The notes under the pieces are model-generated. The model was not told the origin of the DNA. It was given only the letters and a program-made list of their open reading frames with translations, and did not search any database. Positions 1-36,430 of a stretch of DNA of 36,430 bases are shown here, piece by piece (positions within the stretch are counted from its first letter, which is position 1; each line of letters opens with the position of its first letter). Made by a program: the position numbers and the translations under genes. The DNA is from Gammaproteobacteria bacterium (lineage in GTDB: Bacteria; Pseudomonadota; Gammaproteobacteria; Steroidobacterales; GCA-2729495): NCBI GenBank assembly GCA_016874095.1, contig VGVH01000002.1, positions 1 to 36,430 on the forward strand. The letters are read 5' to 3'.

Positions 1-1218
1 GCGCCGCGCCGCGCACACGGCGGCTGGACCGACCGACGGCTCGCCACGCTCGCCGACCGCGCGCGCCGTGGCACACGCCTCGACGAAGCGGATGTTGTCA
101 CGCTCTTCTCCGCGCGCGGCGACGATGTCGAGCACCTCTGCACGGTCGCCGACGACATGCGCCGCGAAGTCGCGGGCGACACGGTGACCTACGTCGTCAA
201 CCGCAACATCAACTACACCAATCTCTGCACCTACGGCTGCCAGTTCTGCGCCTTTGCCAAGGGCAAGGCGGACGAAGACCTGCGCGGCGCGCCCTACGTG
301 CTCGAATACGCCGAGATCGCGCGGCGCGCCGAAGAGGCCTGGGCGCGCGGCGCGACCGAGGTCTGCCTGCAGGGCGGCATCCACCCGGCCTTCACCGGCC
401 AGACCTATCTCGACGTACTGCGCACCGTGAAGGAAGCGGTGCCCGGCATGCACGTGCACGCGTTCTCGCCGCTCGAAGTGACGCAGGGTGCGCGCACGCT
501 CGGCATCACGCTCGAAGCGTTCCTGCGGCAATTGAAGGACGCGGGTCTCGGCAGCCTGCCCGGTACCGCCGCCGAGATCCTCGACGACGAGGTGCGTCGC
601 GTGCTCTGCCCCGACAAGGTGAACACCCTGCAGTGGCTGAACGCCGTCGGCACCGCGCATCGCGTGGGCCTGCCGACGACGGCCACGATCATGTTCGGCC
701 ACCTCGAAGCGCCGCGGCACCAGGCGCGGCACCTGCTCGCGATCCGCGACCTGCAGCAGCAGACCGGCGGCTTCACCGAGTTCGTGCCGCTGCCGTTCGT
801 GCACATGGAGGCGCCGCTCTACCGCCGCGGCAAGGCGCGGCCCGGCCCCACCTGGCGCGAGGCGCGGCTGATGCACGCCGTCGCGCGCCTCGTGCTGTAC
901 CCCTTGTTCCGCAACCTGCAGGTGTCCTGGACCAAGCTCGGCACGGCGGGCGCGCTCGCCTGCCTCCAGTCGGGCGCCAACGATCTCGGCGGCACGCTGA
1001 TGAACGAATCGATCTCGCGAGCCGCCGGTGCGGGCCACGGCCAGGAGCTGCCGCCCGAGCGCATGGACGAGCTGATCACCGGCGCGGGCCGCATCGCCCG
1101 CCACCGCACGACACTCTATCGCGAAGCGCCTGCCGGTCGCATCGACGCCTCCTACGGCGCGGCGCCGCTCGCTGCGATGGCATTCCGCTCCGCGCGCGAT
1201 TACAAAGCCGCTTCCTGA
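1..1218 (+). CDS. cofH: FO synthase, CofH domain (5'-truncated by window; possibly FbiC fusion)
   Basis: Radical SAM enzyme of coenzyme F420 biosynthesis. With CofG it joins a tyrosine-derived 4-hydroxybenzyl group to the diaminouracil precursor and closes the deazaflavin ring to make FO. The reading frame is open from base 1, so the start lies outside the window; an internal ATG at 157 leaves 353 residues. The 4Fe-4S/SAM motif CTYGCQFC (C-x3-C-x2-C) is at about 226-249. Family stretches follow, including EVCLQGGIHP, GTAAEILDDEVR, GGFTEFVPLPFVH and SGANDLGGTLMNE. The sequence before the motif (LDEADVVTLFSARG and preceding residues) resembles the linker joining CofG to CofH in fused FbiC proteins, so a fusion is possible; the upstream sequence would decide. 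The three LLM-class oxidoreductase genes downstream on the opposite strand belong to a superfamily rich in F420 users. Identity is confident; fused or separate is open. Confidence 0.9.
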   Translation, partial: APRRAHGGWTDRRLATLADRARRGTRLDEADVVTLFSARGDDVEHLCTVADDMRREVAGDTVTYVVNRNINYTNLCTYGCQFCAFAKGKADEDLRGAPYVLEYAEIARRAEEAWARGATEVCLQGGIHPAFTGQTYLDVLRTVKEAVPGMHVHAFSPLEVTQGARTLGITLEAFLRQLKDAGLGSLPGTAAEILDDEVRRVLCPDKVNTLQWLNAVGTAHRVGLPTTATIMFGHLEAPRHQARHLLAIRDLQQQTGGFTEFVPLPFVHMEAPLYRRGKARPGPTWREARLMHAVARLVLYPLFRNLQVSWTKLGTAGALACLQSGANDLGGTLMNESISRAAGAGHGQELPPERMDELITGAGRIARHRTTLYREAPAGRIDASYGAAPLAAMAFRSARDYKAAS

Positions 1219-1225
1219 TTCCTGA

Positions 1226-1423
1226 ATGGACCCATCGATTAACACGCCGAAACGCCAGCCAGCCCCCGAGCCGCATGTGCACGGCCCGGACTGCGATCAC
1301 GACCACGATCACCACCATCACGTCGCGCAGGAACCCTACCGCCGCGACAAGCCAAAGCTCGGCCGCAACGACCCCTGCCATTGCGGCAGCGGCAAGAAGT
1401 TCAAGAAGTGCCACAGTTATTAA
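1226..1423 (+). CDS. His-rich SEC-C motif mini-protein
   Basis: A 65-residue protein starting 7 nt after the FO synthase stop. Its C-terminal end, [19 protein letters not shown], is a SEC-C zinc-binding motif like the tail of SecA, with ligand pattern C-x-C and C-H. Residues 17-32 form a His/Asp/Cys-rich stretch ([16 protein letters not shown]) that could bind extra metal. Stand-alone SEC-C proteins are common and generally uncharacterised; the motif in SecA binds zinc and contacts SecB or the ribosome. It sits between cofH and arfB in the same direction with very small gaps, so co-transcription is likely. No function beyond metal binding can be claimed. Confidence 0.8.
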
Positions 1424-1444
1424 GGGGACAGTGACCCTGACTCC

Positions 1445-1855
1445 ATGAAGATCACCGCGTCGCTAGAGATTCCGGACGGCGAGATCGAGATCACCGCCGT
1501 CCGCTCCCAGGGCGCCGGCGGCCAGAACGTCAACAAGGTCGCCACCGCGATCCACCTGCGCTTCGACGTGCGCGCCTCCTCGCTGCCCGATGAACTGAAG
1601 GAACGCATCCTCGCGCTCCGCGACCGGCGCATCACGGCCGACGGCGTCGTCGTCATCAAGGCGCAGGCGCACCGCACCCAGGAGCAGAACCGCGCGGCGT
1701 CGCTCGAGCGGCTGGCGGAACTGATCGCGCCGGCGCTGGTGCGCCGCAAGACGCGCAAGGCCACGAAGCCGACGCGGGCGTCGAAAGAGAAGCGGCTGGA
1801 TACGAAAAGGCGGAAATCGCAAACCAAGGCCTTGCGACGCACGACCTTCGAGTAA
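1445..1855 (+). CDS. arfB: Alternative ribosome-rescue factor ArfB (YaeJ-like peptidyl-tRNA hydrolase)
   Basis: A 136-residue class-I release-factor-like protein. The GGQ motif that hydrolyses peptidyl-tRNA is at residues 25-27 within RSQGAGGQNVNK, and there is no codon-recognition domain. The C-terminal tail from about residue 105 is rich in Lys/Arg (RRKTRKATKPTRASKEKR), as in ArfB/ICT1, where the tail enters the empty mRNA channel of stalled ribosomes. Length agrees with E. coli ArfB (about 140 residues). It starts 21 nt after the SEC-C gene and ends the plus-strand run. It faces the LLM operon convergently, with an 80-nt gap holding a G-rich repeat. Confidence 0.92.
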   Translation: MKITASLEIPDGEIEITAVRSQGAGGQNVNKVATAIHLRFDVRASSLPDELKERILALRDRRITADGVVVIKAQAHRTQEQNRAASLERLAELIAPALVRRKTRKATKPTRASKEKRLDTKRRKSQTKALRRTTFE

Positions 1856-1870
1856 CCGCACGTCTTGACC

Positions 1871-1900
1871 GGGAACGGGGGAACGGGGAACGGTGCCGGG
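1871..1900 (+). repeat. G-rich GGGAAC tandem repeat, potential G-quadruplex
   Basis: Between the convergent ends of arfB and the LLM operon lie three near-tandem copies of GGGGAAC and a further G run. G tracts at 1871-1873, 1877-1881, 1885-1888 and 1898-1900 are separated by 3, 3 and 9 nt, which fits the usual four-tract G-quadruplex rule on the plus strand. No conventional hairpin-plus-T-run terminator was seen in this gap. A role in ending transcription is only a guess. Confidence 0.4.
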
Positions 1901-1935
1901 TCGCAGCTTCGCAGCTTTCGTTACGGGCGCAGGTG

Positions 1936-2943
1936 CTACAGCAGCTGCGACAGGTGCTCGCTGATAAGGCGAATGGACGCGTCCGGCCGCGCATAAAGCC
2001 GCAGCGCCACGCCCCCCAGGCCGGCAGCACCCAGCGCTCGGAGCTTTTCCGCTATCCGCTCGATATCCCGGGGCGTGCCGCACAGCGTGACGTGATCGAC
2101 CAGCGCATCGAGCACGCTGTCGCGCACACCCTCGACTTTGTCGCTGCCCGTGACGAACGCACGGGCAAACGCGGGACGACTCGCCATCACCAGATCGACA
2201 TCGGCAGGGTCGAGGAACTCCGCGAGCAGCCACGGGCGGAAAATGCCGCGCAGGAGCAGCCAGCGCTTTGCTTCAGCACGCGCTTCGGCGAGATCGTCGT
2301 ACACGTGCCACGCGGTGAAAACGCTCGTCCAGAACGCCGGCCGTGTCTTGCGCCGGGCGGCGAGCGCGGTGTCGAGCGCGGCAATGACCGACCGTGCCGG
2401 TCCGGGCGGCACGTCGCTCATCATGATGCCGTCGCTCGCCTGCGCGGCCATGCGCAACATCTGCTCCTGACCGGCTCCCGCATATACCGGCGGCTGCGGC
2501 GCCTCGAGCCAGCCGAAGCGGCAGTTGCGCACCTTGTAAAGCTCGCCCTCGTGGTTCACGGGCGCGCCGGTCTTCGCGGCCTGGATGATCTCGATGCACT
2601 CGCGTACCGCGCGCACCCGGCGTGCTGGCTTGATGCCGAGCGCTTCGAGCGCCTCCCCGCCCCCACCGACGACGAGCCGCGCGCGACCGCCGGCGATCTC
2701 GTTCAGCGTCAGGAACGCTGCGGCGATCTTCAGCGGATGAGTATCGAAAGGGTTCACGGCGATCGGGCCGAGCGCGATGCGCCGGGTGGCCTGCGCCGCG
2801 AGCGTGAGATTGGCGTACGGATCGCGCGAGTCGTTCAGGCTCGACACCCAGATGCCGCCGAGGCCCTGCGCTTCGGCGAGCACGGCGAGCTCGGCGAGCG
2901 CCTGCGGCTTTGCGCGGGTATCTAGGATGGCGTCGATCTGCAT
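1936..2943 (-). CDS. LLM class flavin/F420-dependent oxidoreductase
   Basis: A 335-residue TIM-barrel oxidoreductase of the luciferase-like monooxygenase superfamily. Visible family features are the N-terminal MQIDAILDTR strand, the segment GPIAVNPFDTHPLKIAAAF, the glycine-rich VVGGGGEALEALG, and YEGELY-like NHEGELYKV. These proteins bind FMN or F420 and carry out oxidations or reductions on varied substrates; the substrate cannot be read here. The start was chosen at 2943 because MQIDAIL matches family N-termini and lies 8 nt after the upstream gene; a longer open frame upstream overlaps that gene. It is the last gene of a five-gene minus-strand operon. It resembles the LLM gene at 23838 more than its two neighbours. 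Confidence 0.85.
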   Translation of the reverse strand: MQIDAILDTRAKPQALAELAVLAEAQGLGGIWVSSLNDSRDPYANLTLAAQATRRIALGPIAVNPFDTHPLKIAAAFLTLNEIAGGRARLVVGGGGEALEALGIKPARRVRAVRECIEIIQAAKTGAPVNHEGELYKVRNCRFGWLEAPQPPVYAGAGQEQMLRMAAQASDGIMMSDVPPGPARSVIAALDTALAARRKTRPAFWTSVFTAWHVYDDLAEARAEAKRWLLLRGIFRPWLLAEFLDPADVDLVMASRPAFARAFVTGSDKVEGVRDSVLDALVDHVTLCGTPRDIERIAEKLRALGAAGLGGVALRLYARPDASIRLISEHLSQLL

Positions 2944-2951
2944 GGCCGGCC

Positions 2952-3914
2952 TCAGGCGAGCGCGCGTACAGCAGGGATGACCTCGGTCGCCAGCGCTTCG
3001 ATCTGCTCCTCGAAATCCCAGAGCGGATTCAGGATGATCTGGTTCGCGCCGGTCTTCACGACCTCGGCGAGCCCGGCAGCCACCTGCGCGGGCGAGCCCC
3101 AGTAGCAGATGTCGGCGACGAAGTTCGGGCTGCGCTGAATCTGCCAGGGGTAGCGGGCGCCGAAGAACTCGTCGAGGCCGCGCTTGGCACGCGCCGCGTC
3201 GCTGTCGATCGCGAGATAGACGCGCTTCGACACCGGCAGTGTCGCGGGATCCCGCCCCTCCTCGTCGCAGAACCGGCGAATCTGCCGGAGGAAACCTGCG
3301 AAATCCCGGGTCGAGTTCGGCCCCGCACAGGCATACCAGTCGCCGTGGCGCACGGCGCGACGCAACGCATCCGGGTGCTGGCCACCGAACCACAATGGCA
3401 CATACGGCTTTTGCAGCGGTTTCGGCTCGAGGTGCACGTCCTTCAGTTGATAGTGCCGGCCGGCGAAGTCGGTGGCGGTCTTCGTCCACAGCAACTTCAT
3501 GATCGCCACACCCTCGTTCAAGCGCCCGACGGCTACGCGATTATCGACCGAGTAGGTGGCGAAGAAGCCGGGTGCCATGACGTGGCCGAGCCCGATGCCG
3601 AGATCGATGCGCCCGCCGCTCAGGTTATCGAGGGTGCTGACGATCTTCGCGACATGCACCGGGTGGCGGATCGGGAACACCAGCACGGAGACGCCGAGCC
3701 GGACCCGCTCGGTGAGTGCAGCAGCGTAGGACATGAGTGTCAGCGACTCGTGCAGCGGCACGTCGCCCGCTACCTGGTCCTGCACCCAGGCGCTCGCGTA
3801 ACCGAGCCGCTCGCCGAGCGCGAGACAGCGGCGCACCAGCGCCATGTCGGGCTTGCCGTCCAGGAACACCTGCGGAATCGGGAAACCGAATTCGATCGTG
3901 CGGGATCCGGTCAC
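2952..3914 (-). CDS. LLM class F420-dependent oxidoreductase (Rv2161c-like type)
   Basis: A 320-residue luciferase-like oxidoreductase. The motif LGVSVLVFPIRHPVHVAKIV followed by STLDNLSGGRIDLGIGLG is typical of the subgroup annotated as probable F420-dependent (TIGR03619 type), and LWFGGQHPDALRRAVRHGD supports it. Actinobacterial members of the subgroup are predicted, and some shown, to use F420, so the nearby FO synthase gene makes F420 a plausible cofactor. The start codon overlaps the stop of the upstream LLM gene by 4 nt (3911-3914), a sign of translational coupling. The substrate is unknown. Confidence 0.88.
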   Translation of the reverse strand: MTGSRTIEFGFPIPQVFLDGKPDMALVRRCLALGERLGYASAWVQDQVAGDVPLHESLTLMSYAAALTERVRLGVSVLVFPIRHPVHVAKIVSTLDNLSGGRIDLGIGLGHVMAPGFFATYSVDNRVAVGRLNEGVAIMKLLWTKTATDFAGRHYQLKDVHLEPKPLQKPYVPLWFGGQHPDALRRAVRHGDWYACAGPNSTRDFAGFLRQIRRFCDEEGRDPATLPVSKRVYLAIDSDAARAKRGLDEFFGARYPWQIQRSPNFVADICYWGSPAQVAAGLAEVVKTGANQIILNPLWDFEEQIEALATEVIPAVRALA

Positions 3915-4951
3915 AGGAGCTCCGTCGCGAGCAACTCGAGGGCCGCGACCGATGTTCCGCCAAGGAGCATGGAATTGACTCGGCCAGCGCGCGCGGCATC
4001 GCGCCAGCGTGACAGGCGCTCGCGGATGCGCGCGGCAGGCCCGACCAGCGCGATGTCGTCGATGAGCGCCTCCGGCACGGCGGCAGCCGCGGCAGCCTTG
4101 TTGCCGGCGAGGTAGTGATCCTGGATGTTGGCTGCCGCGGCCGCATACCCCATGCGCACGGTGTAGTCGTGGTAGAAATTCCGTCCGCGCGGACCCATGC
4201 CGCCGATGTAGAGCGCGAGATGCGCACGCACCGGCGCCTGCGCGCGGGCAAGGTCGTCGTCGAGGGAAACCGGCACGAACGGGGCGACATCGAAGGCCTG
4301 GCGCGCCGCGGGCACGGCGCGCTTCGCCATTCCGGCGGCCACGTGCGACTCGACGAGGTCGGGGCGATCGGGATTCATCCAGATCGGAAACACGCCGTCG
4401 GCGACCTCTGCTGCGCAGGCGAGCCCTTTTGGCGTGATCGCAGCGGTATAGATGGGCAGTGCCGGGTCGGCGTGCAGTATCCCCTTCATCGGTACGCCAA
4501 GACCGCTCGAGCCTTCACCGTCCCAGGGAATGCGGTAATGCCTGCCTTTGTGTTCGAGTGGCGCGCGGCGCGCTGCGATCTGGCGCACGATGTCGATGTA
4601 CTCGCGGGTGCGCGCGAGAGGCTGGCCGTAGGGTACGCCGTACCATCCCTCCACCACACGTGGCCCCGACGGACCGATGCCGAGGATGAATCGCCCGCCC
4701 GAGAGCAGGTTCAGAGTCATCGCCGTCATCGCGGCACAGGTTGGCGTGCGCGCCGGCATCTGCATGATGGCCGTGCCAACGCGGATGCGCCGCGTCCGCG
4801 CGAGTATCCAGGCCGCCGTGGAAACCGCGTCGGCGCCGTAGGCTTCCGAGGTCCAGACCGAGTCGAAGCCCATGCTCTCGACAGCTGCTATTTCTGCAAG
4901 GGGCAACTCGAGCTGCGCCGTGCCATAGCCCGCGACATAGCCGAGTTTCAT
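3911..4951 (-). CDS. LLM class F420-dependent oxidoreductase (Rv3520c-like type)
   Basis: A 346-residue luciferase-like oxidoreductase. The N-terminus MKLGYVAGYG, the segment GFDSVWTSEAYG, and LGIGPSGPRVVEGWYG followed by VPYGQPLARTREY match the subgroup generally annotated as F420-dependent (TIGR03559 type). I chose the ATG at 4951, which gives the family N-terminus. A TTG at 4969 would add six residues, overlap the previous stop, and has a GGGAG just upstream, so it cannot be excluded. It is the third gene of the operon, 14 nt after the coiled-coil gene and overlapping the next LLM gene by 4 nt. Three consecutive divergent LLM paralogues suggest successive steps on one compound class, which is inference. 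Confidence 0.88.
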   Translation of the reverse strand: MKLGYVAGYGTAQLELPLAEIAAVESMGFDSVWTSEAYGADAVSTAAWILARTRRIRVGTAIMQMPARTPTCAAMTAMTLNLLSGGRFILGIGPSGPRVVEGWYGVPYGQPLARTREYIDIVRQIAARRAPLEHKGRHYRIPWDGEGSSGLGVPMKGILHADPALPIYTAAITPKGLACAAEVADGVFPIWMNPDRPDLVESHVAAGMAKRAVPAARQAFDVAPFVPVSLDDDLARAQAPVRAHLALYIGGMGPRGRNFYHDYTVRMGYAAAAANIQDHYLAGNKAAAAAAVPEALIDDIALVGPAARIRERLSRWRDAARAGRVNSMLLGGTSVAALELLATELL

Positions 4952-4965
4952 GCTGGCCTGCGCGC

Positions 4966-5532
4966 TCAACGCTCCCGGGCGTCGCCCACCGGCAGGCGGG
5001 TCAGCCTCGGTGGCGAACCGGCAACCACTTCGGATTCGAGAGCCTCGATACGATCAGTCAGCTCGGCGCGTTCGGCCGCGAGCTTCTGCACCTGCTCGAG
5101 CACCGCGTCGGAGCCGGCCCGCACGACACTGAGCTCGGTCTCCGCGTCCTTGACGCGGACGCTGGCCCGGATCGTCTCTTCGGCGCGATCGGCCAGCTCC
5201 TGCCGCAAGCTCTGGGTCTTGCCGCACTCCTCGGTCAGATGGCCCCGTAGCCTGTCGATTTCATCGTCACGCTGGCCGATGCCGGAGTTCGCAGCGCTGA
5301 GATCGCGGCGCAGGCTCTCGAGCGTCTCGCGCTCGTGCTCCAGGACCAGCTCGACCTCCGAGGCCTTGCGCTGCACGACGCGCAATTCCGCCTCGAGCCC
5401 GCGGATCCGCTGGTCGGTCGCGGCGGCGGACCTCCCGCTCCGCGAAAATCCCTTGCCGAAGCGGCCCAGCACCCAGACGCCGACGACGCCGATCAGCGCG
5501 AGGACGAGGATGATTTCCTGGATCGTCGGCAT
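4966..5532 (-). CDS. Membrane-anchored coiled-coil protein, unknown function
   Basis: A 188-residue protein not assigned to a family. Residues 1-22 form one transmembrane helix (IILVLALIGVVGVWVLG); the rest from about residue 45 to 175 is nearly all heptad-like, charged helix (LEAELRVVQRKASEVELVLE and similar), so a long coiled coil facing the cytoplasm is likely. The start is placed at ATG 5532 because a GAGG lies about 9 nt upstream; a GTG at 5541 would add three residues. It lies 11 nt after the PQQ dehydrogenase stop and 14 nt before the first LLM gene, so it is probably in the same transcript. A scaffold or anchor role is possible but not shown. Confidence 0.65.
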   Translation of the reverse strand: MPTIQEIILVLALIGVVGVWVLGRFGKGFSRSGRSAAATDQRIRGLEAELRVVQRKASEVELVLEHERETLESLRRDLSAANSGIGQRDDEIDRLRGHLTEECGKTQSLRQELADRAEETIRASVRVKDAETELSVVRAGSDAVLEQVQKLAAERAELTDRIEALESEVVAGSPPRLTRLPVGDARER

Positions 5533-5543
5533 AGGGTCCACCC

Positions 5544-7517
5544 TCAGCGCCTGACGGCTTCCGCCGGCAGCGCGAAAGCCAGCAGGTAATCATCGATGCC
5601 CTTGAAGTCGTACCAGCTGTGCCCGCCGGCGGCGAAGACGATGTACTGGCGGCCGTTCAATTCGTAGGTCATCGGCGTCGCCTGGGCCGAGGTCGGGGTG
5701 CGGTACTCCCACACCTGCTCGCCGGTCTCGACGTCGTACGCGCGCACGCGCGCATCGCCAGTGGCGCCGATGAAGACGAGTCCGCCCGCAGTGATGATCG
5801 GCCCGCCGGCCGAGGGTGTGCCGAACTTGAGCGGTATCGGGATCGGCATCAGCCGGTCGAGCACGCCGAACGGCACCTTCCACTTGATCTCGCCCTCGGC
5901 CATGTCGATGCCGACGAGCAGGTTCCAGGGCGGTGCGGTACACGGCGTGAACGAACGCGACATGAGCGGCCCCTGCTGCACGCCCCAGGGCGTGTCGCCA
6001 AGGTAGCCCGGCTTCTGCATCGGCGCGCCGGCTTCGGGCCTCTTCGCGTACTCGGGATCGACCTGGTCGCGTGGCAGGAGCTTCACGTAGTAGGGAATCT
6101 GCGCAACCGGCGTGACCAGGATGTTGCGCTGCGGGTCGAAGGCCCCGCCGCCCCAGTTCGAGCCCCCGCCCACCTGCGGGTACATGATCGTGCCCTTCTT
6201 CGACATCGGCTCGTAGTGGCTGCCGTGGCGCATGCTCTTGATGAGATCGCGGCAGTAGTTTCTGTCGAACGGCGTGAAGCCCCAGGCGTCGTCCGGTGTG
6301 ATCGTATTCCTCACCAGCACCGGCGGCTTCAGGGGAAACGGCTGCGTCGGAGAGAGCTGCTCTCCCTCGATGTCCGTGTCGGTCGGCACCGGCCGCTCCT
6401 CGATCGGGAACAGCGGCTCGCCGGTCTCGCGATTGAAGGAGAAGAGCATCCCGGTCTTCACGAGCTGAAACAGCGCGGGAATCGTCTCGCCGTCCTTGCG
6501 CATGTCGACGGCGATGGGCGGCGATCCGACATCGCGATCCCAGACGTCGTGGTGCAGGGTCTGGAAGCCCCACACGAACTCACCGGTCGAACCGCGCAGC
6601 GCAACAATGGAGTTTGCCCATTTGTTGTCGCCGGGCCGGTGCACGCCGTAGTAATTCGCGGCCGGAGCGGCAGTCGGGATGAAGACCAGGTCGCGTTCGT
6701 TGTCGACCGACATCGGCGTCCAGTTGTTGGCGCCGCCGACGCCGCGCGGTGTCGGCTCGATGCCGTCCGCGGCCTCGCGCACCAGCGGATCCCAGTACCA
6801 CTTCATCGCGCCGGTACGCGCGTCGAATCCGCGTATGGCGCCGTTTACCGATTTCTCGCTGCGGAACTTGTTCGACGTCGTGCTGACGACCACCACGTCC
6901 CTCACGACGGCAGCGGGACTGAGGAGCTGCGTACCCTGCGTACCGACCGCCGGCTTCAGAGCTTCGATCAGCGGGTCGAGGTCCACCATGCCGCCGGCGC
7001 CGAAGTCGCGACAGACGGCACCGCTGCGGGCGTCGATGGCAAAGAGCCGCTTGTCCGCGGTCGGCATGTACAGGCGGAACTCGCAAGCCGAGCCCGCGGC
7101 GGCTGCCCGATCCTGCCACCAGGCCACCCCCTTGCACTTGAAGCGCCCGGCATAGGGTGTCTTGTCGATGTCAGGATCCCAGCGCCAGCGTTCCTTCCCC
7201 GTCTCCGGGTCGACCGCGATGATCGTGTTGAACGGATCGCAGACCACCAGATGCCCGCCGGCGGCAGCCGGCAGCAGGATCGGCGTGGCCTGGAAGTCGA
7301 TGATGGATTTCAGCGTCGGGTTGTTCTTCACCGCGCCGGTGCGGTACGTCCAGGCGATCTCCAGCTGACCGACGTTGCTGCGATTCACCTGGCCAAGCGT
7401 GGAGTAGCGGCTGCCACCCGGATCTCCGCCGTAGTAAGCCCAGCCGTCGGCTGCTGCAGACACAGGCAGCAGGAGCGACAGAACTGCCCCCAACATAATG
7501 AGTTGCCGCCTGATCAT
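5544..7517 (-). CDS. PQQ-dependent dehydrogenase (quinoprotein, exported)
   Basis: A 657-residue quinoprotein with an N-terminal signal peptide (IMLGAVLSLLLPVSAAADG) and a beta-propeller of repeated W motifs, such as AVDPETGKERWRWD and YDVETGEQVWEYRTPT. The sequence HHDVWD at residues 322-327 corresponds to the catalytic Asp region of membrane glucose dehydrogenase-type enzymes. There is no haem c motif (CxxCH) and no five-helix membrane anchor, so it is a soluble periplasmic form passing electrons to an unseen acceptor. The substrate is an alcohol or sugar, not determinable here. It heads the five-gene operon with the coiled-coil and three LLM genes and is divergent from the hydrolase gene at 7590. 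A much longer open frame upstream is not real coding, because the signal peptide fixes the start. Confidence 0.88.
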   Translation of the reverse strand: MIRRQLIMLGAVLSLLLPVSAAADGWAYYGGDPGGSRYSTLGQVNRSNVGQLEIAWTYRTGAVKNNPTLKSIIDFQATPILLPAAAGGHLVVCDPFNTIIAVDPETGKERWRWDPDIDKTPYAGRFKCKGVAWWQDRAAAAGSACEFRLYMPTADKRLFAIDARSGAVCRDFGAGGMVDLDPLIEALKPAVGTQGTQLLSPAAVVRDVVVVSTTSNKFRSEKSVNGAIRGFDARTGAMKWYWDPLVREAADGIEPTPRGVGGANNWTPMSVDNERDLVFIPTAAPAANYYGVHRPGDNKWANSIVALRGSTGEFVWGFQTLHHDVWDRDVGSPPIAVDMRKDGETIPALFQLVKTGMLFSFNRETGEPLFPIEERPVPTDTDIEGEQLSPTQPFPLKPPVLVRNTITPDDAWGFTPFDRNYCRDLIKSMRHGSHYEPMSKKGTIMYPQVGGGSNWGGGAFDPQRNILVTPVAQIPYYVKLLPRDQVDPEYAKRPEAGAPMQKPGYLGDTPWGVQQGPLMSRSFTPCTAPPWNLLVGIDMAEGEIKWKVPFGVLDRLMPIPIPLKFGTPSAGGPIITAGGLVFIGATGDARVRAYDVETGEQVWEYRTPTSAQATPMTYELNGRQYIVFAAGGHSWYDFKGIDDYLLAFALPAEAVRR

Positions 7518-7589
7518 GCAGGGCGAAGTGTACCGGAACCCCGGCCGACGGGACCGACCTGCCGCAGCCAGCATGTAGACTCGCCGCCC

Positions 7590-9227
7590 ATGGAAATCTC
7601 CCGCCACTTCGTCACGCTGAAGGGCCGCTGGGGCACACGCCAGGTCCATTACCGGCGGGCGGGTCAGGGACCCGCAGTCCTGCTGCTGCACCAGTCGCCG
7701 CAGTCCTCGGCCGAGTTCGAGGCGCCGATGCGCCGCCACGCCCGGGAGTTCACGCTGATCGCCCCGGACACGCCCGGTTACGGACAGTCCGATCCGCTCG
7801 GCCCCGACCGGGTGAGCATCGGCGAGTTCGCAGCAGCGCTCGGCGAATTCGTCGATGCCCTCGGGTTGAGGCGCTTCGGCGTCTACGGCTTTCACACCGG
7901 CGCCTGCATCGGCACCTGGCTTGCCGCTGCCCGGCCGCAACAGGTGACGGCGGTGTCCGCGCAGGGCCTGCCGCGGCTCACGGAGGAGGAGCAGCGCGAC
8001 ATAGTGGCGAATTACCTGCCGCCTTTCCTGCCCAGCTGGGACGGCAGTCACCTGGCCTGGCTGTGGAGCCGAACCCGGGGACAGCTGGTCTTCTATCCCT
8101 GGTACCGCCACAGCGCGGAGGCTGCGATCAGCATCGACATGCCCGACGCCACCGTGCTGCACGCCGGTGCGATGGAACTCATGCGCGCGGGCGATCACTA
8201 TGCGACTGCCTACCGCGCAGCATTCGAATCGGATCCGCGCACGGTGTTGCCGGGACTGCGCGCCCGACTGCTGGTCACCGCTGGCGACGCCGACCCCCTG
8301 CGCGAACATTTCGGTCGACTGGGCGACCTGCCTGCGGGCGCGCGCGTCGAAGCCGCCGCCAACTCGTCGGCCGCCTTCGACCTGGCGCTCGAACACCTGC
8401 GAATCCATCCGGGGGATGCTCCGCCGAGCGCTCCCGCCACGGCGGCCGTGGCGCAACGCTGGTGGCGGCGCATGATCACGACGCCGGCAGGCCCCGTGCA
8501 CCTGCGCCTGCGCGGGGGCAGCGGCCGCCCGCTGGTGCTGGTGCACGGCGCGGGTGAGTGTTCGGACAACCTGATGCGGCTGGGCGCCCAGTACTCCGGA
8601 CCACTCGTGCTGCCGGACCTTCCCGGGCATGGCATCTCCCCGCCGCAGGACGGCGATGCCGTCGCGGCTGGCGCCGCGGTGCTGGACCACCTGCTGGACG
8701 ACGCCGATGCGCTCGTCGCGACCGGCGCCGGCGCGGCTGTCGCGCTGTCCACCCGAAGGACCGACCGGCCGTTGACGCTGATCGACGTACCGGCGCTGGG
8801 CGAGGATCTGCGCCAGTCTTTCGCCACGGAAGGCTTCCCCGATCTCAGTCCGGTCTGGCATGGCGGACACCTGCAGGCGGCCTGGCAGCTGGTGGGGGAT
8901 TCGAAGCTGCACTTTCCATGGTTCCGCCGTGACCGTGCCCATCGCCTGGCGGGCGAGCGCGAGCTCGACCCGCGGCGTCTGCAGCTGGAAATGCTGGCGC
9001 TGTTTCAGTCGGTTGCGGGGTGGCCCGGTCTCGGCCGCACCGCTCTGGACTTCCCGTGGCTGGAACGGTTGCGGGACTGGCGGGGGCCACTGACCCTTGC
9101 TGCCCCCGAGGGCTCGGGATTACTGGAACCGACCAGGGCACTGGCCGGCGGGCATCGGTTCGTCCGGTTGCCACGGGCACCCGACCGCTGGCTGCAGGTC
9201 CTGGTCATGCCGCCCGAGGCAGATTGA
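7590..9227 (+). CDS. Tandem alpha/beta-hydrolase-fold protein lacking serine nucleophiles
   Basis: A 545-residue protein made of two alpha/beta-hydrolase units. Unit 1 (about 1-280) has the oxyanion-region LLLHQSPQS and the segment APDTPGYGQSDP. Its nucleophile elbow reads VYGFHTGA, placing His102 where the serine should be. Unit 2 (about 290-540) has VLVHGAG and LPDLPGHGIS, and its elbow VATGAGAA places Ala380 at the serine position. The GxHTGA form occurs in a known group of alpha/beta-hydrolase-like proteins, so unit 1 may use another chemistry; unit 2 looks catalytically dead by the classical rule. The start ATG at 7590 gives the natural N-terminus, and the long open frame upstream is antisense to the PQQ dehydrogenase. 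It is divergent from that operon with a 72-nt gap, so a shared regulator is possible. Confidence 0.8.
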   Translation: MEISRHFVTLKGRWGTRQVHYRRAGQGPAVLLLHQSPQSSAEFEAPMRRHAREFTLIAPDTPGYGQSDPLGPDRVSIGEFAAALGEFVDALGLRRFGVYGFHTGACIGTWLAAARPQQVTAVSAQGLPRLTEEEQRDIVANYLPPFLPSWDGSHLAWLWSRTRGQLVFYPWYRHSAEAAISIDMPDATVLHAGAMELMRAGDHYATAYRAAFESDPRTVLPGLRARLLVTAGDADPLREHFGRLGDLPAGARVEAAANSSAAFDLALEHLRIHPGDAPPSAPATAAVAQRWWRRMITTPAGPVHLRLRGGSGRPLVLVHGAGECSDNLMRLGAQYSGPLVLPDLPGHGISPPQDGDAVAAGAAVLDHLLDDADALVATGAGAAVALSTRRTDRPLTLIDVPALGEDLRQSFATEGFPDLSPVWHGGHLQAAWQLVGDSKLHFPWFRRDRAHRLAGERELDPRRLQLEMLALFQSVAGWPGLGRTALDFPWLERLRDWRGPLTLAAPEGSGLLEPTRALAGGHRFVRLPRAPDRWLQVLVMPPEAD

Positions 9228-9251
9228 CCGGTCAGGTGCCTGCCGTATACT
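9224..9251 (+). promoter_or_regulatory. Predicted sigma70 promoter for the OmpA-like barrel gene
   Basis: TTGACC at 9224-9229 and TATACT at 9246-9251 are separated by 16 nt, close to the consensus, just at the stop codon of the hydrolase gene. It would start a transcript near 9258, leaving a leader of about 175 nt before the barrel gene at 9433. I saw no obvious riboswitch in the leader. Confidence 0.6.
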
Positions 9252-9432
9252 TCAGGGCGTTAAGAACAGGCTGCCGGCACCGGATGGGGATAGCGGGACC
9301 GGCCCGATCAACGATAAACAGCCAGCCCAGCGTCAGCACGGTTCCGCCGCTCCGCGGACCGCCTGCCGCACTGACACAGTCGGGTCCCCACAGGGGCAGG
9401 CGCGGAAAGCACACGCCAGGAGTCAGACGCAA

Positions 9433-10140
9433 ATGAAACGTACCGCCACGCTTGGATTGCTCGCCTTGACGGCCATCGGTGCTCAAGCCGCCCAGGATCC
9501 ACCGGGCTGGCGCGTCGGTGCCGCCGCCGCGTTCACCGATTTCGATTACTCGCAGGGCGACGTCGACGGCATTGACGACAGCGCAGTCGGCGCCAAGGTC
9601 TTCGCCCAGTACCAGTTCAACAGCTGGCTGGGCATCGAAGGCGCGTTCCACAACACCGCCGACTTCAAGGAAACGCTGCCGAACGAGCTGGCTCCCGATC
9701 TGCCGGCCGGCGATTACAAGCTGGGCTTCGACGGCTTCAGCGCCAGTGCCGTGTTTTTCCTTCCGGAAATTTCGGAAGACATCGGCTTTTTCCTCAAAGG
9801 CGGCTTCTTCGATTTCGACGCGCAGCTCAACTACGTCGATAATTTCAGCAACAGCGGCGCGTCGACCAATTCGTATGACGGACTGATGCTGGGTGGTGGC
9901 GCAGTCATCGACATCGACGAGCGCTTCTCGATCCGGGCCGAACTCGAGTGGTTCGACATCGACTTCGGCGATCTGTATGCCGCGAACATCGGCCTGCACT
10001 ACGCCTTCGGCGGCGGCGGTTCCGCCCCGGCGGCGGCAGCGCCGCCACCGGCACCCGCCGCCGAAGCGGAACCTGAGCCCGCACCCGCCCCGCCTGCCGA
10101 TAGCGACGGTGAAGGCGTGACTGGCGACGCTGACCAGTGA
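9433..10140 (+). CDS. Outer-membrane beta-barrel protein, OmpA-like but without the OmpA C-terminal domain
   Basis: A 235-residue exported protein: signal peptide at residues 1-20 (LGLLALTAIGAQAAQ), then an eight-strand-type barrel of alternating aromatic and polar residues (AKVFAQYQFNSWLGIEGAF, FSIRAELEWFDIDFGDLY). A Pro/Ala-rich linker follows and the protein ends in ADSDGEGVTGDADQ. That last piece is the start of the thrombospondin-type-3-like repeat that normally links an OmpA barrel to its peptidoglycan-binding domain. The stop TGA (10138-10140) sits exactly where a Cys codon is expected (DQ-C-P). In-frame codons after the stop still read PDSPVGVRVDAKG, a recognisable repeat remnant, before the gene runs into a terminator. 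The barrel itself looks intact, so I keep it as a gene that has lost its C-terminal domain. Confidence 0.8.
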   Translation: MKRTATLGLLALTAIGAQAAQDPPGWRVGAAAAFTDFDYSQGDVDGIDDSAVGAKVFAQYQFNSWLGIEGAFHNTADFKETLPNELAPDLPAGDYKLGFDGFSASAVFFLPEISEDIGFFLKGGFFDFDAQLNYVDNFSNSGASTNSYDGLMLGGGAVIDIDERFSIRAELEWFDIDFGDLYAANIGLHYAFGGGGSAPAAAAPPPAPAAEAEPEPAPAPPADSDGEGVTGDADQ

Positions 10141-10212
10141 CCGGACTCGCCGGTCGGGGTCAGGGTCGACGCGAAGGGCGCGCCGCCAACTGACCGTTGT
10201 TCCGGTTCGATG

Positions 10213-10243
10213 AAAACGGCGGGCTCAGCCCGCCGTTTTTTTT
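10213..10243. terminator. Bidirectional intrinsic terminator between convergent genes
   Basis: A perfect 12-bp stem (AAAACGGCGGGC, 10213-10224, with GCCCGCCGTTTT, 10228-10239) with a 3-nt TCA loop, followed by a T run to 10243. The A run on the left arm makes it work in both directions. The loop is the reverse complement of the GST stop codon TGA, so the GST gene ends inside the hairpin. Confidence 0.9.
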
Positions 10244-10884
10244 CGTGCCCGCGCCGCGGCGATCGTTGCCTGCTCTTCCTCGATCATGCGCGCCCAGGCC
10301 GGACGCGCCACCAGCGCATCATGGAATCGCGACAGCCCCGGCCAGCGCGCCGCATCGATCACGCCGTCGCCCTGGCGGTAGGTGACGAGCTGGGCACCGA
10401 CGGCAATATCGGCAATCGTGAGCGGCGCGGCGACCGCCGGCACGCGACCGGCAATCTCGCGCTCGAGATAATCGAATGCGGCGTCGCGCAGGCGCCCGGC
10501 GCGCGCGAGAGCGGCGGCATCGCCGGCGACACCCTGGAAGACCGGCTTCACGAAGTTCTCCGCGAACCAGGGCAGGATCGCCTCGCGCAGGCTCGTGTCG
10601 GCGAACTCCTCGATCCACAGCGCCCTGGCGAGCGCTGCGGCATCAGCCGGCCAGAGCGGCCGCTCAGGCCAGCGCCGCTCGAGATAGGCGACGATGACGG
10701 AGGAATCCGGCACGACGAGGTTGCCATCCCGCAGGACCGGGATCTTGCCGAGCGGATTCAGCGCGCGGATGGCGGGAGAGCCCATCGGCGCAACCTCGAG
10801 CTGGTAGTCGAGACCCTTCTCGACCAGGGCGAGTCGCACCTTGCGGGTAAACGTGGACAGGTTGATGCCGTAGACGGTGATCAT
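10225..10884 (-). CDS. Glutathione S-transferase
   Basis: A 219-residue GST. The N-terminal thioredoxin-fold domain (about 1-78) carries MITVYGINLSTFTRKVRLAL, with the Ser/Thr near residue 9-11 typical of glutathione activation. It also has the cis-proline segment GKIPVLRDG and the glutathione-binding DSSVIVAYLE. The C-terminal helical domain contains PLTIADIAVGAQL, the conserved N-capping and hydrophobic-staple region. GSTs conjugate or isomerise electrophilic compounds in the cytoplasm. The start was placed at 10884 because MITVYG is the family start; the longer frame overlaps the divergent PQQ dehydrogenase start. Only about 50 nt separate the two start codons, so one regulatory region may serve both genes. 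Confidence 0.9.
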   Translation of the reverse strand: MITVYGINLSTFTRKVRLALVEKGLDYQLEVAPMGSPAIRALNPLGKIPVLRDGNLVVPDSSVIVAYLERRWPERPLWPADAAALARALWIEEFADTSLREAILPWFAENFVKPVFQGVAGDAAALARAGRLRDAAFDYLEREIAGRVPAVAAPLTIADIAVGAQLVTYRQGDGVIDAARWPGLSRFHDALVARPAWARMIEEEQATIAAARARKKTAG

Positions 10885-10936
10885 CGCGATGCCCCCGTGG
10901 CAATCGGACCGGATGCAGCCTAGTGTAAGCGCAAGC

Positions 10937-12934
10937 ATGCGACACATGGCCGTTGCGACCCTGATCGTCCTGACCCTTGCCGCGGCAGCGGCAAGCGGCA
11001 CCGACAGTGCATGGCTCCATTACGGCGGCGACGCGGGCGGGACGCATTACACCGGACTCGATGACATCAACCGGAGCAACGTCGGCGAGCTGGAGCTTGC
11101 CTGGTCCTACAGGAGCGGCGAACTCGCTCGCCACCCGCAACGGAGCGCCTTCGCGAGCTTCCATGCCACGCCGTTGCTGCTGCCGGCAGCAGCCGGGCAG
11201 TCGCTGGTGTTCTGTACGCCGTTCAACCGCATCGTTGCGCTCGACCCGACCAGCGGTCGCAAGCGCTGGGCTTACGATGCAAAGCCCGAGCTCGGCCCGC
11301 CCGGGTCGCGCTACAACTGCCGCGGTGTCGCCTACTGGGAAGACAAGGACGCAGCCGGTCCGGCCGCCTGCCAGCACCGCCTGTACATGGCCACGGGCGA
11401 CCTGCGCCTGGTTGCCATCGATGCGCAGGACGGCAAGCCCTGCGCGGGCTTTGGCAGCGGCGGCATCGTCGATATCGGCCCCACGATCCGCGCGGAAGCG
11501 GAAATCAAGTCGCGCCTGATCGGGCGGCCGGCGGATCTGCGGCCAGGCGACGTCCAGTTCTCCTCGCCGCCGGCCATCGTCGCCGGCACGGTGATCGTCG
11601 GCTCGAGCAACAACACCAAATTCCGCCGCAACGACGGACCCGACGGCACGGTGCGCGCCTACGACGCGCGCAGCGGCGCGCCGCGCTGGAGTTTCGACCC
11701 GGTGCCGCGCCACTCGACCGCGCCCGAGACGGCCGACTGGACGACCGAGGCGCTGGCTGCAACCGGCGCCGCCAACGTCTGGAGCATGATGTCCACCGAC
11801 GAAGCCCGCGGGCTCGTATTCCTGCCGACCGCGAGCGCCGCACCGGATTTCTTCGGCGGCACGCGGCCCGGCAACAACCGCTACGCCAACTCCGTGGTCG
11901 CGCTCCGGGCCGCGACCGGAGAAATCGCCTGGCACTACCAGCTCGTGCACCACGACGTCTGGGATCTCGATCTGCCGGCGCAGCCGATCCTCGTGACGCT
12001 GCCGCACGCGGGCCGCGCAACGCCAGCAGTGGTCCAGCTCACCAAGATGGGCCTGGTGTTCATGTTCAACCGCGACACCGGCGAGCCGCTTTTCCCGATC
12101 GAGGAGCGTGCCGTGCCGCAGGACGCGGTGCCGGGCGAATCGCTGTCCCCGACGCAGCCCTTCCCGGTGGCGCCGCCGCCGCTGGTTCCGCAGGGACTGC
12201 AACCCGACGACGCCTTCGGCTTCACCTTCTTCGACCGCGGCTGGTGCCGCGAGCGCATCGGCGCGAGCGTGCACGGTGGCTACTACAACGCGCCCTCGAC
12301 GAAGGGAACCGTGGTGTTCCCCGGTATGGCCGTCAACAACTGGGGAGGCGGCGCCTTCGATCCGGAACGGAACCTGTTGATCGTCCCGGTGAACCGCGCC
12401 CCGGCCTTCGTCCAGCTCACGCCGGTCGAGGAAGTCGACCCGAAGCTGTTGACCGACCCGATGGCCGGCCTGATGGGCAAGCCGGGCCACCTGGCCGGCA
12501 CCGCCTACGTGCAGACCTTCAAGCCCCTGCTGTCACCCCTTTTCTCGCCCTGCAATCCGCCGCCCTGGGGCGAGCTGGTCGCCGTCGATCTTGCCGCCGG
12601 CACGATTGCCTGGCGCACGACGCTCGGCGTGCTCGACAAGCTGATGCCTGTGCCGATCCCCCTGCAGTGGGGCACGCCGACCGCCGGCGGCCCGCTTGCC
12701 ACCGGGGGCGGCCTCGTCTTCATCGGCGCGACGATGGACGAACGCTTCCGCGCCTTCGACATCGAAACGGGCCGGCAACTGTGGGAAACCCGCACGCCCA
12801 CAGCGGCCATGGCGACGCCGATGACCTATCGCGTCGGCGGCCGGCAGTTCGTCGTCGTGGCCGCGGGCGGCCACATGTGGCAGTACGGCTTCAAGATCGG
12901 CGACTGGCTGATGGCGTACGCGTTACGCCGGTAG
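10937..12934 (+). CDS. PQQ-dependent dehydrogenase, second paralogue (exported)
   Basis: A 665-residue quinoprotein parallel to the one at 5544-7517: signal peptide (MAVATLIVLTLAAAAASG), first propeller motif DINRSNVGELELAWSYRSG, and HHDVWD at residues 338-343, which holds the expected catalytic Asp. Family stretches FNRDTGEPLFPIEER and NNWGGGAFDPERN follow. No haem c domain and no membrane anchor are present. I chose ATG 10937, which yields a clean signal peptide; a start at 10877 would overlap the divergent GST gene. The two PQQ enzymes are clearly homologous but diverged, so they probably act on different alcohols or sugars in the periplasm. No PQQ biosynthesis genes are in the window. Confidence 0.88.
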   Translation: MRHMAVATLIVLTLAAAAASGTDSAWLHYGGDAGGTHYTGLDDINRSNVGELELAWSYRSGELARHPQRSAFASFHATPLLLPAAAGQSLVFCTPFNRIVALDPTSGRKRWAYDAKPELGPPGSRYNCRGVAYWEDKDAAGPAACQHRLYMATGDLRLVAIDAQDGKPCAGFGSGGIVDIGPTIRAEAEIKSRLIGRPADLRPGDVQFSSPPAIVAGTVIVGSSNNTKFRRNDGPDGTVRAYDARSGAPRWSFDPVPRHSTAPETADWTTEALAATGAANVWSMMSTDEARGLVFLPTASAAPDFFGGTRPGNNRYANSVVALRAATGEIAWHYQLVHHDVWDLDLPAQPILVTLPHAGRATPAVVQLTKMGLVFMFNRDTGEPLFPIEERAVPQDAVPGESLSPTQPFPVAPPPLVPQGLQPDDAFGFTFFDRGWCRERIGASVHGGYYNAPSTKGTVVFPGMAVNNWGGGAFDPERNLLIVPVNRAPAFVQLTPVEEVDPKLLTDPMAGLMGKPGHLAGTAYVQTFKPLLSPLFSPCNPPPWGELVAVDLAAGTIAWRTTLGVLDKLMPVPIPLQWGTPTAGGPLATGGGLVFIGATMDERFRAFDIETGRQLWETRTPTAAMATPMTYRVGGRQFVVVAAGGHMWQYGFKIGDWLMAYALRR

Positions 12935-12936
12935 CG

Positions 12937-14451
12937 CTACTCGATCTCGATTTCCTCGGCGTCGAAGTCGTTGCCGAAGACGCGCAGCTCGTCGGCCTTG
13001 GCCTTGATAATAGAGCCCACGCCGATCGAGCTGAAGAAGGTCGCGCTGCTGATCTCATCGTCGTTGACATCGAAGAACGCGACATCGATGGCGTCGGTCG
13101 CTATCGCGACGCCGAGCACCAGCACCACCGGCCCAGCGAACGACTGCACCGGACCCTGCAGGATCGTGTCGTCTTCATCGTCGTCGCGCTCGAGCCGCGT
13201 CGCAATGACGTCGTTCGGGTCGCCCGTCGCCGTGTTGGGTGCGCCGCGAATCTCGACGAAATCGCCCACGACCACGTGGGAGAAGTTGAACCCCGGCTGC
13301 GGCGAGCTGCGATCGTCCTCGAGCTGGGTGGCGGCGTTCACGCTGATGGTGATTGCGTCCATGCCCTCGATGGTGAGCGTGGTCGAGGTACGGGCCGCGA
13401 CATTGCCCTCGATCTCGACATCCGCCGACCCTTCCTGCACGCGGAACTTCACCTCGTCCGCGACCAGGATGCCCTGCGCGTTGAACTCGCCCTCGACCTC
13501 GACCTTGACGTTCAGGCCGAGGTTGCCGGCCGTGCCGCCCTCGTACTGCGTGCCGGCCACAGTCGTGACGCGCACTCCGTTGACGTCGAAATCGGTCGCG
13601 GAGACGAAGCGCGTGACGAGGCCCTCCACTTCGCCGGAGTCGCCGTCGTCGCCGGGCAGGTTGTCCTCGAGCTCGACCCGGGTGGCGACCAGCGTGCCGC
13701 CGGAAAGACTGCCCTCGACTTCGACGAGATTGCCGTTGGCGAGCGCCGAGCTGAAGTCCTCCAGCGTGGCGTTGCTGTAGTCGACGTTGAGCGTGCCGAT
13801 CAGGAAGGTCTCGGCCACGGTGTTGAGCGCCGACACCACGCCGCGCACCTCTGCGCCGCTCGCACCGCCGCGGTCGTCGATACGGGTCGCCTGGATGACA
13901 CCCGCCGAAGTCGGGAAGCCGCTGATCTCCAGGTTGTCGCCGACCAGGAGATCCGCCAGCGTGCGCCGGCCGTCCGGCGTGCCACCGGGGCCGCTGCGAT
14001 CAGGCAGGCTGTCGTCGAACACCGTCGACGACGACACGCTCACGGTCTGGCCCAGCACGACGAAGCTGTCGCCTGCCAGGTTGATCGACGTCACGTTGCC
14101 CTCGAGCACGCTGTCGTACTCGATCGACGTCGCGGTGCCGCTCGTGCCGGAGTTATCGAGCTCGCCGGTGATGAGCACCACCTGTCCGACTGCAAGTCCG
14201 GACTCCGTGCCGGGCGCGTCGTCGATGGTGATGTCGGTGGTGCCCGACACCTCCCACTCGACGCCGTTGACGATGACGCTGCCGAAGCCGGTGATGGTGC
14301 CCGACGAGTGGGCACCGAGCCGGTCGATGCCGCCCACGCTGCCGCCACCGCCACATGCCGCAACGAGCGCGGCAGTGAGGCCAGCCAGCGTGATTCCAAG
14401 TAACCGGTCGAGTCGATCATCGTCATTTCCCCGTCTGCTTGTCCGTTTCAC
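12937..14451 (-). CDS. DUF5666 domain lipoprotein
   Basis: A 504-residue predicted lipoprotein. The signal region LLGITLAGLTAALVAAC ends in a lipobox with Cys33, followed by a Gly-rich spacer. The mature part is built of repeated OB-like modules of about 60-70 residues, the first being GTITGFGSVIVNGVEWEVSG, the hallmark of DUF5666. Further modules repeat the pattern of a GxV...V(E)GxL turn followed by LVATRVELEDN-type strands. The start is a GTG at 14451, giving a 29-nt overlap with the upstream DUF6502 gene and implying translational coupling; no other start gives the signal peptide. The protein is very acidic. Its role is unknown; surface or periplasmic localisation is well supported. It stops 2 nt from the convergent PQQ dehydrogenase stop. 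Confidence 0.82.
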   Translation of the reverse strand: MKRTSRRGNDDDRLDRLLGITLAGLTAALVAACGGGGSVGGIDRLGAHSSGTITGFGSVIVNGVEWEVSGTTDITIDDAPGTESGLAVGQVVLITGELDNSGTSGTATSIEYDSVLEGNVTSINLAGDSFVVLGQTVSVSSSTVFDDSLPDRSGPGGTPDGRRTLADLLVGDNLEISGFPTSAGVIQATRIDDRGGASGAEVRGVVSALNTVAETFLIGTLNVDYSNATLEDFSSALANGNLVEVEGSLSGGTLVATRVELEDNLPGDDGDSGEVEGLVTRFVSATDFDVNGVRVTTVAGTQYEGGTAGNLGLNVKVEVEGEFNAQGILVADEVKFRVQEGSADVEIEGNVAARTSTTLTIEGMDAITISVNAATQLEDDRSSPQPGFNFSHVVVGDFVEIRGAPNTATGDPNDVIATRLERDDDEDDTILQGPVQSFAGPVVLVLGVAIATDAIDVAFFDVNDDEISSATFFSSIGVGSIIKAKADELRVFGNDFDAEEIEIE

Positions 14452-15262
14452 CCTTGATCATGAAGAGGCCAACGCCGAGCCGCGTGATCTTGCGGGTCTC
14501 GGCCGGTGGCGTCGCTTCCGCTGCGCGATGCGCCGTGAGCCAGGCATCGACGCGCTCCAGGAACTGCTGGCCTTCCTTCTCGAGGAAGGCCTGGAACTCG
14601 GGTACCGCGCGCACCTCGATGCGATCGTCCGTCGCGCGACCCAGAAACCAGCTGCCGTCGCCGCTCCGTCGGCCCAGGTTGTGGTTGATGTTGGCGCCGA
14701 GGTCGGCGAACACGCTGCCGGCATTGAGGATCCACTGCGCGTCGAGCTGCGAGGGCTGGTAGTAGCGTCGCGTCACGCGCAGCGCCCCGCCGGCACCCAC
14801 GTCGGTGACCGCCCCCACCCGGCGGAGTTCCTTGAGCATCGTGCTCGGCGGCACGTCCGGCGCGTAGCGGCGTGCCAGTTCCTCGAAGCTCGGCCCCGAT
14901 CCGCTGATCGTCAGGTCGTGCGGTATGCCATCCATGCCGATGAATTGCGGGTCCTGGTGCCAGCCGGACAGCACTCGCGTGGCGTCCGTCGTCTGGTTCG
15001 GCAGTGGCGGGCCCTCCTCGTCCATCGCCTGGCGGATTTTCCCGACCTCGCGCCGGCCGATCCCGGTGAGGATCGCCACGCGCGAGACATTGGTCTGCCG
15101 CCCGCGGATGCCGTACTCGCGGCTGGCCACCTGCACGAACACCGTGCGCGCCAGTTCTGCGAATTCCTTCCAGGTCATGCCACATTTGAGAAGCAGGCTA
15201 GCCAGCGGCTGGAGGAGCTGCCGGGTGCCCTGAGCGAGGGCGACCCGATCCGGTTTATCCAT
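14423..15262 (-). CDS. DUF6502 family protein, probable DNA-binding regulator
   Basis: A 279-residue cytoplasmic protein of the DUF6502 type. The N-terminal half contains MTWKEFAELARTVFVQVA and a segment reading TNVSRVAILTGIGRREVGKI, which looks like a helix-turn-helix (turn at TGIGRREV). The centre has FEELARRYAPDVPPSTMLKE. I chose ATG 15262 (MDKPDRV) over 15283 because the promoter's -10 box lies at 15270-15275, between the two, so a transcript would begin almost at 15262. It is followed by the DUF5666 lipoprotein gene, overlapping by 29 nt. To my knowledge the two families occur together elsewhere. Regulation of its partner or itself is inference from the helix-turn-helix and the repeats around the promoter. 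Confidence 0.8.
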   Translation of the reverse strand: MDKPDRVALAQGTRQLLQPLASLLLKCGMTWKEFAELARTVFVQVASREYGIRGRQTNVSRVAILTGIGRREVGKIRQAMDEEGPPLPNQTTDATRVLSGWHQDPQFIGMDGIPHDLTISGSGPSFEELARRYAPDVPPSTMLKELRRVGAVTDVGAGGALRVTRRYYQPSQLDAQWILNAGSVFADLGANINHNLGRRSGDGSWFLGRATDDRIEVRAVPEFQAFLEKEGQQFLERVDAWLTAHRAAEATPPAETRKITRLGVGLFMIKGETDKQTGK

Positions 15263-15320
15263 ATTTGAGACTATATTGCTCATATATGGTCTTTGTCAAG
15301 ACAGTTGAGACAAAATGTCT
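15263..15320 (-). promoter_or_regulatory. Strong sigma70 promoter with repeats, leaderless start of the DUF6502 gene
   Basis: Read on the minus strand, TTGACA (15294-15299) and TATAGT (15270-15275) are 18 nt apart. The expected transcript start falls 1-2 nt before the ATG at 15262, leaving practically no leader. On the plus strand TTGAGAC occurs at 15265-15271 and again at 15305-15311, and a 5-3-5 inverted repeat AGACA-AAA-TGTCT spans 15308-15320. These are candidate operator sites flanking the promoter. Confidence 0.6.
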
Positions 15321-15370
15321 GACGAATTGAGGCACCGGGGGAGAATTCTTCTCCGCATCGGGGGGGTTAA

Positions 15371-15465
15371 GGCAGGGCGGCTGAACGCCGTAGCGGGGGT
15401 ATCCCGACCGAGTAAGACTTCCCCGAGGGAGGGTTACCTCCGGTACGGCGTTCAGCCGCCCTGCC
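15371..15465 (-). repeat. Hairpin element 1: 35-nt arms, 25-nt conserved loop
   Basis: Arms 15371-15405 and 15431-15465 pair with 22 perfect outer base pairs (15371-15392 with 15444-15465) and an inner part with two mismatches and one G-U. The 25-nt loop (15406-15430), read on the minus strand, has core GGGGAAGTCTTACTC. The outer arm nearest the glycosyltransferase contains that gene's stop codon and last codons. No T run follows, so it is not an ordinary terminator. It shares its architecture and loop with the element at 18300-18394, although the stems are unrelated. Confidence 0.85.
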
Positions 15466-16402
15466 CTTGGCCGATTCGTTCGTCGATGAAGTAGCGGGGG
15501 CGGTGCTTCACTTCGAGATACACGCGCGCGAGGTATTCGCCGACCACGCCGATACACAGCAGCTGCATGCCGCCGAGGAAGTACATCGGGATCACGGTCG
15601 AGGCCCAGCCTGGAACGGCACTGTCGGTGCCGAAGCGGATCCATAGCACCCATGCAGTCATGAACACACTCGCGAGGACCGCGAGCGCACCGACGGCCGT
15701 GGTGGCGCGCAGCGGTGCCGCCGAGAACGAAGTCACGCCGTCGAGCGCCAGCGCCAGCATCCGCCGCAGCGGGTACTTCGACTCCCCGGCGCGGCGGGCA
15801 CTGCGCTCGTAGTCAACGGTGGCGGTGCGAAAGCCCAGCTGGGTCACGAGCCCGCGCAGGAAGAGATTCGTCTCGCGGTACTCGGCGAGGCAGTCGAGCG
15901 CGCGGCGGCTCAGCAGGCGGAAATCCCCATGATGCGGCACCAGCGCGACACCGATCCGGTTCATGGCCCGGTAGAAGAGCCCGGCGGTCAGGCGCTTGAA
16001 GACCGTGTCGCCGTCGCGCTTCGCGCGTACGCCGTAGACGATGTCGCAGCCGGCGCGGCAATGTTCGACCATCGTCGGCATCGCGCCGATGTTGTCCTGC
16101 AGGTCGGCGTCGATGCTGATGGCCGCGTCGGCACGGCTCTCCAGGAGGCCCGCGAGCAGCGCGACCTGGTGGCCCATGTTGCGCGACAGCCGGATGCCGG
16201 CGACGCGCGGATCGGCCGCCGCGAGCGTGCGAATCAGGCGCCAGGTGTCGTCGCAACTGCCATCGTCCACGAACAGGATGCGACTGCCGCCTGCGACCTG
16301 CCCCGCTGCCGTCATCGATGACAGGAGATCGATCAGCCGGCGCGCCGAATCCGGCAGCACCGCCTCCTCGTTGTAGCAGGGCACGACGATATCGATCCGC
16401 AT
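15452..16402 (-). CDS. GT2 family glycosyltransferase, polyprenyl-phosphate type
   Basis: A 316-residue GT2 enzyme of the DPM1/GtrB/ArnC kind, which transfers a sugar from a nucleotide donor to a lipid phosphate at the inner membrane. It begins MRIDIVVPCYNEE, with FVDDGSCDDTW for donor binding and ISIDADLQDN carrying the DxD-type metal site. Two C-terminal transmembrane helices (about 235-260 and 270-295) precede VYLEVKHRPRYF, a common ending of the family. The start at 16402 was chosen because it begins the GT-A fold directly; a longer frame runs into murI. It lies 52 nt after murI in the same direction. Its final codons and stop lie inside the arm of hairpin element 1. Confidence 0.88.
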   Translation of the reverse strand: MRIDIVVPCYNEEAVLPDSARRLIDLLSSMTAAGQVAGGSRILFVDDGSCDDTWRLIRTLAAADPRVAGIRLSRNMGHQVALLAGLLESRADAAISIDADLQDNIGAMPTMVEHCRAGCDIVYGVRAKRDGDTVFKRLTAGLFYRAMNRIGVALVPHHGDFRLLSRRALDCLAEYRETNLFLRGLVTQLGFRTATVDYERSARRAGESKYPLRRMLALALDGVTSFSAAPLRATTAVGALAVLASVFMTAWVLWIRFGTDSAVPGWASTVIPMYFLGGMQLLCIGVVGEYLARVYLEVKHRPRYFIDERIGQGQGG

Positions 16403-16454
16403 GTTGCCACCACAATAATCAAGCGCGGGGTCGCGCACCAGCGCGGCGGTGTCT

Positions 16455-17255
16455 TCAGGCAGCGCCGAGGTCGAGCACGGTGACGTCCGCTTCGCGTATC
16501 GCCTCGCCAAGAAAGGCGGCGCCGACCCGCGCGAACCGGCCCGCACCATCAGTGGCTTCGAAACGCACGCTGCCGGGGCCGCTGACGGCCAGTCCCATGG
16601 CAGCCACTTCAGCAGCCGTGGTTGCCGCCGAATCGACGATCCGCACCGCAGGCCCCGCGACGCGCGCGAGCACCTGGGCGAGCACCGGGAAATGGGTACA
16701 GCCGAGCAGGAGCACGTCCGGCGGCGTGGCCACGCCGAGCAACGGCTCGAGGTAGCGGTGGGCGACGCGCTCGGGGATATCGCCGTCGGTCCAGCCCTCC
16801 TCCGCCAGTGCGACGAAGAGCGGGCAGGCGGCCGATGTCACGCTGGCCGCGGGATCGAGCCGACGGATGGCGGCATCGTAGGCGCCCGCGCGCACCGTGC
16901 CCTCGGTGGCGATGACGGCGATTCGACCGCTGCGCGTGGCCGCGACCGCCGCGCGGGCTCCGGGCTCGACCACGCCGACAACGGGCAGCGGCGCAAGCCG
17001 CGTGCGCAGGTCCTCGAGCGCAATCGCGGAGGCCGTGTTGCAGGCAACCACCAGGCAGGAAAGCCCCTGCCGCAGGAGGGCATCGGCGGCCTGCCCGGCG
17101 TAGCGGACCACCGAGGCAGCGCTCTTGGTTCCGTACGGCAACCGTGCCGTATCGCCCAGGTAAGTGAAACGCGCGTCCGGCATGGCCTTGCGCAGCGCAC
17201 GCAGCACCGTGAGGCCGCCCACGCCCGAGTCGAACACGCCGATCGCACCGCTCAT
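16455..17255 (-). CDS. murI: Glutamate racemase
   Basis: A 266-residue glutamate racemase that supplies D-glutamate for peptidoglycan. The N-terminal IGVFDSGVGGLTVLRAL contains the conserved Asp9-Ser10. The two catalytic cysteines are Cys72 in ACNTAS and Cys186 in GCTHFP, and LGDTARLPYG is the usual substrate-region motif. Length fits the family. The start was placed at 17255 (MSGAIGVFDSG); upstream codons in the open frame lack homology. It is divergent from the DUF1838 gene with about 158 nt between starts and is followed by the glycosyltransferase. Confidence 0.95.
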   Translation of the reverse strand: MSGAIGVFDSGVGGLTVLRALRKAMPDARFTYLGDTARLPYGTKSAASVVRYAGQAADALLRQGLSCLVVACNTASAIALEDLRTRLAPLPVVGVVEPGARAAVAATRSGRIAVIATEGTVRAGAYDAAIRRLDPAASVTSAACPLFVALAEEGWTDGDIPERVAHRYLEPLLGVATPPDVLLLGCTHFPVLAQVLARVAGPAVRIVDSAATTAAEVAAMGLAVSGPGSVRFEATDGAGRFARVGAAFLGEAIREADVTVLDLGAA

Positions 17256-17413
17256 GCCGGGAGTCCGCAAGCTGCATCGAAGGGGGCGGAAAGGATAATC
17301 GATTCCACCTGCTGGTCGGGCCATTGACCGTGAATTCCGCTAAACTGCCGCCCCGCCGGTCGCATGGCCCGCAGGCATACGAACAACAAACCGCTCTGAC
17401 GAGGAAGTACCCG

Positions 17414-18289
17414 ATGGCGATCATCCCCTTTGAGACGAAGATCGATTTCAATAATCCGCGCTGGAACCGCGACGCCTGGGCGCGCATGCAGGCGGACATG
17501 AACTCCGACAACGAGCGCATCGGCCAGTGCAGCGGGCAGATCATCGCCGTGCGTCCGGGCGAGGCTCTGAAACCCTTCCTCGGCTTCCAGGTTTTCCTGG
17601 CAACACGCCTGCTGCCGCTGCCGGATGGCAACATCCGCCGCGTCAACAAGGAAGTGATCTTCTACACCAACCTGCAGCGCAACGGCCTGCCGGGCGACAT
17701 CATCGACGAATTCAAGAACCCGTTCACCGGCGAGACCAACAAGGTCGTGCACGTGTTCAACGACCCGTTCAACTACACGATCAGCGACTTTCTGATCCTG
17801 GCACCGGAGGACTTCCCCGGTTCCGAGAAGAAAGAGCCGCGCAAGTTCCCCCTGTTGTTCCCCTGGCAGGAACTCGACGCCGAGACAATCGTGCTGTCGA
17901 CCGACATGCACCTGAACTACCCGAACCCGCTGCAGCCGGACAAGTGGAAGCGCGAATCGAGCGGACCGAAGGCGCAGGTCACCGAGATGATGCGTTACTT
18001 CGTCAAGCGCAAGGATCTCGAAAACCCCAATCTGACGGCCGTGCCCTACGTCGGCACCTGGCATCGCATCACGCCCTGGCTGCCGTGGATGCTGATGGGC
18101 CAGACACCGGGCCACTGCATGTACGCCTCGACCATGACTGCCTTCCACACCATCGACAAGTTGCCGAAGCACGTCGTCGAGTTCGCGAAGAAGCACAAGC
18201 CGGACATACTCAAGGCGCCGACCGAGGACTACGGGCCGAGCCACTCGAGCCTCGAGCACTACTCCCGGCAGCAGACGCCGGCCGCCTGA
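17414..18289 (+). CDS. DUF1838 family protein (cytoplasmic)
   Basis: A 291-residue protein of the DUF1838 family, whose biochemical role is unknown. Family-like segments are NKEVIFYTNLQRNGLPGDII, EFKNPFTGETNKVVHVFNDP and YVGTWHRITPWLPWMLMG. The last aligns with SWARISGWQPFMEMG in the paralogue at 19240. No signal peptide is seen, unlike that paralogue. The start ATG at 17414 has GAGGAAG about 8 nt upstream, deciding it over the longer frame from 17324. Hairpin element 2 begins 11 nt after its stop. The genes that follow (flavodoxin-like reductase, exported DUF1838, epoxide-hydrolase-like) suggest a pathway for a small organic compound, which is inference. Confidence 0.85.
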   Translation: MAIIPFETKIDFNNPRWNRDAWARMQADMNSDNERIGQCSGQIIAVRPGEALKPFLGFQVFLATRLLPLPDGNIRRVNKEVIFYTNLQRNGLPGDIIDEFKNPFTGETNKVVHVFNDPFNYTISDFLILAPEDFPGSEKKEPRKFPLLFPWQELDAETIVLSTDMHLNYPNPLQPDKWKRESSGPKAQVTEMMRYFVKRKDLENPNLTAVPYVGTWHRITPWLPWMLMGQTPGHCMYASTMTAFHTIDKLPKHVVEFAKKHKPDILKAPTEDYGPSHSSLEHYSRQQTPAA

Positions 18290-18299
18290 CGCTTTGGCG

Positions 18300-18394
18300 C
18301 GTCAGGATGGCACGCGCGGCCCGGAAGCCCTTCCTCGGTCGGGGAAGTCTTACTCCCTCGGAAGGGCTTCCGGGCCGCGCGTGCCATCCTGACG
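18300..18394 (+). repeat. Hairpin element 2: perfect 35-bp stem, 25-nt conserved loop
   Basis: Arms 18300-18334 and 18360-18394 are perfectly complementary over all 35 positions. The 25-nt loop (18335-18359) has core GGGGAAGTCTTACTC. Compared with the minus-strand loop of element 1, the loops differ only at positions 3-4 (GG here, CC there) and 22-23 (CC here, GG there), which would pair with each other. No T run follows the stem. It lies between two co-directional genes, 11 nt after the DUF1838 stop. Confidence 0.9.
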
Positions 18395-18419
18395 TCAAAC
18401 GCCGGCGGTGAGCGCGTCC

Positions 18420-19172
18420 ATGCGGGTCCTGCTCGTCGTCGCCCATCCCGAACCGCAGTCGTTCAACGGCGCGATGCGGGATGTTGCCGTCGCGACGCTG
18501 GCGTCTGCCGGACACGCCGTAGACGTCCATGATCTCTACGCATCTGCCTTCAACCCGGTCGCGGGACCGGGTGATGTCACGCAGCGCGCCGACCCGCAGA
18601 AGTTCGACCTGGGTCGCGAACAGTTCCACGCCTCGGCCAACGGTCTGCTCGCAGGCGACATCCGCACGGAGATCGAGCGCCTGCGCGCAGCGGACCTGCT
18701 GATCCTGCAGTTCCCGCTCTGGTGGTACTCGGTACCTGCAATCCTCAAAGGCTGGATCGACCGGGTATTTGCCTACGGCTCGATCTACGCGCCCGGCAAG
18801 ACCTGGGACAACGGCATGATGCGCGGCAAGCGCGCGATGCTCGCCATTACCACGAGCGCTCCCGCCGAGACCTTCCTCCCCGACGGCAAGAACGGCGACC
18901 TGGAGCGGATGCTCTGGCCGCTGCACGCGGGCGTGTTCGGGGTCTGCGGCTACCAGGTGCTGCCACCCTTCGTGGCGCACGCCGTCGCCTACATCACGCC
19001 GGAAGCGCGGGCGAGGATCCTGGCGGACTACGCCGGACGTCTGCGCGGCGTACTTGAGGACAAACCGCTCTACTTCCATCCCCTGGAGGATTACGGACCC
19101 GACCGGCGGCTCAGGCCGGACGTCGAGCCGCGCACGCCCGCCCAGCACCGGGGACCGCGGCGCCACTGGTGA
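18420..19172 (+). CDS. NAD(P)H-dependent flavodoxin-fold oxidoreductase (quinone reductase-like)
   Basis: A 250-residue protein of the flavodoxin-like NAD(P)H dehydrogenase family (NQO1/MdaB type). MRVLLVVAHPEPQSFNGAM is the FMN/FAD phosphate-binding strand-loop. LLILQFPLWWYSVPAILKGW and IDRVFAYG form the flavin/quinone pocket segment of the family. Such enzymes reduce quinones or similar acceptors by two electrons. The C-terminus is Arg/Pro-rich. ATG 18420 gives the standard N-terminus; a GTG at 18408 would add four residues. It lies between two DUF1838 genes. Confidence 0.87.
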   Translation: MRVLLVVAHPEPQSFNGAMRDVAVATLASAGHAVDVHDLYASAFNPVAGPGDVTQRADPQKFDLGREQFHASANGLLAGDIRTEIERLRAADLLILQFPLWWYSVPAILKGWIDRVFAYGSIYAPGKTWDNGMMRGKRAMLAITTSAPAETFLPDGKNGDLERMLWPLHAGVFGVCGYQVLPPFVAHAVAYITPEARARILADYAGRLRGVLEDKPLYFHPLEDYGPDRRLRPDVEPRTPAQHRGPRRHW

Positions 19173-19239
19173 AGCGGGTCTCGACAGTCGGCTGTCCCGG
19201 GAGTAAAAAAACAACGACTGGCCAAAAGGCGGAGCACCC

Positions 19240-20220
19240 ATGAAGAAAAAGAACAGCCGCAGCTTCTACCAGCACCTGAGCCGCCGCGCCGCACTGGCGG
19301 GCCTGGCCATGGGCGGCGTCGGTCTCATGGCTGGCACGGCCCGGGCGGCGAAAGCGCCTCGTATCCACTCGCTCGACCTGGACGATCCGGCCGACAACTG
19401 CCGTGCGCTGATCAAGCTGCAGGCAGACCTCTGCGGCAAGGAAGCCATGGGCGGATTTCCCGGCACGGTCTGGGCGTGGATCCCCGGCGAGGGCAACCGG
19501 TTGCTGTTCAATACCTACGGCGTCGGCGTGAGTCGCGTGGAGTGGCGCGAGGATGAGAACGCCTGGCGCTTTTACCACCGTGAGGCGCTGCTCTACCTCG
19601 ATCCGAAATCCGGCGACGTGCTCGAGAGCTGGTACAACCCCTGGACCGAGCGGCAGGTCGAGGTGCTGCATATCCTCAACGACCATGTGAATCGCCTGTA
19701 CTCGCTCGCTCCCGGCGCGCGCTTCACCTTTCCGTGGCCCTACGAAGTCAATGGCGACGACATCGTCTTGCGCATCAGCGTATTCCGCTTCGAGGACAAC
19801 GTGATGGACCCGAAGCTCTACCCGCTGCACTCGCAGGACGCCAAGTACCAGACCACAGAGCTGTGGGGAATGATCGGCAGCCTGTCGGAAGTGCGCAACC
19901 CGGATGTGACCTCCGCGCACTGCGTGACCTCCTGGGCACGCATCTCCGGGTGGCAGCCGTTCATGGAGATGGGCAATCGTCCGGGCCAGACCGTCTACCA
20001 CAGCCACTCTTACAAGCTGATGAAGGGTCCTGCGCAGATTCCGCAGAAAGTGCGCGGCTGGCTCGAGAAAAAAGCCCCTGAGTACCTCGAGGCTCCGAAG
20101 GAGTGGACGCCACCCTCGGAAAGCATCGGCGTGTGGAACTACTCCAAGCGCCTGATCGACGAGCGCCGCGCCAAGGGACTCGCGCCCGGGCAGACGCCGT
20201 TCGCGTGGCCACGGAGCTGA
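19240..20220 (+). CDS. DUF1838 family protein with Tat signal
   Basis: A 326-residue DUF1838 protein with a twin-arginine signal: LSRRAALAGLAMGGVGLMAG and TARAA, cleavage probably after about residue 34. The mature part has LYLDPKSGDVLESWYNPWTE, VEVLHILNDHVN and SWARISGWQPFMEMGNRPG. It is homologous to the cytoplasmic copy at 17414, most clearly in the C-terminal half. Tat export normally means folding or cofactor loading before transport, hinting at a bound cofactor, though none is known for the family. It is followed after 3 nt by the epoxide-hydrolase-like gene and then a DUF1244 gene, so these three form an operon. Confidence 0.87.
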   Translation: MKKKNSRSFYQHLSRRAALAGLAMGGVGLMAGTARAAKAPRIHSLDLDDPADNCRALIKLQADLCGKEAMGGFPGTVWAWIPGEGNRLLFNTYGVGVSRVEWREDENAWRFYHREALLYLDPKSGDVLESWYNPWTERQVEVLHILNDHVNRLYSLAPGARFTFPWPYEVNGDDIVLRISVFRFEDNVMDPKLYPLHSQDAKYQTTELWGMIGSLSEVRNPDVTSAHCVTSWARISGWQPFMEMGNRPGQTVYHSHSYKLMKGPAQIPQKVRGWLEKKAPEYLEAPKEWTPPSESIGVWNYSKRLIDERRAKGLAPGQTPFAWPRS

Positions 20221-20223
20221 TCC

Positions 20224-20670
20224 GTGGCCGGTGGCACGAACAAGCCCCCGGCAGGCGTTGCACCCCGGCAAAACCCGCTGCTTGCGGATACCGAGCGCGC
20301 CAATGAGGCGCTGGTGCGCGGTTTTTGCGCCGCCTGGTCGGCGATGGATCCGGACGGCATCGTCAGCCACCTCGAGGACGACTGCGCCTACCAGATCTAC
20401 GAGGGCGGACCGGTCAAGCGCGGCAAAGCCGAGATCCACGCAACCCTGGTCGACTTCATGAAGCGCTGGCGCTCGATCGAGTTTCGCGTTTTCCGGCTGG
20501 CGGCGCTCGGCAGTTTCGTGCTCCACGAGCGCTGCGAGATCTACACCGGCCGTGATGGACACCCGGACTGGGAGTTCAACGTCACCGGCCTGCTCTGGAT
20601 TCCGAAAGGCCGGATCCGCCGCTGGCGCGACGACAGCCTGCCGGGCGCACGGCAGATATTCAGCACCTGA
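20224..20670 (+). CDS. SnoaL/limonene-epoxide hydrolase-like protein
   Basis: A 148-residue NTF2-fold protein resembling limonene-1,2-epoxide hydrolase. FCAAWSAMDPDGIVSHLEDD is the usual helical start. VLHERCEIY corresponds to the catalytic ERVD stretch, and the later RRWRDDSL matches the position of the third catalytic residue (Asp). If aligned this way the Arg and the last Asp are present, but the middle Asp is a Glu. The start is a GTG at 20224, 3 nt after the DUF1838 stop; the first 20 residues are poorly conserved and the true start may be further in. Hydrolysis of an epoxide is plausible but unproven. Confidence 0.75.
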   Translation: MAGGTNKPPAGVAPRQNPLLADTERANEALVRGFCAAWSAMDPDGIVSHLEDDCAYQIYEGGPVKRGKAEIHATLVDFMKRWRSIEFRVFRLAALGSFVLHERCEIYTGRDGHPDWEFNVTGLLWIPKGRIRRWRDDSLPGARQIFST

Positions 20671-20684
20671 AGGGAACGAACGGC

Positions 20685-20930
20685 ATGGACGAACAATTGC
20701 GCATCGAAGCGGAGGCCGCCGCCTTTCGCCGCCTGGTTGCGCATCTCGACGGCCGCAAGGACGTCCAGAATCTCGATCTCATGAACCTCGCCGGCTTCTG
20801 CCGCAACTGCCTTGCGAAATGGTATCGGGCCGGCGTGGAGGAACGCGGCGGGACACTCAGCGACGAAGCCGCGCGTGAACGCGTCTACGGCATGACCTAT
20901 GCCGAGTGGAAAGCGAAGCACCAGCGTTGA
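20685..20930 (+). CDS. DUF1244 family protein
   Basis: An 81-residue protein matching DUF1244, a small proteobacterial family of unknown function. The diagnostic stretch is FRRLVAHLDGRKDVQNLDLM followed by NLAGFCRNCLAKWY, with Cys39 and Cys42 as a likely metal or redox pair. MTYAEWKAKHQ is the conserved end. It starts 14 nt after the epoxide-hydrolase-like gene and ends the operon; a TPR pseudogene follows. Confidence 0.9.
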   Translation: MDEQLRIEAEAAAFRRLVAHLDGRKDVQNLDLMNLAGFCRNCLAKWYRAGVEERGGTLSDEAARERVYGMTYAEWKAKHQR

Positions 20931-20954
20931 TTTTCTGCGGGGCAGGAGATCCGT

Positions 20955-21837
20955 CATGAGGACCGGCGTGCTGCGCCGTCATCCCGACCACACCGGCGCC
21001 CTGCACCTGCACATCCATGCGGTCGAAGCCGTCGATGCGCGGCGGGCCGAATCCAGCGCCGACCGCATCCTGCGGCTCGCGCCCAACGCGGGCCACCTCG
21101 TGCACATGGCTTCGCACATCTACATGGGTGTCGGCCGCTACGCGGATGCCTACGCTTCCAATGCCATGGCGAACGATGCCGACAACCGTTACGTCGCCGC
21201 CTGTCACGCGCAGGGCTTCTACCCGCTCTTCTACCACCGCCACAACCAGCACTTCCTGACCTGGGCGGCCATGTTCCAGGGCCGGCGCGCAGCGGCGCTG
21301 GAGGCCGGACGCATGATCGGGCACGGGTTGACGCCGCAAGTGATCGCCGGTCCGTTCGCCGAGACCATCGAGCACCTGATGAGCCAGCCGCTCTGCGTGA
21401 TGGCGCGATTCGGCCAGTAGGATGCCATCCTCGCCGAGCCGGCGCCGCTCGCGGACTGACGCTTCAGCACGGCGGTGTGGCATTACGCCCGCGGCATGGC
21501 GTTCCGCTACAAGGGCAGCCTGCGCGCCGCACGCCGGGAACTTGCCGCAGTGGAAGCCGCTGCCGCTGGCGACGCCATGGCCGGCAAATAAGTGGGCTTC
21601 GGCCCGGCTGCCACGGTGCTCGGCATCGCTGCGGACGTGCTGGCTGGCGAGATCGCCGCAGCGCGCGGCGCCATGACCGATGCGATCGCCCGCAATCCCG
21701 AGAATGGCTACGCGCTGCACGGCCTGGCGGCAGCGCAGTCGGCGCTGGGCAAGGCAGGAGAAGCGGAGTCGACGAGGGAGAGGCTCGCCAGGGCGTGGCG
21801 TGACGCTGACGTCACGCTCACCTCATCGCGCTTCTGA
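20955..21837 (+). pseudogene. Remnant of a TPR-repeat protein, three in-frame stops
   Basis: One reading frame runs from about 20955 to 21837 and reads as the C-terminal part of a large TPR protein: GALHLHIHAVEA, APNAGHLVHMASHIYMGVGR, WHYARGMAFRYKG, PENGYALHGLAAAQSALGKA. The N-terminal part (probably about half of a 500-600 residue protein) is missing. Three stops interrupt it without changing frame: TAG 21418-21420, TGA 21457-21459 and TAA 21589-21591. The first stands where the family has Trp (RFGxWDxIL), so TGG to TAG is the likely change. No frameshift is seen, so decay is by point mutation. Its end overlaps the convergent peptidase gene by 15 nt. Confidence 0.8.
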
Positions 21838-23373
21838 TCGCCCCGGTTCTGCAGGCACTGTTGCGCGCGTACTCACTGCGAGCGTGGCGAGGTTTTCGGT
21901 CAGCAGTGTCTCGGTAAGCCTCACGAGCACGCCGAGCTGGCGGCGCGCGAGATCGGCATCGAAGCTCTCGATGCCAGGCGCCGTCGACCAGTAGGCGCTC
22001 ATGTCGGTGCTCGTGCCGTAGGCCGGCAGCCCGAGCTTCGGGCCGATTTCGCCGAGACCGACCCACGGGCCCTGGCGGCGGGCCGGCACCCGCAGTTCGG
22101 TTCGCGGCACAGCTTCGGCGCGGATGGCTTCGACGGCGGCCTCGACCAGCCGCGCATTGTCCTGCGCAAAGATCAACGTCTTTTCCGGGCGACCTGTGAG
22201 TTGCAATGCACCGTTCGCGCCGCCGAACTCGCGTTGGCCGAAATGCTCCACTCCGATGCTGGCGACGACACGCTCCATGATCTGCGGATTCTCCGCATAC
22301 CAGTCGACCAGATGGCGACCCGGGCTGTAGTGCTGGGGGTCGAGGACCACCAGGATCGAACGACGCCGCTCGAGCTGCGTGAGCTTCGCGAAGTAATCGA
22401 CGATGGCGAGCACGGTCAGCGCGCCGTTTTCCTGGGAGAGGTTCGGCCCGTCCGTGTGAGTGACAAGCATGACGAGCTCGTCCTTCGGCGTGCCGAAATC
22501 GCGACCGGGCAGGATGCCCGTCAGGAACCAGGGCTCGGCGCGCGCGGTCTCGGCAAGCAGACGCAAGGTTGCCTTGCTGCCCTGCGCTGCCGCAGCCTTC
22601 ACCATCGCGCCGGCATCGCGGTCGACGTGCAGGCCGGGCACGCCCACCGGCCGCGCATCGAGCAGCGGAAACGTGTAAAGGCCGCGAGCCCGCTCGGGTG
22701 ACAGGTCGTAGACGACGATCGCGCCCGCCGCACCGCTCCCCCGCAGCACGCTGTCCCAGCGCCCGAAACGGGTCGGGTAATTCACCTGGTACCACTGCTG
22801 CGAGGCGATGCCCGTCGCGCCCACGTCCGCCGTGACGAATTCCGCCGGAGGCGGTACGAATATCGCCGGAGGGGACTCGGGCAGCGACGGCACGCTGAAC
22901 ACGACGATGCGACCGGCCAGCTCGCCCGCCCGGTCGGCGTCGTAGAGCAGCAGTGGCGCGGTGACACCGTCTGCAGCCGTGGAGCCCGAATACGCCCAGT
23001 ACCCGGCGACTGGCACGGGCTTTCCGTCGATCGTGAGCGACCAGCGGTCGCTCGCCGGATCGTCGCTCGTGTGCCAGCGGTCGTACGGCGCCGGGAGGCG
23101 CGGCAGCAGGCGTACGCCGCGGTCGCGCAGCTCGCGTTCGACAAACTGGACATGCGAGCGCCAGGCAGGCGACCCGCCGAAGGTCGACCCGAGTCGCGCC
23201 TTCTCCTCGTTCCAGCGCTGCAGTACATTGGCCGACACGACCCAGCCGGCGTTGAACTCGCGTTCCCGGTGAGGTGGCGGGCTGCAGCCGACCGCGAGCA
23301 GGAGCGCCGCCACCACGGCGCCCGGTACCAGCCTTGCCAAGCCTGACCCGAGGTTTTCCACGGAATCTGCCAT
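21823..23373 (-). CDS. M28-like peptidase, lipoprotein
   Basis: A 516-residue predicted lipoprotein; the signal segment LVPGAVVAALLLAVGC ends in a lipobox with Cys30. The central part holds a protease-associated-like insert (LAGRIVVFSVPSLP, GAAGAIVVYDLSPERARGLY). A C-terminal M28-type catalytic region begins at LVMLVTHTDGPNLSQENGAL, where HTD gives the first metal ligands. The usual Glu-Glu pair is replaced by VLDPQHYSPG and the later ligands are hard to place, although GVEHFG and STDMSAYW may contribute. It is thus an aminopeptidase-like protein of uncertain activity, outside the cytoplasm. Its ATG overlaps that of the divergent DUF486 gene by 2 nt; a GTG or TTG 12-33 nt inside would relieve this while keeping the signal peptide. 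Confidence 0.8.
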   Translation of the reverse strand: MADSVENLGSGLARLVPGAVVAALLLAVGCSPPPHREREFNAGWVVSANVLQRWNEEKARLGSTFGGSPAWRSHVQFVERELRDRGVRLLPRLPAPYDRWHTSDDPASDRWSLTIDGKPVPVAGYWAYSGSTAADGVTAPLLLYDADRAGELAGRIVVFSVPSLPESPPAIFVPPPAEFVTADVGATGIASQQWYQVNYPTRFGRWDSVLRGSGAAGAIVVYDLSPERARGLYTFPLLDARPVGVPGLHVDRDAGAMVKAAAAQGSKATLRLLAETARAEPWFLTGILPGRDFGTPKDELVMLVTHTDGPNLSQENGALTVLAIVDYFAKLTQLERRRSILVVLDPQHYSPGRHLVDWYAENPQIMERVVASIGVEHFGQREFGGANGALQLTGRPEKTLIFAQDNARLVEAAVEAIRAEAVPRTELRVPARRQGPWVGLGEIGPKLGLPAYGTSTDMSAYWSTAPGIESFDADLARRQLGVLVRLTETLLTENLATLAVSTRATVPAEPGRSEAR

Positions 23374-23734
23374 GAATGCCTACGCCCTGTCGTTTCTGAT
23401 GCTCGCTGCGAGCAACGTCTTCATGATCTTCGCCTGGTACGCGCACCTGCACAATCTTGCCGACCGGCCATGGATCATCGCAGCGCTCGCCAGCTGGGGC
23501 ATAGCCCTCTTCGAATACCTGCTGCAGGTGCCGGCTAACCGCATCGGCTACACCGTGATGAGCGTCGGCCAGCTGAAGATCATGCAGGAAATCATCACAC
23601 TAAGCGTATTCGTACCGTTCTCGCTTTTCTATCTACGCGAAAAACTCACGCTCGACTACCTGTGGGCGGGGCTGTGTCTCTGTGGAGCTGCGTTCTTCCT
23701 GTTCCGCGAGGATATCGCCGCCCGCATGGCCTGA
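23372..23734 (+). CDS. DMT-superfamily small membrane protein (DUF486)
   Basis: A 120-residue integral membrane protein of the DUF486 family, with four predicted helices: about 5-25 (LSFLMLAASNVFMIFAWYAH), 35-52, 70-92 and 95-113. LFEYLLQVPANRIG and LKIMQEIITLSVFVPFS are characteristic. These four-helix proteins are related to EamA/SMR transporters; the substrate is unknown. A weak GGA lies 8 nt before the ATG. Its start codon overlaps the start codon of the divergent peptidase gene. Confidence 0.9.
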   Translation: MNAYALSFLMLAASNVFMIFAWYAHLHNLADRPWIIAALASWGIALFEYLLQVPANRIGYTVMSVGQLKIMQEIITLSVFVPFSLFYLREKLTLDYLWAGLCLCGAAFFLFREDIAARMA

Positions 23735-23837
23735 CCGCTTCGGGCCAGGCCCAGCCGTGCAGTCTCCCCCGCCGGCAGGCGGGCATCGAAGCAGACATCG
23801 ATCCGCATTATCCAGCCGATTGTTGCAAACTGTGTCC

Positions 23838-24866
23838 ATGCGCATCCACTTCGTGTTGCAGCCGGACTCAGGCGTAAACCTGGCTCGCTACGGCCTGCTC
23901 GCGGAGGAACTGGGCTTCGACACCGTGTGGACCGCCAACACACTGTCCGCGCGAGCGCCGTTCATCGCCCTCGCCCCGCTCGCGTGGCAATCGCGCTCGC
24001 TCCGGCTCGGGCCGGTCGCTGTCAGTCCCTTCGAACAGCACCCGCTGAAGATCGCGAGTTCCCTGCTCACGCTCAACGAATTCGCGCGCGGCAGGGCAAG
24101 CATCGTCATCGGCGGCGGTGGCGGAACGATCATCGGCATGGGGTTGAAGCCACGGCGCACCAGCAACTACCCGCGTATGGTGCGCGGCGTTCGCGAGTGC
24201 GTGGAACTCCTGCGTCTGGCAGCCCGGGGCCAGCCGTTGTCCTACGAAGGCCAGCTCTATCGTGTCGAGGGCTATGCGCCGACCTGGGTCGAAGATCCGC
24301 CACCACACATCTACGTGGCCGCAAACAAGCCGCAGATGCTGCGACTCGCCGGCGAAGTGGGTGACGGCGTCATGCTGAGCGACATCGGCCTGCCTTTCCT
24401 CGATGCGACGCTGGCCGAGATCGACCGCGGCCTGCTGCGCGGTGGCCGGACACGCAACGGGTTCCGCGTGAACAACCTCATTGCCTGGCACGTAAAACCG
24501 TCGCGCGCCGCAGCCTATGACGAAGCCCGGCGCATGCTCTGGGTGCGCGGTATCTGGGAACGGGCACGGATCGCGCCGCACCTCACGACGGCCGAGTGCG
24601 ATCTGGTGCAGAGGAACCTGGGCAACTGGCAGCAGGCCTATGCGGCCGGGTCCGCGGACATCCCCGGCGTGCCGCAGAAAATCGTCGACACGCTGGTCGA
24701 CAACCTGACTCTCACAGGGGACGAAGGCGATGTCGACCGGCTGACCGACAAGCTCCTGCACTTCGCCGATGCCGGCATCACGGAAACGAGCCTGCGCCTG
24801 TACGATCAGCCGGATGCGGCCATGCGGCTGATAGCCACGAAGGTCGTTCCTGCATTGCACGGCTGA
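23838..24866 (+). CDS. LLM class flavin/F420-dependent oxidoreductase (second locus)
   Basis: A 342-residue luciferase-like oxidoreductase. MRIHFVLQPDSG, GFDTVWTANTLS, LGPVAVSPFEQHPLKIASSL and RASIVIGGGGGTIIGMGLKP parallel the gene at 1936 closely, so these two are paralogues of one subgroup. The start at 23838 matches family N-termini; codons further upstream overlap the DUF486 gene. It is followed after 77 nt by an IclR regulator and then an MFS transporter, which looks like a regulated uptake-and-catabolism unit. Cofactor (FMN or F420) and substrate cannot be read from the sequence. Confidence 0.85.
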   Translation: MRIHFVLQPDSGVNLARYGLLAEELGFDTVWTANTLSARAPFIALAPLAWQSRSLRLGPVAVSPFEQHPLKIASSLLTLNEFARGRASIVIGGGGGTIIGMGLKPRRTSNYPRMVRGVRECVELLRLAARGQPLSYEGQLYRVEGYAPTWVEDPPPHIYVAANKPQMLRLAGEVGDGVMLSDIGLPFLDATLAEIDRGLLRGGRTRNGFRVNNLIAWHVKPSRAAAYDEARRMLWVRGIWERARIAPHLTTAECDLVQRNLGNWQQAYAAGSADIPGVPQKIVDTLVDNLTLTGDEGDVDRLTDKLLHFADAGITETSLRLYDQPDAAMRLIATKVVPALHG

Positions 24867-24882
24867 ACCTCAGGGCTATACT
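24855..24882 (+). promoter_or_regulatory. Predicted sigma70 promoter of the IclR gene
   Basis: TTGCAC (24855-24860) and TATACT (24877-24882) with a 16-nt spacer, at the end of the LLM gene and 62 nt before the IclR start codon. The expected start point is near 24889, just upstream of the palindrome at 24902. Confidence 0.55.
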
Positions 24883-24901
24883 GGCGACGGATAGCGAGGG
24901 G

Positions 24902-24922
24902 GCGCGATCTTACAGATCGCGC
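24902..24922. promoter_or_regulatory. Palindrome, candidate operator upstream of the IclR gene
   Basis: GCGCGATCT-TAC-AGATCGCGC is a perfect 9-3-9 inverted repeat located about 13 nt after the predicted transcript start and 21 nt before the IclR start codon. No T run follows it, so a terminator is unlikely. IclR proteins bind palindromic sites near their own promoters, so autoregulation is a reasonable inference. Confidence 0.55.
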
Positions 24923-24943
24923 TTGACGAGTCGTGCCAGCCTC

Positions 24944-25693
24944 ATGACCGGCCAGCCGAACATCAGCAAGTCCGTCCGCCGGACATTCGACGTCCTGGAG
25001 CTGTTCTGCGAGCAGCGCCGCCCGATGACGGCCGCGCAGATACAGCACGCCCTCGGACTCCCCCAGCCCAGCGCGCGCGTGCTGCTGAAGGAGCTCTTGG
25101 ATGTCGGATACCTGAGCTACACCATGCCGGCGCGGACGTACTTTCCCACGGCCAGGTTGCGCAAACTGAGCGACTGGCTCGGCAGCAGCCTTACGGTGAA
25201 CGACACCCTGATCCCCAGCATCGACGCCGTAGCGACGGCCGTCGACGAGACCGTGGCACTGGCGACTGCGACCTACGGCCACGTCGAAGTGCTCTACGCC
25301 AACCGCGCGCAGCATCCGCTGGCACTGCAGGTGCAGGCTGGCATGGGCGGCTGCCTGTGGCGCAGCGCGCCGGGCCGCACCCTGCTCAGCATGCGCAGCG
25401 AGGCCGAAGTGGATGCGTTTTTCGCCGACATCGACGTCAGCGACGCGCCGCGTGGCCGGGCGCTGCGCGAGGAAGTCCGCCGGCAGATCCGCTCGATACG
25501 CGAGGAGGGCTGCTTCGCCGGCTACGACATCCTCATGAAAGGCGTCGGCTCCATGTGCCTGCCACTGACGGGCCTGGCGTGCGAGGGCACGCACCTGGTC
25601 GTGACCGTGGCGGGAGGCAAGGATCGCATCAAGTCTGCCGAGCGGCAGATCCTGAAAACGCTGCGAACTCAGCTGCGCGACCTGCTCGCCTGA
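24944..25693 (+). CDS. IclR family transcriptional regulator
   Basis: A 249-residue IclR regulator. The N-terminal winged helix (about 8-70) reads ISKSVRRTFDVLELFCEQRR, then the helix-turn-helix MTAAQIQHALGLPQPSARVL and LKELLDVGYL. The C-terminal effector domain (about 85-245) includes LWRSAPGRTLLSMRSEAEVD, IREEGCFAGYDILMKGVGSM and CLPLTGLACEGTHLVVTVAG. The start at 24944 gives the canonical IclR N-terminus. With the LLM enzyme before it and the MFS transporter after it, it probably controls this cluster in response to a small aromatic or organic acid-like ligand, which is inference. Confidence 0.92.
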   Translation: MTGQPNISKSVRRTFDVLELFCEQRRPMTAAQIQHALGLPQPSARVLLKELLDVGYLSYTMPARTYFPTARLRKLSDWLGSSLTVNDTLIPSIDAVATAVDETVALATATYGHVEVLYANRAQHPLALQVQAGMGGCLWRSAPGRTLLSMRSEAEVDAFFADIDVSDAPRGRALREEVRRQIRSIREEGCFAGYDILMKGVGSMCLPLTGLACEGTHLVVTVAGGKDRIKSAERQILKTLRTQLRDLLA

Positions 25694-25799
25694 CCCGCCT
25701 CCACATGCAGGTGCTCAGCCGCCAACAGGCGCGCTTTTCGTCTACAGTAGCCACGGGCGGGCGCAGGGGGCGAGCCGCGCAATTACGGGGGTAAGCGAC

Positions 25800-26933
25800 A
25801 TGAGCGACAAATCGACCACGGTAGTGGCCGGCGTCCTGCTGGGCGTCGTGGGAATCTTCGCGATCATGGTACAGCCGATCATGGCAGAGGCCCTGGTCCG
25901 AGGCCTGGGCATGGACGCCGGCAGCGCCGCCAGCATCACCGCCTTTGAAGCCCTGGGCACCGCGCTAGGTCCGGTGCTTGCGGTGGCGTGGATGAGCCGC
26001 GTGAGCTGGCGCGTCGCGGCCGCCGTGGCCATCGCGATCGTCATCGGCGGCAACATCGTCTCGTCCTGGCAGACCGACTTCAGCACGCTCGCGGCACTGC
26101 GCTTCGGCGTGGGGCTGCTTGGCCAGGGCACGGTTTTCGCGCTTGCGATGGGCGTGATCGCCGGGACCCACAACAAGGACCGCAACTTCGCCCTGCTGAT
26201 CGCGGCCCAGGTGGTGCTGGGGATCGTTGCTTTCGTCGCGCTCCCCTTTCCGCGCGACGCCGGCGTCGGCGGCGTTCTGCTGCCGCTATGCGGACTGGCA
26301 GCGGTGGCGGCGCTGTCCATCGGCTGGATTCCGCAGCCGACAGGCAGCGGCGGCGCTCACGGTGGCGCAGTGGGATCCGGCGCCTCCGCGGCTGCGGGCT
26401 TCTATGCGCTCGGCGTGATGCTCGTGTGGTGCACGGGTCTCGGCGCCATATGGGCGTTCATCAAGCTGATCGGCACGGCCGGCGGACTGGACGACGCGGC
26501 TGCCGGCCAGGCGCTGGGGATGTCGACCGCCATCGCGGTTCTCGGCGCGCTCGGCGCCGCGGCACTCGGCGACCGGTTCGGCCGGCTGGTGCCCGTCGCC
26601 GTGGCGCTCGTGGTGCAGCTCGGGATGGTGCTGCTCCTGCAGGGCGAGATGAACCAGATGCGGTTCGCGCTGACGGCAGCGGTGTTCCAGACGTTCTGGA
26701 ACCTGACCGGCCCTTACCTGATGGGAACGATCGCGATGAGCGACCCGACCGGCAAGGCCAGCCTGCTGATTCCGACGGCGCAGATCGGCGGCTTCTTCCT
26801 CGGCCCCGTCATCGTGGGCGCGCTGATGAGCGACGGCAACCTCGCCACCGCAAACAACGTCGCGGCCGCCTTCATCGTGCTGGCGCTCGTGATGTTCATC
26901 CCCGCTGCGCGGCGGACCGGCAGCGGGGGCTGA
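25800..26933 (+). CDS. MFS transporter
   Basis: A 377-residue major facilitator superfamily protein with about 12 hydrophobic helices, split by a Gly/Ser/Ala-rich linker near residue 180-200 (PTGSGGAHGGAVGSGASAAA). FGVGLLGQGTVFALAMGVIA and LGDRFGRLVPVAVAL (loop 8-9-like DRFGR motif) support the family. Its inner-membrane substrate is unknown. It lies 106 nt after the IclR gene and may be part of the LLM-IclR-MFS unit. Confidence 0.87.
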   Translation: MSDKSTTVVAGVLLGVVGIFAIMVQPIMAEALVRGLGMDAGSAASITAFEALGTALGPVLAVAWMSRVSWRVAAAVAIAIVIGGNIVSSWQTDFSTLAALRFGVGLLGQGTVFALAMGVIAGTHNKDRNFALLIAAQVVLGIVAFVALPFPRDAGVGGVLLPLCGLAAVAALSIGWIPQPTGSGGAHGGAVGSGASAAAGFYALGVMLVWCTGLGAIWAFIKLIGTAGGLDDAAAGQALGMSTAIAVLGALGAAALGDRFGRLVPVAVALVVQLGMVLLLQGEMNQMRFALTAAVFQTFWNLTGPYLMGTIAMSDPTGKASLLIPTAQIGGFFLGPVIVGALMSDGNLATANNVAAAFIVLALVMFIPAARRTGSGG

Positions 26934-26947
26934 CACCGGAGCCGGCG

Positions 26948-27259
26948 TTACTTCTTCTTGCGCGCCTTCTTCTTCGCGCTCGGCCGGCCGCTGGGGCCGT
27001 GCTTGGCGTCGTGCTCGCGACCAACTGTCTCGATGTCGATCATGAGCGAGTGCGTGCGACGCACGCTCTCCACGTAATCCTCGATCGCCGGCCAGTCGAC
27101 CGGTATCGATCCGTCGGCCCTTCGGGTGCGGACGATGGCGCTCCACAACTTGTGCTGGCGCTTCTGCGCCGAATTGATGGCGTAGACGATGTATTTCAGG
27201 CTGTGCCGTTCCCAGTCCACCTTGCCTGAACCCTTGTCACGCACGTTCGCCGTCGACAT
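26948..27259 (-). CDS. Small basic protein, unknown
   Basis: A 103-residue protein I do not recognise. The first 75 residues look folded and mostly helical (WERHSLKYIVYAINSAQKRQ, VDWPAIEDYVESVRRTHSLM). The last 15 are almost all Lys/Arg/Ala (SAKKKARKKK), suggesting nucleic-acid or ribosome binding. GGAG about 7 nt before the ATG supports the start. It is convergent with the MFS gene and downstream of the Rieske gene in the same direction, separated by 85 nt. Confidence 0.65.
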   Translation of the reverse strand: MSTANVRDKGSGKVDWERHSLKYIVYAINSAQKRQHKLWSAIVRTRRADGSIPVDWPAIEDYVESVRRTHSLMIDIETVGREHDAKHGPSGRPSAKKKARKKK

Positions 27260-27344
27260 CTGCAGTCTCCTGATTCCAGAAACGGAAACAACCTGATGGT
27301 GATAGTGTCGGGGGATCGTCCGGCGGATGCAACGTCCGCGCAGC

Positions 27345-28454
27345 TCAGTTCGCTAGCAGGGGCACTGGCGCGACCGCCCAGCCGACAGGCTGCAACCGGC
27401 GCGCCGGCGACGGTATCGCGCAGGCGACCCGTCCGCGCATGGCAGCAAGGCGACCGCAATCGATACGCCATCCACGCCGGTGCCAGTCGGCCAGTCTGGC
27501 CCGGTAGTGCAGGATGATGTCGTCTGCCGGCACCACGAATTCGCCCAGGGGTACCACCTCCGGCACCGCGGGATCGAGCTTCTCGATCACGATGCGGTCC
27601 TCTTCGACCGCCACGCCCATGCGACGGAGGAAATTCTCGTCGTAGCGCTCTTCCAGCATGCAATTGCGCTGCATGACGAGGTAGATCTCCAGATCCAGCT
27701 CGTCGCGCGGCACGGCGTAGAGATAGATATACATCTTGTCGGTCGCGTTGAAATTGACGCGGGTCCAGGTGGAAGCCGCACCGTGATAACCGGAGCCTGA
27801 CTCATTGCGGCCCTCTGCCTGCATCCTGCGCATGTCCTGGTCCGGCAGCGCCGGGGAGTAGAAGACCACCATCGCCCCGGCACTCCAGGGACCGCCTTCC
27901 TGCACGTTGATCTTCGGCACCTTGTACTGAGTGTCCTTCCCTGCCATGCCGAAGCCGGCGTGCACGTACTCGACATGGGAGGGATCCGACTGGTTTTCGA
28001 CGAGCCGGACGTAGTTGCAGCGCCAGCGGTAATTCATCGCGAGGGTGCGCCAGGCGGGCTGGCCGTACTCCGCGCAGGGCATGATCGTCGGCCGCTGCCC
28101 TTCGGGCAGATCACCGAGAAACACGAAGACCAGGCCATAACGCTCCTCGACCGGATAGGCATCGAGTCGCGAAGCCGGCGGCAGGCTCTCGATCGGCCCG
28201 AGCGAGGGGATGCGCGCACAGCTGCCATCGCCGGCGAATTTCCAGCCGTGGTAGGGGCACTGGATACAGTCGCCGACGACCTTGCCGTCGCCGAGCGAGC
28301 CGCCCCGGTGCGGGCAGGTGTTGCTGGCGCAATGGGCGCGACCGGCGCTGTCGCGCCAGAGCACGAAGGGCAGGCCGAGCATCTGCACGCGCAGCGGTGC
28401 ATCGGCCTTGAGCGCTTCGCTGCGCTCGGCCGGATACCAGAAGTTGATCAGCAT
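27345..28454 (-). CDS. Rieske non-haem iron oxygenase, alpha subunit type
   Basis: A 369-residue Rieske oxygenase. The 2Fe-2S ligands are Cys47 and His49 in CPHRGG and Cys66 and His69 in CPYHGW. The mononuclear iron site is DPSHVEYVH, with Asp157 as bridging residue, His160 and His165. This is the plan of single-component alpha subunits related to the vanillate/phthalate oxygenase group, which hydroxylate or demethylate aromatic or terpenoid compounds with electrons from a separate reductase, not present here. It follows the split-barrel flavoprotein gene by 13 nt, so the pair is an operon. The substrate is not inferable. Confidence 0.9.
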   Translation of the reverse strand: MLINFWYPAERSEALKADAPLRVQMLGLPFVLWRDSAGRAHCASNTCPHRGGSLGDGKVVGDCIQCPYHGWKFAGDGSCARIPSLGPIESLPPASRLDAYPVEERYGLVFVFLGDLPEGQRPTIMPCAEYGQPAWRTLAMNYRWRCNYVRLVENQSDPSHVEYVHAGFGMAGKDTQYKVPKINVQEGGPWSAGAMVVFYSPALPDQDMRRMQAEGRNESGSGYHGAASTWTRVNFNATDKMYIYLYAVPRDELDLEIYLVMQRNCMLEERYDENFLRRMGVAVEEDRIVIEKLDPAVPEVVPLGEFVVPADDIILHYRARLADWHRRGWRIDCGRLAAMRGRVACAIPSPARRLQPVGWAVAPVPLLAN

Positions 28455-28467
28455 GGCACGTCGCCTG

Positions 28468-28986
28468 TCAGGGATTGCGCAGCCAGATCTGCCGGGGGCC
28501 GTAACCGTCGCGCCGCAGGAAGTGCTCGGTGTACACGATCCGGTCCGGGCGCAGGCGCATCAACTGCCCGCGCGGCGGCGCATCGAAGGGTCGGCCGATT
28601 TCGAACGCCGACGCCGGCCACTTGAATACTTCCATCCCGCGTTTCCAGCCCGGCGTGTCGGGATCGAGAAGCTCGGCGTTCCCGAACATCTGGCAGCCCA
28701 TCGCGCAGGCCCAGCCGGCCATGGGGTTGGCAACCGCGAGGCTCACGCGCGGATCGCGCTGCATGGCACGCAACTTCGGGCTGCCGGGCTGCGGAAAGAC
28801 GTAGATGTCGAAGCCGTCCGCGTAGAACTCCAGGGGGCTGACGATCGGGCCATTCCGGCCGAGCGTGCCCAGGTAGCCGATGTTCGTCAGCGTCAGGATC
28901 CGCTCGATGCGCACCTCGAGCTCGTCGCGCGGCAGCGGGTTCTTCGTCCAATTGGCGGGTTCGAGCCAGCTATGCGGTGCAGCCAT
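28468..28986 (-). CDS. Pyridoxamine 5'-phosphate oxidase-like split-barrel flavoprotein
   Basis: A 172-residue protein of the PNPOx-like FMN/F420-binding split-barrel family. IERILTLTNIGYLGTLGRNG followed by PIVSPLEFYADGFDIYVFPQ shows the first three strands of the barrel, and LRAMQRDPRVSLAVANP is the typical fourth-strand and phosphate-contact region. FMN, F420 or haem are possible ligands in this family; with F420 synthesis in the window, F420 cannot be excluded. It precedes the Rieske oxygenase by 13 nt and could supply reducing power, which is inference. Confidence 0.82.
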   Translation of the reverse strand: MAAPHSWLEPANWTKNPLPRDELEVRIERILTLTNIGYLGTLGRNGPIVSPLEFYADGFDIYVFPQPGSPKLRAMQRDPRVSLAVANPMAGWACAMGCQMFGNAELLDPDTPGWKRGMEVFKWPASAFEIGRPFDAPPRGQLMRLRPDRIVYTEHFLRRDGYGPRQIWLRNP

Positions 28987-29090
28987 CGGGGTGCCCTCTG
29001 CGGTTGTCGTTCTTTGCGGCGATTATTGCATGTGGGGCTGGCGGCCGTTTCGTCCTATCATTATGCATCCACCCACCGGAGCCCTGCGCC

Positions 29091-29900
29091 ATGACCGCGC
29101 TTCCACGTGCCGCCGCCCTGTTCCTTGCCGCCCTGGTCCTGCCGCTCACCGCCAGCGCAGCCCTGAAGGAAGGTGCCACCACCGTACTGATCACCGGCGC
29201 GAACCGGGGCATCGGGCTCGAGTACGTGAACCAGCTCGCCGCGCGCGGCTGGAATGTCATTGCCACCGCACGCAAGCCCGCGGAAGCCACCGACCTGCAG
29301 GCGGTCGCAGCCAGGAACCCGCAGGTCGCGATCGAGGCGCTGGACGTGGCCGATCATGCGGCGGTCGACGCTCTGGCCGCGAAGTACAAGAACCAGCCGA
29401 TCGATATCCTGTTGCTGAACGCAGGCATCACGCCCACCTATCCTTCCGCGATGAAGCAGCTCTCCGGTGTCGACTTCGACATGGCCCGCCAGAGCTTCGA
29501 AGTCAACGCGATCGGGCCGCTGAAGATGTCGCAGGCGTTCATGCCGAGCGTACTGGCATCGGGCAAGAAGCAGATCGTCGTGCTGTCAAGCAAGGCGGGG
29601 TCCTTCGGCGAAAGCCCGAAGATGCCGTTCATGTACGAGTACCGCGCCAGCAAGGCAGCGCTCGACATGTACATGTACACGCTGGCTTTCGAGACCGGCC
29701 GCAAGGGTGTCACGCTGGTGCTGCTCTCGCCCGGCCAGGTCCTCACGGTGCAGGACCCGAAGATGCGCGAGATGATGAAGAACATGACGATCGAGACCAA
29801 CGAGAGCGTCGCGAAGATGCTCGTCGTCATCGACAGCCTCACGCCGGCCGACAATGGCAAGTTCCTCAATTACGAGGACCGCCGCGTCATCCCCTGGTAA
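29091..29900 (+). CDS. Short-chain dehydrogenase/reductase with N-terminal signal peptide
   Basis: A 269-residue SDR. Residues 1-23 look like a Sec signal peptide (RAAALFLAALVLPLTASAA), followed immediately by the NAD(P) motif TGANRGIG at about 33-40. NAG is conserved in LLLNAGIT, the catalytic Ser lies in VLSSKAGS, and YRASK supplies Tyr and Lys (Y-x3-K). The oxidoreductase fold is therefore complete. Export is unusual for a NAD(P)-dependent enzyme. The alternative is that translation starts further in, but no ATG lies between the signal region and the NAD motif. It is convergent with the zntB-like gene. Confidence 0.85.
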   Translation: MTALPRAAALFLAALVLPLTASAALKEGATTVLITGANRGIGLEYVNQLAARGWNVIATARKPAEATDLQAVAARNPQVAIEALDVADHAAVDALAAKYKNQPIDILLLNAGITPTYPSAMKQLSGVDFDMARQSFEVNAIGPLKMSQAFMPSVLASGKKQIVVLSSKAGSFGESPKMPFMYEYRASKAALDMYMYTLAFETGRKGVTLVLLSPGQVLTVQDPKMREMMKNMTIETNESVAKMLVVIDSLTPADNGKFLNYEDRRVIPW

Positions 29901-29906
29901 TGCGGT

Positions 29907-30896
29907 TCACAACCAGCGCCGCCGCCTGAAGTACCAGACAGCGCAGGCTGCCAGCGCGGCGATCAGGAGCACGACGCCCGCGAAACCGAAGCGGCTGCCC
30001 GCTCCAGGCAGCCCGCCGACATTCATGCCCATCAGGCCCGTAAGAAAGGTCAGCGGCAGGAAGATCGCCGATACGACCGACAGCACCAGCACCCGCTGGT
30101 TCTGCTGGTGGGCAATGCGGCTCAGGAATTCTTCCTGTGACACCATGCCGCGTTCGCGGATGAGATCGAGGTCCTCGATGAACCGCTGCACACGATCTGC
30201 CTGTTCGCGGATGTCGAGATTGTCGCGCTCGGACAGGACCGGATCCGGCTGTCGCACCAGGCGGTCCAGCGCATCGCGCTGGGGCGCAAGAAACCGGCGC
30301 AGGTGCGCCGTCTGGCGGCGCAACTCCGAGAGCTGGTAGCGCAGTTCCATCACGTCCCCCGCGCCAGCGCCCTCCTCCAGGGCGTCTATCTGCCCATCCA
30401 GATCGTCGACCGCCTCGCCGATCCGGTCCACCAGCTTCTCCACCAATGCACAGAGAAACTCGCCGGAGGTCCGTGGCCCTTCGCCTGCCTCGATCAGGTG
30501 GCGAATCTCGCTGGATGTCTGCAACCGTCGGCGGCGGGTGCTGAAAATCCGGTTCTTTTCGAGCCAGACGCGGATGGACACCATGTCGTCGGGCTCGGCG
30601 CCAGGGTTGAGATTTACGCCGCGCAGAATTACCAGCAGGCCATTGCGCGATGGCGCGCTGCGCGGGCGCGTGTCCTCGGCCAGCAGCGCAGCCGCGATCG
30701 GCGGCTCGAGACCCGCCTTCTCCTCGAGCCAGCTGTCGGGCCCCGGATCGCTGATGTCGAAATGCGCCCAGAGCAGTCCCTGTTCGGGACGCCACGCACC
30801 GATTCCGTCCCAGCCGACCTGCCGGCCTCTACCCGAGCCGTCGAGCAACAATGCCCAGACGAGGCCGCGGTCGGTGGGCGGATTGGGCGCGCTCAA
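29907..30896 (-). CDS. zntB: CorA-type zinc/magnesium transporter, ZntB-like
   Basis: A 329-residue CorA-superfamily protein. The N-terminal cytoplasmic domain has LLWAHFDISDPGPDSWLEEK, as in ZntB (WxHLD type). A long helical stalk follows (about 145-260). Two C-terminal transmembrane helices flank the GMN pore signature at residues 290-292 (LTGLMGMNVGGLPG), and the C-terminus is basic (FRRRRWL). ZntB mediates zinc transport across the inner membrane. Its start overlaps the stop of the AhpD-like gene by 4 nt (30893-30896), so the two are translationally coupled. Confidence 0.9.
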   Translation of the reverse strand: MSAPNPPTDRGLVWALLLDGSGRGRQVGWDGIGAWRPEQGLLWAHFDISDPGPDSWLEEKAGLEPPIAAALLAEDTRPRSAPSRNGLLVILRGVNLNPGAEPDDMVSIRVWLEKNRIFSTRRRRLQTSSEIRHLIEAGEGPRTSGEFLCALVEKLVDRIGEAVDDLDGQIDALEEGAGAGDVMELRYQLSELRRQTAHLRRFLAPQRDALDRLVRQPDPVLSERDNLDIREQADRVQRFIEDLDLIRERGMVSQEEFLSRIAHQQNQRVLVLSVVSAIFLPLTFLTGLMGMNVGGLPGAGSRFGFAGVVLLIAALAACAVWYFRRRRWL

Positions 30897-31510
30897 CCGC
30901 GACGACGCCTGCCGCTGCGCCTGGCCGGCGCAGCGACTCTGTGCATGGCGTGGTACTCGCGGTTCGGCATCATGTCGAGCGTCATCGCCATGCGATTGGA
31001 CAGATTGAACAGGCCGGTCACCTCGCCGATATCGAAGATGTCTCCATCATCGAACCCGGCCTTGCGCAGCGCCTGGCGGTCCACCTCGCCAACCTCGGCC
31101 GGTGTCGCCGTGAGCTTCCAGGCGTAGTCGAGCATGGCCCGCTGGCGTTTCGGCAGCTCGGCCACGCGATAGTTCATGACCAGCATCTCGCCCAGCTCCG
31201 GGTCGCCCGACAGCTCGCGCACGGCCTGCCCATGCGCGACGAGGCAGTAGTAGCAGCGGTTGTGGGACGAGACTACGACCGCGATCATCTCGCGCTCGAG
31301 GCGCGAGAGACGCGAGTCCTTCCCCAGCATGATTTCGTTGTAGGTATTGACGAAGTTGCGCAGCCGCGCCGGTTTGTAGCTCAGTGCCGCCAGCACGTTC
31401 GGCAACAAGCCGAGTTTCTCCCGGCACAGGTCGAAGTACTGGCGCATGTCGGCGTCGAGCCGGCTCTCGGGTGGCACAGGCAACCTGGAGATGTGCGGCG
31501 GCTGGGGCAT
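30893..31510 (-). CDS. AhpD/carboxymuconolactone-decarboxylase-like peroxidase-related protein
   Basis: A 205-residue alkylhydroperoxidase-like protein. The active-site pattern is Glu-rich LEREMIAVV followed by HNRCYYCLVAHG, giving Cys86 and Cys89 (C-x2-C) and His93. This is the AhpD redox site. Length and the helical C-terminal half match the uncharacterised peroxidase-related group (TIGR01926 type). It is cytoplasmic, with a basic C-terminal tail. Coupling with the zntB-like gene by a 4-nt overlap suggests a link between metal transport and redox protection, which is inference. Confidence 0.88.
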   Translation of the reverse strand: MPQPPHISRLPVPPESRLDADMRQYFDLCREKLGLLPNVLAALSYKPARLRNFVNTYNEIMLGKDSRLSRLEREMIAVVVSSHNRCYYCLVAHGQAVRELSGDPELGEMLVMNYRVAELPKRQRAMLDYAWKLTATPAEVGEVDRQALRKAGFDDGDIFDIGEVTGLFNLSNRMAMTLDMMPNREYHAMHRVAAPARRSGRRRRG

Positions 31511-31691
31511 GGTCAGTACCGGGCCTGGCGATTGCGGGCGCTGGTCCAGATGTTAGGGTGCAGCAGGAGCCAAAAGCAAAAGCTTGGTATTCAGCCGCAA
31601 CGGCTGCCGCTACAATCGCCGCGGGGAAGGCGGAAGCGGCTTGCGAGCCCCGTGCCAGGCGTGTCATTTCCGTTGTAAGGAGTACGCGACG

Positions 31692-32306
31692 ATGCTCAAT
31701 CGAAATCTCACTCGAAATCTCACTCGGGCCGCCGCCGTGCTGGCGCTCGGGCTGAGCTCCATTGCCCACGGCCTCGAGGAACCTGACCAGGCGTACATCA
31801 CCCCGATGGGCACCTGGATCGATCCTGACGGCAGCATTGCAGGCGACGATCTCGACAGCGGTTTGCAAGGCGGTCAGTTGGCTGTCGGCTACGCCCTCGA
31901 GGACAACTGGAACATCGAACTCGCAGCGCAGCGGCTCACCCTCGAAGCGAAGGATTCGGATGGCGAAATCGACCAGACCGGTCTCGTCCTGAACCTTCTC
32001 AACGTCTACAACCGCTCCGGCCGCTTCGCGCCTTACTGGCTCGCGGGCATCGGCTACGTGAACGACGACGCCGGCGGCAATGTCGGCGACGAGGACAACT
32101 TCCAGGCCCAGGCCGGGGTCGGCCTCTTCAGCCGGTTCTTCGGCGATTTCGCCTCGCTGCGCTCCGAAGTCGTCTACCGCTGGGAAGACGCGGAAGACAG
32201 CCTGAGCGACTGGATGGTCAACGTCGGGGTGCAGATTCCGCTCGGCCGCCGCTCCGCGAAACCCGCGCCGCGCGTTGCTGAACCGGCATCGGCACCAGCA
32301 CCTTAG
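31692..32306 (+). CDS. OmpA-like outer-membrane barrel, 5' part of a broken gene
   Basis: This 204-residue reading frame encodes a signal peptide (AAAVLALGLSSIAHG), then an OmpA-type eight-strand barrel (GGQLAVGYALEDNWNIELAA, YNRSGRFAPYWLAGIGYV, SLRSEVVYRWEDAEDSLSDW). It ends in a Pro/Ala linker at a TAG (32304-32306). In-frame codons after the stop read PPPPPAPPADSDGDGVVDAG, the expected linker and type-3-like repeat, so the stop replaces a codon of an originally longer gene. The N-terminal residues repeat NLTRNLTR, encoded by a tandem 12-nt duplication. The barrel could still be made as a truncated protein, much like that at 9433. Confidence 0.75.
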   Translation: MLNRNLTRNLTRAAAVLALGLSSIAHGLEEPDQAYITPMGTWIDPDGSIAGDDLDSGLQGGQLAVGYALEDNWNIELAAQRLTLEAKDSDGEIDQTGLVLNLLNVYNRSGRFAPYWLAGIGYVNDDAGGNVGDEDNFQAQAGVGLFSRFFGDFASLRSEVVYRWEDAEDSLSDWMVNVGVQIPLGRRSAKPAPRVAEPASAPAP

Positions 32307-32761
32307 CCGCCGCCCCCGCCGGCACCGCCCGCGGATTCCGATGGTGACGGCGTGGTGGACGCGGGCGACCAGGCCCCCACACCCCGCAGGGCGATCGCGT
32401 CAGCGGGCAGGGCTGATCCTGCGATGTGACGCGACAGGTACGCTTTGCAGTCGACTCGGCCGAACTGACGGACGAGGGTCGCGCGACACTCGACGAACTG
32501 GCCGACACGCTGAAGCGGCTGAACTTCATCTCGGGCACTGTCGTCGGGCACACCGACAGCTCCGGCTCCGACGCCTATAACCAGGATCTGTTCCAGCGTC
32601 GCGCCACGACGGCCGCGAACTACCTCGGCGACAGGGGTGTCGGCGCCGGCCGCCTCGCCGTCAGCGGCGCGGGCGAGAGCGAGCCCATTGCGGACAACGC
32701 CACCGCCGAAGGCCGGGCGCAGAATCGGCGGGTCGTGCTGAAGCGCACCGACTGCGATTGA
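32307..32761 (+). pseudogene. OmpA C-terminal domain, disconnected 3' part of the broken gene
   Basis: From 32307 the repeat DSDGDGVVDAGDQ continues in the barrel frame. A single base is then missing after 32372: restoring a T there gives DQCPHTPQGDRVSGQG, and the frame shifts. In the new frame a TGA (32414-32416) stands at the second expected Cys, followed by SCDVTRQVRFAVDSAELTDE and an intact OmpA peptidoglycan-binding domain (VVGHTDSSGSDAYNQDLFQR, RRVVLKRTDCD). An ATG at 32424 leads to a stop; a GTG at 32426 could start the isolated domain of 111 residues, but without a signal peptide. Three lesions (TAG, 1-nt deletion, TGA) separate it from the barrel half. Confidence 0.8.
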
Positions 32762-32773
32762 CGCCGCTTGTGC

Positions 32774-32810
32774 AAAAGGCCCCGGCTGCCTGGCAGCCGG
32801 GGCCTTTTTT
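32774..32810. terminator. Intrinsic terminator between the broken OmpA gene and pilE
   Basis: AAAAGGCCCCGGCTG pairs with CAGCCGGGGCCTTTT around a short CCTGG loop, with T residues to 32810 and A residues on the left arm. It lies between convergent genes and can work in both directions. Confidence 0.9.
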
Positions 32811-32825
32811 CTGGCGCACCCGCCC

Positions 32826-33275
32826 CTACCGCCAGCAGTCCTCGGTGTTGTCGTCGCCGTCGGCGTTTTCCGCCGTACGGAGGGACCGCTCGTTCACGGA
32901 GAAACTGACGCAGTTTTCGTCATCGGTCTGCGCCTCACCGTCCGCTATCGTCGCGGTCGCCACATAGCCCAGCGTGAGGTCGTCCGAGTCGATGTCAAGG
33001 GTGTAATAGCCCCGCTCGGTCGACGGCATGCCGAGCCCGTCAGGTGGCGCCTCCTCCAACTGGGCTGCGGAGGCGTAGGTGTTGTTGGCGAGGTAGAAGC
33101 GCTCCTGGGCTGAAGCCAGGCTAAGCAACGCCGTCGTGGCATCGGCCCGGTTCGCGCGCCGCACGTACTCCCGGTACGACGGGATGCCGATGCCCGCGAG
33201 AGTCGCCGCAATAGCCACCGTCACCATCAGTTCCGTGAGGCTGAATCCCGCCTCAGGTCGCGTTACGCGCAGCAT
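32826..33275 (-). CDS. pilE: Type IV pilin, PilE-like
   Basis: A 149-residue prepilin. The leader MLRVTRPEAG is followed by the class-III signal FSLTELMVTVAIAATLAGIG: cleavage after Gly10, Phe11 methylated by PilD, and Glu15 at position +5 of the mature protein. The hydrophobic helix leads into SYREYVRRANRADATTALLS. A C-terminal Cys pair (ENCVSF and EDCWR) would form the D-region disulphide. It is acidic in the second half. It follows pilY1 by 9 nt on the minus strand, as in gammaproteobacterial minor-pilin operons (pilVWX-pilY1-pilE). Confidence 0.92.
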   Translation of the reverse strand: MLRVTRPEAGFSLTELMVTVAIAATLAGIGIPSYREYVRRANRADATTALLSLASAQERFYLANNTYASAAQLEEAPPDGLGMPSTERGYYTLDIDSDDLTLGYVATATIADGEAQTDDENCVSFSVNERSLRTAENADGDDNTEDCWR

Positions 33276-33284
33276 ACGACTACC

Positions 33285-36200
33285 TCACTCCACGCCGGCC
33301 TGGTTCCAGCGGGTGCGCAGCGGCGGATTCGCGATACCCGGATCGAAGCACTCAACGCCGAGGCACAGGGTGATCTCGGTGCCACTGTCGTCGCCTTCAT
33401 CATCCTCGCAGCCCTCTGCGGTCAGGCAGGTGGTTTCGCCCCCACCACCACCGCCGCCGTCGTCGGGCGCCGAGAAGAAGAACGCAGGATCCGGCACCAG
33501 GCCCCCCTGGTTCAGTTGACGGATGCGGTCCTCCTTGGAGAGGTCCTCGGGGTCCGCGGAGCCGTCGAGGTTCGCGATCGGCGCGCCATCGCCCACCTTG
33601 ACGACGTACAGGCGGTTGAGTCCGCCCGCGGCAACGCAGGCATCACCGTTGCCGCCCGGGGTTAACGAGCTGAAGAACAGGGTATTGTTGAACGTGCGCG
33701 ACTCCGATACGACCTTTTCGCCCGGACCCATCTCCATGCGCAGGCGCCAGCCCTTGGAACCATAGGCCAGCGGCTCGTCCGGCACATCGGTGATATCGGT
33801 GAGGTCGCTGCGCGTGATCGGCTCGTCGTAGTCGTCGGACGAAAGCTGCCGGAAAACGTCGTAGTCCCTCAGGCTGTAGAACTCGTCGTCGGTCCCGGTA
33901 TCGAGAGGGTCTTCGCGGTGGCCCGAGCCGATGTTGATCGCCAGGAAAACCTCGCTGGCGGTAACGATGCGGGCCACGTCGGGCGTGGCGAAGAAGCGCC
34001 GCGAAGCCGCCGTCGTGGGCGTCGTCATGTCGCCGGCACCCAGCGTGGCGAACACCCCGCCTTCCACCAGGTCGGCCACCGGCTTGCCCTGGTAGATGTC
34101 GAAGCGCCAGACCCGCCCACCCATGTCGCCGATGTACATGCGGTCAGCCAGCTTGTCCTGGTTCAGGTCGATCAATCGCACGCCGGCCGGCATGGCGTTC
34201 GTCATGTCCTCCAGGTCGAGGTCATGACTGCTGCCACGGCCCGCGCTCCAGATGAATTCGCCCGTCAGGGCGTCTGCCATGAAGATGGCATTGCCGCGCG
34301 TGTCCTCACGATAGCCGGCATCGTCCTGGCCGGCGTTGTAGCCGCCGGCGAAGATCGCGACGTCACGGATGCTGCCGCCGACCTTCACCTGGGTAATGAC
34401 CGGCGGTGACCAGGTCTGGCCCAGGGACTCGAAGCCGGGGGTCCCGCTCGAAATCTTCCAGAGGAGCTCCGGCGAGTCGCGATCGGTCACATCCAGCGCA
34501 TACAGCGTCTCGCCGCCACGGCGCATGCCGAAGTACAGCAGCACCCGCTCCTCGCCGTCAATGCCCGGCTGGCCGTCGTTGTTGAGGATGTGCAGTGTCA
34601 TCTCGCCATCGAGGCCGTAGCTGCGCGGAATTACCGTGTCGTCCTCATAGAGCCCGTACAGGCGCCCGAGCATTTCCCCCGGGATGTAGGCCCAGCGCTC
34701 CCGGCCATCGGCAGGGTTGACCGCGTGCAGGTAGCCGTCGTTGGTCGAGACGAACACGGTGGCATCCGGACTCGCCTCCGTGCCGCCATAGACGACCATC
34801 GCCGGCCGGACGTGCAGGGGATCGCCCATCTGATGGCGATCGTCATTGGTGGCGCCGTCGTCATCCTCGTCGCGCAGGTCGAGGCCGCGGGCCCACTGGA
34901 TCACGTCGGTACGCTCGGCCACTGGCGCACCGATCATCGTGGCCGTGATACCAACATTCAGGATATTGACGCTGTTGGCGCTCGAGTCGAGATTGTCGCC
35001 GGCGATGTCGGTGAAGAGATTGCGCTCGACGTAGGCCGGCAACTCATGGGCGGCGCCGCCGAGATTGGCCGAGTCGCCGTCGGTCACATCGGACCAGAAA
35101 CTGCGGGAAGAGTTGGCGAAGAATCCCGTGTCATCGTCGACCGCATCGTTGCCGGTGGCGTCGACCAGGCGGCTGCCTTGCAACCGGTATTTCTTCAGGT
35201 TGCCGGGCCAGTGCGCGGTAACCGAGGGCGCGAATACGGAGACGAATACGTCGTCCATGTTCTGCGTGCGATTGAACGCATTGACCGGCGCGGCCGGCGT
35301 GGAGAACGTCGTCGAATTGTTGAGGATCGAGTAGACGATCTCGGTCAGCGCCTGCTGCAGGGTTGCGGCATCGCCCGCGGGGTAGTACTCGCCGCCGCCC
35401 TTGCGCGCGGTCTCCTGCAGGAAGCTCGTATCACCGAGCGCCAGATCGACGCCGAAGCCGATCGCGTAGGTCGTGACGTTCTGCAGGCCCGCGAGCGAGG
35501 TGTCGAGATCGTGGCGGAACAGGTACTCGGCGAGATCGCTCATGCACTCACCGTCAGCCCCTGGCGTACCGCTGCAGGTCGCGTCCGTGACGTTCGCGGC
35601 AAACTCCGGCAGCGCCCGGATCCTGCCCGTCGCTCCCACGTCCCGCGTCGGCAGTCCGTCGGTGAGCAGGATGATGTAGTTGTTCTGGCAGGCGTAGTTG
35701 ACCGGCGTATCGTAGGTGTTGCTTCCCGCGCTGCCCCCGGTGCGCGAGGGCGGAACGCTCAGCACGGGACCGACGTTGCCGTAGTCGACGGCCCGGCCCA
35801 TATAGTACTGGGCAGCCTCGAACAAGGTCTCGGAGAGAGGCGTCCAGGTGCTGGCCGTCAGCGAATTCACCGCCGCGGTCATGCTAGCACGCGAGGTGGC
35901 GATGTTTTCGATGGCGTGGCGCACCGTGCCGCCCTGGTCGGTGTTGAAGTGCATCAGGCCGACGTTGACGCTCGCCAGGTCCGCGAGCAGATCGTTGGTC
36001 ACGTCACGCACGATGCCGATGCGGGTCCGCGTGACCGTGCCGCCCGTTGAAAACCAGTTCAGCCAGTTGCCGTTCCAGATCGTGTATTGGGTGGTCCAGG
36101 TCGGCTCCGCGCTGCGATTCGTGTGCCAGGGTCCGATCGAACCCGTTGCCGCATAGGGCTCGCCGTCGCCCGCGGCCGCACCGTGCGGATTGCCCTCGTC

Positions 36201-36430
36201 ATCCACATCGTTCTGGCATTCCATGGGGCGGTAGTGGCTGCTGCTCAGCGCAACCCATCGGTTCTGGACCGAGCGCCACGACAGCATACGGGCCGAGAAT
36301 ACGCCGTTGTTCACCAGAGCGCCCTGCGACCGCTCGCAGTAATTCGCTGACTTGTAGATCCAGTTCTGGCTGGTGCAAGCCGGAATGGTCGAGGTCGTGG
36401 AGAAATATATGGCGTCGTCCTCGTAGCAAC
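33285..36430 (-). CDS. pilY1: PilY1-type pilus-associated adhesin (5' end outside window)
   Basis: More than 1,040 residues in an open frame that reaches base 36430, so the N-terminus is missing; the first visible residues are CYEDDAIYFSTTS. The N-terminal part contains a von Willebrand A-like domain (RIGIVRDVTNDLLADLASVN, and YIILLTDGLPTRD with the DG metal-site motif). The C-terminal half is the PilC/PilY1 beta-propeller (GDPLHVRPAMVVYGGTEASP, HAVNPADGRERWAYIPGEML, DRMYIGDMGGRVWRFDIYQG). A calcium-type loop occurs at RDEDDDGATNDD. PilY1 sits at the pilus tip, promotes pilus assembly and adhesion, and senses surfaces. The downstream gene is pilE; minor pilin genes are expected beyond the window. 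Confidence 0.93.
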   Translation of the reverse strand, partial: CYEDDAIYFSTTSTIPACTSQNWIYKSANYCERSQGALVNNGVFSARMLSWRSVQNRWVALSSSHYRPMECQNDVDDEGNPHGAAAGDGEPYAATGSIGPWHTNRSAEPTWTTQYTIWNGNWLNWFSTGGTVTRTRIGIVRDVTNDLLADLASVNVGLMHFNTDQGGTVRHAIENIATSRASMTAAVNSLTASTWTPLSETLFEAAQYYMGRAVDYGNVGPVLSVPPSRTGGSAGSNTYDTPVNYACQNNYIILLTDGLPTRDVGATGRIRALPEFAANVTDATCSGTPGADGECMSDLAEYLFRHDLDTSLAGLQNVTTYAIGFGVDLALGDTSFLQETARKGGGEYYPAGDAATLQQALTEIVYSILNNSTTFSTPAAPVNAFNRTQNMDDVFVSVFAPSVTAHWPGNLKKYRLQGSRLVDATGNDAVDDDTGFFANSSRSFWSDVTDGDSANLGGAAHELPAYVERNLFTDIAGDNLDSSANSVNILNVGITATMIGAPVAERTDVIQWARGLDLRDEDDDGATNDDRHQMGDPLHVRPAMVVYGGTEASPDATVFVSTNDGYLHAVNPADGRERWAYIPGEMLGRLYGLYEDDTVIPRSYGLDGEMTLHILNNDGQPGIDGEERVLLYFGMRRGGETLYALDVTDRDSPELLWKISSGTPGFESLGQTWSPPVITQVKVGGSIRDVAIFAGGYNAGQDDAGYREDTRGNAIFMADALTGEFIWSAGRGSSHDLDLEDMTNAMPAGVRLIDLNQDKLADRMYIGDMGGRVWRFDIYQGKPVADLVEGGVFATLGAGDMTTPTTAASRRFFATPDVARIVTASEVFLAINIGSGHREDPLDTGTDDEFYSLRDYDVFRQLSSDDYDEPITRSDLTDITDVPDEPLAYGSKGWRLRMEMGPGEKVVSESRTFNNTLFFSSLTPGGNGDACVAAGGLNRLYVVKVGDGAPIANLDGSADPEDLSKEDRIRQLNQGGLVPDPAFFFSAPDDGGGGGGGETTCLTAEGCEDDEGDDSGTEITLCLGVECFDPGIANPPLRTRWNQAGVE

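Follow-up and report, generated by a model that had tools for sequence, protein, structure and literature searches.

The window considered here, that is, the whole 36,430-nt stretch of contig VGVH01000002.1 that was analysed, contains two long palindromes next to the 3′ ends of genes. Copy 1 occupies positions 15371–15465 on the minus strand and consists of a 5′ arm in tip-sense orientation (15431–15465), a 25-nt tip (15406–15430) with a 17-nt conserved core (15410–15426), and a 3′ arm (15371–15405); the outer 14 nt of its 5′ arm are the end of an upstream gene for a family 2 glycosyltransferase (PF00535; 15452–16549, minus strand). Copy 2 lies at 18300–18394 on the plus strand, where a 5′ arm (18300–18334) that begins 10 nt past the stop codon of a gene for a DUF1838 protein (PF08894; 17324–18289, plus strand, the true start probably lying downstream of 17324) is followed by a 25-nt tip (18335–18359; 17-nt core 18339–18355) and a 3′ arm (18360–18394). 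In each copy the two 35-nt arms form an inverted repeat, 91% complementary in copy 1 and 100% in copy 2, and we infer that the 3′ arm is the inverted copy. The original prediction had described these two hairpins, with loops that agree at 21 of 25 positions when read in the direction of the upstream gene and differ by a GG/CC swap; all of this was confirmed, and the swap does represent a compensatory change at two pairs. The glycosyltransferase had no tblastn match in the relatives searched, the DUF1838 protein had only distant matches in plasmids, and copy 2 had no blastn match in phages or plasmids.

The two palindromes belong to a family that is dispersed across the genome. The exact core, GGGGAAGTCTTACTC, occurs 10 times in the 2.8-Mb genome compared with 0 times for its reversed control, and a looser pattern identified 16 copies with this fixed tip in the same genome. 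The original prediction would have been refuted by copies that lack complementary arms, but long arms are present in 16 of 16 copies; together these counts exclude chance. One further match in the genome (C12:40148) was left out of the family because that stretch holds no palindrome. A covariance model built from the 16 copies matched copies 1 and 2 at 89.3 and 100 bits, respectively, each being itself part of the model, and found no further copy among the best 150 of 1107 first-look candidates scored in this genome. What stays constant is the core of 17 nt, around which pairing is symmetric; among the 16 copies the unpaired centre measures 17, 23 or 25 nt, except for 43 nt in one decayed copy. 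The conserved tip, TCGGGGAASTCTTACTC, lies mostly within a direct repeat, CTCGCTCGGG...CTCGCTCGGG, and is near-identical across the 16 copies, which gives the family the appearance of a recent spread. Arms are 26–58 nt long, and the exact 35-25-35 plan of the two copies in the window, initially taken as a design, is thus a coincidence.

Pairing between the arms is DNA-like, with 560 Watson-Crick pairs, 18 mismatches, and 2 G-T pairs among 580. The covariation score of the copies was 1.045, compared with 0.21 for shuffled and 0.15–0.20 for slid partners, and 90.1% of cells were paired against 48% in the control. The claim that arms of different copies are unrelated held for their outer part only: the inner ~6–10 bases follow a common consensus, and between-copy identity fell from z = 9.7 at positions 5–14 to 1.2 at 15–24 and 0.5 at 25–34, remaining about at chance over positions 15–39 of the 16 copies. 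In BLAST searches against the same genome with four stretches that hold 5 of the 16 copies (the best 30–40 first-look candidates per genome were scored), the second sites returned were tips and inner arms, and none corresponded to the outer arms. We also surveyed a 436-kb sample (400 kb picked by coordinates, plus the window) for palindromes with arms of at least 24 nt, a score of at least 15, and a loop of at most 160, and found none with such arms that had neither a conserved tip nor REP-type ends.

According to a crude GC-frame ORF script, the copies are no more than 15 nt away from a stop codon, which in one case belongs to a weak ORF; gene ends from this script are provisional except where Pfam supports them. 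One copy lies within the atp operon, in antisense orientation between atpD and atpC. Overlaps of at least 5 nt with the 3′ end of a gene always involve the 5′ arm (14, 19, 5, and 27 nt), and 3′ arms overlap gene ends by 3–4 nt in three copies. In copy L069, the pair of codons at the inner edge of where the 5′ arm begins to overlap the gene encodes, as judged by eye, the same residues as the orthologue in genome G008. We rejected intrinsic terminators as an explanation, given that a T run (T4 or longer, at most 12 nt from either base) was found at 0 of 16 copies and that one copy lies inside the atp operon.

A similar plan is seen in two further tip families of the same genome and in longer-tip families of sister species. 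A family-2 copy lies in frame inside the coding sequence of dprA, where the interdomain linker of DprA, counted by hand, is 41 aa long compared with 22, 26, 23, and 23 aa in four relatives. This corresponds to a gain of 45–57 nt; the tip plus one arm measures 56 nt, the whole element 87, and the tip 25. The dprA copy is a single example, 56 nt do not make a whole number of codons, and the linker alignment does not indicate which arm is native. The arms of two family-2 copies have a likeness of 0.73, equal to the best of 200 shuffles, which makes the privacy of arms less clear in this family.

Beyond its own genome the fixed-tip family was not recovered in the collections searched. Neither the core pattern nor the covariance model (best 21 candidates per genome, stricter filters) gave a match in nine other genomes of the genus; a 3-mismatch pattern gave 19 matches there versus 15 in the control, with arms at 0 of 19. 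The exact core occurs in 12 viral contigs, by eye without arms at any, and two core matches in contigs of other genomes also lack arms. A wider tip pattern, CCTCGCTCG-N(3-20)-CTCGCTC, matched in 38 of 398 phylum genomes, its 49 matches outside the own genome being slightly above the 33 of the reversed control. When arms were scored for 30 of these 49 matches, and for 80 viral stretches out of at least 120, no pairing score of 8 or more was seen; the stretches that did reach a score of 8 all came from the order of the window. A sister tip had no match in plasmids, and covariance model hits in three genomes (G175, G092, and G119) were rejected as members since, by eye, they lack the tip.

Several known systems resemble the family in part. 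REP and REPIN sequences, GTAG- and CGTC-tagged palindromes linked to RAYTs (PMC3733652), are likewise short, dispersed extragenic palindromes, mostly downstream of genes and presumed mobile. These conserve the stem or the ends, whereas the fixed-tip family combines a private outer stem with a conserved tip and inner stem and has no GTAG tag. REP-like conservation of the stem or outer ends is absent, positions 15–39 being at about chance, although 3 of 16 copies do carry the ends of other palindrome families, and within 6 nt of a base on either strand we found GTAG in 0 of 16 and CGTC in 4 of 16 copies, which does not amount to REP/REPIN tagging. Hairpins made by template switching (PMC8794818) gain a near-perfect local inverted-copy arm in one event, which is what we infer for the fixed-tip family; on our own reading of that mechanism the loop would be local, whereas here one fixed loop recurs at 16 loci. 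Mitochondrial small inverted repeats and double-hairpin elements (placozoans, sponges, Allomyces) are also proliferating hairpins, but those of placozoans, which are classed by the six bases of the stem that adjoin the loop (PMC7813641), have short stem cores and 3-nt loops rather than a long conserved tip. MITEs were set aside, as each copy has palindrome ends of its own and the ends form no conserved terminal inverted repeats. Rickettsia palindromic elements, which are inserted in frame in genes, resemble the dprA copy in this respect, but their sequence is conserved over its whole length. Integron attC sites share variable stems and a position after stop codons, but their conserved boxes lie at the base and not at the tip, and the fixed-tip copies are scattered; the R box pair of attC (RYYYAAC / GTTRRRY) was found at the base of 0 of 16 copies, and we rejected this assignment. 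Known Rfam families were rejected as well: there was no match in the window at gathering score, 10 element loci gave one tRNA and five sub-threshold miRNA look-alikes, and six further loci gave only one tRNA.

The explanation that we favor, with roughly even confidence, is that the element is a small mobile hairpin tip that is bounded on insertion by an inverted copy of the adjoining target DNA, perhaps through self-primed template switching. The moving part would be the conserved tip with ~6–10 bp of inner stem, and after landing the tip would lie between a native stretch of the target and an inverted copy of that stretch. At a nick or replication fork near a gene end, the growing 3′ end may copy the tip from a template in trans, speculatively the single-stranded DNA or RNA of the element together with an equally speculative enzyme; the short inner stem would then snap back on the newly made strand and be extended by copying it, after which the extended 3′ end would return to the chromosome. 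The product would run from a native arm through the tip to an inverted arm and would amount to an inverted duplication of the target, in which one arm is probably native and the other its copy. The length of the dprA linker and the gene-end overlaps favor a local inverted copy, but no clean pair of filled and empty sites was found, including between G008 and G009, which are 99.2–99.7% identical over long aligned blocks and share both of the fixed-tip palindromes found over 280 kb. The original prediction had guessed at either a mobile element that forms its palindrome around an invariant loop out of local sequence or a structured 3′ UTR RNA; the former fits better, resting on the occurrence in one species among the genus genomes searched, the private outer arms, the 436-kb sample, and the dprA copy, which lengthens the protein by roughly the tip and one arm.

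The main rival, which we regard as distinctly less probable, is that the tip parasitizes palindromes already in place (REPINs or others), being inserted at or recombined into their apex, such that the arms belong to a host hairpin. Insertion sequences that target REPs have been described (PMC1525189), and the ends of other dispersed palindromes (GGTGCCGGTGT, GGGACGCC, and GGGGACAGTGACC) do occur in both arms of 3 of the 16 copies (one at L062, two at L067) and of one family-3 copy, although no REP-type ends were noticed in the other 13. Between atpD and atpC, four relatives (G002, G005, G007, and G004) carry a palindrome that agrees in its outer ends but differs in its interior; a further atpD-atpC locus in G005 lacks this palindrome. 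Orthologous sites argue against pre-existing hairpins: comparison at copy 2, as the prediction had suggested, showed no long palindrome in 6 of 6 relatives (two of them near-identical), and none was found in 2 of 2 at copy L060, 4 of 4 at dprA, or 4 of 4 at the family-3 site. The aroK-aroB spacer is too short in 7 of 9 relatives. The 436-kb sample, which lacks long palindromes free of both tips and REP-type ends, likewise counts against this scenario.

One may alternatively postulate a structured RNA, in which a transcribed 3′ UTR hairpin presents its loop to a protein or sRNA and the stems vary freely as long as they pair; we consider this unlikely. The strong covariation and the position of copies by stop codons are compatible with it, the tip is in the sense of the adjoining gene in 8 of 11 decidable cases (binomial p = 0.23), and in many bacteria stem-loops are concentrated at the 3′ ends of genes (PMC1590033). 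Nevertheless, the 580 arm pairs include 2 G-T versus 10 A-C pairs, with no G-U excess in the tip-sense strand of the 16 copies, and antisense copies such as that in the atp operon, a sister-family copy within the dprA coding sequence, and the lack of an Rfam family all weigh on the other side. The absence of matches from nine genus genomes would also leave little time for the arms to diverge by compensatory change.

Slightly less likely still is an ordinary mobile palindromic repeat that moves whole, its arms diverging rapidly in concert through template-switch homogenization and leaving the tip as the one part that still appears conserved. Perfect stems can be both generated and preserved by template switching (PMC8794818), the inner arm bases are common among copies, and copies in the related genome G047 have, by eye, similar arms, which suggests that arms travel there. 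A symmetric change between orthologous arms (GGGT..ACCC in G004, GGGG..CCCC in G007) further indicates that arms can change in concert. Yet between G007 and G004, the two orthologous long-tip palindromes of the prs-rplY spacer agree at 89 of 92 arm bases, and their tips drift more (159 of 176 columns kept; 448 of 558 over the whole spacer alignment). The 89/92 value comes from the whole-spacer alignment; an arm identity of 1.00 for excerpts of this pair is partly built in, as the pattern was chosen by eye. Such stability suggests that unlike arms reflect separate origins rather than fast decay, and near-identical tips with a recent-looking spread and outer arms at chance also speak against a repeat carried whole. 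At the same spacer G002 has a single arm, although a deletion would look alike. Finally, an artefact of sequencing or assembly, such as a fold-back chimera or a hairpin adapter left untrimmed, would have the observed shape of native sequence, fixed loop, and inverted copy, but is highly improbable given copies within 15 nt of stop codons, tips that differ per family, sister elements common to different species, and an in-frame coding copy.

Inverted copying of the target around a mobile tip is our preferred account. Transposons usually leave direct target duplications, and dispersed palindromes usually conserve their stems; an inverted target duplication with conservation of the tip alone would be a new insertion product. 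With somewhat less than even confidence, we propose that this represents a new mode of insertion, in which the element carries only its tip and long stems arise by inverted copying of the target, with several tip families in one bacterial order. Such a family would be a natural, repeatable read-out of template switching and would connect the question of how perfect hairpins originate with extragenic palindromes. With 16 copies, one of them in the atp operon, it would also be a tractable case for finding the machinery.

The two hairpins of the window lie at 15371-15465 (copy 1, minus-strand tip) and 18300-18394 (copy 2, plus-strand tip), each with 35-nt arms and a 25-nt loop, as originally described. 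A genome-wide search revealed that the core is not confined to this pair: GGGGAAGTCTTACTC has 10 exact matches in the window's own genome (2.80 Mb, 75 contigs) compared to none for a reversed control, and a 19-mer with three mismatches allowed gave 16 sites compared to two. Long complementary flanks are present at all 16 copies. Their gap-free, 95-column alignment scores 1.045 for covariation (0.21 after shuffling, no more than 0.20 with slid partners), and pairs across the full arms are Watson-Crick in 560 cases, mismatched in 18 and G-T in 2. The covariance model derived from the 16 copies matches them by construction, two also on the opposite strand, and found no further site in this genome up to E = 10 (150 of 1107 first-look candidates scored). 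The fixed-tip hairpin, a conserved tip between long complementary arms, is a real, genome-wide and unusual family, and its architecture is firmly established.

The core of this family (family 1), TCGGGGAASTCTTACTC, is 17 nt long; three of its positions deviate in one copy each, another is either G or C, and the core is usually enclosed by the direct repeat CTCGCTCGGG. Core-adjacent bases pair symmetrically (GC/GC, GG/CC or CC/GG), and the double compensatory change noticed between the window copies is variation in these pairs; unpaired TC/TC separates them from the arms in 11 of 16 copies. The identical 35-25-35 plan of the window copies is accidental, as arms range from 26 to 58 nt across the family. 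The original prediction also held the arms to be unrelated, which is borne out from position 15 outward, where identity between copies is about chance (z 1.2 for positions 15-24, 0.5 for 25-34), whereas the inner arm is partly common to the copies (positions 5-14, identity 0.467 vs 0.288 expected, z 9.7).

Every copy overlaps a stop codon or sits within 15 nt of one according to a crude ORF caller, a proximity that depends on a weak 70-codon ORF for the minus-strand copy in stretch L070. Pfam-supported neighbours include atpD/atpC (where the copy is antisense, within the operon), aroK/aroB, prs/rplY, folK, a Rieske-like protein, a T2SSE-family ATPase and a carbon-nitrogen hydrolase. Among the 11 copies with one decisive gene end, the tip runs sense to that gene eight times and antisense three times (p = 0.23; nearest end used for two convergent pairs, five convergent cases excluded). 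Overlaps of at least 5 nt with a gene 3' end involve the 5' arm, which precedes the tip in tip-sense orientation, in four of four cases (14, 19, 5 and 27 nt), and in three copies the 3' arm reaches 3-4 nt into a gene end; this count excludes ORF-start overlaps at L060 and L063 because the true starts are uncertain.

The exact core is absent from 59 other relatives, and three-mismatch matches in genus relatives are near control level (19 vs 15) and without arms. With stricter filters and 21 candidates scored per genome, the covariance model matched 10 of 196 genomes of the order, counting the own genome, and none of nine genus relatives. Hairpins with a related tip, TCGCTCG-variable-CTCGCTC, were recognized by eye in six of the nine other matching genomes (G047, G060, G091, G113, G129 and G147, from three other families); several copies in G047 have similar arms by eye, and its element therefore acts as an ordinary dispersed palindrome. 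A wider tip pattern was only slightly above control beyond the order (49 matches vs 33 in 398 genomes, own genome excluded), with no arms in the 30 tested of these 49, nor in the 80 tested of at least 120 viral stretches.

Fixed-tip palindromes form a class of more than one family. A scan of the window and 400 kb of the own genome picked by coordinates recovered both window copies, three copies of family 2 (tip YGAGGAGTKMRAAAWCCGACGAG) and two of family 3 (tip GAGCCGAGTT..AAAG..GCCGAGGCGAAGG), together with REP-type palindromes with conserved ends and a few short or wide-loop ones. At up to three mismatches, nine genus relatives lack family 2, of which the own genome has three copies. The tips of families 1-3 each consist of a short direct repeat (GAGCGAG, CCGACGAGG, GCCGAG) around a 7-10 nt AT-richer spacer. 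In sister species the same plan occurs with longer tips (79-97 nt); those at L393 1262-1398 (G003), L321/L322 (G007/G004) and L335 and L340 (G008) include mini-hairpins (GGCAGGATGCC or ACAGGGATGT-like), and their arms are for the most part dissimilar. Tips at unlike sites have identities of 0.61-0.93, in most comparisons exceeding the shuffled maximum (two fall below, 0.61 vs 0.62 and 0.63 vs 0.64), and arm identities are near the shuffled mean except in three comparisons that equal the shuffled maximum (two in G003, 0.45; one family-2 pair, 0.73). Between the prs-rplY spacers of G007 and G004, an orthologous pair of elements agrees at 89/92 arm bases and 159/176 tip columns. In the two elements tested, then, arms persist by descent, and separate origins are suggested where arms are unlike.

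Comparison of orthologous loci, as originally proposed, found no long palindrome at the site of copy 2 in six of six relatives; the same holds at L060 (2/2), at the family-2 site in dprA (4/4) and at a sister-family copy after a subtilase gene (4/4). The aroK-aroB spacer is too short for the element in seven of nine relatives, and the other two, near-identical genomes, hold a palindrome with a different tip. The atpD-atpC spacer (L289-L298) is a hot spot in the genus: palindromes differ by species, being REPIN-like with varying interiors in four relatives, with ends that recur in the own-genome copy, and in other species the spacer is short. Different-tip palindromes occupy prs-rplY in two relatives, and the G002 spacer (L320) has a single arm matching the G007 palindrome, with the tip missing; either an empty site or a deletion may explain this. 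At L069, a different repeat stands in G008. Compared by eye, the two codons immediately within the 5' arm of the L069 copy agree with the G008 orthologue in the residues they encode, which hints slightly at a native 5' arm. BLAST against the own genome, using stretches with 5 of the 16 copies, found second sites in other copies' tips and inner arms and none for outer arms (30-40 candidates scored).

For the origin of the arms, we infer and favour, from sequence comparison, a tip that is mobile and comes to be flanked by neighbouring target DNA copied in inverted orientation. The tip would arrive next to target DNA, and snap-back (template-switch) synthesis would copy the adjacent target inverted on its other side; a trans template and an enzyme might, speculatively, supply the process. 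Template switching is reported to produce perfect stems in one event (PMC8794818). The most telling case is a family-2 copy in frame within dprA (PF02481 + PF17782; L371 4822-5949, contig C1:245673-245759), where the interdomain linker has 41 aa by hand count vs 22, 26, 23 and 23 in G007, G008, G002 and G006. In this one case, tip plus one arm (56 nt, a length not divisible by three) accounts for the 45-57 nt gained better than would the tip by itself (25) or an entire element (87). Arm mismatches are A-C more often than G-T (10 vs 2; p = 0.04), so that G-T wobbles would fall on the opposite, purine-rich strand, a weak hint that this is the folding strand.

The chief rival to inverted copying is that the tip inserts into existing palindromes, which matches three copies with REP-type arms, and both processes may occur. 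In the two copies of L067 (444-570 and 5006-5146), GGGACGCC-type REP ends are found in both arms, and the palindrome extends several bases beyond the REP boundary. Assignment to REP/REPIN, MITE, attC or an Rfam family was rejected, each on at least one tested feature, as was an intrinsic terminator, given a T run at the hairpin base in 0 of 16 copies. Among other repeats, a 17-bp palindrome at 32774-32808 of the window (AAAAGGCCCCGGCTGCC..GGCAGCCGGGGCCTTTT) is a terminator-like hairpin, and 25 kb of C1 (6115-9235, L359; 28082-30300, L360) hold five copies of the conserved palindrome GGTGCCGGGTCGCAGCTTCGCAGCTTT (loops of 2-7 nt), probably a REPIN array.

The best matches in the open-access literature on conserved-loop, variable-stem palindromes, on REPINs, template switching and double-hairpin elements, and on inverted target duplication and in-frame palindromes describe no such element. 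Ordinary repeat families of the order contain related tips, and for this reason fixed-tip hairpins are placed among the dispersed palindromic repeats, as a variant that these papers do not describe; should local inverted copying be confirmed, the mode of insertion would itself be new.
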